Below the pieces are notes generated by a model. It saw only the letters and a list, made by a program, of their open reading frames with translations, was not told the origin of the DNA and did no database searches. A stretch of DNA of 64,000 nucleotides from Triatoma infestans (Eukaryota; Arthropoda; Insecta; Hemiptera; Reduviidae): positions 22,897 to 86,896 of the forward strand of contig JAAEAF010014918.1 of assembly GCA_011037195.1 (NCBI GenBank), read 5' to 3'. Below are positions 1 through 64,000 of the stretch, in pieces (position 1 is the first letter of the stretch; every line of letters begins with the position of its first letter). Made by a program: the position numbers and the translations under genes.

Positions 1-2100
1 AGCACATACTTCACTGGTAATATTTTTTATAAAATAATATGAATTTAGCAGCTATACGTATGACTCAAAATTTGGGGTCTCCAACAAGTCCACGCTCATA
101 ACTACCACACCAAACACGCCCCTCTTCAAATATGTATATCTGCATTTCTTCGAAAAAATTAAAGTTTTGAGGCCCCCGAGTACGAAATATCTGTTATTAG
201 AGACTAATCTGCTATTATTAGATACGATTCAATCATCTACATTCTACTATCATGTATCTATTTATATTTTACAAACTATTATACTTTAATGAATAATCAT
301 TAAATGCTCTGCTAAATTTCATATTAAATTGAAAGTTTATATATGAATAAGAATATTGAGGCTGCAATAAGTGAATGTCGTGTTATGTATCATACTGGAT
401 TATGGCCTTGAATAAACATGGTTTAGTTGTAATATTTAAAGGAAATATTGGAAGTTTGCATGAATACAGATGCCCCTAATAACCGTGTGCTTTTTAGTTT
501 TTCAGCAACACTTTCTCTAAACCAAATTAACGACTTAAACAGTTCGACAAAGAGACGAGAACATTTCTAGTGCCACTTTTGGCCTTAAGAATGCTTGAAA
601 CGGATAGCTATGCGAATTTTTAAAATTTTTAACAGTTTAACATTTTAAGAACCTAGGTCAGCTGTGTCAACTAGTTCACACAACTATGCAAACAATTACT
701 AGGTGTGAGAGATCTTTTATAATAATCCTACAACATTACTAGTGACATATTATTATTTAAGTGCCTTCTTAGTGCACTGCCCGCCTCCAGACAGTGTTCC
801 CATGACTTATTTTTTATTTAATTTTTTTTTTTTAACCAAAACTTCATTGTTTAGTTCGGTTGACAAAACACCAGTTTGTAAGTGTTGCTTTTAAATTTCC
901 TCGAAAAGAATATAAAAAGTTCGGGCAGAAGAATTGCAATCTTTTCTAACCATCAGGCCGCACTATAAGCTTTGATGCGTGATTTCATAGATATTAAAAG
1001 AATACCGGAAGAAACTGGAGTCCTTAACAAACATAAGTCTAACGCATAGGCACTCAAAGAAAACGTTAGAAACCGATGTGCCGGCAAAGAAGGAGTCAGT
1101 CTAAGATTAGAAAACCCACTTCAATTTAGTTACAAATTGAACTCCAAGGCTAGCGTGGAAAGTGAGCTAAAGAGGATCATTGCTATGGACGCAGAGCATT
1201 AATTCTTAAGAAAATAACTTATCGACAATATTTGAGTCTAGTTACAGATTCAATTTGTAGCAAATATGGGAAGTTTAGATGAAACTCTTTTCATCTTCTC
1301 GGTAAATCTATAACCATTTTACTCTTGCAGGCGACTTTTGAAGTTTGACGCAGGAAAATTGGTATCGAACTTGAAATCGAACTTGAAACGATGCCGTTTT
1401 GTAAGTGATAAGTTCAATAATTTGAAATGAATTCGGAGGGGAAGGGGTGTTGTATGCAGTTTCTTTACATTGAGGACTTATATGTATTTTTTCCTTAGCG
1501 AGACCTGAGACTACAATAGAATAGGATATAACATTGTCTGGACAATCATTTCCACATATCATTAGCGATATATATCCTATGGCGTTTATTTATGGTCGTG
1601 CGAGAAGCGGCTACCGTTCTTATCTGTTGTTATAAATGATGTTATAGACATTAGTTACTGCCGCTAATTCAGTTACAATCTAATCGAATACCATATCTCG
1701 TTAATTAAACATTAAATTCTTTTAAAAATGAAACAGCACTTCTAACCACCTTGATAAAAATATATATTGAAACAGAATACGTACATTGTAAGAATACAAA
1801 CAAAAAAAACCATTCTTTTCAACTACTAAAAGAGACACATTGAATCTCCCAGACTTTTTCGCCATATTAAGGTGGCGCGGACTCACCTTTCCCTCCTAAT
1901 TCTGGGCGGCAGTAGTCTTTTCCCGCCAAACCGGAGCTTTAATTCATTAAACCTTCGCTCATTAAAAAGTTTTCTTTAATTCTTATAAAGAATTTTAATG
2001 AATTCACCTTTGACAGATTTAATTTTGACTATTTATAAAAAACTGAGTTGAAATGAATTCTTATTTTCTTCGTGATAAAAGAATGATATAATTATGATAA
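1..2100. other. AT-rich stretch without a recognised gene
   Basis: No ORF with family resemblance is seen on either strand. The stretch contains short homopolymer runs and one SINE-derived fragment, listed separately at 761-802. A segment near 160-190 resembles the RepA phrase about 'ttttgaggtcccctgag', but it is too short to call. Confidence 0.6.
761..802 (-). repeat. SINE-B body fragment
   Basis: The phrase 'gtgcactgcccgcctccag' followed by 'acagtgttc' matches fragments at 26318-26370 and 59020-59060 and the body of the tRNA-headed SINE at 45072-45308. No tRNA head is present, so this is a decayed 3' piece. Confidence 0.45.
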
Positions 2101-2159
2101 TAAAAAATCTGTTTGTGAACATCATATATGACTTACTCTTAGTATAATTTGCACAGTTA

Positions 2160-2640
2160 TAATTGAAAAAAATCTCCTTCAGAATCGCCAATTTTTTTTA
2201 CTTAAATTTAACTGACTTCAATATTCAATGTATAGTGGGGGAAACTAAAAACGACAATTTGACCGTCCAGCTTCCCCAGAATATCCCCTCCCTCAAAATT
2301 TACTTCCTCAGAAAAATGTTACAAACAGAAATTATATATTTCTCTAAAGTACCATTTTACGATTCTATCGTCTATATAATATTGATTGTAATTACATTTT
2401 CTTGCAAAATTCTGAGTGTGGGGGGAAAAAAAATTAGACCGGAAGTGCGATTTTGTTGAAGAGATTTTTCAGTTTTCTGTGAATTTTTTTTTTAATGAAG
2501 CTCCCCCCTGGTAAATTTCATGAAACATGATACACTAACTAGACATCACTTTTATAGATAACTTGTTCTGACAAAATTCATTAGTTTTTGTGGGGGGGAG
2601 GGGGAGGAATGGGTTATGCTATCATCTAAAAAAAGGTTTT
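2160..2640 (+). repeat. RepA-related module fragment
   Basis: The segment carries the phrases that recur in RepA modules: 'ctctaaagtaccatttt', 'tatacgattctatc'-like text, ACCGGAAGTG at 2438-2447, 'tttttcagttttct', and a G-rich tract near 2590-2610. The terminal palindrome is absent. An ORF of 98 codons here is an accident of low-complexity sequence. Confidence 0.5.
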
Positions 2641-2925
2641 TATTAAGTTAAACTAATTTAGACTTTTTGTTACGTTCAGATTCTCTCTCTCTCTGTGATG
2701 TAAAATTGAAAACAAATAAATATCTAGTGAGAGAATCAAAAATTTGAAGAAACAGTGTCACTAATAAATATGCAAATTGATGTAAGTGAACGTATAATCG
2801 TTAATTTTTGCGTAATTTTGGTATTTTCTAGTTTTTTAATTTACTAATTTAAGAGCTTACGTAAATATGCTGAAATGTAGCATGACTCTTTTGTATGGGG
2901 ATTTGCTCAAAGGCAAACAAATATA

Positions 2926-3778
2926 CAGTAAACTCCCTATTATCCGTGCATGAATTTAATTTAAAAATTCCACGCATGGATCAAGGGGTTATCTCATTAA
3001 TGAAACGACATTACCACAATGACCTTATTAAAAGCTTTTGTAATGAAGGTGATGATTTGGTTAAATTTTGGAAAATATGGCAATACTTGATGCATACATG
3101 ATGTAACTCAATATCGGAACAAAATAAAGCCAATAATACCCGTTCGATCGTAGAGATATCACCTCCTACATCTCCTTATTCACCTTATGTAGAAGGTGAT
3201 TTTTTTGGATCCTATCGAGCCCGAGACGAGTGAAATAGTATCTGAAATGAGTGAGCTAATGGCAAATTTAGGTGGCTTTGAAAATGTTGATAGAGAAAAT
3301 ATTGAGGAGTGGTTAGAACATGATTCATGTGATGGAGGTTTTCAAGTTATGAGTGGCGCGGATATTATTTACGATCTCATTCAACCAGAAGAGCAAGAGA
3401 ATGAAGCTGAAAGTGGAGAAGAAGAAATTATCAATCGCATTAGTCACAACACGGCCCTGAATTCTGTTGACACTTTGTTGGAGTACATCGACAAATGGGA
3501 ATTCAAGTGTAACGACATAATAGTTCTTAGAAAAATTCAAACTGATATTAAAAAAATCATTAAAAGATTCCTGCAAAAAACCAAAATCACGATTTTCCTA
3601 CCAATAATGAGTATTAAACATGTTAAAATAATTGTCTGCCTTAGAAATGTATAATATGTTGTATTTTAGAAATAAATAATTCAAGTAACCGAAATCGAAA
3701 TAGTTCAAATTAACCATGTTTTTCGATTATCCGTGCCGCCTTTCCCCACCATTAGCCCGGATAATCGGGAGTTTACTG
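2926..3778 (+). mobile_element. Tigger/pogo-type DNA transposon, internal deletion derivative
   Basis: Inverted termini are visible: CAGTAAACTCCC..ATTATCCG at 2926-2946 and its reverse complement at 3758-3778. Both ends are flanked by TA (2924-2925 and 3779-3780), the target duplication used by Tc1/mariner/pogo elements. A second copy of the subterminal 'gattatccgtg' lies at 3725-3735. The 5' TIR runs almost directly into the C-terminal half of the transposase, so the DNA-binding region and most of the DDE domain have been deleted. At 853 bp it is non-autonomous. Confidence 0.85.
2976..3654 (+). pseudogene. Tigger-type transposase, C-terminal remnant
   Basis: Conceptual translation gives MDQGVISLMKRHYHNDL starting at 2976, the block that follows the middle catalytic region in Tigger/jerky-type DDE transposases. 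After a frameshift and stops (near 3099 and 3153) the frame at 3196-3654 continues with EEWLEHDSCDGGFQVMSG, an acidic EEQENEAESGEEE stretch, and ISHNTALNSVDTLLEYIDK. This is the usual Tigger C-terminal order. Helix-turn-helix and CENPB domains are missing. The ORF is broken and cannot encode a transposase, and the 152-codon ORF is only its tail. Family assignment is from recognised motifs, not a search. Confidence 0.8.
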
Positions 3779-3934
3779 TATATTATACTATACTAATTTC
3801 TAGGGAAAACACTCTTTTCTACCAGCGAAAGAGAAGCACATTTTTAATCGATTGTTATGTGAGCTTCATAACTAAGTTCAGATTTTTTTCTATTTACTCC
3901 AAAATAGAACAACAGCTACTTGATGCTTTGGAGG

Positions 3935-4449
3935 TGTGATGGATGCAAGAAACTTGAAATAATATTAGATTATAAATAAATCGAAATTAAGAAAAAGATT
4001 GACATTCCCTTGCAAAAGGACAAGACCAGGTATACAAGTCCAGTTACTCGTACGGTTCAAGAACAATTATGGCATTGTATTACCCCCTTCTCCTCACAGG
4101 GGAGGTATTGAAGAAACAAAGAGAAGAGATATTTTAAGACAGACAAGTGCTACAAATCAAAGTGAAGGCATCAGACCAGTATCCTATACCAGTATCAAGT
4201 TATAAGTTAAAACATAAGAGTTTGGCATTTAATCTAGATTAATTAATTGATTTATACTTAATCGCTGTGATATTATAAAGCTATTTCTATTAACTATTCA
4301 GTTAGAAAATATATTTATTTTATAATCAGTGGTGCTTTCTTGATTATATTCTTATACTTCTATATTTTCCTCAAACAAACATATAAGCCCTTTTCGCTAA
4401 AACGCTCACGCCACAAGCTACCTACACACATCCACACCAAAACATTACA
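3935..4449 (+). mobile_element. Solo-LTR-like repeat, copy 1
   Basis: This 515-bp unit starts TGTGATGGATGCAAGAAAC and ends CATTACA. It is flanked by GAGG on both sides (3931-3934 and 4450-4453), a possible 4-bp target duplication. The same start, the phrase 'cccccttctcctcacagggg' and the end phrase 'cagtggtgct..cttgatta' recur at 39942-40403. Related copies lie at 34962-35537, 15400-15754 and 56833-57735. The TG...CA ends and the absence of coding sequence fit a solo LTR. No gag-pol is in the window, so the class remains open. Confidence 0.55.
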
Positions 4450-4619
4450 GAGGGTATATCGGCAATTTGTGATGAGACGTCTGTGAAAATTAATATTTTA
4501 AGTGGGCACTTTTTTTTTTTAAATTTTTATTACATCTCCTTATTCACCTTATTCTTTGAGGATCGCCTTATTTGACATCTCCAGTTTAGAAGAAAGCCTA
4601 ACGTCAAGTTTCCCCCACA

Positions 4620-4900
4620 GAAATCTGCAAAAAACAACCAGAATAATTTTTCAAATAAAAGTGATTGGCCAAGTTTAAAAAAAATCGAAAGTGATTGGCC
4701 AAGTGTTCGAAATCATTTTCGAAGAAATGTGAAAAAACTGAAAAGAACCATTCAGTATCACATTTTCAGTTAACAAAAGTTGGCTGAAACTTTGTGTAGA
4801 ACCCCTGGTGATGCCGTAAATTAATATTAAGTTTAAGCATCCTGCGGTTTTTCATTTTTTGATTTATTCTGTTGTTCTGTCTTTCCATCCCCTCCCACAC
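4620..4900 (-). repeat. RepA-related fragment (minus strand)
   Basis: The reverse complement contains recurring RepA phrases ('aatcgcaggaagctt'-like text, 'tttttcagttttttcac'). A 17-bp phrase 'aaagtgattggccaagt' is present twice in tandem (4659 and 4688). Confidence 0.4.
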
Positions 4901-6470
4901 ACTCTCTCTCTCGTCACACACACACAAATTCATTCATAAAATAACAAAAGCGTGCACAATGGACGTCAAAACGTATTTTTTTCATGAAATGACCAAAAAG
5001 TTACGTGATTGCAATATTTCCCCGTACAGCAGTAAAGAGAAAGTAAAACTAAGGAAAAAGTTGTAATGTTTGGGATAAGCCAAGGCCAATCGCTTCTTTC
5101 CCTCCAAAAAAAAACTTTTCCAATCAGTCTTTGAAGTTTAGCGGCATATTACATATGTAAAGGTATATATATGTATATACATATAATAACAAATATCTAT
5201 GTGTGTAGTGTAGTGGGCCAGTTTACAAATTTCAAGGAATGCTCATCCATTTACTTTGTAATTAAGTCGACTGGGGTCTGTGTATTGCGTGTAGTGAAAT
5301 TTTACCATTAATTATGGCGTCAGTTGGCACTAGTGTGATTAATTACCGTAAACGGCACAACAATCAATACCAACATTGGGAGATAAATTGTCCCTAACTG
5401 CTCGCTCCACACTTGTTGGCCATTCCGTTCTATCTACCCTCCATCCTCAGAAAAAGGATATTTAGGTAGCTATGTATATATATATATTTTTTGTTTCTGG
5501 TGTATTTTTATTCTTTTTTTTTTTTTGTTATGTTGGCTAACTTTAGGGAAAGAGAAGGTGTTGTTCCATTGGCAAGTGGCAGACCTGGTTTCACTTATTT
5601 ATTGTAATCTTTACGGACATAGCAATCTAAAACGTAGCGACATTAAGTCTTTTCAGCAAGCGTTGTCGTTTAGCAATAACATTACCTTTTTGTATACTCC
5701 ATTAGTTAAATAAATCATTTCATTATAGTTATTACATTTTAAATGAAAAGATAAACTTAATACTTTAATTTATCGTATGAATATGACAGATTTGCTTGGA
5801 AATTTAATTAGCGTTCGTACAAACTGAACTTGTCAGACTTACAAACTGAATTGCCACTTCATTGTAAAACAAAACACACACTGAAGTGAGATAGGTTATG
5901 ATGCTATCTTGGACTACAGCATACGAAAATCTCGATTTATCATATTTGTAGCTAATCTTTAAATGTGTCAAGGACAATCAAGCCCCTTACTTGATCTTGG
6001 AACAAAGGAACTACAATTCAGATAACTATCTGATATTTTTAAATTTTGTGATCAGACCAACCGTCTGCAAAAACGCCAGTACAACCTGTTTGTTGACAAA
6101 AAAAAAAAAATGAGAACACTCTCCGAAAAATTTTGGCACGAGATATGTAATGGAGAATGGTGAATCCAAAGCTGAAGGAAATGTTCGGGAAGCCAGATAA
6201 ACAGTCTTTATACTGATAGGTTCTGTACGAAGGAGCGGATGCTATATGAATACCACAGAATATTATGGATTATAGTTAAGATAGTAAGAATGACTCCTAT
6301 TTGTAAATAATGATTTTTTCAGAAAGAGGAAGTGTCTTAGGGGAATGGTTGAAAGTTATTCTTATTTCTAAAACTACCATTCGAGTAAACTACGTTAGCG
6401 CTGCATATTATTTTTGAGAAAAATTAAGAATTTTCGGTAGAGTTTCCTGCACAAAACTCAGATTTAGATT
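4900..6470. other. No recognised gene
   Basis: AT-rich sequence with TA/CA microsatellites and a perfect palindrome of alternating purine and pyrimidine near 5166-5183. ORFs are short and without recognisable domains. Confidence 0.5.
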
Positions 6471-6475
6471 AGAAA

Positions 6476-7150
6476 CGGGGATGGCGGGTCTCATTCCACT
6501 GCGATCTACAATAAGAGGTCTATTGTGGATTCCCTGAAATTATAGGACAACCCTCAGCTTCGCTCTCTTAATCAGGCTCCGTCAGCAAAACTGATACTGG
6601 CTCCGTCATGAAACTCGTGGCTTCGGGATTGTTTGTCTCCAGCTGAAGAAACCTTGTCCTCGCCAGGCAGGCACACTCACAAAGGATGTGTACCGGGATT
6701 TCCTCCTCAGCCTTGCAGAAGCGGCATACCGCTTTATCTGCAAGTAGTAATTGGTGCATGTGCCTATTCAGCCTACAATGCCCTGTTAGTAGATCCTTAT
6801 ATCCCTTCGGATATAGCTCAGTAGATCCCTGGTAAATTTAGGCAAATATCTCTTAATGAAGAGCTTTTCCTGCCTCTGTCTTGTGTTCTCTCCCACCATT
6901 GCAGACGCTGTTCTTCTATCCAACCTTTGATAGAAATTTGAATTAGGCTCCTGGAAAACCCACAGAAGGGTTCGGGACCTATAAAGGTATCCTTCGAACC
7001 CTCCCTCGCTAGGGCGTCTATCCTCTCATTGTCCAGAAACCCCACATGTCCCGACACCCAGGCGAGTGTCAACTTGTTCCGAGCACCCACCTCGGTTAGG
7101 GCACTTAGGCTGTCCACGTCAGTCTTGAGACTATTTGGTATGAAGAAAGA
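6476..7150 (-). mobile_element. Non-LTR retrotransposon 3' fragment (RNase H plus zinc knuckle)
   Basis: On the minus strand, 7117-6818 encodes an RNase H C-terminal half: LAWVSGHVGFLDNERIDALA includes the SGHxG...N..ID.LA block, followed by FIGPEPFCGFSRSLIQ. The continuing frame (6795-6570) gives LLTGHCRLNRHMHQLLLA, then CRFCKAEEEIPVHILCEC, the CxxC..H..C knuckle that ends ORF2 in jockey/I/R1-related LINEs. The stop after LTEPD is followed by a 3' UTR to about 6476. Reverse transcriptase is absent, so the copy is 5' truncated, and a frame break near 6820 makes it a pseudogene. The same arrangement recurs at 30480-30915. Confidence 0.85.
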
Positions 7151-7159
7151 GCCTGACTA

Positions 7160-8500
7160 TTGGAGTTCGAAGTCCTAAGTCCTGGTTGAAATTAAATAAT
7201 AAATTTTGTTTTTATGCAAGAAGGATCGTTGCATATTTTGAGGTCAAATTGTTAGCTTAGTTTTAATTCATTTAATTTTTAGGATCTGGCCGGCCTTTCC
7301 TTCAAAAAATGCTTTTCCATATGTTGTTCAAATGTTAAATTAATTGTTCAAATGTAATAAACTTATTGTCATGATATCTAATTGATTGGGGGACGCATAT
7401 TATCAGGGTGGATTATCAAGGTTGATTTGATATATAAGCTAATGTAGACAATCTGATATATTATATTCCGGAACATTAAACCTTCTGATGTTGACGTCGG
7501 CAAGAACAGTAGTAATAATTGCCGCCTAACTGTTATACAGGTAAGTCAAACTAAGTAAATCTATTACTACCACAACTACCTGTTGCTGTGGAGTTACTGA
7601 CTCCAATGCTCGCTCCACTTCTCTCAGCAGAAAGTCTGTAAAATGTGAGTCTTTGATGTGTGAATCAAATGTCTTACCTAATAATCATATACGATTGTGT
7701 ATATCTAATCGATTGTATTTTTTAATTAAACAATATTTTATTTATTTATTTATTTTTTTTTACTTTACTCTTTATTACTTTTTCTTAGTCTTGTAAAAAA
7801 AAGTAAGGACTACAAAATGTCAAATTTTCACCGGAAATGAGGTGTATAAAATACCCCGAATCACATAATTACAAAACACATAATTTGAGATCTCCTAAAC
7901 ATTAAAAGATGTGTAAAAGATGTACTATCTCTTACTAGAAAAATAAGAGATAGTATTGCGATTGTATTAAACATCATATTTGAAGAGAAGGTCAATATCT
8001 CATAACTAGAAATCCATATTATTACAAATACAGTATTGGCACTTTTATTATTTAAATATTTCCCCGGGTGAAAATTGATCTTAGGTGCGTTCTAGGGGTA
8101 GGGTTAAAGTCTAATTTCTACAATTCGAGTATACTATTGGTAGCGCTGTATATTCGACTATACTATAGTTTGCATATTACTGGTTAATTTAAAATATTTA
8201 TTGAAAATTCCTTAGTTAGCAGGAAATTTGTGAATAATTACAGAACAGCAGTTGAGAGTTTATATTCAAATGTAATTACAGTAAATCAAATATAGATTTA
8301 CATTTTAAAAGATTCTATTCTTCTAAAAAACAATTGCAAATCTATTTATTTACCTCTTTACGAACATTGTTTGAAAATATTTTAAGGAAGCATTAGAACA
8401 CAATCAGAATGCAAATGAGCTATATCTAATTAGCGAAAATATTGTAGTATATATTTGAAATTAGAAATGTTAATTGCGAGTTTAACGATCAAAATTACAA
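7160..8500. other. No recognised gene; small hairpin and RepA-like scrap
   Basis: A 10-bp perfect inverted repeat (CTATCTCTTA / TAAGAGATAG) lies at 7926-7954. Positions 7790-7860 resemble the RepA head in diverged form. A donor-like ACAG|GTAAGT at 7537-7546 has no convincing exon around it. Confidence 0.4.
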
Positions 8501-8525
8501 ACGATTTAATTGATCATGAACTGAC

Positions 8526-8558
8526 CATTCAAGCCTATAATGTTAATAGGCTTGAATG
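8526..8558. repeat. Perfect short hairpin
   Basis: CATTCAAGCCTAT and its exact reverse complement form a 13-bp stem around a 7-nt AT-rich loop. It is not part of any repeat family recognised in this window. Confidence 0.8.
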
Positions 8559-8642
8559 ATCGTAATGATAAAATTGAACCGCAAAGATTCATCATGTTGT
8601 TTTATGCTTGTTAGTAAATATTTCCTCGATTCATTAGTTGGT

Positions 8643-8664
8643 AGAGAGAGAGAGAGAGAGAGAG
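8643..8664. repeat. (GA)n microsatellite
   Basis: Uninterrupted GA dinucleotides over about 22 bp. Confidence 0.9.
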
Positions 8665-8960
8665 CATTATACTGCAGTTTTACTGGTATAAGAACAGTAT
8701 AGTTTTCAATTAGCTCATTATGTAATTTCCACATCAATAAGTTAATTGAGAAATTACTATAAATACAATTTCTTTTTTTTCTACGACAATTAAAATATCG
8801 AAAGCTTGATCAAATAAATTCCCACCAATGATGACCATCAATTTTACGGTTCAATTATGATAACTTCCGTCCAATCTGTAGCGAAACAAATAGAAAACAA
8901 GAATTGTTCCTTTTATACACTAGAATGTAACAGAAGATTTTAGGGCAAGGGTCTGACCTT

Positions 8961-9914
8961 TTTCTTTCTCTTCTCTTAGTAAGAGGAAGTATTGTAAAGG
9001 TACCAAATTTTCGATATTGAGTGTTCACCCGGAAATATTCGTTTTGAGGTCCCCTGAGTCCAAAAAAGTGGTTTTTAGCAAATGGTCTGTGAGTGTGAGT
9101 ATGTGAAAAATGCTGTGCATAGCTCAAAAAACGAAAAATCGCAGAAAGTCCAACCTTGATATTCTGTTTAGGTATCACCATGGGATCCGACATTAGGTCA
9201 TCTGTCAAAGTTCCTCCACCGAAACTACCACTTTACTGAGTGGTTTTTCAATTCTTGCCATTTTCTCAAAAATAACTCTGACGATTTTCTTTAAACTTGG
9301 TATATAACTACACATACAAACATCTACAACTTTTATTTAAAACATTTCAGAGGGATGAGGTTAGGTTTTCCTCTAAAGTGCTATTTCAATTAAATATACA
9401 ATTCTGGCATCTAAATAATGTTAATTAGAATTAAATGTATTGTTGAAATTCCGAGTTTGAAAAAATCGGATGACCGGAAGTACGTTTTTCTTGTAATGTA
9501 TTTTTCAGTTTTCTCGTATTTTCTCGAAAACGGCTTCAATGATTTTCTCTAAACTAAGAATGTGAACTACACATATAAAGAGCTACAACTTTTATTTGAA
9601 ACATTTCTCCTGATAAAGTCATGTAAGGGGCTTTTGGGGTTGGGATGGGGTTATGTTTTCTCTAAAGTGCTATCATATTTAATTATACAATTCTATCATC
9701 CAAACAAAATTAATTACAAATAAATAGATGGCCAAAATTCGAAGTTTCCAGAAAATTACTAACCGGAAGTGCGCTTGCACTGAACAGTTTTTTCGGTGTT
9801 CGAGGAATTTCATTAAATTTGGTAAACTAACTACAAAATTTGTCAATTACAATTTTGAAAGCTAGAGTAAGAAAAAATTGTGTGAGTGTTTCATACTAAA
9901 TTTTTTTTTTTTTT
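8961..9914 (+). repeat. RepA copy 1 (modular dispersed repeat)
   Basis: Head: a palindrome-like 'ctcttagtaagagg', then 'ccaaattttcgatattgag', 'ttgaggtcccctgagtcc', 'aagtggtttttagcaaatgg', a GT-rich patch, 'cgaaaaatcgcagaaagt' and 'aggtatcaccatgggatccg'. The body has two modules, each running from a CCGGAAGT site (9473 and 9762) through 'ctacaacttttatttgaaac', a G-rich tract, 'ctctaaagtgctat' and 'caattctatcatc'. The tail is 'gagtaagaaaaaattgtgtgagtg' in phrase, ending in a T tract. No coding capacity is seen. The transposon class is unknown, and the terminal palindromes and fixed ends argue for a mobile element. Confidence 0.7.
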
Positions 9915-10264
9915 GTGAAATGGTTTTATTTGACAATAAGGTGAAGGCCATGGATCCCTTTTCCATTCAAGATGATTGAATCATTCTCACTTAAAATAAT
10001 CGTGTTTTATCAGTGAGTAAAGTTATGCTTTTTTTTATACTCGTATAAATCACGCTATCCGAGCGAGTGTGGCAACTGAACGATAGTGTAAACATAATTT
10101 ACTCACGTGTTGAAATAATAAATTTTTGTCTGCAACCGCATTAAATTCTTTCTCAACTTACATGAATAAACAATAAAAAGTATGAAAAAGTGCAAATACC
10201 GAGAATATACTTTAATTAATGTTAAATACTATCTCTCAATCTTTCTCTTAGTACAACCCCAAAT

Positions 10265-10474
10265 CCGTTGTTATTTAGGATTTGTTGTGAAATATGTTCG
10301 AACTTATTTTGCGTATTGCCGCTAGATGTCCAGGATAGTTAGAGTTGAATAATATTACTTTTCTTCACTTGTGAGAAAATTGAAAAAAATAATTGCTGCT
10401 TCTACTTTTGTCATTTGTGATAAAAGTAAAAAATTCATTCACTACTTTTGATTTAATAATTGTCATATTTTTAT
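10265..10474 (+). repeat. ~210-bp direct repeat, copy a
   Basis: The block from 'ccgttgttattt' to 'ttgtcatatttttat' recurs at 11059-11260 with roughly 90% identity by eye, about 0.8 kb away in the same orientation. Both copies hold 'ttattttgcgtattgccgct' and 'tttgtcatttgtgataaaag'. The pair could be a segmental duplication or terminal repeats of a small non-autonomous element with a ~580-bp interior. Confidence 0.75.
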
Positions 10475-11058
10475 ACAGTTAAAGAAAAATAAATTTTTTA
10501 ATGAAAAATGCTCAATTAAGAAAACAAAAACAAAAAATCTGGAATGAAATAATCAATGACTTTCTTTTACTACAATTTATACAATTTAATTGATAAATAG
10601 AGGACATGGTAGCTGAGGACGCGAATAAAGATAAGTCATAAGCAGACTGAATTGCATTGATGCTTAAATTCAAGAAGAGATGAGAAGAGCAATTGCTCCA
10701 AATCAATAGTCAGTACTATATTGAGATGCTTGAAAATATAGTGAATCTGCAATTCTAAAAAAAGCTTTGTGTTTTGTGTAGAAGAACGGCGTTTTACTCC
10801 CGGTTAACGGTTGCTCACATATTGCGCAATCAATGATCAAAACAATTGAAAAATTATGGAAGAAAGTTTTTGCCACATGGCTCTCTAATATAATATAGCG
10901 TGGCTCTCTCACCGTCAGATTTCTCAAGGTCCTCTCAAGAAGTCAGTGGACTTAGCGTCAATTTCCACAGCAATGAAGAAATGTAAACAAATATGCGTTT
11001 ATTGGGCTCACACACTTCAAGGGTAAAAAGTTTTTTTTTTTAATGGCGGCTTAAACAA

Positions 11059-11260
11059 CCGTTGTTATTTGGGATTTGTTTTTAAATAGGTTCGTACTTA
11101 TTTTGCGTATTGCCGCTAGATGTCAGGATAGTTAGAGCTGAATAATATTACCTTTCTTCACTTGTGAGAAAATTGAATGGCTGCTTTCTACTTTTGTCAT
11201 TTGTGATAAAAGTAAACAATTCATTCACTACTTTTGATTTAATAATTGTCATATTTTTAT
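11059..11260 (+). repeat. ~210-bp direct repeat, copy b
   Basis: Partner of 10265-10474. It differs by a few substitutions and a short deletion after 'gtgagaaaattgaa'. Confidence 0.75.
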
Positions 11261-11638
11261 GACATGGGACATGTGAAAATGCGTGAATAAATTAATTGAA
11301 TTATATCAAAAAATAGATAAATTTTGTGTTCATTAATAACCACATTAAAACTATAATTATTTATCTCTTTTTCATTTTCCACTGGAATCATAATGGATGT
11401 GGTTTAGATAAACAATTTTAGCACTCGTACAAACATATTGTTTGATTGCATCTTTTTATGTTTACTTAAATTTAATAATTGTTAAAACTGTTATTTAATT
11501 TTGTAAAATAATGAAAATTAAATGAAATTAAATTATTAAGATAATTCAGAAATTAGCAGTCTAAAATAATAATTAATTAAACAATGGATAACTCAAAGGG
11601 ACTACCAAAAAAAAAAAAAAAAATACGAGATATTTGAA

Positions 11639-11697
11639 TGACGTCAAATAATATTGGATCTTGAGAATGACGTCAGTTCCGCCAACGTGTGATGTCA
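11639..11697. promoter_or_regulatory. Cluster of three CRE-like octamers
   Basis: TGACGTCA occurs exactly at 11639-11646 and 11668-11675, with the one-mismatch TGATGTCA at 11690-11697. TGACGTCA is the consensus for CREB/ATF bZIP factors. Two perfect sites and a near site in 59 bp of AT-rich DNA look non-random, but no adjacent gene is recognised and function is unproven. Confidence 0.35.
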
Positions 11698-11909
11698 TCT
11701 CCATTCTCACTACGTAAAGCCGGCTTTGTATACAACAAATTATCATTCAAATGGTTTGCTGACATTGTCCATTGTGTTAACCGATAGTTATGGGACAATG
11801 ATTTAAACAGATATCAATATTGTTATGTATACATTATTGTTTCTTTTATTTTATTATTTCTTTTAAGTTTTAAAGAAATGTTTGTGTGTCACAATCTCTT
11901 GAAGTGTTG

Positions 11910-12245
11910 TGGACAATCTAAGTAGGCACGCATAAAGTGATATGAAATGTTGAAAGAAAGACTAGACAAGCTTTCGTGAACATGTCAACAGAAAAGTACT
12001 GGAGTTGAAATAAAAATAGTGAGTGAAAAACAAACATTATAAGAAGTATGAAATATGAAAGCTGGATGTAATTACAACAACTTAAAAAAAATAAATAAAG
12101 TTTGCACTTGAGACACCACGAGAATGCGTATATGATGGGAAACGAACCATGTCCCAGCCCATGTTTTCCGATAAGAATATCATCCTCAACGTGCTGCTCC
12201 ACCTGAGGCTTCCTCTTGAATTCGTGCTCGTAATTCTTAAACAAT
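11910..12245 (-). other. Open frame of unknown nature
   Basis: The minus-strand frame (108 codons) opens with a mixed-composition part of about 50 codons containing KNYEHEFKRKPQVEQHVEDD, and ends in low-complexity hydrophobic sequence encoded by AT-rich DNA. The first ~120 bp are less AT-rich than the surroundings and could be a decayed exon or transposon piece. The opposite strand is also open. I do not recognise a family. Confidence 0.15.
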
Positions 12246-12249
12246 CCAA

Positions 12250-13270
12250 CTACTTACTACCTCTTCACTCCTTCTTTTATGTATTACTCAAGAGACATTG
12301 TTTCCAATTTTTGTATCGAAATATACGTTTATAACATCGACTTCGTCTTTCTTTTTCTTTATATCCTTTCTAAGTCACAGCAGCAGATTTAAACTGTCAT
12401 TTTTATCCTTCATAGAGAGATATCAGTTGTACAAAACAACAACTTGGAAGAAAGAATATTTCTAGCTATTATTTCATTCTAAATTAGATTTGCCATTTCT
12501 ATCATTCATCTATCGCTCTCTCTTTTTGTTCTCTCTTACAAAACACACTATCTACTAACATACAGTTCATCTCTTTTACGCTAATGCTCTTTTACATAAT
12601 ATTCTTCATTCATTATTATTCACAATCATATCTTGTTATCTTATTGCATATTCTTTTATACTTTATTATTAGTTATCCATTTTATTAATGCACCTATCAA
12701 AATAATTTGAATAAAACATACGATATACGATACGAGATAGAGAGATTCCGGTAGAATGCATGAAAACATAATATATGACGTCTCTGAGCTTCGTGCGGCT
12801 TTGACAAAAATTTTATGAATAATTGATGAAAATAAAATAAAAATGATATTTTTCATTTTATAAATTCACTATTGGAACTTTAGAGAAATTTTTTGTTCAA
12901 CCAATATCTTCCCTAAACATATTGAATTATTGTTATTGGCTTATTTTAAGATAGTGGGGATTAAATTTATTGAATAACAAAACAATTAATCTAAATAAAT
13001 ATCTCTCAGCATACTAATTAGCTGTCTGTAAGATTGTAAAAACATAACAGTGTAGATGGCTTTCTCTTTACATCTGTTAATATAACAAAATAACAATTTT
13101 TATTAAAACATCAAATTTTACGAGTTTATCCCAATAAAAATTTAGAGGTGTGGATGGAGAAAGTACCTTCTCCACAGCGAACCAGCACCATTCAATCAAA
13201 TCAAATTAAATTTGAAATTTAAGGTCCCCAATTCTTTTCCTTGAATTTATATTAGCATTCAATAGTTCAT
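12250..13270. other. No recognised gene
   Basis: AT-rich sequence with pyrimidine-rich patches. ORFs are short and low in complexity. Confidence 0.5.
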
Positions 13271-13275
13271 TAGTT

Positions 13276-13412
13276 CATTTTGGCGTTGGTCTGTGGCGCC
13301 TCCATCGCCCACCCTTCGGGGTGCAATCAGCCTCTGGCTCTCCAGGTTGGGGATTCCATCCCCCAACCCATCCTGATCCTTTCCCCTTGCAGGGTTTCAT
13401 ATGTGAAAAATT
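13276..13412 (+). repeat. GC-rich dispersed repeat fragment
   Basis: The phrases 'catcgcccacccttcggggt' and 'tctggctctccaggttgggg' are shared with 59663-59765, inside the 670-bp GC-rich insertion at 59635-60304. This copy is a short piece of that family and has no coding function of its own. Confidence 0.7.
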
Positions 13413-13458
13413 TGAGGCGTGCTGCTGAATGTATGTTTGTAGCACATCTGGTTTTGCT

Positions 13459-13655
13459 ACGGGTTTGTTGTAGCTAGTCTGGGTTTGTTGAAGCTAGCGA
13501 AGTTGATGAAGACTAGCTTTTGATGCAGAAAGCTAGTAATGGTGATGAAAACTAGCTTATGTTGTGTAGCAGCTAGTGATGGCCTTATTGAGAGCTAGCT
13601 AAGGATGGTGAAGCTAGCGATGGTGATGTTGCGAGCTAGCTAGCTAGTGATGTTG
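13459..13655 (+). repeat. GCTAGC-rich degenerate tandem repeat
   Basis: About nine CTAG-centred words (GCTAGT, GCTAGC, ACTAGC, and a final GCTAGCTAGCTAG) recur every 15-30 bp, separated by 'gatggtgatga'-type text. The whole looks like a diverged minisatellite. Confidence 0.7.
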
Positions 13656-14032
13656 AACAATATATAATTTAAAAGCAACACTGACTGCCTGGATTTTCCA
13701 CTAAAAAAATATATAGAATGGTAGCGAGTGGTAAAGGTTGATGACGCATAGTGACTGCTGTGTGAACTCTGCAGTATCCTCGTATACCTCCAGTCGCTGT
13801 ATTTAAGCAGTTTCTCCCACTCTAGTCCGAGAGAGTGGTCCTGTCATTTTTGTCTCTCTCTCTCTCCACCGGCCTGAACTCTACCACCGGCTGAACTGGC
13901 TAAATATTGATTACAGAAGGCAATATTTCTTAGGTACTTTTATTTATTTTCTGTTTAGAAATAAATTGCTAGACTATCTGTATTTCACTGCTTAGTAACA
14001 AAGGACAGTTGCACTTAAAATCTTCTCGATAA

Positions 14033-14206
14033 GTAGATTCTAAGTTATATACACCTACACCTAGAACGGCAACTTATCAAAATTCATTTTATTTAAAAGC
14101 ATGTAGGCTATGGAATTCTTTATCGGTAGATTTGCGTGCCAAATCTGCCAATACTTTCAAATACTACTTGTATGAGCACCTATTTGAAAGTTATGTTAAT
14201 CTATAA
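14033..14206 (+). mobile_element. CR1/L2-like LINE, C-terminal end of reverse transcriptase ORF
   Basis: Translation in the frame of 14099 gives NSFYLKACRLWNSLSVDLR, then AKSANTFKYYLYEHLFESY, ending at TAA 14204-14206. This matches the conserved CR1/L2-type ORF2 ending (RxWNxLPxxLR...FKxxLxxHL). It is followed by an ATT/TTA-rich tail to about 14340, as expected for a LINE 3' terminus. Everything upstream of the last ~58 codons is missing. Confidence 0.7.
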
Positions 14207-14829
14207 GTTCCTATTATTATAAATTCTTCGCTTTACTTATTCTTTTTTTGTTTTCTACTTATTATTATTGCAATGAAGTCATTATAATTATTATTATTAT
14301 TATATACTTATTATTATTATACACTTGTTATTATTTGTATATATTTGTCACAAAAGCTGATACAGTAAATAGTATTTAATTCTTTTCTTTTAATTTTTGC
14401 TAAGGTTTTGTTTTTAAGTTTGAAAAGTAATGTGATTCTTTTCCTTTGTTTCTTTTCTTTATATTTTGTAAATTTTGTTGCGCTTAAGGTACTAATGTTC
14501 CAGGACATTAATAAACGTATCTTTCTTTCTTTCTGCTATGGATCCCTGTCTTAGGATCTTATTACACACAGTAATCTATATTTTCCATGTGCTCAAGCAA
14601 TTCATCCATAACTAGGTTCCACAGGAACAGGCCTATCAGCGGAGTCCTGCGGACAACCTTTGGTATATATGGTAATATACGTGTTTTTTATGTAAATAAA
14701 ATACCTTAAAAAAGGAAGACTCGCAGGAAGTTCACAAACTTGAGATCCCATTGAGGTAACCGCCACCGCTCTGACATGAAAAGGTTTCGGTCAAACTCCA
14801 CCAACCGGTGGAGCACCTTAAGTATTTTT

Positions 14830-15020
14830 ATATTTCTTTCAGTTTTTTTCTTGATATCTTTGTTGAAAACGGCTCCAATTATTTCCATTAAAATTCATAT
14901 ACCATCTACCTGTGCTTATCACTTTTATGTCAAACATTACTCCAGTAAAATTTATTTTTGTCATGTTCTGAGGAGGTTTTCCTGTAAAGTATCCGGTTCA
15001 GCAAAATATATGAAACTGCC
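14830..15020 (+). repeat. RepA-related fragment
   Basis: Contains the module order 'gaaaacggctcca', 'ccatctacctgtg', 'cttttatgtcaaacatt' and 'aggttttcctgtaaagt'. It is diverged and has no termini. Confidence 0.4.
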
Positions 15021-15399
15021 ATCTATATAATAATTAAAATACATTAAAAGTATAACTAGAATTCTATATTTGAAGACAACCGGTTAAGCGATAATGTGAC
15101 TTTATAGGATAGGTTTCTTTGTGTTTTCCAGGATTTTGTTGCACTAACAGCTCGGAAATAATACAATCACTTTTAATTAAAAATAGAAAAGAAAAGAATA
15201 TTTTTAATGAGGTTGTAGTGGAAGAACGAAATGGAAAAATAATAGTTTTAGAAAATTGTTTTGTGAAAATTAGATAGTTCAAATAGTGTATTTAGTGATG
15301 GGTATGGAGCCAGGTATACTACAATCTAGGTCTTTGCTATTAGGGAAACAAATACACAAAAATCCTTTAAATTAATACAATGCTACTTGGCCAACTGTT

Positions 15400-15754
15400 T
15401 TGTTAGAGAGAGCATTCCTTAGGACAGTCTGCACTCTGCCTTCAAACAAGGACTGTCTGCCTTCTGCTTTCAAAGAAGACAGTCTGCATTCTCCTTCCAA
15501 AGCCAGAACACTTGCTTCAGGAATCTTGCTCTAAAAATCAGTGGCAGTTTCACAATATGTTAATAAGTTTATAATATCTTTGCAAATAACTTGTAGTTAT
15601 TATTTTGAAAGAATATATTTATTGTTAGCAGTGGTGACTACTTTCTTATTACTAATACTTCTCTCTTAAACATATAAACTTACAAGCCCTTTTACTAAAC
15701 CGCTCATTCCACAACCAACTACCACAAATATACAACATCACCAATAACATTTCA
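15400..15754 (+). mobile_element. LTR-like repeat, copy 4 (5' truncated)
   Basis: It shares 'gacagtctgcactctgcc'-type text with 35198-35220 and the end module 'agcagtggtgactac..ttattactaatacttc', then 'acaagccc' and a terminal ACATTTCA, with other members of the family at 3935-4449. The phrase 'cagtctgc' is locally triplicated here. The 5' boundary is unclear. Confidence 0.5.
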
Positions 15755-15759
15755 AGGTC

Positions 15760-16980
15760 CAAGGACGTTTGATTTCAATGTTATTCAGGTTTCTATTTTG
15801 GTGAATATAATGTATCTTATTCTATACCTAGTTATGACCAGGGAACACAACTTGTTTGATTCCAAGTTTGTAAGAAATTCGTCAGTTTTATAATTACATA
15901 TAATTAATTGCAAATAAAAAAGTTAAAACACAGATTTCTTTTTTTGTATGGATAAGATGTGATCTTTTTAGTTTTTTGTTTGAAGAACACAAATAACTAA
16001 TCCAAAGAAGAAAATATAAATCTCAACAAGCTGTTTCCTAAAAATAATAATTTTTGACGGTATAAAAGGGGGGGTGCACTTTATTTAATTGAATTAAATT
16101 TATTATTAAGTGAGAGTGCTATTTTAATTCAAAGCATGGCTAGATTTTGTTAGTGTATATGTGTGTGTGTGTGTGTGAAACTTATATACAGCGACAGATG
16201 TTTGAATCTTTTATATAGACACATAATTTCCATACACCATCTATTATTACCATGGTACACTTATAAAAAAAAGAGTTTTAAAACGCCGCAGATGCACAGT
16301 TTAACTAATTAACAGCATGTTTATGGAGTTAGTTAATCGAGTTTTTATTACAAAGAAAATAAAGAAACAACATGGTGAATGGTTGGTTTGGGAAATGGTG
16401 AAGGAGAGAGAAAGAGTGAATGAGCGGAGAGGGAAGGATTTTCACAGTTTGAAAACTCATACCACGATAAATGTGAGCGTGGCTGGGAAAAATCGGTGAC
16501 AGCGGGAAAGGAGAGGACTTTTACCAAAACTCAAGGACGACGACCAGACGGAGAACGAATATGAAGGGAGCATGAGGAAGAAGCGGGTCAGAGAGAGAGA
16601 GAGAGAGAGAGAGTGAGTGAGTGAGGGAGGGCGGGAGCTAACTTTATGTTAACTTCGTGAGTTGCCTTATTAAAATATTTCTCCTTCTTGCTAACAATCA
16701 AGCTTACCAGTGAATAAAATATATTATAAAGAACACAATAGTTTAGGAGAAATATAGGCGCGCGCATATGGGTATTTTTGTGTTTGTCATGTGCGTATGT
16801 GTGTAATCCATATTCTTCATTATTTTTTATTTTAAAAATAAAACTAATTTAATGATGAATTCTGATAGAAGATATTTAGCAAGCCGTGGCAACACTCCCA
16901 CCACACTGCATTTCTCAAAGTTTTTATGGATAAAAATTTTTGTTCAGAACTTTTTATTTTCTTTTTACTCCTATTACATA
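15760..16980. other. No recognised gene; GT and GA microsatellites
   Basis: (GT)n occurs near 16158-16177 and (GA)n at 16589-16613, inside a ~250-bp purine-rich patch (16380-16640). A 60-codon ORF at 16317 is purine-rich low-complexity sequence. Confidence 0.5.
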
Positions 16981-16984
16981 ACAG

Positions 16985-17205
16985 GAAGTGCTGCGTTCGT
17001 GATCAAATTTTCGGAATTGAAGGTTTCACCGGAAATAATTGTTTTAAGGCCTCCTGAAAACGAACAAAAAATTTGTTTTTAGCGAACTATCGCATCTGCC
17101 ACAAAGATTTCGGGCGAATATTTATTAACCGAAAGTGCGAATTTACTGATGTGTACTTTTTCAGCTTTTCCAAATTTTCTGGAAAACAACTACAATGATT
17201 TGAAA
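16985..17205 (+). repeat. RepA-related fragment
   Basis: Diverged head phrases: 'gatcaaattttcggaattga', 'tttcaccggaaataattgtt', 'cctgaaaacgaa', 'accgaaagtgcga' and 'ctggaaaacaactaca'. No palindromic end is present. Confidence 0.45.
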
Positions 17206-17544
17206 ACCTTCTAATAGGTTACTTCAATATTGAATTTATTTTTCTTTGGTTCCAGCCTTTTAGATCAATTCTTATTTGTAAAAGAAATGTAAATTTAAAT
17301 ATGAATTATACAAGTTTCTTGTTTTATTTTCATTTATTCAGGCTTCACTTATGTATTATAGTTTATAGTTTTATTTTTTTTTCCATTCCATTTTGATGTG
17401 TTGAATGATTATACCAATTTTTCAACCTTTTGTAATTTTTTATTTTATTTTTTTTTATATAATTTTGTCGACCCTTTATGCGTCATTTTCAACAGATTAT
17501 ATCTTTTTATATATATTAAAAGGCCGTTGGGCAGGTATTCCATT

Positions 17545-17884
17545 ATATTCCAGGCTGAAGTTTTTGCCATTAAGGTCTGAGCCGAGGAGAACCTGCGTAG
17601 AGCCCCAAGGGGCAAGGTCATACGCATTTCCTCAGACAGGCAGGCCGCACTGAAAGCCCTAGAGGCTTACAGAACTACCTCAACCCTAGTGAAGGAACTC
17701 TCGAGGCACAACAAGGTACAGTTGCTATGGGTGCCTGGACATGCAGGGATTGATGGTAATGAGACAGCTGATCAACTGGCCAGGAACGGCAAATACTCCG
17801 TTCATTGGCCCAGAGCCGGTCCTGGGGATAACTGGCGGAGTGATTCGTGCAGCGATTAGAGAGTGGCGATTCGTGGCGATTAGA
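17545..17884 (+). mobile_element. LINE RNase H domain fragment
   Basis: The frame from 17549 gives FQAEVFAIKV, a stop, then AEENLRRAPRGKVIRISSD, and later WVPGHAGIDGNETADQLA. These are the RNase H E, D and GHxGxxGNExAD blocks of jockey/I/R1-type LINEs. After ARNG the frame shifts, and another frame continues GPEPVLGITGGVIRAAIREW. The copy is cut off at about 17884, where RepA terminal sequence begins on the opposite strand. The in-frame stop and frameshift make it a pseudogene. Confidence 0.85.
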
Positions 17885-17955
17885 GAAAACTCGATATCGA
17901 AAATTTGACACGATTACAATACTTCCTCTTACTAGGAGTAAGAGAAAGTAAAAAT
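17885..17955 (-). repeat. RepA solo head (minus strand)
   Basis: The reverse complement reads ACTTTCTCTTACTCC, TAGTAAGAGGAAG, then 'tgtcaaattttcgatatcg'. These are the first ~70 bp of RepA, joined to a truncated LINE, either as an abortive copy or a recombination scar. Confidence 0.75.
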
Positions 17956-17959
17956 AAAA

Positions 17960-18850
17960 CTATGAATTATTTTAATAATAAATACATAATATTGCACAAT
18001 ATTGAATTATATTATTTTATTTAGATTAACAATATAGTACTTTAATTAATTTTATTATCTTTGCCAATAAATTGTTTATTTAATATTGATTGAATTTTTT
18101 TTTTTTTTTTTTTATTGAATAAAACAACTTTTAGACCTCAATTTACCTTTATTTTGTTTTTTTAACACACATTTTTAGAGTATTTTTTCTTTTTTCGCCG
18201 AATGAGAACTATAGAGTGAAACAATAAAGACTAGCCAAGTAATCGCTATATTATGTACTGTGTGATGCGAAAAAACTGATAGAAAATGCAGCTAAACCTA
18301 GACACTTTTGTCCCATTGAATTTAACGGCTGGTAGACTTTTTTTCAAATTTAATAAAATTCTACAATTTTATATTACTCATTTCTATTTACATAAAAAAA
18401 TTCCTTTCATTCTTTTTAATCTTTACACAGACAAATAAAACTACGATATATTTCTTTATTACTATATCTAAGCGATTAGCTTATTGTAGGGAGTTGCTAT
18501 AATTATTCTACATCAATACAGATACATTGTACAAATATAAATAATAATATTTATAAGAAATAAATAATAATACAAAATAAAATTAGTTCTTATTTATTCA
18601 TTTTAAACTGTTTATGATACAAGAAATACAAATCATTCAAATGTTCGTCTCAGGTAATATTCAACAGATTGGCATGTTTGAATTCATCAGTGTCTCCCTG
18701 TTATTTTGATTTATATATTTTGTTATATATTTATTTCTATGAAATGTAAAAAAAAAAAAATTTACATTTTAGTAATTATTATTTTCATTATATTATATAT
18801 TAATATATTTTTATATTTTTATTATATTATATTTTTATATTATATTATAT
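17960..18850. other. No recognised gene, very AT-rich
   Basis: Homopolymer A/T runs and TA-rich text lead into the SINE at 18853. Confidence 0.6.
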
Positions 18851-18852
18851 GT

Positions 18853-19100
18853 GTTCACGCGTTGGTCTATGGCTAGCGCTCTCCCCTTTCGTGCGAGAAT
18901 TCAGGGTTCGATCGCCGTGAGAGCAAAGTCGGTGTTGACCCAGCACCGTGATAAAAAGTGAAAAGCTACAGTTAGTAGCGCCCTAGGTAGTGAAGGTCGC
19001 AACTAAACGGAGTGGGAACTGCGGCCTGCTTACCACACGTCCCTCCTAATTATATCGCCGTCTGGTAAGCCTTGGCCCTTCATGGCTGTTGCGCCTTAGG
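18853..19100 (+). repeat. tRNA-derived SINE, family A
   Basis: The head has a box-A-like 'ggtctatggctagcgc' and a box-B-like 'gggttcgatcgcc'. It is followed by the body 'gcaaagtcggtgttgacc', 'agctacagttagtagcgc' and 'cgtctggtaagccttggccc'. The same order occurs on the minus strand at 54758-54998. Internal pol III promoter boxes of this type are normally transcribed by RNA polymerase III. This copy is diverged. Confidence 0.8.
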
Positions 19101-19104
19101 TTTC

Positions 19105-20180
19105 ATTATATACTATATTTATATATTTTAAGTTAATTATAATATATATTCAGGTTAGTTAATATAATCTGAGAAATTATCTGATCTTAATTATAATATA
19201 TGAAGTGATAAAAAATTTGAAATGTAAATTTCAATTTAAATTTTTGTTGTAAATTTTGAAATGTAGATTTCTTAAAGAAAAATAAAACATGACAAAAGAA
19301 AATAAAATAAAAAATAATAAAAAAAAAAGGTAAAAAACTTAGAATGCACATTTAATGTTAGAACTTCATATAGACAGCATCAAAGAGATTAAAAATTGTA
19401 CTACCTTTAAGGGTGTTTGTGCGTGTGTGTGTGTGTGTGTGTGTGTTTATAGTTTTTTTTAAATGGAAAGTGTTTAAAAAACAAAAAAGTAAATTTGTAG
19501 TATATTTAGTATATTAAAAGAAAGAAAAGAGAATACTTTCAAAGATAATTTCTTGCTTTTTTTTTTACTGTTCTCTTTTTATTAAAAACTCAATACGTCA
19601 ATAATTTAAAAGCGTTTATTCTAAAGTATATATAAAAAAAACCCTTGTTTTACAGCTCCTTCTTTGAACCGTAAGAGTAGAAAAGGACTCTCTGCCTTAT
19701 GTATGCAAGTAAGTAGAATTTTATGGATTTATAGCCGCTTCAAATATAATAAAAATACGTCTTTTTTTTTTCTGCAACTGTGTTATAATATGACAATTAT
19801 TACTGAATTCCATGTGAGTCGCTTCTTAATGCTTTAAAAATCACTGCGACAATTTTTTTCTCTACAAATAAATAGGATTCAAAAATAGTCTTCGCGCTAA
19901 TTAAATTAACAAAAACAATGTGTGTATTGAAAAAAATGAAGAAGTATTCGTAGTATAATAATATCAAAGAGCCCTGGGACATGAGGTCTCCCTAAAGGAA
20001 TGCCCTGAGTCATGGAGTCTTTATCATGGGAGCCCTGAGTCTGGAAGCCGATCACATGGGAGAGCCAAGACGTCAAAACATTTGAGAATCACTACTCTGG
20101 AATGCATTATTACATGACAATATACAATGCATACGATAGAAAAGAGAATATTATTGGCAAATAAGAGTTTCTACGGCTTA
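19105..20180. other. No recognised gene; GT microsatellite
   Basis: (GT)n at 19421-19446 in AT-rich DNA. The phrase 'gccctgagtc' recurs at 20000 and 20030 in a small degenerate duplication. Confidence 0.5.
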
Positions 20181-20184
20181 ATAA

Positions 20185-20605
20185 AACACTTTGATTAAAT
20201 CAAAGATCTTAAGCAAAGCAACAAAAGCCGCACTATATAAAACCCTCATCAGGCGGATCCATATTTGAATGAAAATTTTTTACGAAGAATATATGGACCT
20301 ATAAATGAAAATGGCCCACGGAGAAGATTGCACCAACCGGGAGTTTTATGAAAAGTACACAGAAATAATAAAAATTTATTCAACTGAGTAGAGACTACGG
20401 TGGGCAGGACATGTACAAAGGATGTCAGAGGATAGGATGTCGAGGAAAATAGGAAAATTATTAATTATAAGCCATTTGGTAAAAGAAGAGTGGGTCGCCC
20501 GAGAGCAAGATGGTTGGGCCAGGTTGGCAAGGAGGTAGCGAGGTTGGGTGCGCCGGAATGGTGGGTGAAGGCCATGGATAGAGACGAGGATGCGGAGGAT
20601 GAATG
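20185..20605 (+). mobile_element. RTE-type LINE, C-terminal end
   Basis: Broken frames give FLRRIYGPINENGPRRRLH, then RLRWAGHVQRMSEDRM, then (frame-shifted) KRRVGRPRARWLGQVGKE and WWVKAMDRDEDAEDE before a stop. The order LRWxGHVxRM ... GRPRxRW ... W..xAxDRxxW is the hallmark ending of the RTE-like 'endonuclease-reverse transcriptase' ORF. A stop and two frameshifts make it a pseudogene. The 3' end joins a RepA-like segment. Confidence 0.85.
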
Positions 20606-20639
20606 AATACAATGCATACACCAGTTATAAGTTATTAAG

Positions 20640-21485
20640 AATTGAATGTGTAGCCAGAATTCCAATAATGAAAAAAATCGGTTGACCGGAAGTGCGACTT
20701 TACTGACCCATTTTTTTGTTTTATTGCTATGTAAAATCACAAAAGGGTTTCTTAAAAAATTGTCTTTTTTATAGAACTATCAGTTTTGTTTGAAATTTTT
20801 TGGCGCGAAAATGGATTTTAGAGAGAAGCTGGGGGCAATGACGATCCACTCACAAGTGATGTGTTTTATTGGTTTAGCTTTGCAATTAAAGAAATTGTTC
20901 CGGTATTTTACACTAGATAGTGTGTGTGTGTGTGAGTGAACAAAATATCTCAACAACCAAAAAAAATCGCAGGAACCTCAAATTTGGTATTTCGTCTAGG
21001 TACCACTACTTACCGCATCTGACACCGAGTTTTCGGGCAAAATTGATGCATTAACTGAAAGTGAAAAGGTTTTTTTTTCCGTTTTTTTGATTCTCTCGAA
21101 AATGGCTCCAACAATTTGTGTTTAAACTTTGTATACTAACTACACACTGATTGAATATCTATCACTTGTGTTTGAAATATTTCCCAGGGAATTGATTTTG
21201 TGAGAAGTTCTGTAGGTGTGGGGAAGGGGAATAATGTTTAGTTAAGCTTTACTCTAAAGAATCACTTCAATGCAATTAATAGTTCTACCATCGATATCAT
21301 ATTAATACAGATTAAGAAGCACTGCTAGAATTCCAAAACGGAAGAAAATCGGTTAACCATAAGTGCGACTTTGTGCAGAATTGGTTTTAGAGTTTTCTTG
21401 GGGGGGGGGGGGGGGGGTTATAGAAAATAACTATTACGATTTCCTTTAAACTTGGCATGTAACTGTACAGGATATAAACTTATCA
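20640..21485 (+). repeat. RepA-related large fragment (second subfamily)
   Basis: Modules with ACCGGAAGTGCG (20685) recur, as do 'atctcaacaaccaaaaaaaa', 'tcgcaggaacctcaaatttg', 'tttgaaatatttcccaggga' and 'ctctaaagaatcactt'. A run of about 19 G interrupts it at 21399-21418. The head palindrome and tail are missing. Confidence 0.55.
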
Positions 21486-21539
21486 CTTTTATTTCATAGA
21501 TTTTTACAAAAAAAAAAAAAAAAAAAATTGCAATGAGAG

Positions 21540-21827
21540 GTTTGAACGGCAATGGCCAGAGGAGTTTTTAAAGAAAAATAATTCTTTGTTGCTCTACGTT
21601 TCGGGTAACATTGGTGCCTTTTTTCAGGAACTATGTTAAAATTTATTGGCGAAAATACAGTATTTTACAGTATAGTAGTTGTGAAAAAGTGCATAGATTT
21701 ATAACAAAAAAAAGAGAAAAATTTGAATCAAAGAAATATTAACAGAAGAAATTATAAAACAGAAGTGACAGTAAATTAAATAAAATGATATTAACAATAA
21801 GAGAAAATAAGGGAGATAAATATACCT
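21540..21827 (-). mobile_element. PLE terminal region with hammerhead-like signature
   Basis: The reverse complement at 21630-21590 reads CCTGAAAAAAGGCACC ... ACCCGAAACGTAGAGC, the CTGA(N)xA-stem-CGAAACGT signature found in pseudo-LTRs of Penelope-like elements. It lies downstream, on the same strand, of the GIY-YIG remnant at 23080-23500, so it is plausibly the 3' end of that element with the MITE 21831-22889 inserted between them. The core is CTGAAAA rather than CTGANGA, so catalysis is unlikely. Confidence 0.5.
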
Positions 21828-22191
21828 TTAGGCTCGTTTCACCCTATACGGTTTTCACCGTACAGCCGGACTTTTTTAGTGGAGTGAAGAAAAGCTTGGA
21901 ACCTTTCACATTATACGGTGACGGCAAAACGCCGGTGCCATGCCGTATAGCAGCCGTTCGGTGCCACTGAAATAGACGGCGCCGTTGACTCACTGGCCTA
22001 CATGATTAAATAAATGTACGCTTTCATATTGTGCGGTTTTGTGACGTACGGCAGCTACATTCTTTTTGACGCCTTTTGAAATAACTTTTTCTACTGTTCA
22101 CCAAAATCTAATATAAGGGTTGTTGTGATGGTTGGTTCCGCAGAGCTGGAAAGCATCAGAGATATTTTCCATGGTAGCCTGCTTCTTGAGG

Positions 22192-22231
22192 CCATCGACC
22201 GGTTTCGGGCGTTCGCCCATCTTCAGAATGC
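22192..22231 (-). ncRNA. Hammerhead-like motif, minus arm of PLE-B copy 1
   Basis: The reverse complement reads 'cattctgaagatgggcgaac' then 'gcccgaaaccggtcgatgg'. The box is CUGAAGA and GAAA is intact. It mirrors the motif at 22337-22374, so a transcript through both could fold as one long duplex. Confidence 0.5.
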
Positions 22232-22336
22232 GTTTTCAGACATGTGACAACACAGACTTGCACAGAGCAAACTTACACTCGAGTGTGAAACTAGTTTGAC
22301 TGTGCAAGTCTGTGTTGCCCACACTGTCTGAAAAAC

Positions 22337-22374
22337 GCATCCTGATGATGGGCGAACGCCTGAAACCGGTCGAT
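22337..22374 (+). ncRNA. Hammerhead-like motif, plus arm of PLE-B copy 1
   Basis: CUGAUGA, stem II GGGC-GAAC-GCCU, GAAA, then the palindromic ACCGGU and GUC, flanked by CAUC/GAUG for stem I. Only two bases could close stem III within one molecule, so a double hammerhead using the self-complementary ACCGGU between two copies is more plausible. Activity is inferred, not shown. Confidence 0.5.
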
Positions 22375-23079
22375 GGCCACAAAATGAAGCAGGCTACCAC
22401 GAAAAGTGTCTCTAATATAAGCGGTTGAAACAGCATGCCTTCCCTATATAGAGTAAGACATATATCAGTATTATTAAAATGGATGAAATTGATGCTCAAG
22501 TTTTGATAACCTGTGTGCAATGTAGACCTGTGCTATGTGACAAAACTCTTGATGTTTCGTCAAAGTATATAATAGATATCCGGAAATAGTTGAAAAATTT
22601 ATTTTCGTCATTCCTCAGGTCTTCCAGCAATCCAGCTTCTTCTCTCCGCTGATTGATGGGATGCTCCCAAAAAAGACAATTTCGTTTTACTCTCCTTCAG
22701 CGACGATGTACCAACTACAAAGCAATAATTTGTTCACGTTTCATCGAAACACTTATCTCATTGACAAACGAAATGAAAATGTATAGTTTACAATGGGAAA
22801 AAACCGTGCAATGTGAAAACAACATTGTCAGGGCAAACAGCCGAACGGTTTTTGCCGTACGATGAAAACCGTATAGTGTGAAACGAGCCTTAGGGTAGGA
22901 GAGGAGTAAACGTAGAGAACGTTGAGACTGAAATGAAGAGAGAGTATTTTTTCAAAAATTTAAAAAAAAAACTGTTAAAAGGTAGGAGGGATAAGAAAAA
23001 TGTTTATAGTGGGGCGCGGCAATTTCAAATTTTGGAAGAACAAATTACTGGCGAGTAAAGATTTTTTTTAGGGATTAGA

Positions 23080-23500
23080 AAAATATTGTTATAAGTTGAA
23101 GTTTTAATTTTTTTGTCTTTTTTAAAATTGATAGAATTCGGAAGAAGGTGAATTTTATAAGGATTCGGATAGAAGACGTGTTGAATGGTTGGGGTAAGTG
23201 GTTAAAATGGAAGGGTTATTGAAATCGATGGCAAGATTGAAAGCCAGAATATGTTTGGAAAGAGAGCAGTGCTGTCAATTTTTTTCGTTTAATAATGTCT
23301 AGTTTGTGTTGTCTGAGTCTTTTTTGTGTAAACTGTTTGGATTCACCTATACATTGAAGTTTGTATAGCGTATGTGTTTTGTTAGATTTTTCAATGGGGT
23401 CTTTAATTTTTGAGAAGATTTTATTAAGTTTGTTGGAGGGAAAAAAGCCTGTTCGGAGATTCGGAACTTTTTTTAAAAAAAAGATCGATTTTTAGATAGT
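23080..23500 (-). pseudogene. Penelope-like element GIY-YIG endonuclease remnant
   Basis: The minus frame gives NKLNKIFSKIKDPIEKSNK, HTLYKLQCIGESKQFTQ, KRLRQHKLDIIKRKK, then LTALLSFQT. A shifted frame continues IDFNNPSILTTYPNHSTRL and LSESL. This follows the PLE endonuclease order: linker (NKLxxxFxKIKDPI), GIY-like strand Y.L.C, the R..QH block, the DF.N..IL block and RL.SE. The YIG.T.R segment is eroded. Stops and frameshifts make it non-functional. The RT domain is not visible upstream (to about 23700). In PLEs this domain nicks target DNA for reverse transcription. Confidence 0.7.
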
Positions 23501-23509
23501 GGGAATTTA

Positions 23510-25080
23510 TGTGAGTTAAATTTCAAATTTTATTTAGCTTGGTTCAATGTCATTGGAGCACTCTTGTGGACTACTATGTCCTTTTCTAGATTGTGATCTC
23601 TTCTCTCTCCACCTGCCTGAGGTTTCTGAGTTATTAATTTATTTGATCTCATACCACCTGTATATTTATGTTAAAATATAGGTACGAATAAAATTTGGTT
23701 TAACAAAAAAAATGTGACAATTGTGAACGTTACATAAGTTTGCGTATATTAGTCTTGATAAGAAAACCAAGTTCATTTTTAGAAAAGAAAAACGCCTTTA
23801 TTTTTTCTCAGCTTGTAATATGTGGAAGAAGGCACATCCGTAATTAAGCCAAGCCAAATATTATGAGAAGAGTTTGGAAATAAAAAAAAAAATTAGAAAT
23901 GCTTATTTTTGCGAAAAAAAAACAGACTGGAATGGTGGGCGGTTGAGCGGCAGTAAATTTTCACTCAGCACATTGAGAATAAGCGACGGAGAGAGAGAGA
24001 GAGATTGAGTAAAGTGAAGAAAAGAAAGGGCGTAAAGAAGAGAGATGTCGGAGGTTTGTATATTTCCTTGATGTTTAGATGGAAGAAGGAAGGATGGGGT
24101 AAAAGGTGGTGAAAGAGAAGGGCTATTCCCACTATTGCTGCTACTACGCTGACTGGTGCACGCCCTATGGTGGTTGTTGTATTCACCAACATCAGCACCG
24201 TTTTTTCATTAAGCTAGCCCGCAAGCCAAATTAATACATCAATGTCCGTAGGAAGCTAGAGCAAAGAGAAGAAAAACCCCAGTGTAGTTGTAATTTACAC
24301 TGTGCATATCTCACTGCCTTCTTTTTTTTAAAAAACTCAACGGTAGTAGGATCCACCGTTTCCATCAGCCACCATCATCATACAATTCTTCATTGAGCAC
24401 ACTTTCACACTCAACTCAGACAGCAATGTGTGTCTGTCTGTCTATGTATGGTTGGATTTTGCATCGTCTCTAATCACCATGTCTTAAAACTTCGCTAAAA
24501 ATTATTAAAAGAAAAAAAAAAATATGAAGAGCTGCAACATAAATGCAACACAATAAAGCACAAGCACACGCCATACTCATGCATATAATCTATCATTACA
24601 CTACGCTACATTCATCAGGACTAGTATTTTCTTCCCCACTACCCATTACTCACCCATCGCTGACCCATTTTTGCACAACACTATTTTTCATCCCTTTATG
24701 GAATTTCTTCAGTTTTCATCATACAAATATACTTTAATCTTCTCTGCGTTCACTTTGGAGAGCCCATTTTCACTTCCGGCAGTTCACGACAAGTTTGTAT
24801 ATTTATAAATCATAACAATTTCTGAGCTAAAATCTTAATAAAAAAAAAAAGAAAAGTCTTTGCGAAATCTTCGAATGACATTTTCTTACTGCAATTATTA
24901 CAATTGTAATTGGCCAAATTCACTTCAAACTGGGAATTTTGTAGTAAACAAGTTGTTGCCTTAATTATAATATAGTTTCTGGATTTTCAAGAAAAATTCC
25001 AACAAATAATTTAGATATTATTCTAGAAATTCGGAATTTCGGTAAACCGATTTTTTTCAAATTCGGAATTTAAGCAATAT
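23510..25080. other. No recognised gene
   Basis: Contains purine-rich text with (GA)n near 23988-24002 and A-rich runs. ORFs are short and low in complexity. Confidence 0.5.
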
Positions 25081-25082
25081 AT

Positions 25083-25310
25083 TTTTACTTTCTCTTACTC
25101 CTAGTAAGAGGAAGTATTGTTTTACTTTCTCGTTTACTCTAGTAAAGAGGACGTATGTTTTGACTTCTCTTACTCTTAGTAAGAGAAGTATTGTTTTACT
25201 TTCTCTTACTCCTAGTAAGAGGAAGTAGGTTTTACTTCCTATTACTCCTACTAAGAGGGAAGTTATGTTTACTTTCTCTTACTCCTAGTAAGATGAAGTA
25301 TTGGTAATCG
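25083..25310 (+). repeat. Tandem array of RepA terminal palindromes
   Basis: Six units of 35-40 bp start near 25087, 25123, 25163, 25197, 25233 and 25270. Each is a variant of ACTTTCTCTTACTCC followed by TAGTAAGAGGAAGTA, so each unit is itself an imperfect hairpin. The last unit runs directly into the rest of RepA copy 2. Confidence 0.85.
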
Positions 25311-26275
25311 TATCAAATTTTCGATGTTGAGTTTCACGGCAATATCCGTTTTGAGGTCCCTGAGTCAAAAAGTGGTTTTTAGCAAATGGTCTGTTTGTGT
25401 GTGTGTGTATGTATGTTTGTTGTGAACAGCATAGTTCAAAAACGAAAAATGGCAGAAAGTTCAAACTTGATATTCCGTTTGGGTATCAACATGGGATCCG
25501 GACAGGACGCCAGCGCGGTCAAAATTCTAGACTAGAAATACCTCTTTACTGAATGGTTGTTTTTCACTAATTTGCAATTTTCCCTAAAATGGCTCAACAA
25601 TTTTCATTAAACTTGGTATATCAATTACATTTACAAAGATTTACAATTTTTATTTGAAACATTTCTCCCGAAAAATGCACTTAAGGGCACTTTCAGGGGT
25701 GAGGGATGGTGGGTTGTCCTCTAAAGCGCTATTTCAGTTTACTATATAATACTCTCAGCTAAACAATATTAATTACAATTAAATGTGTTGTTGAAATTCC
25801 GAAATTTTGAAAAAATCGGATAACCGGAAGTGTGTTTTTACTAAAATGTATTTTTCAGTTTTCTGTTATTTTTTTTTACTTTCTTGCAATTTTTTCAAAA
25901 GTGGCTCTGACAATATTCTTCAAACTTGGTATATCAACTACACACACAATGTTCTACAACTTTTATTTATAACATTTCTCTAGAAAATATCATTTAAGGG
26001 CACTTTTGGCGGAGGGGTGGGTTAAGTTTCTTCTAAAGTGCTATCACCGTTGATTATACAATTCTACCATCCAAACAAAATTAATAAGAAATAAATAGAT
26101 GGCCGAAATTCCGAGTTTCAAAAAAATAAGTAAACCGGAAGTGCCCATATACTGAACTTTCTTTTAGACGAATTTTATCAAATTTGGTATACAAACTATA
26201 AAATTTATCAATTACAATTTTGAAAACTGGAGTAAGAGAAAGTTGTGTGTGTGTGTTTCACACCAGATTTTTTTG
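25270..26275 (+). repeat. RepA copy 2, near full length
   Basis: Full order: palindromic head, 'ttgaggtccctgag', GT microsatellite (25396), 'gaaaaatggcagaaagt', 'gggtatcaacatgggatccg', then two modules with ACCGGAAGTG (25823 and 26134) and G-rich tracts (25700, 26010). The tail is 'ggagtaagagaaagtt', then 'gtgtttcacaccaga' plus a T tract. The tail carries the inverted copy of the head ACTTTCTCTTACTCC. Confidence 0.8.
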
Positions 26276-26388
26276 TTTTGTTTTTAATTTATTGCGCGTC
26301 AACATCTACGATTATTGGCGCCCAGAGGCTTCTCAGTGCACTGCCGGCCTCCGGACAGTGTTCTCTCATTTCAGACAACATTGTCCAA
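26276..26388 (-). repeat. SINE-B 3' fragment
   Basis: The phrases 'cactgccggcctccggacag' and 'gttctctcatttcagac' match the fragment at 58968-59110 and the body of the SINE at 45072-45308. It directly follows the T tract of RepA copy 2. Confidence 0.5.
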
Positions 26389-26399
26389 CTTTCTCAATT

Positions 26400-27470
26400 T
26401 TCTAAATTGTACAATTTATTATAATTTAATTAATTTAATATTAATTATAAATTAATAATTAATTATGGTTTATTTATTCATATTATTAATCCAATATTAT
26501 ATAGAAAATGACAATTTTTTTGTATAAACTTCAAAATTTACTCATAAGTCGTTAACGACCCGCTACCAAACATAGTGAAACGAGTCCTTGAAGTACATCC
26601 AAGAGTGTGTGCCCCTCAATTTAAGCAAAGTTTTGTCTGTATGAGACGGACTATGGAGGGAATCTCAAAAACTTTATTAAATTGTAGTTTAATAAACACA
26701 ATTTTTTTTTGTAATTATTTATTCAACTTATTTTTAGGATTTATTTATTTAATAATTTGCAAATATTTACTTCTAGGTTAGTGTTCGGTTTGTGAATGTC
26801 ATTAGTGCATGTAGTTAAATGAAAATCGTTGGAGCGAGTTTCAAGAATTTACTTGTCAGAAGGTTAAAATCAGCTGCTTTCCTATACTAAAATTTGAACA
26901 ACAATCTCTCGAAGAACTCGGAGCAGTGGCAAAAGTGTTCACTGCGAAATTGTAGGCCTTATCTGCCAGAACTTCTCAAATTCAGATCTAACATTGGATT
27001 CATCTGAGACTCCTATTACTTTTATTTGAAACATTCATTCGAAATTTGGGGGGGGGGGATTCTGAGAGTAATAGTAACGTTAAGCTTTCCTCCAAAGTAC
27101 AGTTTCAGTGCTATGTATGTGTAATGCAATTTATTATCACCTATATGATATTAAAAAAAAAACATTAGAAACATTGATAAAGTTCTAAACTTGAAGGAAA
27201 TCTGAATAAGGGCATAAAGCACATAGAGTCAAGAGAAAATTTCATACACAGGTCACAAGAAGCTGATTTGAAGTTACGCTGATGGTGCGCCTTTTTCGAA
27301 GAAACTTTCAAGGGATCCAACTCAGTCACGCCAAAAGTGCTTCTCATCAATGAAAAAAAAAAGAAAAGAAAATACATGAAGATGTCAGCAGTGGATGCCA
27401 GAAAAGATCTCTGCAAAGTGTGAAAATGCGCAGTTATAAATTCAAAAGTGTATCACGTTTATAAGTTACC
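26400..27470. other. No recognised gene
   Basis: AT-rich sequence with a short G run at 27050-27058. No coding signal is seen. Confidence 0.5.
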
Positions 27471-27479
27471 TTGATTTAA

Positions 27480-28050
27480 TCCTTACAGATGATGATGATA
27501 GCTGTACCGACGAGATACGAAAAAGAATATAAACAGGCAATAAAGCATATTTCAATAATCTTCAGCTACCTAGCCTTTTCACGTGACACTAAACTGTGAT
27601 TATCACTGATCATGCCGTCAATCACATATGGAAAAGAGTCATGGACCCTAAATTTAACAAGTGAAGAAGTCTCATGTGTTTTTGGGAGAAATGTGCTGAG
27701 GAAAACCTCTGGTAAATAACGTTTGATAAAGGAGAAAGCAATCGGGAAATAGATTCTTTGATAAAAAAGGAAGATATTGCAAAGTTTCTCCGATTAAGGT
27801 CTTGTATATATAGTATGCCGAATGATGGAATGATCAAAGTAATTCCACTCAGAAAGGTGTAGGGCACAAATAAAAGAGGCAGTCGAGAAGAAAGTGGTAG
27901 GAGTTGTTGAGAAAGATTTAAAGGTTATGAAGATTGCAAATTGGTCAAAGAGAGCGAAACTGCGAGATGTCTGGTCAGATCTGGTGAGGGAAGCCAAAGC
28001 CCATCCCTGGTGGTTGTAGAACTGCAAAAGAAGAAGAAGAAGAATTAAAA
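27480..28050 (+). mobile_element. RTE/CR1-type LINE tail with (GAA)n terminus
   Basis: Fragments in shifting frames read DDDDSCTDEIRKRI, then KVVGVVEKDLKVMKIANWS, then KRAKLRDVWSDLVREAKAHP followed by a stop and a (GAA)n run at 28028-28045. The order DEIxxRI ... DLKxxxxxNWxxxAxxRxxWxxxVxEAKAHP is the ending of RTE/CR1-like ORFs, and a short microsatellite tail is their usual 3' terminus. The middle is badly decayed. Minus-strand ORFs over this stretch are shadows. Confidence 0.6.
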
Positions 28051-28629
28051 ATGGTTCTACAAAATTAAAAGATGAAAATCTTAATTTATTTATTAATATT
28101 TAAGGCTCAGTTTCTTTTTTAGACGGAAGTCAAGTTTTATTTTCTCTTATATTTAGTTATTTATTTTGTATAATCAATTGAAACATACTATTTCTGAGGT
28201 TTCCATCATCAAAATCGTGTAGTGATTGATTTCAATATGGAAATAGATTAAACACAAATATAAAAACAAACAAAATTCTGGTATAGATCTAGTAGATAAA
28301 TTTAGATCTATACAACATTAAAAAAATTTGGAATCTCAAACTCTCTCTCTCTCTCTCTAAAGAATGCTGTTATTTTTTCACAGCTTACAAATTATTGTCT
28401 AAAATTGTCTGATGGACTTGTTTGTCTATTCATAATCTACTACACAATTATTCACTGTCCATGTTTTGGCCGGCTGTTTATCAGCTCTACACTTCCCTAA
28501 GTTAAATGGATCATAGTGTAAATTAAATTATAGATTTATATTTTTTGCCTTGGTGGTTTCAACATTTTGTTTTTTCCCCTTTTCTCTTTTCGAAAAAAAA
28601 AGCTTATGAAACATATTTTGCTTACTGTC

Positions 28630-28990
28630 AAGAGAAATTATTGTAATCATGTCATATTTTCAAAATTAAATATTCCCCGAATACGTATAGTATGTTTTGA
28701 GATCCTCTAAATAAAATAATATGTTTGTAGGTGAGTGTGTTGTAAACAAAATTTAAAAAAAAAACAAACAAACAAAAATTGCAGGAAGCTTAAACTATGT
28801 TATTCCGGTACACTGTTGCATTCAGCAGAAAATGACTTTTTTCGGTCATACGTCGATAACCAATAGTAGTACGATTTCACTATATAGTTTTTCTCGATCT
28901 TCTGGAAAAATGGAACCAACGATTTTCTTTGTACTAGGGTACTATATACCCTTTCAGCTTTATATGAAATATTATGTTTTGATGTTCGTT
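28630..28990 (+). repeat. RepA-related fragment
   Basis: Diverged head text ('tgtcatattttcaaaattaa', 'ttttgagatcctctaaat', 'aattgcaggaagcttaaac') joined to PLE-type sequence at about 29000. Confidence 0.4.
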
Positions 28991-29062
28991 ATGGCCATTG
29001 TATTTGATGTTGTGAAAACGATTTTGAGGTTTGATCAAAGAAAACACTTTTTTCAAATTTTC

Positions 29063-29100
29063 ACCAACGTTTCGGCAAATTTATCGCCTTCTTCAGGGTC
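29063..29100 (-). ncRNA. PLE hammerhead-like motif
   Basis: The reverse complement reads CCCTGAAGAAGGCGATAAAT, then TTGCCGAAACGTTGGTG. It has a CUGAAGA box, a GGC/GCC stem II with AT-rich loop, GAAA, and the self-complementary AACGTT. This is the standard PLE pseudo-LTR signature; neighbouring coding sequence is not visible. Confidence 0.6.
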
Positions 29101-29548
29101 TGTACAAAGGTTTTAATATAAATCAGGAAAAAAGAAAAAAAAAACAACGTAAAATATAAACTTAAAATAAAAATTTAAAAAAAAAACTATATAAATAAAC
29201 TAAATAAAGAGTATTATATATAATAAAGTAAATTGAAATTTATTTTAAACTATTGCTATTATTGCAGAACAAATTAGAAATAAACTACATCTCAACTATT
29301 AGTATTTAAACAATATGTGGCATATATAAGTGTAAAATATAGAAATCTAGCATAAGAATTGTATTCATAAAAAATTTTCCTGTTTGAATTTCTTAAAAAC
29401 GTACGATTTAACTTGTGACATACCATCACCAAGTGTTATGGAAATAGGGTGTGTCAAGGTTTATAAAGGGCAAGGAGAGCGGATGGGAACACCATATCTT
29501 ATTGTTATGTTGTTTAAGAAATTCCAGGAGACTGTTATAACTGAGCGA

Positions 29549-29668
29549 TAGATTGTTGGTATCTGTAATAAAAACTGATAGATAATAATAAAGAAATATT
29601 TTTGAATTGATATATATTAAAAAAGATAAATTATCTATCAATTTTTTAGAACAGATACCAACAACCTG
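29549..29668. repeat. Imperfect fold-back repeat
   Basis: 'ttgttggtatctgt' with 'ctgatagata' (29552-29584) is mirrored by 'tatctatcaat' and 'acagataccaacaa' (29633-29666), around a ~50-bp AT-rich loop. It could be a small MITE. No target duplication is evident. Confidence 0.6.
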
Positions 29669-30479
29669 TAGTGTATTGCTCGAATTTCACGTTTGAAGCA
29701 AATTGATTAACCACAAGTGCGTCTTGATTTTGGAATTTTCTCGAAAATGATTTAAATTATTTTTCTATAAATATAATAACTATTAATATGGACATATTAT
29801 CATTTTTGGTCCAACAATTTTTCCGTAAGAATTTATTTCAGGAGGTTCTGGAGAGTCGGTGAATTGTACATTAAAATTTTGTTGGAGGATGCCGAGCGAT
29901 TGCCGTACAATATATTCACATAGTTCTTATCCTTAAAAATCAACAAGAATATTACCTAAGGATAGTAAAGCCTGCTAAATGTTTAGTATATATTAGAAAA
30001 GTTTTTAAAGAAAATTTGTCAAATAAAAGAATTGTGATAATTGCAATAAAAGAAGGTCCTGAAGATTTTGAAACTTCGAACAGTGGTGAATATATTTGTA
30101 CAGATTTACTGATACGTAGATATACTACAAAAACAAAATCCTAGGGCCTTAGGAAATCTATTGCGTCTACCTTATAACTTATGCTGTTGGTATAGGGCTG
30201 AGATTGTCTGAAAGCATGATAATTAACGGTTGAAAGTAAGGTGAACAAAACTTTGTCTGCTACATATTCTGAACTTCACTGAACTCTCTCCAATTATCTT
30301 TGCGATTCCTATATGTGGGACTGTTAGGGTTCATAGTTCGTTATTCATTAGACTAGGATGATGTAGGCGGTTCTTCGGTAAATAAAATCTTAGAAAGTTT
30401 ACTCCTTGAAAGTTAGTGTCGCTAAATTTAACATTTTACGTGAATGGAATTTGGAAATTCTTTTAATTGGTTGTATATA

Positions 30480-30915
30480 GGAGGATGCAAGGAGATCTCA
30501 ACTCTGGAACTCCTTCCCCGGACTGCGGCGGGCCAAGATCTGCCTGGGAAATAATAACCAACGGAAATCGGAGGCCTGCATCGGCCTGAGTAAGAACAAA
30601 CTCCGCATTCTTATGGATTTCCTCACGGGGCATTGTCGACTGACGAAGCTAGGTTTGTAGAGTGGACAGCATATGCAGATTCTGTGGTGAGATGGAGGAA
30701 ACTCCATTACATCTCTTAACGGACTGCAAGGCTGCCACCCAGAGATTTAAGAACCTGGGTAGTTACCAGGTGGAGGAGGGGAATATACTCTCCCTAGAGC
30801 CCGTCAGGTAACTGGGATCTTAACCTGATGGAAGTGTTGTAGAGACGATGTTCACCTGGGACATCTGCTTGGTGATGTGGGCAGCCTGCGGCACCCCTGA
30901 TAGTGGCCCTCCTGA
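30480..30915 (+). mobile_element. LINE 3' fragment with zinc knuckle
   Basis: The translation gives LSKNKLRILMDFLTGHCRL, a stop, then in another frame ICRFCGEMEETPLHLLTDC, AATQRFKNLG and SLEPVR. The FLTGHCRL and CRFC..E.ET..H.L..C blocks match the element at 6476-7150, so both belong to one jockey/I-type family. It ends at an A-rich tract (30916-30926). Minus-strand ORFs here are shadows. Confidence 0.8.
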
Positions 30916-31169
30916 AAAAAAAAAATGGTTTTATAATATATTTAATTGATTTTTAGTAGAAGATTGATTATTAAATGAGCTAACCACTTCAGCAAATATT
31001 CTTAAGGGTGCCAAAACTAGAGTGTTCACTTTTCTAATCAGTATATTTATACAATAATTGTTCTTTAACTTCCGTAAATAACTTCTGTCAATTCATTCAC
31101 TGAAATCTTAAAATACTGTTTGACATTATTTAGTAAGTTTATCACTTTTATTGGTAACTACATCAAAAC

Positions 31170-31420
31170 TTTTAGAAAAAAAAAAAAAAAATCTAGTATC
31201 TAGTATCTAGTTTCCGCCATCTTGAAATTTTCTATATATGTGTTTATGTCTGTAAACAAAATATATCTCAATAAATATCCCAGAAAAATTGATTTTACAG
31301 GGTTTCTAGGAGAATCTGTGAGTTATCTTTTAACTCACGAAAATAATGTTTTCTATGAGAAGACAGAAGTGTGTGCGGTATAATACAATGTAATCATTCA
31401 TCATACCAGTCAGGTAATCC
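31170..31420 (+). repeat. RepA-related fragment
   Basis: Weak match to head and module text ('aaaatatatctcaataa', 'gattttacagggtttctagg', 'gaatctgtgagtt'). Confidence 0.3.
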
Positions 31421-32183
31421 TGATATCCTAAAAACTAAACCCGAACAATATATTCAGACAGTTCTATTCCTAGTAGTTCTAATTTCAGGTAGATCATCTA
31501 AAACTTATATGGATCATAAAGAAATATGATAAGATAAATATGATAAGATCAGAAAGAATATTTATCTATATGTTTAGTAAAAATTGCAAGTTCGAAGAGC
31601 CCAGTTACATTTGAATCAGTTCCTCTGTGAGGAAGTCTTGCAAATATTTCATCCAGATTTAATTTTTCCAAAAAGCTCGAATAATTATTAATTCTAAACG
31701 AGTTATATCCGGAACCGGCGGCATTAAAAACTGAGAATGAATTTATTGAATGTTATGTTATTAATCTCTTTTGAATAATTCTTGTTGTATAATACATAAA
31801 ATGTGTGTAATCCATGTATTATTAATATTTTGTAGTGAGTTATAATATTCTATATTAATTTCTAATAATTATTAACAGCGTCTTATAAAATAACAAAACA
31901 TTCGCAACATATATATATAATATATTTGTTTCACTTTAAATGAACTTCATTATATGTTAATGTTATTACAAACAGTATAACAGCCAGATTATAACAACCA
32001 TGTGGGTAATTCAATTTAACACCTACGGAAATTACATTTCCTACATAAATGCTTTTCTATAGAATCACTCACACACACACAAAATCATATTACAAGTGTG
32101 GGTTGGAATACTGTTTTAAATGTTTTACTTTTTTTTATTTGTTTGTCATGAATCCTAAATTTAATAAAAAAAACAAAAAACAA

Positions 32184-33030
32184 TTAAATCTGGTATGAAA
32201 CACTCACACTTCTTTTACTCCAGTTTATAAAATTGTGATTCACCAATTTTATAATTGGTACCTGCACCAAATTTAATGAAATTCGTTGTTCAGTAAAACC
32301 GCACTTTCGATTTACTAATCTTCTTGAAATTCGGAATTCTAGCCACCTATTTATTTATAATTAATTTTGTTTATATGGTAGCATTTTATAATCAACTATG
32401 ATGCACTTTAGAGAAAACATAACCCCACCCCTTCGCCAAAAGCTTTATATGTGTAGTTTACATTCCTAGTTTAGAGAAAATCGTGGGGACCGTTTTAGAG
32501 AAAAATAGCAGAAAACTGAAACGTACTTTTCACTAAAAACGCATTTCTAGACATCCGTTGAATATTATTCAAACTTGGAATTTCAACAATATATTTAATT
32601 CTAATTAATTTTATTGAGATGATACAATTGTATAGAAAAAACTGAAATAGCACTTTAGAGGAAAACCAAACCCCACCACTCCCCCATAAGTGCCCTTAAA
32701 TAAATTTTTCCAGAGAAATGTTTTAAGTAAAGGTTGTACATCTTAGTATTTGTAATTGATATACCAAGTTTGAAGAAAATCGTTTAAGCCATTTTTGAGA
32801 AAATCCCCAAAAAAGTGAAAAAAGAATCCAATAAAGTGGTATATCCGGTTGAGGAATTTCGATGGATAACCTACTTGTCAGATCCCATGGTGATACCTAA
32901 ACGGAATAACAAGATTGGACTTTCTGCGATTTCCAGGTTTTGAGCTATGCTGTTTACATACATACATACATACATATACACACCGTTTTCTAAAAACCAC
33001 TTTTTTGGACTTAGTGGACCTCAAAAGAAT
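32184..33030 (-). repeat. RepA copy 3 (minus strand, head truncated)
   Basis: The reverse complement gives the usual order: 'aaaaaccacttttttggac' (33010-32990) is head text, a TATG microsatellite replaces GT (32950-32975), 'ccatgggatctgacaag' follows, then two modules, then a tail mirrored as 'tctggtatgaaacactcac' and 'cttttactcc' at 32188-32221. The terminal head palindrome is missing. Confidence 0.75.
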
Positions 33031-33089
33031 ACAAGCTTAGAGAACATTCATAGAAATGATTGATATTAAAGAGGGAAATAATTATTCAG

Positions 33090-33470
33090 AAAATTCCACT
33101 TCTGATCAACTGAATTCTTTAAACTCCGAATTTTTCGACAAATTTAATTCCCATAAACATTTTATTCGTGGGGAAAACAGTACATTTTATTGAAATGGTA
33201 CTATAGCGGGAAGTCCAAGGTCTTCTTCTCCAGAGCTTCTTTCTCTAAAATGAAATATTTTCCTAAAAGAATGTTTCACTAAAGTGATAGATCAACACGA
33301 GTGTGATAGGGATGCGAAGTTTAAAGAGAATATTACTCTGACCATAGATGAAATTCCGAAACCGGTCAGATACATCAAAAATATGCACGCTATGACGGAT
33401 AAAATCCCAAATCTTTATTTCAACTTAACTCTGATTTTATTGTAGGGAATGGTTTTCAAGAAAAACATAA
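33090..33470 (-). repeat. RepA-related fragment
   Basis: Reads in minus orientation directly beyond RepA copy 3. Diverged module text includes 'ttttattcgtggggaaaac' and 'tagaaattccgaaaccgg'-like phrases. Confidence 0.3.
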
Positions 33471-34207
33471 TATAAAACCTTATACAATTTCAAACCTAAA
33501 AATAAATTATTTTGCGCAGATAGGCTTGTAAGAAAGTTTGTGAACTATTGTAATTTAATTTGGGACAATATTTAACTTTTTTTTTTTCTTTTTTTTTTTT
33601 TATACATTTGTGCTTTTTAATTAATTTCACTATAATATTTCCTGTGACAAAATGATATCGCATAAAAATAAATGTATCGTAATTTTTGCAATTTTATTAC
33701 AAAAGGAAAATAATAACATTTCGTATACAGATTTTCATTTGGAAAATTACTCACAGGATGATAATGATTATGATTAATTAGTTAATTAATTAATGCTTAT
33801 GTTTTGATTCCAAAATGATGGTGGTATGGGGTGATGTTATACCAGATTCATGTTATATGTGAAAGAGTAGTAAGGGAACTTCAAACGGAGTCGTTAACCA
33901 AGAGTCTACTAACACAACATATTGATGATGATTCAATAGCACCAATCTAACAGACACAATAGACTTACTAGTGCATGTGATTCGATTGGATTATCCTATT
34001 GTTGGAAACCAATACTCTCTTCTATCTATCTGTCAACCTCTCCTGTTCCTGGACTCTCCATCCTCTCTCTCTCTCTGTTCACTGTTTACGTAAAAGCAAT
34101 AGGCAGTGTAAACTATCATTGATTTAAGGACAAAGTAAAAATGGAGAAATTTACTTGAAGAAAGGGTAGCTAGATTTTATGAATACTTCCCTATTGAAGG
34201 AATTCTT

Positions 34208-34262
34208 TCAACAAAAACCGAAATCTGATGTGAAACATTCACACGTACTTTCCTCCTACTGC
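34208..34262 (-). repeat. RepA solo tail (minus strand)
   Basis: 'aaatctgatgtgaaacattc' followed by 'acacgtactttcctcctact' is the reverse complement of the RepA tail, without any body. Confidence 0.6.
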
Positions 34263-34961
34263 CATTTTTCTATGCGAATTGATAAAGTTTCTACAAACTT
34301 GGAAGTTTACCTAATAAAAGTTCAGTTGGACTTCCCATAGATGATAGAGAACCATATATTTGACTTGTTGACTTTTAGGACATAGTATCTGAATGTGACT
34401 TCATTTTCAATATCACCGGCAATTTCTTTCTATCAATCCCAACAAAACTAAGCAGTCAGTTTAGGGTAGTTAGGATTATCGGATAAGATCTTCTATAACA
34501 GGAATGTCCAGGGCGGCTTCGAATGCGGCGCAACAAACAATTTTAAACTAATATAAATAAATAATGTACCAATACTATTTAAAACTATTCAGATATAATT
34601 TGGGGTGCCGTCTACCTCCAAGGAGAAATATCTCTGCCTGAAAATTAGTTTTATTTACATTTTCAACAATACGACGACATGCTCTCCAGTGTATGTTACA
34701 TGCCAATTTTCAAATAGAACTGCAATCTGACCATTCAATTTAAAGACTGGACATTACAAAATCCTATCTTCCCAAAGATTTATATCTCTTGTCTCACAAT
34801 CCTGCCTAAAATAAACAAAGAGTAAAATTAGGCCAAATATCTGTAGAGCACCTTGAGAATTCACTGAGGTTTGTAACTACATCCATCGAACATATTTCTA
34901 TGTTTCTCAAATACAAAGTCATCTATCCCATTGGTTTTATGCTGCACACTTTTATTACTTT

Positions 34962-35537
34962 TATGATGGATGCCAGAAATATAGATATATATTTTATTTC
35001 AAATATATAAAAATTATGAAGAACTAGACACTCGCTGGCAAAAAGGGTACACACAGGTAGAAGATTACCGTTACAGAAGAGTTCAAAGGACCTGACTAGC
35101 TTTGTCTTTAAGAGTTCACAAAACTTTGGTAGCTTTGTCTTTTGACCCCTTTTCTCAGGGGAAGATTTGTACTTAACAAGAGAAGGCATTCTTTCAGGGC
35201 AGTCTGCATTCTGCTTTCAAACAAGAACAGTGTGAAACAGACATTCAATCAGAACACTTGTCTTTCGCTCCCTTAGCATCAGTGCCAGTCATAAGTTAAA
35301 ACATACGAGTTCTGCACTTAATTTAGATAAATAATTGATTTATAAACATAATTAGTTGTGATATTCTAAAGTATTTAAATATCTTTAAAGATAATATATT
35401 TAATTTGATCTACCAGTGTTTTCTTGATTATTTCTTAATACTTCTATCTCTCTCTTAAAATTTACATACACAAGCCCTTTACCACTCGTGCCATACAAAC
35501 TACCACTACTACAACACATCACATCAATCACATTTCA
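34962..35537 (+). mobile_element. LTR-like repeat, copy 3
   Basis: Starts TATGATGGATGCCAGAAAT and ends ACATTTCA. It shares 'gcaaaaagggtacac' and 'caggtagaag' with 39942-40403, and the distal 'ccagtgttttcttgattatt' block with 3935-4449. It ends one base before RepA copy 4 begins, so one element inserted at or next to the boundary of the other. Confidence 0.55.
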
Positions 35538-36134
35538 CTTTCCCCTAACTTCTAGGAAGAGGAAGTATTGTAATCGTGCCAAATTTTCAATATCATGTTT
35601 TCACCGGAAATAATCGGTTTTGAGGTTCCCTGAGTTCAAAAAAGTGGTTTTTAGAAAGTGGTGTGTGTATGAGTGTGTGTATATATGTGAACAGTATAGT
35701 TCTAAAACGAAAAAAAAAACCGTCCTAGAAAGTTGAAACTTGATATTCCGTTTAGATATCACCATGGGATCTGACAATACGTTATCTGTCAAAATTATTC
35801 AACCGGGAGTACCACTTTACTAGTTGGTTTTATTTGAAACATTTCTCCGGGAAAATTCATTTAAGGGCACATTTGGGGGGAGGGATGGGGTAATGTTTTA
35901 CACAAAAGTGCTATCGTAGTTGATTATACAATTCTATCATCCAAACAGAATTAATTATTAACAAATAGATGGTCAAAATTCCGAATTTCAAAAAAAAAAA
36001 AAATAGCAAACCGGAAGTGCGCTTTTACTAAACACTTTTTCAGTTTTCGACGAATTTCATTAAATTTGGTACACTAACTATAAAATTTGTCAATTATAAT
36101 TTTAAGATCTGCTTTCACACCAGATTTTTTTTCT
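35538..36134 (+). repeat. RepA copy 4 (internally deleted)
   Basis: The head ('cttctaggaagaggaagtat', 'ttttgaggttccctgag') and the final module (ACCGGAAGTG at 36010) are present, but the first module is reduced to its end. About 600 bp against ~950-1000 for copies 1, 2 and 5. Confidence 0.75.
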
Positions 36135-36139
36135 TTATT

Positions 36140-36900
36140 GTAAAATGTTTAAAATATTAATGAAGTTTATTACAAATGGATATTTTGACCTAAAATACGA
36201 TCTCTATCTTAAATGGCGTACTTACCTGCTATATGAACTGAATAATATATCACCGAAATATATGAAAAATTACATTTTTGCTTATCAGCTATCGTAAGTG
36301 TTTTTTTCTAGTTTAAGTGTGGTTCATGATATAACCTAAAATATTTTGATATCCCTTAAAATGGCTTCAGTAAATATTTTTAGAGTTATTACTCCACATG
36401 TGTAGTTTGCTAATATTTACTGTTTAATCAAAAAATATTCAATTAATTAATTAGAAGAAAACAAACACTCTCGAATGAGAGCCAAAGAATAATCAACTTT
36501 ATGACCAAGTTAAGCAGAAAAGAGATATGCCCCAAAAATGAAAAAGAGTTACTAAATAACCGATTTACTTTAGGCTTGGCTAATATGCATAAATGAATAG
36601 AAGCAGAAGAAGAAGAACGGAGGAGAAAAGAATAAAGTGATCCTTTTTTTGGTTCTTTCTTTTTAAGTATATTCAGTTTATAAATGCATCGTGGAGCAGA
36701 TGTTGCCTTAGTATTTGCATGAGGTCCATTATTTTACAGTTGTACTTGAAGCTAAGTGGCTTCCACCCGGTCTTCACTTCTCATTGTATCCCAGTAACGA
36801 TCCTATTGTCTCTGCTATAGCCGTGTAGTTGCTCTGTTGTTGGTTAGGATACAAGCAGCAAGAGCGGGACGAAAGGCAGACGGGTAGTAAGACAAAAGAA
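36140..36900. other. No recognised gene; intron-like flank of the exon candidate
   Basis: The sequence upstream of 36650 is AT-rich. 36650-36900 is less AT-rich and lies downstream, on the minus strand, of the exon candidate at 36910-36968. Confidence 0.4.
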
Positions 36901-36909
36901 GAAACTCAC

Positions 36910-36968
36910 CCATACCCATCATAGCATCGGGGGGAGCAAGATCTTCCCCACCACCACTGGAGGCGGCA
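36910..36968 (-). CDS. Candidate 59-nt host-gene exon
   Basis: On the minus strand the segment is preceded by a long pyrimidine tract ending CCCCAATAACCAG (acceptor) and followed by GTGAGTTTC (donor, 36909-36901). The exon is GC-rich in AT-rich surroundings. Of three frames one has a stop; the best reads AASSGGGEDLAPPDAMMGM, with one base before and one after, and resembles a disordered linker of a regulatory protein. I do not recognise the gene. A 59-nt length is not a multiple of three, so skipping would shift the frame. If real, the window is largely intronic to a minus-strand gene. Evidence is splice signals and composition only. Confidence 0.4.
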
Positions 36969-37019
36969 CTGGTTATTGGGGAGAAAGAGTGGGAAAAAGA
37001 GATTCAACCAAGTTTTTCA

Positions 37020-38060
37020 CTTACAACGCGTACAAATCCCGGATTAGGAAAAAACAACTTTATGATCATGTCCCCTCTGATTATAAAGGAAATCTTGGGT
37101 GTATAATACTGTAGATTTGAATACTTGTTTGAGAAAATAGCCAAAACTCTTTAGAAAGTATATTTTTGTTTTGTTTCTGGTTTTGGTCAACTTTCATTAT
37201 TAACAATGAGATTTTATGGTTTTGTTCCATTTTTTTGTTTTCTGTAACATTTATAAAGATTTCATGTTCTAAAAACTTTTTACATTTGAAAATTTACCCC
37301 CCACCACCACAAAAAAAACAAAACAAACAAAATGCATTATGTAAAAGTAATAGAGAAAATATGTTTGCTATAGGAAAGATACTGAATTGGTGGTTATATT
37401 TACATAATGCTCGCTGGTAACACTGTAAAATTGTTCATAAGTTTCAGTAAAGCAAGGATGGCCTTATTGTTTGTGAGTAGATAAACTTTGTGCTATGCAA
37501 ACAGTTTTTTACTCCGTTAACAGAAAAATTTCCTTAACATCTTGCCAACCCCTTTCTCTTATAAGCCTTGTCCAATAATATTGTTAGGTTATGAGAAAAT
37601 TTTTGTCTAATCCAATTGAAACATAACTGTGAATTAATATACATAGTATATAAAAAGAATCAACTATAGGCTCTTAAAAAATACTACATAAATTTGATTT
37701 TGTTAATGGATTATTTTTTTTCTATAAATATATTAAAGTTTTTAAATTGGTTTTGTAAACATACGATTGTATGATTGTCATGCCTTATAAGATAGTGGTT
37801 TAATAAAGTATTTAATAAAGTTACAGAAAAATTTTAGTTGCAATATGGGAGGGAGGGTATGTTTTATTTTATTATTCCTGTTTAGAATTTGAGTTCCAAC
37901 CAGTTTGAAAGTTTTTGAAAATATTTTAGTTTTTTCTTATTTTTATTAGTATTAATTAATAATAAGATCGCAATTACTTCCTCTTTCAGCATTAAGAGAA
38001 TTTTTTTTTGTTATTATATTTACATTGCCCAAGCAAGAAAATGCTGTGCTACAAGTAAAA
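37020..38060. other. No recognised gene
   Basis: AT-rich. An 84-codon ORF at 37166 is low in complexity and lacks domains. Confidence 0.5.
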
Positions 38061-38118
38061 ATGCTGAAGGAAAAGGATTGTGAGATTCGGTCTTTTTTTA
38101 AAAAATAAGAAAATTTAA

Positions 38119-39083
38119 CTAGAATACTGGTTTATGTGTATTGAACCATTTACAACAGCCATCAAATATTTTATTCACTTATTGTCCAACGTTTCGTGCA
38201 CTGTACGTGCCATTTTCAAGGACTAACATTCTATTAGTATACATTTCTGAAAATCATATATAACATTTTACATTTATCTTAATTAATTACAATATTATAC
38301 AACACAAAATATTTAATAGTCCACCAAAATGATTACCTTATTAGTAATTTTTGTAAGTATTATCTGTATCCTGGTAGGGAGGCTTCGTTCATTCAGACTA
38401 ATTTTAAATTGTTTTTAGTTTTTTTGTGTTTACAATGCGGGACACATAACCATCTGATAAATAGGACACTTTTCACCTCCCCAGCTCAGTCCACCACGTG
38501 AAGAGCTACGAGCAGGGTGTCACGACTACACACAGTAAGTTTTCTCAAATTCTCCCTTCCTATACACGGAAAGTTATTCTTTTATACTATAAAGATATAA
38601 AATATTGTTAATAGGCCATGAAAAACTACAGTTAAACTACAACCTACAAAAATTTAAAAAATATCCATAACAGAGACCACGTGGGCTCACCAATGCAATG
38701 AGGCGAATCTTATCATATAATACTAATTGCACAGAAAATAAGCTTATGACTACAACTTATGGGTTTGTAAAAACACAAAAAAACTAAAAACAATTTAAAA
38801 TTAGTCTGAATGAACGAAGCCTCCCTACCAGGATACAGATAATACTTACAAAAATTACTAATAAGGTAATCATTTTGGTGGACTATTAAATATTTTGTGT
38901 TGTATAATATTGTAATTAATTAAGATAAATGTAAAATGTTATATATGATTTTCAGAAATGTATACTAATAGAATGTTAGTCCTTGAAAATGGCACGTACA
39001 GTGCACGAAACGTTGGACAATAAGTGAATAAAATATTTGATGGCTGTTGTAAATGGTTCAATACACATAAACCAGTAATCTAG
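38119..39083. mobile_element. PLE-type inverted terminal pair, ~314-bp arms
   Basis: The left arm 38119-38432 and right arm 38769-39083 are near-perfect reverse complements around a 336-bp unique spacer (38433-38768). Each arm carries the PLE signature CTTGAAAATGGCACG ... GTGCACGAAACGTTGG (minus at 38183-38220, plus at 38981-39020). Inverted or partially inverted pseudo-LTRs are a known PLE arrangement. The spacer has no ORF, so this is a non-autonomous or collapsed copy. Confidence 0.7.
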
Positions 39084-39121
39084 ATAAATCGAAGTAACAG
39101 CATATTATTAAACATTTTAAC

Positions 39122-39691
39122 AAGAAAATTTAAATTCTTGCCAACGTTTCGACAAATATATTGTCTTGTTCAAGGCCTACTACATACAAATACAACAGGT
39201 TCTTTTTTGAAAGACAAAATCAAGAAACAAAATCAGAAAATAATAAAATTATTGATTAATTTGTACATTTTTTGGTTTACTTACATAAAAAAAAACTGTT
39301 ACATAATCTTCAAAACATACCAATTTCAAAAACTTTATGTATATATTTGGAAAATAAAAAGTAGAGAACAACACATCACAGAGAATAGTGAACAAATCGC
39401 TGTTCACTATGATTTATTTGTTCACTATTCTCCGTGATGTGTTGTTCTCAACTTTTTATTTTCCAAATTTATACATAAGTTTTTAAAATTGTTATGTTTT
39501 GAAGATTATTTAACAGTTTTTTTTTTATGTAAGTAAACCAAAAAATTTATAAATTAATCAATAATTTTACTATTTTCTGATTTTGTTTCTTGATTTTGTC
39601 TTTCAAAAAAGAACCTGTTGTATTTATATGTTGTAGGCCTTGAAAAAGACAATATATTTGTCGAAACGTTGGCAAAAATTTAAATTTTCTT
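39122..39691. mobile_element. 570-bp near-perfect palindrome of PLE-type sequence
   Basis: Arms 39122-39397 and 39416-39691 (276 bp each) are reverse complements with few mismatches and only an 18-bp loop. Both contain CTTGAA(C/A)AAGACAA ... TTTGTCGAAACGTTGGC (minus at 39141-39176, plus at 39637-39673), with GACA/TGTC as stem II and AACGTT palindromic. A transcript would form a long double-stranded hairpin. A 99-codon ORF (39138) lies inside the arm and is not a gene. Confidence 0.8.
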
Positions 39692-39941
39692 ATTTTTTAA
39701 AAAAAGACCGAATCTCACAATCCTTTTCCTTCATATAAGAACGCTCGAGAAGAATCTTCCATAGTAAAAATGGAACTCACTGTAACTCGCGAATAGCAGA
39801 TCACGAGGCCACTGGCGTTTGAGTCTTCTGGAACGATTGTCTAATATTGTACGGGAACTAAGAAGACGTACAAGAGGGGATTAGTATGAGAGAATAAGGA
39901 TTATGAAATTTCTACCGTGTACTTGCTACTTCTCTTGCATA

Positions 39942-40403
39942 TGTGATGGATGCAAGAAACATAGAAATATATTAATTTATAAAAAAAAATAAAAAATATC
40001 AAGATATGTAACAATTCCCTTGCAAAAAGGTACACGCAGGTAGAAGAGTAGTGTTATTAAAAGTTGATCAACCTTAATAGCATTATATACTTCCCCCTTC
40101 TCCTCACAGGGGAGGAACTGAAGAACAAAGAGAAAACATTCTTTTCAAGACAGACTTGTTGTAGACACCAAGCAGAACACTTCAGAACTGTACCAGTTTT
40201 AAGTTACAAGAGTTTATTATATGCTTATTATTGATATTTTAAAGTAACTTAATCTCTTAGAGAATAATATATCTATTTTAAAAGCAGTGGTGCTCTCTTG
40301 ATTATTACTAATACTTCATTCTCTCTTAAACTTATACACTTACAAGCCCTTATACAAAACCGCTCAAGCCACTACAAATACACATCACCATTTTCATGTT
40401 ACA
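39942..40403 (+). mobile_element. LTR-like repeat, copy 2
   Basis: Starts TGTGATGGATGCAAGAAAC, identical to 3935, and ends CATGTTACA. The middle shares 'cccccttctcctcacagggg' and 'gcagtggtgctctcttgatt'. No clear target duplication is seen. Confidence 0.55.
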
Positions 40404-41020
40404 TATGGTATTTCAAGATCTGTAGGAAAGGGTGAAGGGAGCGTGGGCTATAGTTCAGAGGACTTTGGACTGTAATTACTGGATGCGCTGGAGACTGGAA
40501 CACTGAGTTTGTGCTCCATAGTTCTACACCGTATTTCCAGAGTGATTTAATGAATGAAGGGTAAATAAGTCATTTCTTTTCCATTGAGAGTTCGGATCTG
40601 TGGTTCAGTAGTCTATACAATATTTTGTTTCGTAGGTAAAGTTCCTGTGTTTTAAGTCTGGTGTGAGGGTACCTCGTCAGCCTTTTCTCTATGTTGACAG
40701 AAGGAATTGGAATATTGTTATAATATATTGGTGCTGGAGTAATTGTATAATGGTATTTTCTCTTATTTAATGTTATCTTCCACAATTTGAACTCAAGGGA
40801 GCGAAGGTATCTGGTTGAGGTTACAGAATCTTGGTGAGTTGAGAGAATTGATGTATCATCAGGTAAGTGAATAGGAGAGTGTTTGAATGCGTAGGTATGT
40901 AATGCGTCTGCAGTGTAAATTGTGTATAGCAGGGGACCCAGGATATTTCTTTGTAGTACTCCAGCTCTTACAATTGGAAAGAAGAAAGTGAAGATCCAAC
41001 TAACATATAAAATTGAAGAC
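40385..41020 (-). mobile_element. Jockey-type LINE reverse transcriptase remnant
   Basis: The minus frame 41037-40570 gives AGVLQRNILGPLLYTIYTAD (RT domain 4 block), LPDDTSILSTHQDSVTSTR (the F/YADD catalytic block eroded to LPDD), YYNNIPIPSVNIEKRLTRY, and LRNKILYRLLNHRSELS (thumb). Downstream 40565-40440 continues FIKSLWKYGVELWST, then frame-shifted fragments LQSKVL and TDLEIPYV, the jockey C-terminal order. The copy is 5' truncated, and the lost catalytic aspartate context and frameshifts make it dead. Confidence 0.85.
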
Positions 41021-41039
41021 AAGTAAACATTTAGCAAAA

Positions 41040-44000
41040 ATAATAGAAAGCCGTGCCAGTGTTTCTCATCAGATATTTAATCATTATTTCTGAAATTTCT
41101 CGACCAGGCTCGTCGGAGTTACGCTTGTAACAATTTAAAGTATAATGTTACTTTAGTTTGAATTAAAAAACTAAAACCAAATTAGAAGATTAAGTAAAAT
41201 AAATAATAATTAAAAAAAAACTAATAATAAAAAAAAATTGAATTAATAGAAAAAAAGCAAAATAGTGAAAATATAGTTATTTTCCTTTCCCAAAGAGAGG
41301 AGATTGGAGAGGATGGTGGTCGCGGGCGGCGGCGGGAGGGGATGATACTACACAACACTTTGGAACTTGTTGCGTTTCATCCATTTTTGTTAAAAGTTTT
41401 TTCGATTGCCTTCTTGGTGGCCTGGCTTTAGGAGGGGACCAGTAGTGGGTTTCGGCTTTTGGCCTTAATAAGTGCTGGAGGGGGGTTTAGTCCAATGGTG
41501 TAAGAGGCGACCGACCGCCAGCTCGGTCTCCGGGGTTGGCAGGAAAGGGGGAAAGAGAGAGAAGCACTTTGCACAATAAATAACTGGAGGTAAACCCACT
41601 TAGAACTGTGCGCACCTGAGACATACCAGTATCCCATTACCTCTCTCTCTCTCTGTGCCGCGCCGTGCCCCCATGGCCACGAACGGCAATGCCCGCCGTT
41701 GCCGATCCTCATACCAAGCACTATTGCTATACTACTGCCTATCCAAGCTAGCTGGAGATTATCCACCTACTACTGCCTTCTTCTTGTTCCAAGTACCAAG
41801 GAACAAGAGAGAGTATTACTAAACAATATACACGCTGCTTGTTCCTGTGTAAAGCTAGTGTAGTACAACGCCTCCAGCTAGAACCACTTCCTCCACAATC
41901 TCCCTGTTCCCTGCCATACTACTCTCGACACATAACTTTATCCCACCACTGTACTACCACATCTCAGATCTTCCTTAAACACACCACTTTACTTTCATAA
42001 TGACACACAAAAAATTTACAAAGTATGAACTTAGAGCCATATTTATGCCCATCCTGTCTCATGATAATTATATCCTGGTAAAGTAACAACCTATATTATA
42101 AAGTGGTATACCTACTTAGAAAACCTTTTGGAAACTTTTTTTCTTTTTTTTTTATACATGAAGAATAAATTAAATTTATGTACTCAATTTAATGCATAAA
42201 AGTTACAATTAATTTTAAACGAGAAGAAAATATAAATTTTAAAATAAGTATCTTATTACATAGTTTAGCTTTTTTTTTAGGCTTAAAAATAAATTTCTTA
42301 TATTTGTAATTTTAAAAGGACATTGAGTAAAGGTATACTTGTGTTACGGGAAGGAATCAAAGTTTACTTATCAAATATTAGCTAGTTTTGTTAGATGGCT
42401 TTAGTCGTCTGTTATTATATTCCGCTTTAAAAACGTCCGAGTGTTTGCGTTTCTACTCACTACAAGAAGCACCATCAAAAAACGGCTGAAAAATATGATC
42501 ATGTATGAAATGTGCAATTTCAATTCTCTCATTAAGTTGTCACACAATATGTATTGGCATTTTTAATCGTTGTGGCTGCGTAAGAAACTTACCACTTATC
42601 TGATGATTTATAGCAAATTATTTACAACATAATTACATTTATCATAAAGATTTATAAATAATTATCCCTAGTTTGCCGTGCCAATATTTTAAAGTCTCTG
42701 CCCACAATTTATTCCAGAGATTAAACCAGAGATTGTTTTGGTGATAGCTGGCTTTATTTTGTGGTTTCATAAACAGGATTCACTATTCTTTATATAAATA
42801 GTGATTTTGCAATGGAGCTACTTGTATAATTACACTGTTCATTAAGCTGCCCAATAACAGTCAAAAAATTATGTTTTTTAACATTGCGGATATCTCAAAA
42901 ATCGAGTGGGTCCAACATTCATCTAGCGGAACAAAACGATCCTCATAAAATTAAGGTCTCAACTAGTAATTTTTAGAATCCATTTTTGGGAGCCACTAGT
43001 TCGTACTGAAACGTATCTCTATCTTCATTACATTTATCTCCAAAGGATTATAAAAATAGATGTCTGTCTATTTAACAAATAACTAATCTACCTTAAGTAT
43101 TTCCATGACACTACCCCGCTTGGAATTCCATTGCTTGGAATGGTCAATGGCCAGCCGGAACTTGCTATTATTACTCGTTTATCTCGCTTTACTGGTCTAA
43201 GGGAGCGCAGAAAATTTTCTTAACGCAAAACCTGTGAGATACGTTCTCAACTTTCCTACAACCAGATAGTAATAAGCAAATCTTTCATCTACAAGGAGAG
43301 AGCATAGTTACCCATACTTTTTCTCATCTATTAAGCCAGTAGATACAATTCTAGAATGCAATTGATAAGTCCCTAAAATTCAATTAAAAATATATATATA
43401 TTGTTTTCTCAGTGGTCTAAAACGCACCGGCCAACTGTCATTGAACAATTCCCAACTAATTTCAATAAATTCAGTGGGAATAACTAATTTAAACAATATC
43501 AAACTGAAACTAACAATAACTAAGCAAAATCCTGGTAAAATATTAGTTACAATTTATAAGTTATTGAAAGCAAAACACAACAAACATGTTACTACAATTT
43601 GCTAAATTAAATTCCTAAACATAAACTAAAGCAAATAAGATTGTCTAAAGCAAAGCGAAACAGAATAACAAGCAAACACTGAACTATGTTTATTATCGGC
43701 CAATTAATTAATTATTTATTATCACCACCTTCTTAGCTGCCAAACCTTTCCATATTACAAATAAGAGGTAACCATACTTTGTTTTATATATATATATATA
43801 ATAATTTAAGCCTTAAACTTTATTATACGTCATTAAGTTAGCTCTAAGGTAAGTTATATTACATACGAAGTCTAGTTTCTCTCGTTTAGCCTTATTATTT
43901 AATAAGCAATAATAAACAAAAGGACAACACAGTTACAATATAGAAAATTTAATTTTAACAGAAACAACCAGGTGTTCATTAATATTAGAAATCTGGTCTA

Positions 44001-44640
44001 GTTCGTTTTATATATTTATATATTAAAGAGGAAATTAACCCAAATTTATATATCCATATCCCTATACCATATCTGTAGATCAATATTTATGTTTTTCTTA
44101 TTGCTGATTTATTTTTTTAATAAATTTTATTAAAACAAGGATTCGAATATAAAAAACTTTTTTTTTTCATTTTATTTTAATAGCTTATTTTAACTGTATG
44201 CACATCGGAACTAAGGCTTCGTTATAAATAGCATGGGACTTAGGTTGTCAGATTTTTCTCAACTGATGTCGATCAATAAGTTATATCTTAGTGCCCCCTC
44301 CGACTTCTTTGGTCAGTTTTAGGTAGAATAGATGTTGCAACGCTTTGCTTTAAGCAGATGGACGTCTAGTCTAGCGTTAAGGTAATGATTATTAAAAAAA
44401 AATTGCGGACTTCGTGCGATGAAATTTAGTTTTTTTCTCGAAAAAAACTTGAGAACTATCATTTTCTCCAAAATTACTATCAAAGGAAGCGTTTTACGAA
44501 TATATGAGAAAGAAGAAGAAATGAGAATACATGCATAAGAGAATGAAGAAATTTTCAATTATTATTCGAGAAATTTCCAATCAAACAATGCACATCTTTT
44601 TTTTTCTGTAGGAACAGAAAATCGATGGTCATAAAATGTA
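41040..44640. other. No recognised gene
   Basis: 41280-41900 is less AT-rich, with a GGC/GGA-rich patch (41310-41345) and (CT)n at 41641-41655. A 112-codon minus ORF there has no recognisable domain. The rest is AT-rich. Confidence 0.5.
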
Positions 44641-44664
44641 TTGATTAACATGGTTGGTTGAAGT

Positions 44665-45035
44665 AACAGATGATCCATCTGGCAGACCAAAGATTGGCTC
44701 ATATATATCAACTTCTAAAGCACGCAAATCTAAGAAATGTAGAACATATATACAGAACTACATTCTCAATATTTTAGCAAAAAGGCAAAGAATTTGATGC
44801 AACATATCGACGGTTATACGTAGTTTTAGTATGAGATAATCCATCTGGCAGACACTCGGAAGACCAAAGTTTGGCATCATATACCTATCTTCTATTGCAC
44901 GAAAATCTATGAAATTTAGAACATACATACAGAATTACATTCTCAATTTTTAGCAAAAAAGCGGTAGAATTGATGGAATAGATCGACGGTTATACGTAGT
45001 TGTAGTATCGGATCATCCATCTGGCAGACATTCTG
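44665..45035 (+). repeat. Tandem repeat, period about 166-176 bp, 2+ units
   Basis: 'atccatctggcagac' occurs at 44673, 44839 and 45015. The first two starts are followed by 'cgcaaatctaagaaatgtag' / 'cgaaaatctatgaaatttag' and by 'tcgacggttatacgtagtt'. The array ends in the third unit near 45050. Confidence 0.8.
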
Positions 45036-45071
45036 GAGACCAATATCGCGTGATTTTTCTGAATATAAATA

Positions 45072-45308
45072 ATTTTTTTTTTTTTTTTTTTTTTAATTCA
45101 AGGCGGTTTAACAACTATGGCAATTGGTGGCCGGAGCCTTGTCAGGGCAGTGTCGGCCCCAAAACACTGTACAGACAACACTGTCCATCACCGAACAGTG
45201 AGCTGTAGAGGCTCCTTAGGAAGAGCAAAAAATTGTATGGCAGCATTGCTGGCATTGATCCCAGGGTCTCCGCGTGAGAGTCCAATGCGCTAACCACTGA
45301 GGTAATTG
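45072..45308 (-). repeat. tRNA-derived SINE, family B
   Basis: On the minus strand the head has box-A-like 'cctcagtggttagcgc' and box-B-like 'ctgggatcaatgcc'. The body includes 'aaggagcctctacagctca', 'ggacagtgttgtctgtacag' and 'ccgacactgccctgac', ending in a poly(A) of about 23 (45072-45094). Of the family-B copies here this is the least broken. Fragments lie at 761, 26276, 48776 and 58968, and a split copy at 59597-60404. Confidence 0.8.
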
Positions 45309-45611
45309 TCATTGTAGACCTTATTGAAACTTGTGTGTTTGTTTATCTGCATTCAATTCCATTTTGTTCTATATACTTAAGAACCTTAATAAACCATTAA
45401 ATAGTAATAGTTACTTTTTTTAATTTGTATTTTTCTAATTGAGTTTAAAATTTTTGTTGAAGTTGACCAAGTTAGAATAGAAATTCCTCCAAAAACTTAT
45501 GTAAAATATATTTATCATGATGCCAATGTAATTATAGGCAAGAAAGAAAAAAACTAAAATTCTTATGTTACCACACACAGAAGCACTGTCTACCCTTTTG
45601 AGACATTTTTT

Positions 45612-46562
45612 CACTTTCTCTTACACCTAGTAAGAGGAAGTATAGTAATCGTGTCAAACTTTAGATATCGAGTTTTCACTGGAAATATCCGTTCTGAGAT
45701 CTGCTGAGTCCAAAAAAGTGTTTTTTAGAAAATGATGTGTGTGTGTGTGTGCTTGTTTGTGTGTATGTATGTGAACATCATAACTCAAAAACGAAAAACC
45801 GTAGAAAGTTGAAACTTTATATTCCGTTTAGGTATCACCATGGAATCTGACAGTACGTTATCTGTCAAAATTCTTCAACCGAAGTACCACTTTACTAGTT
45901 GCTTGAAACTTTATACATCAACTACAAATAGAAAGACCTACAACTTTTACTTGAAACTTCTCCGGAAAAATTCATTTAATGGTACTTTGGGGGAGGGTTT
46001 GGGGTTACTGTTTCCTCTAAAGTGCTATTTCCGTTTCTTAGACAATTTTGTCATCTAAATAATGTCAATTAGAATGATATATATATTATTGACATTCCGA
46101 GTTTGAAAAAAATCGGATGATCGGAAGTGAGTTTACTTTACCACTTTACTAAATGATTCTTTTACTTTTTCGCGATTTTTTCAAGAATGGTTTCTTTCTT
46201 GAAACTTCTTATACAAATTAAACATACAAAGGTCTACAACTCTTATTTAAAACATTTATCTGGGAAAATTCATTTAGGGCACTTTTAGGGGAGCGGTGGG
46301 GTTATGTTTTTCTTCTAAAGTGCTATCAGAGTTGATTATACAATTCTATCATCCAAACAAAATTAATTACAAAATAAATAGATGGCCGAAATTCCGAGTT
46401 TCAAGAAAATTAGTAAATCGGAAATGCGCTTTAACTGAACAGTTTTTTGTGTTCGATGAATTTCATTAAATTTGGTACACAAACTATAAAATTTGACAAT
46501 TATAATTTTGAGAATTGGAGTAAGAGAAAGTTGTGTGAGTATTTCACACCAGATTTTTTTTT
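45612..46562 (+). repeat. RepA copy 5, near full length
   Basis: Head 'actttctcttacacc' / 'tagtaagaggaagtatag', 'ctgctgagtccaaaaaagtg', (GT)n at 45737-45752, 'ggtatcaccatggaatctg', two modules with G-rich tracts (45990 and 46285), and the tail 'ggagtaagagaaagttg' / 'gtatttcacaccagattt'. The second-module ETS-like word has decayed to TCGGAAGTG. The 72-codon ORF at 45840 is incidental. Confidence 0.8.
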
Positions 46563-46569
46563 TTTTTCA

Positions 46570-47690
46570 TTAATTTCTTTGAATGAAAAACAAAGAATGA
46601 ATATAATCTAAAAAGAAAATCAAAATCAAAACAATTAAAAGAGAGAGAGAGATACCTAAACAATTTAATGAAGATTATAAAGGATAAATTGTTGTATTTG
46701 TAAAGTAATACGAAGTGTTGTAGAAAAGAAGGTAAATAGAGAGAGAGATTAGCTTGTAGTTTAATTTGATTTTGATGCGGAAGAGTTAATGAAATTAAAT
46801 ATATCACTTTCTAGTGTAGGGCAACTTCCTCCCCATCAGCTTAATTACAACAATTCTCTAAACTAGAAGAGAGTTCTCAATAAAATATATTTGTAGAAAT
46901 AGATACAAACAACTTTTTTTTTAATTATTTAAAACCAATTTTTACTTCTTTTGTTTTTTTTTAAAAAAATTGTTAAATATTCTAATTTTAAAAATATCCT
47001 TTTAAAAATTCCTGTATAAGTTACACATCATCACAATAAAGCAGTAACTACGTGTAAGTCTGAAATTGTTAGAAATATCAACTGAATGTTGGAACGCTAA
47101 CAAAGTTATGACAGTTACATTTTATGGGTGAATTTATCAAAGTTACAGACTGGTAGATCTCCGTTAGTTTGACAATACGGCGATAAAGACCATACCAGAC
47201 AGGTATGTATAGTTCTTGTAAAGTCTGCGTTATAAGTGAATAATATTGTCAGCAAATTTGTTATTAGCAAAACTATCTCAAAAGATGATTTATATAACTT
47301 TTTATCTAGTTTAATTTTCTTTTTATCAAACTTATAAAAGATCTATTAAATATTTATAACTGCTTGAAGAATAATGCATCAAAATTAATAGATAAAATTT
47401 ATTTAAATAGATAAATAGATAAAAATAGATAAATTTAATAGATAAAATAGTGACGTAAAAAGATTTTGGATATTTGAAAATTTTTTGGCCTAAATATTAT
47501 ATCTTTTAATATGGGATAAATATGTACCGGAAATGTATTGATATGCGTTAATCAATCTTATAAAGTTAAGTAAAGAGGTTATATAAAGTGAAGAGCCATA
47601 ATTAATACATCTATTTAGGCGAATTTTCTATTCTTCCGCATGGATTTTTTTGTTTATGTGGATGAAAATCGCGTAATTAAGTCTGCTTTA
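46570..47690. other. No recognised gene
   Basis: AT-rich with short GA runs. ORFs lack domains. Confidence 0.5.
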
Positions 47691-47699
47691 TTGCCAGAA

Positions 47700-47935
47700 A
47701 ATAATTTTTTTTTTTTACCAGAAGTTAACAGAAAATATTATGATCGTACCAAAATTTGGAAATTGAATTTTTATTGGAAATATATATGTTTCTGAGACTC
47801 TCTAAATATCAACAAGAAGTTTTTAGGGTCTACTCAGGAATGTGTTTATATATGTGAACAAAATAACTCAAAAAAAAACGAATAATCGCAGCAACCACAA
47901 ACTTAGTATTTCTTTAAGTACCTACTATCGCCTAT
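47700..47935 (+). repeat. RepA-related fragment
   Basis: Head-like text ('gatcgtaccaaaatttgga', 'aaaataactcaaaaaaaaac', 'taatcgcagcaaccacaaac') runs into the mariner remnant. Confidence 0.4.
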
Positions 47936-48009
47936 TTAGCAAGTTAATTTCGGAAAGAAGTCAATTTTATGCGTTTGGTGGAACTTTAAACATGTTTTGC
48001 ATTTTGATC

Positions 48010-48400
48010 TTGTTCTCATTAGCGGCAAAGCTTTTGAATCGGAACTTTATACTGAACACTTGGATAAAGTTGAAGAAGTCTTAAAAGTAAGATAATCCTT
48101 TTTTTTAATTAACCTAATTAAAGCAAAATTATAACGTTCTCGCCCGCCCACCGTTTGTATTTGGTACAGATAAAATTAACAGAGTTGGAGGAAGTAAGCA
48201 ATGGTAAGCCCCCCACCCCATGTTGCATCTTCTGATTATAGTCTTTTCCGGTCTATGACTCATTCTCTAACAGGTAGGCACTTTGAAAATTATGAAGCTG
48301 TGCGATTAGGATGCGTCATAGTTTTTCCACCTCAAAACCAAAGAATTGGTATCGACACTAAAATGCCTTGCAGAAAGGTGAATGAAAGTGTTATATTTTT
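48010..48400 (+). pseudogene. Mariner transposase C-terminal remnant
   Basis: Fragments in shifting frames give GKAFESELYTEHLDKVEEVL, then (48201 on) PPPHVASSDYSLFRSMTHSL, TGRHFENYEAV and GIDTKMPCRKVNES. This matches the mariner order ...ELY.QQLD+..E.L, HPPYSPDLAPSDYHLFRSL, ...F...E.V, ...GI..LP.RW.K. The catalytic HDNARPH and PDLAPSD blocks are eroded. No TIRs are visible. The conserved 56 bp at 48272-48327 has an exact copy at 50227-50282. Confidence 0.75.
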
Positions 48401-48486
48401 AAGAATAAGATTGATTCAAAGGTTTTTTATATTTACTTTTAAATACTTTTCAACTGAGTTTATGCACAAAAAGTTTTGTAACAATC

Positions 48487-48722
48487 GAGTAGTAATAATA
48501 TCTACTAACCCTTCGGCGTTACGACCCATTATAGGTCTGAGCCCCTTACCATCTTACTCCACTCTTCTCTTTCTTTGCTGGGCCGGTGTTCGCCATCTTC
48601 CCACTCATGTTTTCCTCAATACTTCCTCTAAGACTTTCTACCGGTTTTGGAATCCTGCCTCCGGGCATCCATTCCATATTCCCCAGCCATCACAACTGCC
48701 CTTTTTTCTTACTACGGACACC
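48487..48722 (-). mobile_element. RTE-type LINE tail (antisense)
   Basis: The reverse complement gives a decayed ending that includes GAQTYNGS, a stop, RRRVSR, then a TATTATTACT-type tail at 48490-48505. It resembles the 'AQTHYGS-stop' endings of RTE-like ORFs. The plus-strand 179-codon ORF covering this piece and the mariner remnant is a chimera of two dead elements. Confidence 0.5.
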
Positions 48723-48775
48723 AGATCCTTGTTAATTTGACTGAGCATAGCATCGTTGTAGTATTACTGTTTTGC

Positions 48776-48905
48776 ATATTTTTTTTTTTCTCCAGGCGGC
48801 TAAGCACCTAGCTTCCAATGAACAGGCTGGGAGCACATACTACTTAATATTAATATTTTTCCAACAAATCGAAATTTAGCAATTATCCAAGGGCACGAAC
48901 TGGGG
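48776..48905 (-). repeat. SINE-like 3' fragment
   Basis: A T run followed by 'ccaggcggctaagcacctag' resembles the minus-strand SINE-B tail at 45094-45130. Confidence 0.35.
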
Positions 48906-49005
48906 ACCTCCTAGGTACAAATCAGTTAAGAATGGGAAATTCTGTTGGAAGTCAACAGAGAAATGGCAAAATCCATGAATCTGAAATATCAATTCCTGAA
49001 CATAT

Positions 49006-49180
49006 TTGTTGTGGTGGTTGGTTCCGCAGAGCTGGAAAGCTAAGAGTTAGTGTGAAACTAAGTCTCTGTACGAGTCTGTGTTGGCACACTGTCTGAAGAA
49101 CGCATCCTGAAGATGGGCGAACGCTCGAAACCGGTCGATGACCACAAAATGAAGCAGGCTACCACGGAAAATGTCTCTGA
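49006..49180 (+). mobile_element. PLE-B copy 2, 175 bp, 12-bp TSD
   Basis: Flanked by identical TCCTGAACATAT at 48994-49005 and 49181-49192. It begins with the 'ggttggttccgcagagctgg' start seen at 22129, then 'gtctctgtacgagtctgtg' and the hammerhead-like motif, and ends 'aggctaccacggaaaatg' + 'tctctga'. It is a single-unit copy without the inverted arm, far too small to encode protein. Confidence 0.8.
49103..49140 (+). ncRNA. Hammerhead-like motif of PLE-B copy 2
   Basis: CAUC (stem I), CUGAAGA, one extra U, stem II GGGC-GAAC-GCUC, GAAA, the palindromic ACCGGU with GUC, and GAUG (stem I partner). All core bases of the hammerhead consensus are present; the extra base after the CUGANGA box is atypical. 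Self-cleavage is inferred. Confidence 0.55.
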
Positions 49181-49329
49181 TCCTGAACATATACTTGATT
49201 TTCTTAAGTTATTCAGCGTTTTTCTCGAAAAAGGCTTCACAATCTTCAAATTATTATAGTATTTAATATTATAATGTACCTGTAATTATATAATGCATAC
49301 ATTGTATGTAAAGGTACTTTTAACGCTGC

Positions 49330-51155
49330 TTGGTGACCTAAAATAATGAAACAGCTCCGAAACTTTGACTGCCCAAGAAATCTGTTCAAACTGACAAGAT
49401 ACTATTTTAAAGATCGTAAAGCAACCATAATAACACATAATTACACCTGTGCAGTCAATGTACCAAAGGATGCTCCAAGGCTCATGCTGCTGACCAGGTT
49501 TGTGGAATATTTTGTATGATTCTCTTTTAAAACTGACACTTACATTTAACTGCTCTTCTATTGCTTTCGCCGTTGATTTTTTTATTGATGACAAGAGGAA
49601 AAAATACTTGGATGTACAGATGAGAGCTAATGAAACATTTCTATTGATAACAGACTGGGCAAGGGAGATAAAAATAAGTTTCAATAGAAAAAAATCCAAG
49701 GTGTTGCAAATTACTCGGAAGAGATCATTGAATGAGATATCAATTTATTTAAACGGAGAAAAATTGAAGTTGTTTCCGAACTGAAATATTTAGGAGTTAA
49801 AATAAATAAAAAATTTAACTGGGACAGTCATATTAAATATATCACGGATCGGGTAATGCAGATCATCAACAAACAGTCTATCAAGGACGGCGAAAGTGCA
49901 TTGGGGTTATTCTGTATAATATTCTGCATTAAAAATTATTTAGGACATGCATTTGGGCCTTTGCTCACTTATGCGATTCCTATTTGGATTAAAGATTTGA
50001 ATAAAAATAAAAACCTTATAAAGAATGAAAGGTGCTAATCTTATGGCTTTAGAATATTAAACGGTACAGAATAATACCGTATGAGGCTTCATATATAGCA
50101 GGCATAACCAATTTCAATTAAAGCAAGAGATTTATACGGTGCTAAAAGCGCATATCTCGAACATGAGTGATTTTCAAAACTTCGATTAGGATGTACCCCA
50201 TTCAGACTGGATGCACTTAACAATATAGGTAGGCACTTTGAAAATTATGAAGCTGTGCGATTAGGATGCGTCATAGTTTTTCAATTCAATTAAAAGTTTG
50301 GTGGAAACTAATGGCAATGCGAGTCTTGATATCTACACAGATGGTTCTAAAATAGATGGTAGCATAGGTTGCGCCTTCGTAGTCTACTTTGAGAACAATA
50401 AAATTCATGAACAAATATTCCGATTGGACAATAAGTGTTCCAATAATCAAGCCGAGACATTAGCAAGTGTTTGGAATGGATTCAAGACAACAGTTCAGGT
50501 TTCTCAAGGAATGACAGCCATATTACATTTGGCAGTTTAAGAAATTATAAAGTTCATTCCTCTCTAATTGAAAGTATCCGCAGAAAAATAGATGACCTCG
50601 AAGCAAAAGAAATAGGGATTGAATTTGAATGGATAAAAACACATGCTGGATTTTCATGAAATGAAGAAGCTGAAAGGTCTTGCTAAGGATATACAATTAA
50701 TACCGTCCAAACTTTCCAAAATCGTACATCAAAAGTGAACTAGAGAAAAGAAGCTTTGAAGAGAGGGAAATGAAGTGGCAAAATTCACAAAAAGGGATTT
50801 CACAAAGAAATTTATCGCGCACGTTCATATAAGACAGAAACTAAATCTAAAAATCAATTACCGGTTAACCCAAGTTATTAACAGGACATGGTCCAAGCAG
50901 ACACTGTCTTTATAGATTTCATATTATAGATTCACCTTATTGCCCGTGTGATCCCACAGGTACATCCATCCTATTCAGGATTTCACCCATCTAATATACA
51001 ACTGTACACTCTTAGAAAGCGCCAGAGCTAGGCTTATCAGCTGTATATTGAGAACTGGAAGGCGTTGGCCATTGCCAGGACACCAGTTGATCACAGAAGA
51101 ATTCATCGAGGAATTCATCAATTTTTTGAATAAATGGGACCTTGAAAAACTTTAA
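49330..51155 (+). mobile_element. I/R1-type LINE remnant: RT, RNase H and C-terminal end
   Basis: In shifting frames: LFKLTRYYFKDRKATI; KGCSKAHAADQVCG, a decayed QGS..GP..WN block continuing WNILYDSLLKL; CSSIAFAVDFF, where FADD has become FAVD; ISFNRKKSKVLQITRKRS; LKYLGVKINKKFNWDSHI; then RNase H from 50300 (DIYTDGSKIDGSIGCAFVVY, NNQAETLA, EWIKTHAGFS); and a C-terminal LLESARARLISCILRTGRRW near 51010-51065. The order RT, RNase H, knuckle region fits I/Outcast/R1-related LINEs. Stops, frameshifts, a lost RT aspartate and a 56-bp foreign insert (50227-50282) show it is dead. Confidence 0.8.
50227..50282 (+). repeat. Exact 56-bp copy of mariner sequence inside the LINE
   Basis: Identical in all 56 positions to 48272-48327, where it belongs to the mariner reading frame (RHFENYEAV). 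In the LINE it interrupts the segment between RT and RNase H. The word 'cgattaggatg' occurs both inside the copy and about 50 bp upstream in the LINE (near 50176), a possible microhomology. Confidence 0.9.
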
Positions 51156-51164
51156 ATTTTGAAC

Positions 51165-52750
51165 ATTTCTATTTTATCAATTTACTGTACTTTCTTGAAT
51201 TATTATCAGTTAATAATCATTTCCAAAAGTGTACATATTCATTAAGAATTTATTTTCACAACATATTTAAAAGATTTAAAATGAAACTTTTGTAATCTTA
51301 TTACAGGTAATATTAGTGGAGCTTGTAGACATATTGAAATAAAACAAAAACTGCATACATTTAGTTAACTATATATGTTCATTGTAAAGGTAATTATAAT
51401 ATAAAGAATAAATATTTAGTGTATCGGGAAACTGAATAAAAACTTATCTAAGAAAAGTGTAAGAAATAATCAGAGAAAAAGTTTCATTATGCGTAATTTT
51501 CTTTCGTCAGATGTGAAATAAAAAAAAAAATAAATAAACATTTAAAGTTGTAATTAAGTGGATAATGAATGTAAAGGTTTTTCTTTTTAATAGAAAAAGA
51601 ATTTTATTTCAAAGAAGACAATTTATCCTTTTTTTGTAATTTGTAAAAGTATTTAAACAAATAAAGGGTGTGAAAACACAGGAAAGAGGAATGCGGTTTG
51701 ATAAAGAGAGCAGACAACAGAGTAGATGAAGAAATACGGATAAAAGTACAAAGAAAATGAATTGAACAAAACAGAAGTGCAAAATGAATGTGTGTGTACT
51801 TGTTAGATTTTGGTTGAGTTCGGGTGAACTGTAATAATTGTGTGTATGTGTTTGTGTGTAGAACAGCCAGCAGAGTGCGGTCATGAGTGACCCACAAAGT
51901 GGGCAATGTGGGTCCTCCACTTCACCCATCCACTCTCTCTCATACATCCACTCTCTTTCTGTCCTGGCGCCGGCAATCCTTACCCATCATCACAGTATAT
52001 ATAAGAGGGATTGTGAGAGAATGGTTACTCTACCATTTAAGACGGGATAATTAGAAAGGAGGAATCCCGGATTAAACCGTTTGTGATCGGATAGGAAAGG
52101 ACATGGCGGTGAATGGAGCAAAGTGACCACCAGGAACAAAACCAACCACCATACTCCACCCGCCATTGCCCCCACCCCCTACAACATCCCATTAAAACGA
52201 GAACAAGAAGCGAAGCAAATACAAGGGCAAAGGGAATTATAAGTGACGGCAAGGTGGGAAGGGAATGGATGCGAGGAAGGAATTATTCCTGCTAGTGACA
52301 AGCTGCTTCTCTGTGTTGCAGGACTGGCATAATAATTATTGTAGAAGGGGCTCACCACAAAACTCCGTGTATTCCTCAATCGCGCGCTCTCTCTCACCGA
52401 ATTTATTGTCTTTATCTAGTCTACCTAATTTTATGTCTTACTATCCTCGTATGTACAGAATATATAAACCAAAGTCTGTGATTCTATATATCTTACTCCA
52501 CTATATTGTATTACGTTTAACATTTATTGTTAAATAACAGTAGTTAAGCATTAAGGACTTACAGATTATATCCTTATAGATTATATATAATAATAATACT
52601 GTATTATTACAGAATACATGAAGTACAAAAAGCAAACTACACAGAAGCATAAAAGCACATCTGGTTCAATGAAATTTATATACCATAAATTACCATAAAA
52701 GTATATGGTATTCAAAGAAATTTAATTACTTTTCAATATCACTATAATAT
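51165..52750. other. No recognised gene
   Basis: AT-rich to about 51880, then a less AT-rich 450-bp patch (51890-52340) open in several frames without any recognisable domain, then AT-rich again. Confidence 0.45.
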
Positions 52751-52760
52751 GCTTATAAAA

Positions 52761-52880
52761 TCAATTATACAACAGCTCTTCTCTTTTTTCATTAATTGGG
52801 TGCACCCAATATCGTCTATTTCTTCTGGTGCACTGTAGTGCTAGAAGAAGCAGGAGTTCCTCCTCATCAGAACTACTCAT
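52761..52880 (-). pseudogene. PIF/Harbinger-type protein, N-terminal 39 codons
   Basis: ATG at 52880-52878 opens MSSSDEEELLLLLALQCTRR followed by NRRYWVHPINEKREEL, then a stop at 52763-52761. An acidic MSSSDEE..LLLL start followed by RRYWVHPIN.KR is typical of Harbinger transposase (HARBI1-like) N-termini in insects. The rest of the nuclease (DDE) domain is absent. Family call rests on motif recognition only. Confidence 0.6.
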
Positions 52881-53072
52881 TTTCCCCCAAAAAATTTGCA
52901 AAACACTATACTAGTGCAAAACAATACTGCGATCCTGCTCTAGGGACAACAGAACACTAGATCGCTTACACAGATCTCACTTTGTGTGTGACGTAGTCAT
53001 ATCGCTGCCTGCCGCGACAGATCGCGCGGTCGCTGCCCGCCGCAACAGATCGCGTCCTGTGTGTCAAAGGCT
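52881..53072 (-). mobile_element. 5' end of a PIF/Harbinger element
   Basis: Upstream of the ATG on the minus strand lies a GC-rich subterminal region with the word GCCGC(G/A)ACAGATCGCG twice (53011-53027 and 53039-53054), each preceded by CGCTGCC. The element appears to start AGCCTTTGACACACAGG at 53072, next to TTA (53073-53075), the expected target. The opposite end was not found, so the copy is truncated. Confidence 0.5.
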
Positions 53073-53212
53073 TTAATTGGTTGTTTTGTAGCGCTACTGT
53101 GCAAGTTCAGATAAGAATGGAACGTAAACTCAGAATGGTGACTGGTTAGATTATTAACGTAAAGAATTATGTTGCAGCGAAGAAATCTCGATTTTGTTTT
53201 TAAATTAGATAT

Positions 53213-53290
53213 CGTAAACTCAAAACTTATACGAATTCCATTTATTCTCACAATTTCCATTTATTCTGCAAGTTTTCTTAAATGTTGGAA
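53213..53290 (+). repeat. 78-bp source of a local duplication
   Basis: 'cgtaaactcaaaactt' to 'cttaaatgttggaa' recurs at 53912-53989 with one visible mismatch, 699 bp away in the same orientation. The second copy lies inside the PLE-B insertion. Similarity extends weakly upstream to 53196. Confidence 0.9.
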
Positions 53291-53754
53291 TTTTCACTAA
53301 TCGACAGATCTCTTAACTCTACCTTATTGTGTGAATCCACACGTGAACTGATAGAGACAGGTAGAGTCTAAGATGGTCTCAGATCCAATAGTTTCAAATG
53401 TTAATAAATTAAATATTACAATAATTATATTAGCTTTCTTTTTTGGTGTGTAATTGCATTTATCCCATTTATGTTGGGTAGTCACTAATAATAGATAGCG
53501 CCTTAAAATAAATTCAATTTAATAAATTTAACCCAATTTTTTTTTTGTTTGGTCTATTTTTTTTTTTTCTTTATTGCAGTTATGTATTTATTTTTCTTTA
53601 ATATCAATTCGGCAGGCGGACAACTTTGACCATGCTTATGGATGTTATTACTTTTCTTTTTAGTTTTAATGATTAAAGATATAATTATGTAATTATTTAA
53701 ACAAAAATAAAGTTCATCTATGATCCCTAACATCTATCAAACTTATCTATAATT

Positions 53755-53990
53755 ATCAGAGACATTTTCCGTGGTAGCCTGCTTCGTTTTGTGGTCATCG
53801 ACCGGTTTCGGGCGTTCACCCATCTTCAGGATGCGTTTTTCAGACAGTGTGCCAACACAGACTCGTACAGAGACTTAGCTTCACACTAACTGAGGCGTGT
53901 TTTTAAATACTCGTAAACTCAAAACTTTTACGAATTCCATTTATTCTCACAATTTCCATTTATTCTGCAAGTTTTCTTAAATGTTGGAAG
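53755..53990 (-). mobile_element. PLE-B copy 3 with 5' extra sequence, 11-bp TSD
   Basis: Flanked by TATCTATAATT at 53744-53754 and 53991-54001. On the minus strand its 3' part is standard PLE-B ('gtctctgtacgagtctgtg', hammerhead-like motif, 'aggctaccacggaaaatgtc'). Its 5' part (53990-53897) is not PLE-B but a near-identical copy of 53213-53290. It lacks the 'ggttggttccgcag' start of copies 1 and 2. Confidence 0.8.
53796..53834 (-). ncRNA. Hammerhead-like motif of PLE-B copy 3
   Basis: The reverse complement has CATC, CTGAAGA, a stem II formed by GGGTGAACGCCC, GAAA, ACCGGTC and GATG. The U in stem II is compensated as a G-U pair, consistent with a conserved helix. Confidence 0.55.
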
Positions 53991-54757
53991 TATCTATAAT
54001 TCCCTAACAAAATACAATGGAATAAAAATTTCTATTTTTAGAAATGTAAACAATAGACAAAAAATAGAACAGAAAAAAAAAGAACAACAATATCGGACGG
54101 AGAAGAGTAAGAGTAGCCCATTGAATAAATGAGTGAGAGAGAATAGTATTATAGTCAGGGCGCGGTGTTGTGCAATGAATATTATTTCAAAATGACTAAA
54201 GGTTATGGCATATAATAAATAATAGAGCTAAAGGGGTACCTAATAATAATATATACTATCCCTCTTTAATAAATTAGTAAATGGGTTTGCCGGTAACGTT
54301 CTGAAACGTGGTGGGGGTGAGAGGGCTCGACCAGAAAGAGGAAGAGAGAAGCTGGTTGCATCCTCTCTTGGAAAGGAGGCAGTTTCAACTAACGTTCATA
54401 TAGCTGTTATCCCACAAGTTTATGTTAGTAATATCCCTACTGAATTTATTTACTTTTCATTTTATTTTGTATAGGTATACGTACTGTATTTTCTATTTAT
54501 TCATAGAAAATAAATATTAGTTTACCTTTTATATAATAAAATAGTTCTGGATACCTGAAAGAATCTCTAGCAAGTTTTTCATCTCATGCTACAGCGAAGA
54601 AAAAGTATCTTCTGAATAGTTAATTGGACATATCGATTCTATTAATTAAAAAAAAAAATCGGTTTAATTATCGTTGCTTCACTATTACAGAGTCATTTTT
54701 AGGGATATGTATTACAAGGAGACTATAAATAGAAAAAAAATTAAAAAACCTATGAAA

Positions 54758-54998
54758 AACCCATGAATGGGCCAAGGCTTGTCAGACGGCGATTTGTAGG
54801 GGGGAGGTGAGCTCGCCGAGGTTCCCTCGCCGTTTAGTTCCGGCCTTTGCTAACTTGATGCGCTACCAACTGTAGCTTCCTACTTTTTCTCACGATGCTG
54901 GGTCCAACACCGACTTTGCCCTCACGGGAATCGAATCCTGAATTTTCGCACCAAAGCCGATTGCGCTAGCCACTAGAGACTACACCAATGCGTGAGGG
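54758..54998 (-). repeat. tRNA-derived SINE, family A (minus strand)
   Basis: The reverse complement has box-A-like 'tctctagtggctagcgc' and box-B-like 'ggattcgattcccgt', then 'gcaaagtcggtgttggacc', 'agctacagttggtagcgc' and 'cgtctgacaagccttggccc', ending in a T-rich tail. It matches 18853-19100 over its length. Confidence 0.85.
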
Positions 54999-55679
54999 CC
55001 TAGAAATAGAATGTTTCGGTAGAGGGCCAAACAAGATAGTCAGTTGTAGACAATATTTTTATAGTAACTCAGCTCTTGGAGGAGAAACTTTTAATTGTAC
55101 TATACGTAGGATTAAGGAAAGTAGTGTAAATGAAGACCTAATGAGGGCTCTATAACTTCTTGGTGTTGAAGACTAAAAATGTTTATTATGTAAAAAAGAT
55201 TTCCGATTGCTAAAGGCCTCAAACAGAGCTAAGTTTCCTTTCAACAAACCTATTCAACATATATGTGGAACTAGTTTTCAAAAATTGGAAAAATGTACAC
55301 AGAGAACCCTGGAATAATAGATTAGTAGAAGAATGTCTATGCAATGCTGACGACAAAGAAGTATTTGCTTCGGCTGAATACCATCTTGAATTAGGATGAG
55401 GAGAAAGTTGATCGAATCATATTCTATCTGGGGGTTACAGGTTAAAAGATTGGAATTTAGTTTTTCCAGATTGATCTCTCTAAAGTGATTATAATCAAAA
55501 ATATCTTTTGAAGGGGAAATGTGACTGAGTGTCCTGAATTCCATTCTCTGTAATAAGGAAGTTAAGCTGGGAAAGTTTAGAGAAAAGAAAATTGTATTTT
55601 TCGATGAATATCGTGGACTAGTTTATAGTTAATTTGTATTTTGGGATATTATTGAAAACACTTTTGCACTGTTTACTTT

Positions 55680-55750
55680 CTGTTACTGATGCAAGGGGAA
55701 AGGATTACGATCGAGACACATTTTTATAAAAGTGGTGTGTGTGTGTGTTG

Positions 55751-55802
<52 letters not shown>

Positions 55803-56160
55803 TCTGCGTATCTCAAAAACGAAAAATCGCACAAAGTTCAAATTTGATTTTCAAATTCGAATAAATTTTCGATCAAGTAACCCGACAATAAGGTTTTGGT
55901 CCAATCTGTCAAACGGAAGTATTACTTTACTGAATGTTTTTATTTTATTTTATTTTATTTTTTTTTAATTTTCTCAAAAACGATCCAACGATTTTCTTTA
56001 AACCTGGTATCTCAGCTACAACAAAAAGAGTACACTGTTATTTGAAATATTTTTTATTCATTTTAAAAAATCGGGGAGAGTGGTGAAGTAAGGCATTTCT
56101 CTTAAGTACCATTTCCACACATATTATACGATCCTATCACCTACTATTAATTAAAGTAAG
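55680..56160 (+). repeat. RepA-related fragment with (GT)n
   Basis: The head text 'atctcaaaaacgaaaaatcg' / 'cacaaagttcaaatttg' follows a long (GT)n at 55734-55802. The module text 'acgatccaacgattttcttt' and 'ggcatttctcttaagtacc' follows. A 78-codon ORF here simply translates the GT repeat. Confidence 0.5.
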
Positions 56161-56279
56161 TAAGTTAAGTAATGCCTATCTTTTCAGATGGACTTAACGT
56201 CCAAATATCAAATTAGGTGTCGTGGACGGTGGCGGAAGCGCCTACTTTACTATTAACATTTTTGAAACCAATATAGCGG

Positions 56280-56700
56280 TAGTTTAAATTTAAACCTAAC
56301 TAAGAGCCCCCCCCCCAAATCCTCCCTAAAATCAATTTGTTTGGAAAAATATTTGTATTAAAAGTGATACATTTTTTATCCGTACAGTGAGCATATCTAG
56401 AATTCATTCTTGCAGAAAATCGTTGTAGACGTTTTCAAGAAAACTCAAAAAACCTTTTCAGTAAAGTCAAACTTACGGTTAATCGATTTTATTCAAATCT
56501 GAAATTCTATCAACGCTTCTAATGTATATTAATAATAGGTGGTAAAAACTATACATTGCATTGATGTGGCATTTTATAGGAAAACATAACACTAGTGCTC
56601 CCTCACAATTCCCGCCAAAAACACAAGCTTGAGCGTCCTGCAATTTTTCATTTTTGAATATTTTATCGGCTCACAGAGTCACCATTCGCTAGAACAATTG
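56280..56700 (-). repeat. RepA-related fragment (minus strand)
   Basis: The reverse complement carries module text ('gttttcctataaaatgcca', 'gattaaccgtaagtttgact', 'aaaatcgttg'-type words). It faces the fragment at 55680-56160 tail to tail. Confidence 0.4.
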
Positions 56701-56930
56701 TGTTCGTATTCAAAACCCTTAAAACATATGTATTTAAGGGTGAAAAACTTAATTTCCGAAAATTTGTCACTATGGCAACATAGGAATAAGAGAAACTAAT
56801 ATTGAAGACAGTTAAATTTTATAAGAATTTGTGATGTGATGGCAAGAAGAAAGAAGATATAATTTTTAAATAATAAATAAATCAAAAAATTATAACTAGT
56901 GGTTCCAGCCAGCCGCTATCTGCAGGTCAA

Positions 56931-57115
56931 GAACCGCGGCAAAACCCTTTCAAACAGGGGTCGATATACAGTCAAAAGAACCGCCGGCAAAACCCTTTCA
57001 AACAGGGGTCAATACACTGTCAAAAGAACCGCCGCTGGAAAACCCTTTCATACAAGGGTCAATGTACACCTGGCCTGTATTTCCTTCATACAAGGGTCAA
57101 TGTACACTCAAGAGG
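56931..57115 (+). repeat. 47-48 bp tandem repeat, four units
   Basis: Units start at 56931, 56978 and 57026, with a diverged fourth at 57070. Each holds 'aaaccctttca(a/t)aca(g/a)gggtca'-type text. The unit length changes (47, 48, 44), so the covering 96-codon ORF does not encode a regular protein repeat. Confidence 0.85.
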
Positions 57116-57206
57116 CCACCTGGCTACCATCTGTCGCCACCCCGGACCGACCTCCCCTAAGGTCAATATACTATGAGAGATGGTCTTAGTGTGGCACGTA
57201 CTTACA

Positions 57207-57430
57207 CATCAGCCGATGTGTGAGTGATGCAAATATAAACGTCGCATCCAGTGGTGGAGGAGGGAATCAGTCGTACATCAGTTATACACACGTCAGTTCC
57301 GGGAGATCAGTATACATCAGTTCACAACCAGTATAGATCAGTATTCCATCAGTCATACATCAGTATTCTACGAGTTATACATCAGTTACCATGAGTCGTA
57401 CATCAGTTATCAGTCAGTTACACATCAGTT
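57207..57430 (+). repeat. CATCAGT minisatellite with adjacent hairpin
   Basis: 'tacatcagtta' variants occur at least seven times between 57268 and 57430 at 16-32 bp spacing. ACACATC/GATGTGT at 57207-57225 forms a 7-bp hairpin just upstream of the TATA-like word. Confidence 0.75.
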
Positions 57431-57739
57431 ATCAAGCACTTAAGTTTCGCACATCGCGAGCGCGTCCCTATTCAAGGTTTTAAACACTATTTCTTTAATA
57501 TTTATTAATCATTTCATAATTCTTATATTCATTTACAATTGTGCATCTTAGTTTATCTATTTCAAAGCACTTTAAATTATTTGTTAAAATATAGTTTATT
57601 TTCATAAATCAGTAGTACGTATTTCGAATAACAACTCTCTCTACTAACAAACTCTCTACTTCCCGATACTCTCACTTCAACTCCCGATACCAAGACATCT
57701 GATTCCAATACAAATTCTAAGTTTTGATGGAACTTTGTC

Positions 57740-58115
57740 AATAATAATTACGTAATTTGCATTTAGAGAAAGTTTAGTGTGAATGATTCAGACCACAATT
57801 TTTAAGTTGTTTTATTTATTTTCCAAACTTTTGGCTAGAGATCTAACTGTTGACTGTTAGATATATTCAGTTTTAAAAAACTCTAGTTGCATTGAAAACC
57901 AATATCTAGTTGTTGGGGAAATATATAAACAATATTAAAAATGTTTAAAGATTTTCAATAATATCTCAGAAAGAAAAGAAAAGAAAATATTCCCCCTCTT
58001 TTAAATTGGTTGTTTCCTTATAGCGATGAGGATAAGGACGCTAAAAGAAATAATTTCAATGAAGTTACTAATCATAAAAATGGATTTTTGGAGGCGAATA
58101 AGGAAAATATAGAGA
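57740..58115. other. No recognised gene
   Basis: AT-rich sequence without domain-bearing ORFs. Confidence 0.5.
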
Positions 58116-58119
58116 AACT

Positions 58120-58315
58120 ATGATAAATAGAGGCATAAAGTCTAAGAAGTTTCATGGTATGACCATGTCAAGAATGAATGATACGAGGTATTCTGAGATA
58201 TGGCGGAGTAGGGATCAAGGGCGGCCAAGGAAGAACTGGAAGAGGATGTGATCGAGAGAAGGGGAGCGTGAAGAAATGGGGAATAGCAAAGTTAGGAAGC
58301 TCCGGTAAGAAAATG
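58120..58315 (+). mobile_element. RTE-type LINE tail
   Basis: The frame gives SRMNDTRYSEIWRSRDQGRP and RKNWKRM, a stop, then EEMGNSKVRKLR. The block RMNDTRY ... GRPRKxWKRM and GNSxxKVRxL is a recognisable ending of RTE-like LINE ORFs ('WxGHVxRM ... GRPRxxW'). The upstream HV block is frame-shifted (WYDHVK). Strongly truncated. Confidence 0.65.
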
Positions 58316-58319
58316 TTTG

Positions 58320-58965
58320 TGCATGCGACTTGTGATTTTTAATTATTTTAAAAGACGCCAAAAAAATATGGTGAAACAAAGCAAAATGCACAGTCATATT
58401 GGAAATAGGAAAAATATTATTTACGAAATATTGCCAAGTTACATTATACACATTATAATGAATGCATGTTATTCATTTAATTGCAAGTATTATTTTCTTA
58501 ATATGCTATTACATGCAAATATCTTGTTCACTTTTACTTTTAATTGCAAATGCATTTTGCATAAAGATTTATGTTGCGTAATTGGAATTATCGTAGGTAA
58601 TTAGGCATTTCATTTATGTTTTCACTTGCGTTGAATATGCATCAAACAGGACACCGTTTCTTACATAGTCTGCATCGCTATGATGAACCATTCTGTTTCA
58701 GGTGGAAAAAATACACTAGTGGCAATGGCATCAGTTTCTTTCTATGCAAGCTGTTTCCATATCTTCTATGGAGCTGTTTCTGGGCCCATTCGGTCTTCAA
58801 GGCTGTTTCTGGCTGCATAAATTAAGTGCTGTGCTGGGTAGTAATGATATAATTGTTTTCACTGAAAGCTGCCGGAAATCTGCATTAAGAGAATTCTCTG
58901 TTTGTTTTTTTTTGTCCAGAGCTGCTCAATATAATAAATAGAGTCAAATGATCAATATCTTGGGT
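58320..58965. other. No recognised gene
   Basis: AT-rich; overlapping short ORFs (95, 69 and 65 codons) lack family resemblance. Confidence 0.4.
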
Positions 58966-58967
58966 TG

Positions 58968-59110
58968 ATGTATTTTTTTTTTTTTAGCCGCGTATCAGTA
59001 TCTATGTTCATTGGCGCTTGGAGTCATACACTGCCGGCTTCCAAGCAGTGTTCTCTTGTCATAGATAACAAATCCTATCACAGGAAAATGAACTGTAGAT
59101 GCTCCTTTTA
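58968..59110 (-). repeat. SINE-B 3' fragment
   Basis: A T run (the poly(A) of a minus copy) followed by 'attggcgcttggagtcatac' and 'actgccggcttccaagcag', matching 26276-26388. Confidence 0.5.
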
Positions 59111-59533
59111 AGTGAAATTTGTTCATATTGCTATGAAGGGAAATGAAAGGGCTCAATTTGATATCTAATATGTGTGAGAGTGATTAGCGGGAATGAGTTC
59201 GGAGTAGTTTAGTTGGTAGGATTTTTTTTATTGTGTGTAAGTATTTATTGGCTTGATTGAGATAGAACTTTGACGTATGAAAGTATTCATTAGGATGGGA
59301 ATATTTATTGGTGTAATGAGTTAAGTATTGTAAATAGGGTTTTAGCAAATGTGTGTGAAAGTATTTATTGGTATGAATGGCTAATGGTGTGTGATTGTTT
59401 AGGTTTAGAGTTTAAAGGGTGTCTGGAATATCGAGTACAGACACCCAGCGATGGTGGGCAATAGGAGTGGGGTGGATCCGGGTCTGGGGTGATGCGATAG
59501 TGGAGTCGTCGCCGTCGCGTTTTTTTTCCTCTC

Positions 59534-60082
59534 CTATAAATAAGAGAGGGGGTGGGAGGGTATGGTTTCGGCTAGGTATCTCCCACTTCGTACATTAAAC
59601 TCTCTTATAAAAATAAAAAAATGTAGAGGCTCCTGAACTGGTGGGGTAGGTATGTAGGGACACCATCGCCCACCCTTTGGGGTGCTATCAGCCTCTTGGC
59701 TCTCCAGGTTGGGGACTCCTTCTATATCCTTCCCGTCCTGTTCCTTTCCCCTCGCAGGGTTGCCTGCAAGTATTCCTTGCTTACTGCACCTCTGCTTTTG
59801 AGGCAACTGATAGAAATCAGTAGGTGATAGTCCATCGGGTGTGTGATCAGTCACGCTATACTCGTTACCGGGTATGAAATACTGAACTACGGGCGCAAGC
59901 GCCACTTTCCAACCAAATTGCGTGCGATTGAGGTAGGATTCATAGTGGTCGTAGTTTAAAAAATACTCCAATGACCTGAGGTTATGACTGAGTTGAGCGG
60001 GAGAAAGACCCGCGGTATAAATTAAATTGCGCCGCCAGCCTGTAGCTGGAAGTGCACTTGCTAGATATGCGCGGTTTACCAA
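59534..60082 (-). CDS. 182-codon ORF of unknown function inside the GC-rich insertion
   Basis: Longest open frame in the window. It starts MVNRAYLASALPATGWRR within the insertion and runs out through the right-hand target duplication (59634-59620) into the SINE tail, so its last ~33 codons (QEPLHFFIF onwards) are not element sequence. The middle has TQFGWKVALAPVVQYFIPG and a hydrophilic ARGKEQDGKDIEGVPN segment. No cysteine knuckle, RT or signal peptide is seen. It may be a fragment of a LINE ORF or chance openness of GC-richer DNA. Confidence 0.2.
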   Translation of the reverse strand: MVNRAYLASALPATGWRRNLIYTAGLSPAQLSHNLRSLEYFLNYDHYESYLNRTQFGWKVALAPVVQYFIPGNEYSVTDHTPDGLSPTDFYQLPQKQRCSKQGILAGNPARGKEQDGKDIEGVPNLESQEADSTPKGGRWCPYIPTPPVQEPLHFFIFIREFNVRSGRYLAETIPSHPLSYL

Positions 60083-60404
60083 AGCCTGCTAAGGTGCCTT
60101 CACTAGCTTCTGGGAGAGGAGTGTGACCACATAGTGGGATCACTTTACGCGCTGGTTGAGCGTATCTCGACCTGCCCTAGCAGATTGGTGGTGATATCTT
60201 GTAAAACACCCTGCGCCTGCAAGGGGAGGACTGGTATACCAGAATAGGGTAGGAACGGTCGTTAAAGACCCCTTAATACCGAACGGGAAAAGGGATGAGG
60301 GAAGAATGTAGAGGCTCCTAGATTAAATCTAAGGGTAGCACTGGACTCAAACCCGGAACCTTCGCGTGGTGGCAGCCCAGCGTGCTACCACTGAGCTAAT
60401 CACT
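59597..60404 (-). repeat. SINE-B split by an insertion
   Basis: The tRNA-like head at 60404-60333 (minus) has a good box A TAGCTCAGTGGTAGCACG and box-B-like GGGTTTGAGTCC, followed by 'aggagcctctacatt'. The SINE then breaks; its A/T-rich tail resumes at 59634-59597. No acceptor-stem pairing of a true tRNA is present, so this is a SINE head and not a tRNA gene. Confidence 0.65.
59635..60304. mobile_element. 670-bp GC-rich retroelement-like insertion with 15-bp TSD
   Basis: Flanked by AATGTAGAGGCTCCT at 59620-59634 and 60305-60319. Its composition is clearly less AT-rich than the surroundings. A fragment at 13276-13412 shares its 59663-59765 part, so it is a dispersed family. Long target duplications suit target-primed retrotransposition. 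The element could be the 5' or 3' portion of a LINE; orientation is unresolved. Confidence 0.6.
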
Positions 60405-60409
60405 TCCTA

Positions 60410-62230
60410 TTATTATTATTATTATTATTTAATTGTGAATGCTGTGTTGACAAATGAGCTTCTCATAAAAATCTCCTAAATAATTTTTGTCTCATGTGTT
60501 TATGTATTAATGTTCAGTTTATATAATTTTTCTAAAGAATTCAATAAACGTTTTCAGTTTAACTTTCGTTTATTTTTTTATCTTCACTCTAAGAGATTTT
60601 AATGTTAATATATTATATATTGAAGATCAAAAACTGTTTATAGTTTCGTTAATTTGAAAATATTCTTCAAAAGTTTACGAATTCATTTCAACATTTGAAT
60701 TGTGAATCCATGATATTATTTCAAACAAAAAGATATCATTTAACCTTTAAATAGAAAAACAAACATTTTCTTACATTATAGGCGAAATATATATTTCATA
60801 TTGAAATATTATTTAGTAAAAAAAAAGTATGTTATATTTTTCCAGGAAGGAAGAAAACAGTAGCAGGTTGAATACTCCATCTTTTCGAATAGGAAAACAA
60901 ATTTGTGATCGAGGGAATATATTTGTGTGTGTGTGTGTGTGTGTGTTTGTATATTCATGTTTGCGTAGTTGCAATATGCAATATAGTTTGGAAAGTTTTT
61001 TCTAGGAGAGTGGTAGTGAATGACGGTACTCTCCCAACTTCTAGACATAACCAAGATGTTGGTGGAGGTTGTGTTGATTTGAACCTTGTCCTGCGATATA
61101 TATTTATGTATATACATAGATAGAATGTATCTTACATAGAGTAACTCCGAGCTACATAGACCCTGACTGACTACTTGCTACACAAGGATTTCCAAACTAG
61201 CTCTCTATTGGACTATCTCCTTTTGTATGCCATATTCCCAAGTGGACTAGCCACTCTATTTAAATAATTTTTGTATATATATATTAATATATATATATAT
61301 TTAGTGTGGTATAAAAGTGAGATAGAATAAGTATATAATTTAGAGTGCAGAGAGAGAGAGAGAAAGAAGGGTAGAAATTGCGAAGAGGTGAGTGGCTAGT
61401 CCCCAGGTGTGGGACCAAGCTATACCACTTAGTATAATGACTGAGTGTATTTAAGGACCCAAATAACCATAGTAGCTATATAGCTCCAGCTATGGCTACC
61501 TCATCTCTACACTAGCCAAACCTTTTCACCAAAACCTACATATCTACAACAACAACAACACTATTGGGCTGTTGTTGTTACTAACACTCATTATCATTCA
61601 GTTTGTATATATATATATTCCAACTTACGAACTCCGCCAACCATTTCTACCCCCACCTACCCCCCCTAAAAAACCTCTTTGGGTATATATATATATATCA
61701 ATACTAAGCTGCACTCTCATGGCTAACGCTAAAACTCGCTAACCATCTTTTAAACTTAGATCTAACACAATTTTCGTCATAAAAATTTCCAAAAATTAAA
61801 GTTTCCTATTATCAAATAAATTTGCATTTCACACAGTTCCCACTTTAAAGGGGGAAGATTGCCAAGTGATGGTAATTAAATCGTAGATCTCCTATTGCAC
61901 TTATCAATTCGCTTAAAAAAAAAAAAAATTGATAAAAAAATTCTTCAGCTACAATATATCGTGTTCAATCGCAAATATGTGTAATAATTGTGTGAAGGGA
62001 GTACGTGTCAAATTCCGTGCCGCGACCGCCTAGATATGTGAGTTGTAAGTTGGGAAGCCGTGAACAAAGTGATAGATAAATAAAAAAAAATCATAGATTC
62101 TATTAAATAATTAAATCCTAAAAATTTGAACGATCTCATACAAAAATCTAATAAGAATTAATAGGTAATTTTTACTTTTCTTTTTAGAAATAAATTGTAC
62201 TTTTCAAAAAAATATTACAGTATTATGTAA
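60410..62230. other. No recognised gene; microsatellites
   Basis: (GT)n at 60924-60947, (TA)n near 61268-61300 and 61607-61617, GA run at 61349-61362, and AACAAC/GTTGTT fold-back at 61542-61577. An inverted GACTAGCCACT/AGTGGCTAGTC pair lies at about 61254 and 61391. Confidence 0.5.
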
Positions 62231-62234
62231 TACT

Positions 62235-62395
62235 GCCTGACTGGTCGTAAACTGTGGTAAAATCGTTCCCTTGTAGGGCTAGCTCGGCTGTATATTGTAT
62301 ATAGAGCCTCCAACTCTAGTCTGGCCTAAGTAGCGAGTAACTAGATGGTCAATTTTGTGTTTCTCTATGCTCCTCGGATCCTATTACATCACAAT
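62235..62395 (+). repeat. ~160-bp direct repeat, unit 1
   Basis: From 'tgactggtcgtaaactg' to 'ggatcctattacat'. It shares 'gctagctcggctgtata'-type text and 'tcaattttgtgtttctct' with 62607-62768, about 372 bp downstream. (GA)n with CAGA repeats lies between the units (62553-62584). Confidence 0.7.
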
Positions 62396-62537
62396 GAATG
62401 TGAGTTGGAGAGTGTTAGAGAGATTGGATTTTAAGATGAAATAAACTAAAATAAATGCTGACCAACTGTGTAATGAAAGAGAGACACAAAATTGCAAGGA
62501 CTTTACAAGTACATAGAAGTTAGGTAGCGAGATAAAA

Positions 62538-62587
<50 letters not shown>

Positions 62588-62606
62588 TGATGAGAAGGTT
62601 GTAGGT

Positions 62607-62768
62607 TGCTGACTGATTGGCATCTCGTCGTAACTGTTGTAAAACTGTTCACTAGCTCGGCTATATATATATATTACTCAATATATATATATATCTAATA
62701 TATTACCTCTCACTCTGGTCAGATTGTCAATTTTGTGTTTCTCTCTGCTGTTTGGATCCTGTTACATA
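62607..62768 (+). repeat. ~160-bp direct repeat, unit 2
   Basis: Partner of 62235-62395, with an expanded TA stretch in the middle (62665-62700). Confidence 0.7.
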
Positions 62769-62769
62769 T

Positions 62770-63735
62770 GAGACGTTTATACGTCAATCGCCAGATAATA
62801 ATTAGATTACTATTTTTCTGTAACTTTCACATCTGACTTAATTTCCTCGTTTAAACAACAAGGTAAGTTAAAACAGCAAAATATGAGTTCATGTACATCA
62901 ATGTTACAAGGGAAGTTCAAATATTTGAGACCAATCCGCTTTGCTTCTGTTCATACAATTATTCCAAAAGGGGAAAATTGTATTAAATGCGGTTAGACAC
63001 AGCAAAAAAATAGATGTCAATGAAAAAGAAGATGAAGAACTAGGAATTAAAAATAAAGATGAATAACTAGGAAGCTAAAGGTTAGTGTCCCAGTTAATGG
63101 ATGATATTGAGTGTGAGAGAGAGAGACAGTCATTAGGGAAGCAAGAGCCATTTAATAACATAACCTCGAAGACGAAGGCGAAAGAGGAGGATGGGACGAT
63201 CGGCAGCGGCACTCTTAATGTATTGGTTACATCACCGCCGTGTCACCCCGGAGGCTTTTCCTATTCTATCCTAAAATTACACTTTAAAATTGCCGCTCTC
63301 CCGACCCAGTGCCACCTCCTTCTACACCACATCATATTCTCTTCTCCCCCACCCCCCCCAACCTAACATCTCTCCTTTCCTTCGACATCGATTAAATTAT
63401 AATAAAGCCAAGCGAAGCTGGTATATACATATATACGTATAGATCCAACCACTCTTCAACATGAGCATCCTTTCGATCTGTTTCCCTTCCAAAATTTCTC
63501 TTTAATAGACTTAAATAAATGTTGATAATCGTATAAATAAACCGTAACAAAATTACTCAAGGACATATTGACTTTACTTAATAAATCATTATATGCAAAC
63601 CACATTTCAAATAATTCAATTCCAGAAATATTCAATGTTCTATAAATTTTATAGTTTTTTCAACATTACTTTCTCCTTATATGCAGGAGGGAAATTAAGC
63701 CAATCGTAGTAGATTATCGAAATTGTGTGTGTGTG
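62770..63735. other. No recognised gene
   Basis: A 93-codon ORF at 63085-63366 in a less AT-rich patch ends in a C-run-encoded proline stretch and has no recognisable domain. Confidence 0.4.
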
Positions 63736-63739
63736 TTTT

Positions 63740-63915
63740 TTTCATTGAAAATACATACTTGTGCAGATTTTGGTGGGGAAGTGGGGGGGTGCTTTCCTCT
63801 AAAGTACCATTTCAATTTATTATACGACTCTATCATTTATATAATATTAATTAAAATTGAACGAGTTGCTAAAATTTCTAATTTTTGAAGTAAATAGGAA
63901 GCATAACTTTTTTTT
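63740..63915 (+). repeat. RepA-related fragment
   Basis: Module text: G-rich tract at 63780, 'gctttcctctaaagtacc', 'attatacgactctatcat', 'attaattaaaattgaacg' and 'taaaatttctaatttttgaa'. The module is cut before the CCGGAAGT word. Confidence 0.5.
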
Positions 63916-64000
63916 TTTAATGTCTTTTTGGATCTTGAAAAACTTACTGGCCAACGTATATTATTATTTTAATGAACACTACTATAAGTACAACATTACT

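Follow-up and report, generated by a model that had tools for sequence, protein, structure and literature searches.

A hammerhead-bearing 175-bp insert in Triatoma infestans read as a stub insertion of a Penelope-like element

Described systems and the present locus

In PAc, the Poseidon Penelope-like element (PLE) of Anolis carolinensis, a hammerhead lies at the start of the open reading frame (ORF) and cuts 26 nt into it, reverse transcription starts internally, mostly 111-118 nt into the ORF, and an optional tail of 30-40 bp lies between two reverse transcription starts; in vitro, both strands of AT-rich targets are cut and extended (PMC11167929). According to the available part of PMC3846280, Penelope of Adineta vaga has an inverted and a direct pLTR, the pLTR including the first ORF codons, is flanked by TSDs, and carries an optional 31-bp tail on one inverted pLTR. 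Minimal type I hammerheads of PLEs, treated by Cervera and de la Pena 2014 and Lunse, Weinberg and Breaker 2017, are described in the accessible parts of PMC6155905, PMC7761336, and PMC7229834 as located in pLTRs, lacking a proper stem III, and cleaving as dimers. Metazoan retrozymes are presented in the accessible text of PMC7229834 as small elements with type I hammerheads, direct tandem repeats, and circular RNA, for which a PLE is the suspected helper.

The window analyzed here is a 64,000-nucleotide stretch of Triatoma infestans DNA (contig JAAEAF010014918.1, positions 22,897 to 86,896), and the insert at 49006-49180 was compared with these systems. It shares with PAc the order of hammerhead, ORF, and tail, with a predicted cut 24 nt into the presumed ORF as against 26, together with internal reverse transcription starts, an optional tail between two such starts, presumed cutting and extension of both strands, and AT-rich targets (judged here by eye); it differs in that the starts lie at +69 and +104 instead of, most often, 111-118, and in that nearly every two-armed copy combines both kinds of start, whereas the strands did not differ in PAc in vitro. 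The pLTR layout, tail, and TSDs resemble those of Adineta vaga Penelope as far as the available text describes them, whereas copies there mostly hold ORF sequence between the pLTRs and those here mostly consist of arms alone, and the tail, optional there, is here nearly always on exactly one arm (PMC3846280). By the accessible descriptions, the minimal core, its location in a pLTR, its lack of a proper stem III, and its presumed cleavage as a dimer are like those of PLE-associated minimal type I hammerheads, an extra U and the sequence ACCGGU belonging to the present core. Unlike in the retrozymes of PMC7229834, as far as that text was available, the hammerheads here are single or inverted, with no sign of a circle; direct tandem repeats with a hammerhead in each were not found, the arms being inverted, head to head. 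Earlier publications cover PLE hammerheads, their action as dimers, tails, and inverted pLTRs, and the newer part is the arm-end footprint described below.

The insert and its hammerhead core

Positions are given relative to a reference in RNA sense of 172 nt, in which ref1-137 correspond to window 49045-49181 and ref138-172 to the tail; ref69 is the position of the ATG, and the cut is predicted between ref92 and ref93. The sequence-only reading of the insert as 175 bp long and flanked by a perfect 12-bp TSD was confirmed (identity 12/12, 48994-49005 vs 49181-49192). The parts of the insert and its flanks are as follows.

48994..49005, + strand: left TSD TCCTGAACATAT
49006..49040, - strand: short inverted arm, equal to the PLE tail, ref172 to ref138; cDNA start at ORF +104
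49041..49044, no strand: TAAG filler, the junction between both arms
49045..49181, + strand: full arm, ref1-137, from the presumed transcription start to the cDNA start at ORF +69; its last T is common to the right TSD
49103..49140, + strand: minimal type I hammerhead core, stem I CATC/GATG, stem II GGGC/GCTC
49113..49181, + strand: presumed PLE ORF, first 23 codons, with the ATG inside the hammerhead core, by analogy with PAc (PMC11167929)
49136..49137, + strand: predicted cleavage C49136/G49137 (ref92/93), from hammerhead anatomy and from arm ends at ref93 elsewhere
49181..49192, + strand: right TSD TCCTGAACATAT

The inverted 35-bp tail arm, which was absent from the sequence-only reading, is the reverse complement of the sequence 3' of ...TCTCTGAT in the inverted arm of a palindromic copy listed below and in fuller copies. 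The 137-bp arm spans the presumed transcription start, the hammerhead, and the presumed ORF start, ending 69 nt into the ORF. The insert is read here as a pair of cDNAs, each made on a different target strand, that were started at two internal sites separated by 35 nt.

The hammerhead-like core reported earlier was found again as CATC-CTGAAGA-T-GGGC-GAAC-GCTC-GAAA-CCGGTC-GATG, which contains CUGANGA, GAAA, and an NUH cut triplet, as in minimal type I hammerheads, with one extra U between the core and stem II. The palindrome ACCGGT is a candidate stem III between two RNAs; the suggestion that two copies are needed to form this stem holds up, dimer cleavage being published for PLE hammerheads according to the accessible parts of the sources cited above. 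A comparison with Rfam, which had been proposed as a check, did not support the core: no curated hammerhead model matched in the whole window at gathering scores, or in 48800-49400 and 49080-49160 at E up to 10. No significant fold was obtained for the RNA of three segments surrounding the core (z -0.08, 0.87, and 0.43).

Covariance support for stems I and II was found between two PLE families. Sites were anchored on GAAACCGGTC with one mismatch allowed, which yielded 24 sites in the window and a 200-kb genomic stretch; 17 were aligned (at least 5/7 core letters) and seven were left out, among them three decayed members of the family whose length had changed. Cells changed on both stem sides numbered 26 vs 11.6 +/- 2.7 in shuffled alignments (0/500), the covariation score was 0.541 vs 0.346 (0/500 shuffles), and the paired fraction was 83.1% vs at most 39.0% when slid. 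There was no excess over shuffles in pairs with double change (6 vs 5.6, 274/500) or in further pair types (11 vs 14.3, 500/500). The signal comes mainly from two families, one with CATC/GATG and GGGC/GCCC and the other with TGCT or TTCT/AGGA and GGAT/ATCC, and therefore reflects few independent events. Stem changes among the window copies are only C-to-T, leaving G-U pairs, and are uninformative, so that families were compared.

A decayed copy of the second PLE family, the one from which the covariation comes, lies in the window at 33334-33371 (+; CTGACCATAGATGAAATTCCGAAACCGGTC). Another PLE-like hammerhead motif, CTGAAGAAGGC...GCCGAAACGTTGG, lies at 28990-29250 (-), with its core near 29096; it has GAAACGTT, in which the palindrome ACGT is a would-be stem III.

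Related copies, Penelope-like proteins, and arm pairing

A 30-base core had four matches in the window at no more than three mismatches (22197-22226 -, 22342-22371 +, 49107-49136 +, and 53800-53829 -), against 0.00 expected from 100 shuffles. These include two more insertions of the same PLE family, one palindromic (22120-22416) and one with a single arm (53755-53891).

22107..22117, + strand: left TSD of the palindromic copy, TCTAATATAAG, 11 bp
22120..22267, - strand: inverted arm of the palindromic copy, ref172-20, including the tail and a hammerhead
22282..22416, + strand: direct arm of the palindromic copy, ref5-137, with hammerhead
22411..22421, + strand: right TSD of the palindromic copy
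53744..53754, - strand: TSD of the third copy, AATTATAGATA, 11 bp, found by string search; partner TSD at 53991-54001
53755..53891, - strand: single arm of the third copy, ref1-137; its 5' side adjoins about 99 bp of other sequence (53892-53990), inside the TSDs

The segment 53892-53990 resembles 53195-53301, 0.6 kb away, at 90%, and is perhaps captured or template-switched sequence. A weak remnant of the same PLE segment is present at 42726-42782 (-; nhmmer E 0.02).

The 941-Mb genome was searched with two queries. Sample 1 (L001-L040) was obtained with the whole insert and its TSDs and holds 40 loci including the window copy (L001), the 40 scored among 3353 first-look candidates. Sample 2 (L061-L097) was obtained with the core alone, 40 being scored among 1877 candidates; the window copy and two loci already collected were left out, giving 37 loci. 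Sample 1 is biased toward an insert-like layout because its query was the 199-bp insert itself; in sample 2 the plus arm was selected for identity to the query and the partner arm was free of selection. One contiguous 200-kb stretch, chosen regardless of the repeat, held about nine insertions according to a reading of the match list. Its matched pieces were 72-95% identical, save one 19-base piece, so most copies are old; by eye, five of its insertions (4764, 29750, 55073, 80590, and 149089) consist of one tailed and one tailless arm, and the remaining ones are single, decayed, or complex. TSDs of the sampled copies are mostly 11-13 bp. Further copies with TSDs are present in the genome, but the layouts are variable and no fixed 175-bp unit was found among the loci read. 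The earlier description of a 'minimal, mobile, non-autonomous element' finds no support in these copies, which have common arm ends but arm lengths and junctions that vary by insertion; they look like separate PLE reverse-transcription products rather than duplicates of a 175-bp unit.

The PLE origin proposed by the sequence-only reading was borne out by reverse transcriptase (RT) and GIY-YIG frames adjoining other copies of the repeat. By eye, five sample-2 loci (L071, L072, L074, L086, and L088) have a common long upstream sequence that resembles the end of a reading frame, and seven one-armed sample-2 loci (two with the same flanks) continue upstream into PLE sequence past the fetched stretch. 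In 3.3 kb fetched beyond three of the former five loci (L098-L100), an RT frame was found in one stretch (L098; PF00078, E 1.4e-8, 35.1 bits, cut-off 29.6) and GIY-YIG frames in two (L100, E 4.3e-5, 24.2 bits, cut-off 22.6; L098, 17.8 bits, below cut-off); the L099 stretch had neither frame. An inverted arm of L098 (ref136-1) lies 22 nt before its RT frame, which has 331 homologues, counted as support for PLE identity. Among the 120 of these that were listed, the top one belongs to the fly Rhagoletis pomonella (41%), the named ones are from insects and ticks, and seven carry GIY-YIG. In NCBIfam nothing reached the cut-off, the matches being low-scoring ones to other RTs and to a homing endonuclease; the N-terminal peptide (X-filled query) had two candidates in a protein search, neither of them scored; and a scan of viral contigs gave no matches. 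The copies examined show direct and inverted pLTRs with an optional tail and TSDs, as PLEs do. The repeat belongs to an endonuclease-bearing PLE.

Two opposed arms were found in 59 loci of both samples and the palindromic window copy taken together. In 53 of the 59 the arms are mixed, with an end at ref160-172 for one and at ref130-147 for its partner; two are short+short (L033 and L080), none is long+long, and four are unreadable, so that 53/55 readable loci have one long-start and one short-start arm. By sample, mixed arms account for 29/30 two-armed loci in sample 1 (short+short 1/30) and for 23/28 in the core-selected sample 2 (short+short 1, long+long 0, unreadable 4), for which a coin-flip model gives P = 1.5e-6 for at least 23 mixed of 24. 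Inner arm ends lie at ref5 or less in 45/60 cases in sample 1 and 41/56 in sample 2, and the 5' end of the template is therefore mostly fixed. The sequence flanking the inner ends, TATTTAAGAATACACCTC-AGTTAG, presumably resembles a promoter with an initiator. Many arms have an extra AG before ref1, and PLE upstream sequence is without it. The head-to-head junction of a full arm and a partner arm can be written as the pattern TTTCACACTAACTN{0,30}AAAATGAAGCAGGCTACC; at the arm centers (L012-L040 and L103) the filler consists of partly palindromic scraps of ref1-30 or of unrelated DNA, which in L103 amounts to 186 bp.

To compare the two arms of a locus, 41 arm pairs were used, of which L008 was dropped because the compared arm was a neighboring insertion. 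Substitutions present in at least three loci were called recurrent. Three of the 40 remaining pairs (L029, L066, and L078) have at least three recurrent substitutions in one arm only and are of mixed subfamily; L083 is intermediate, and L034, L069, and L082, with several one-sided non-recurrent changes, were not counted. Both arms have substitution(s) in common in seven cases (the 22-kb window copy, L024, L062, L068, L073, L083, and L089). Arm pairing in L077 and L091 is uncertain, which leaves the counts unaffected. Since arms can carry different subfamily variants, a single insertion seems to draw on two RNA molecules; a pair of RNAs, frequently though not invariably of the same source, would explain the arm differences, and later gene conversion could also have produced mixed arms. 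A model in which a single RNA is the template of both cDNAs, and the second halts at the start of the first, was prompted by short sample-1 tail arms ending near ref138. It was rejected because the query itself had that layout (inner ends beyond ref93 number 13 in sample 1 and 1 in sample 2) and because partner arms are in some cases of different origin.

Proposed mechanism and competing readings

The whole is best explained, with good probability, as a stub insertion of an endonuclease-bearing PLE. The PLE transcript would start near ref1 (window 49045), pass the minimal hammerhead, and enter the ORF. The PLE endonuclease would cut an AT-rich target on both strands, the cuts lying about 12 bp from each other, and each cut 3' end would prime reverse transcription within the beginning of the ORF on a PLE RNA of its own, at +69 in one case and at +104 in the other. 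Both cDNAs would extend to the RNA 5' ends and join head to head, giving inverted arms and a TSD of about 12 bp; in the window copy, one cDNA may have halted after 35 nt while the other reached ref1. Sometimes the hammerhead, with stem III formed through the ACCGGU palindrome of two RNAs, would have cut the RNA beforehand, so that the arm ends at the cut. Several observations count against the stub reading. The L098 reading frame is open only in pieces, and none of the three upstream stretches has the ORF start, the hammerhead, and the catalytic domains together. One-armed loci by BLAST make up 10/40 of sample 1 and 9/37 of sample 2, among which, by eye, L037/L038 (one event, because the flanks are the same) keep about 17 nt of tail and L090 about 11 nt, and complex loci exist (L061 and C12496:126270-126930). 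In PAc in vitro, start sites did not differ between the strands, and the hammerhead cut only with protein, its cutting being dispensable for insertion (PMC11167929).

Inner ends at the predicted cut are a minority, with 2/60 in sample 1 and 0/56 in sample 2; the latter has a further seven inner ends at ref23-67. The two cases are L020 and L028, in which the short-start arm begins exactly at ref93 and the partner reaches ref1. In the genome, the ref93-start pattern had 187 matches vs 114 for a ref96 control, and among the first 100 listed for each, 80 vs 42 were beyond explanation by a small indel as defined here; 14 of the 80 have the prefix AAA in common, perhaps as a single recurrent variant. 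Counting ref93 ends by a three-base mismatch prefix was rejected, since such a count is contaminated by small indels in intact arms and lends weak support only. Four head-to-head pairs within 500 bp were seen by eye among the first 100 ref93 matches (C107, C117, C2767, and C4151), and each of the three that were fetched (L101-L103) has one arm ref93-136/137 and one arm ref93-172, with TSDs, by eye, of AAGGACAAAAAT (L102), GAGAATTAAATGT (L103), and ATCTTAAG (L101, ends blurred by shared letters). The shared ref93 end of these three is a selection effect, because they were chosen for it, and their one-long-one-short layout and TSDs are independent of that selection. Arm ends at ref93 are what a hammerhead-cut template would leave, and on this sequence evidence they hint at a ribozyme working in living cells. 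That they mark instead a pause of the reverse transcriptase at the hammerhead or stem structure of an uncut RNA is rather unlikely: the rarity of these ends and the populated ref96 control agree with pausing, and against it stand the exact scissile position in L020, L028, and both arms of the three loci picked for this pattern, as well as the excess of ref93 over control matches. Most arms end elsewhere than at the cut, in line with the dispensability of cleavage for PAc insertion (PMC11167929). Arm ends of this type, or arms of mixed source, in PLE insertions were the subject of no report in the titles and abstract openings of a limited open-licence literature. More tentatively, and at somewhat less than even probability, two RNAs, sometimes of different sources, may come together in a single integration complex, pair via ACCGGU into a double hammerhead, maybe be cut at the same bond, and each be copied from one fixed start per strand, in which case the insertions would record ribozyme action in the germ line.

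Inverted arms could also arise by self-priming, in which a cDNA folds back to serve as its own template, an idea put forward for bdelloid PLEs and argued by Arkhipova 2013 in the available part of that paper (PMC3846280). The scrambled, partly palindromic filler at many centers agrees with this, as does C12496:126270-126930, where two long arms are accompanied by their own flank repeated inverted, as if by fold-back synthesis (by eye). Self-priming predicts the same outer end on both arms, but the outer ends differ in 53/55 readable loci, and L029, L066, and L078 have arms with different subfamily variants, which makes it improbable. Disfavored and less probable still is a self-propagating, retrozyme-like non-autonomous mini-element of about 175 bp copied as a unit, which would account for the 13 of 30 two-armed sample-1 loci, including the window copy, with one inner end beyond ref93, most of them near the tail boundary. 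The sample-1 search with the 199-bp insert favors that layout, however, and junctions and arm lengths vary among those 13 loci; short tail arms are rare in sample 2 (L095, ref156; L090, 11 nt, by eye), where full arms prevail, and the hammerheads are inverted, without direct tandem. Under the stub reading, about nine stub insertions per 200 kb, if typical, would correspond to tens of thousands genome-wide. Stubs would preserve cDNA ends as a record, so that sequence alone would allow template cutting, template number, and start-site choice to be counted.

Other repeats are present in the window. A 576-bp palindrome (92%) lies at 39119-39694, and a 319-bp inverted repeat (99.4%) is formed by 38113-38431 with 38771-39089. 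A dispersed repeat family, with members reaching about 1 kb and 70-84% identity between pairs, is located at 8955-9916, 25268-26293, 45602-46579, 32163-33031 (-), and 35533-36111. A frame at 40570-41076 (-) reads, by eye, like a fragment of a LINE reverse transcriptase.
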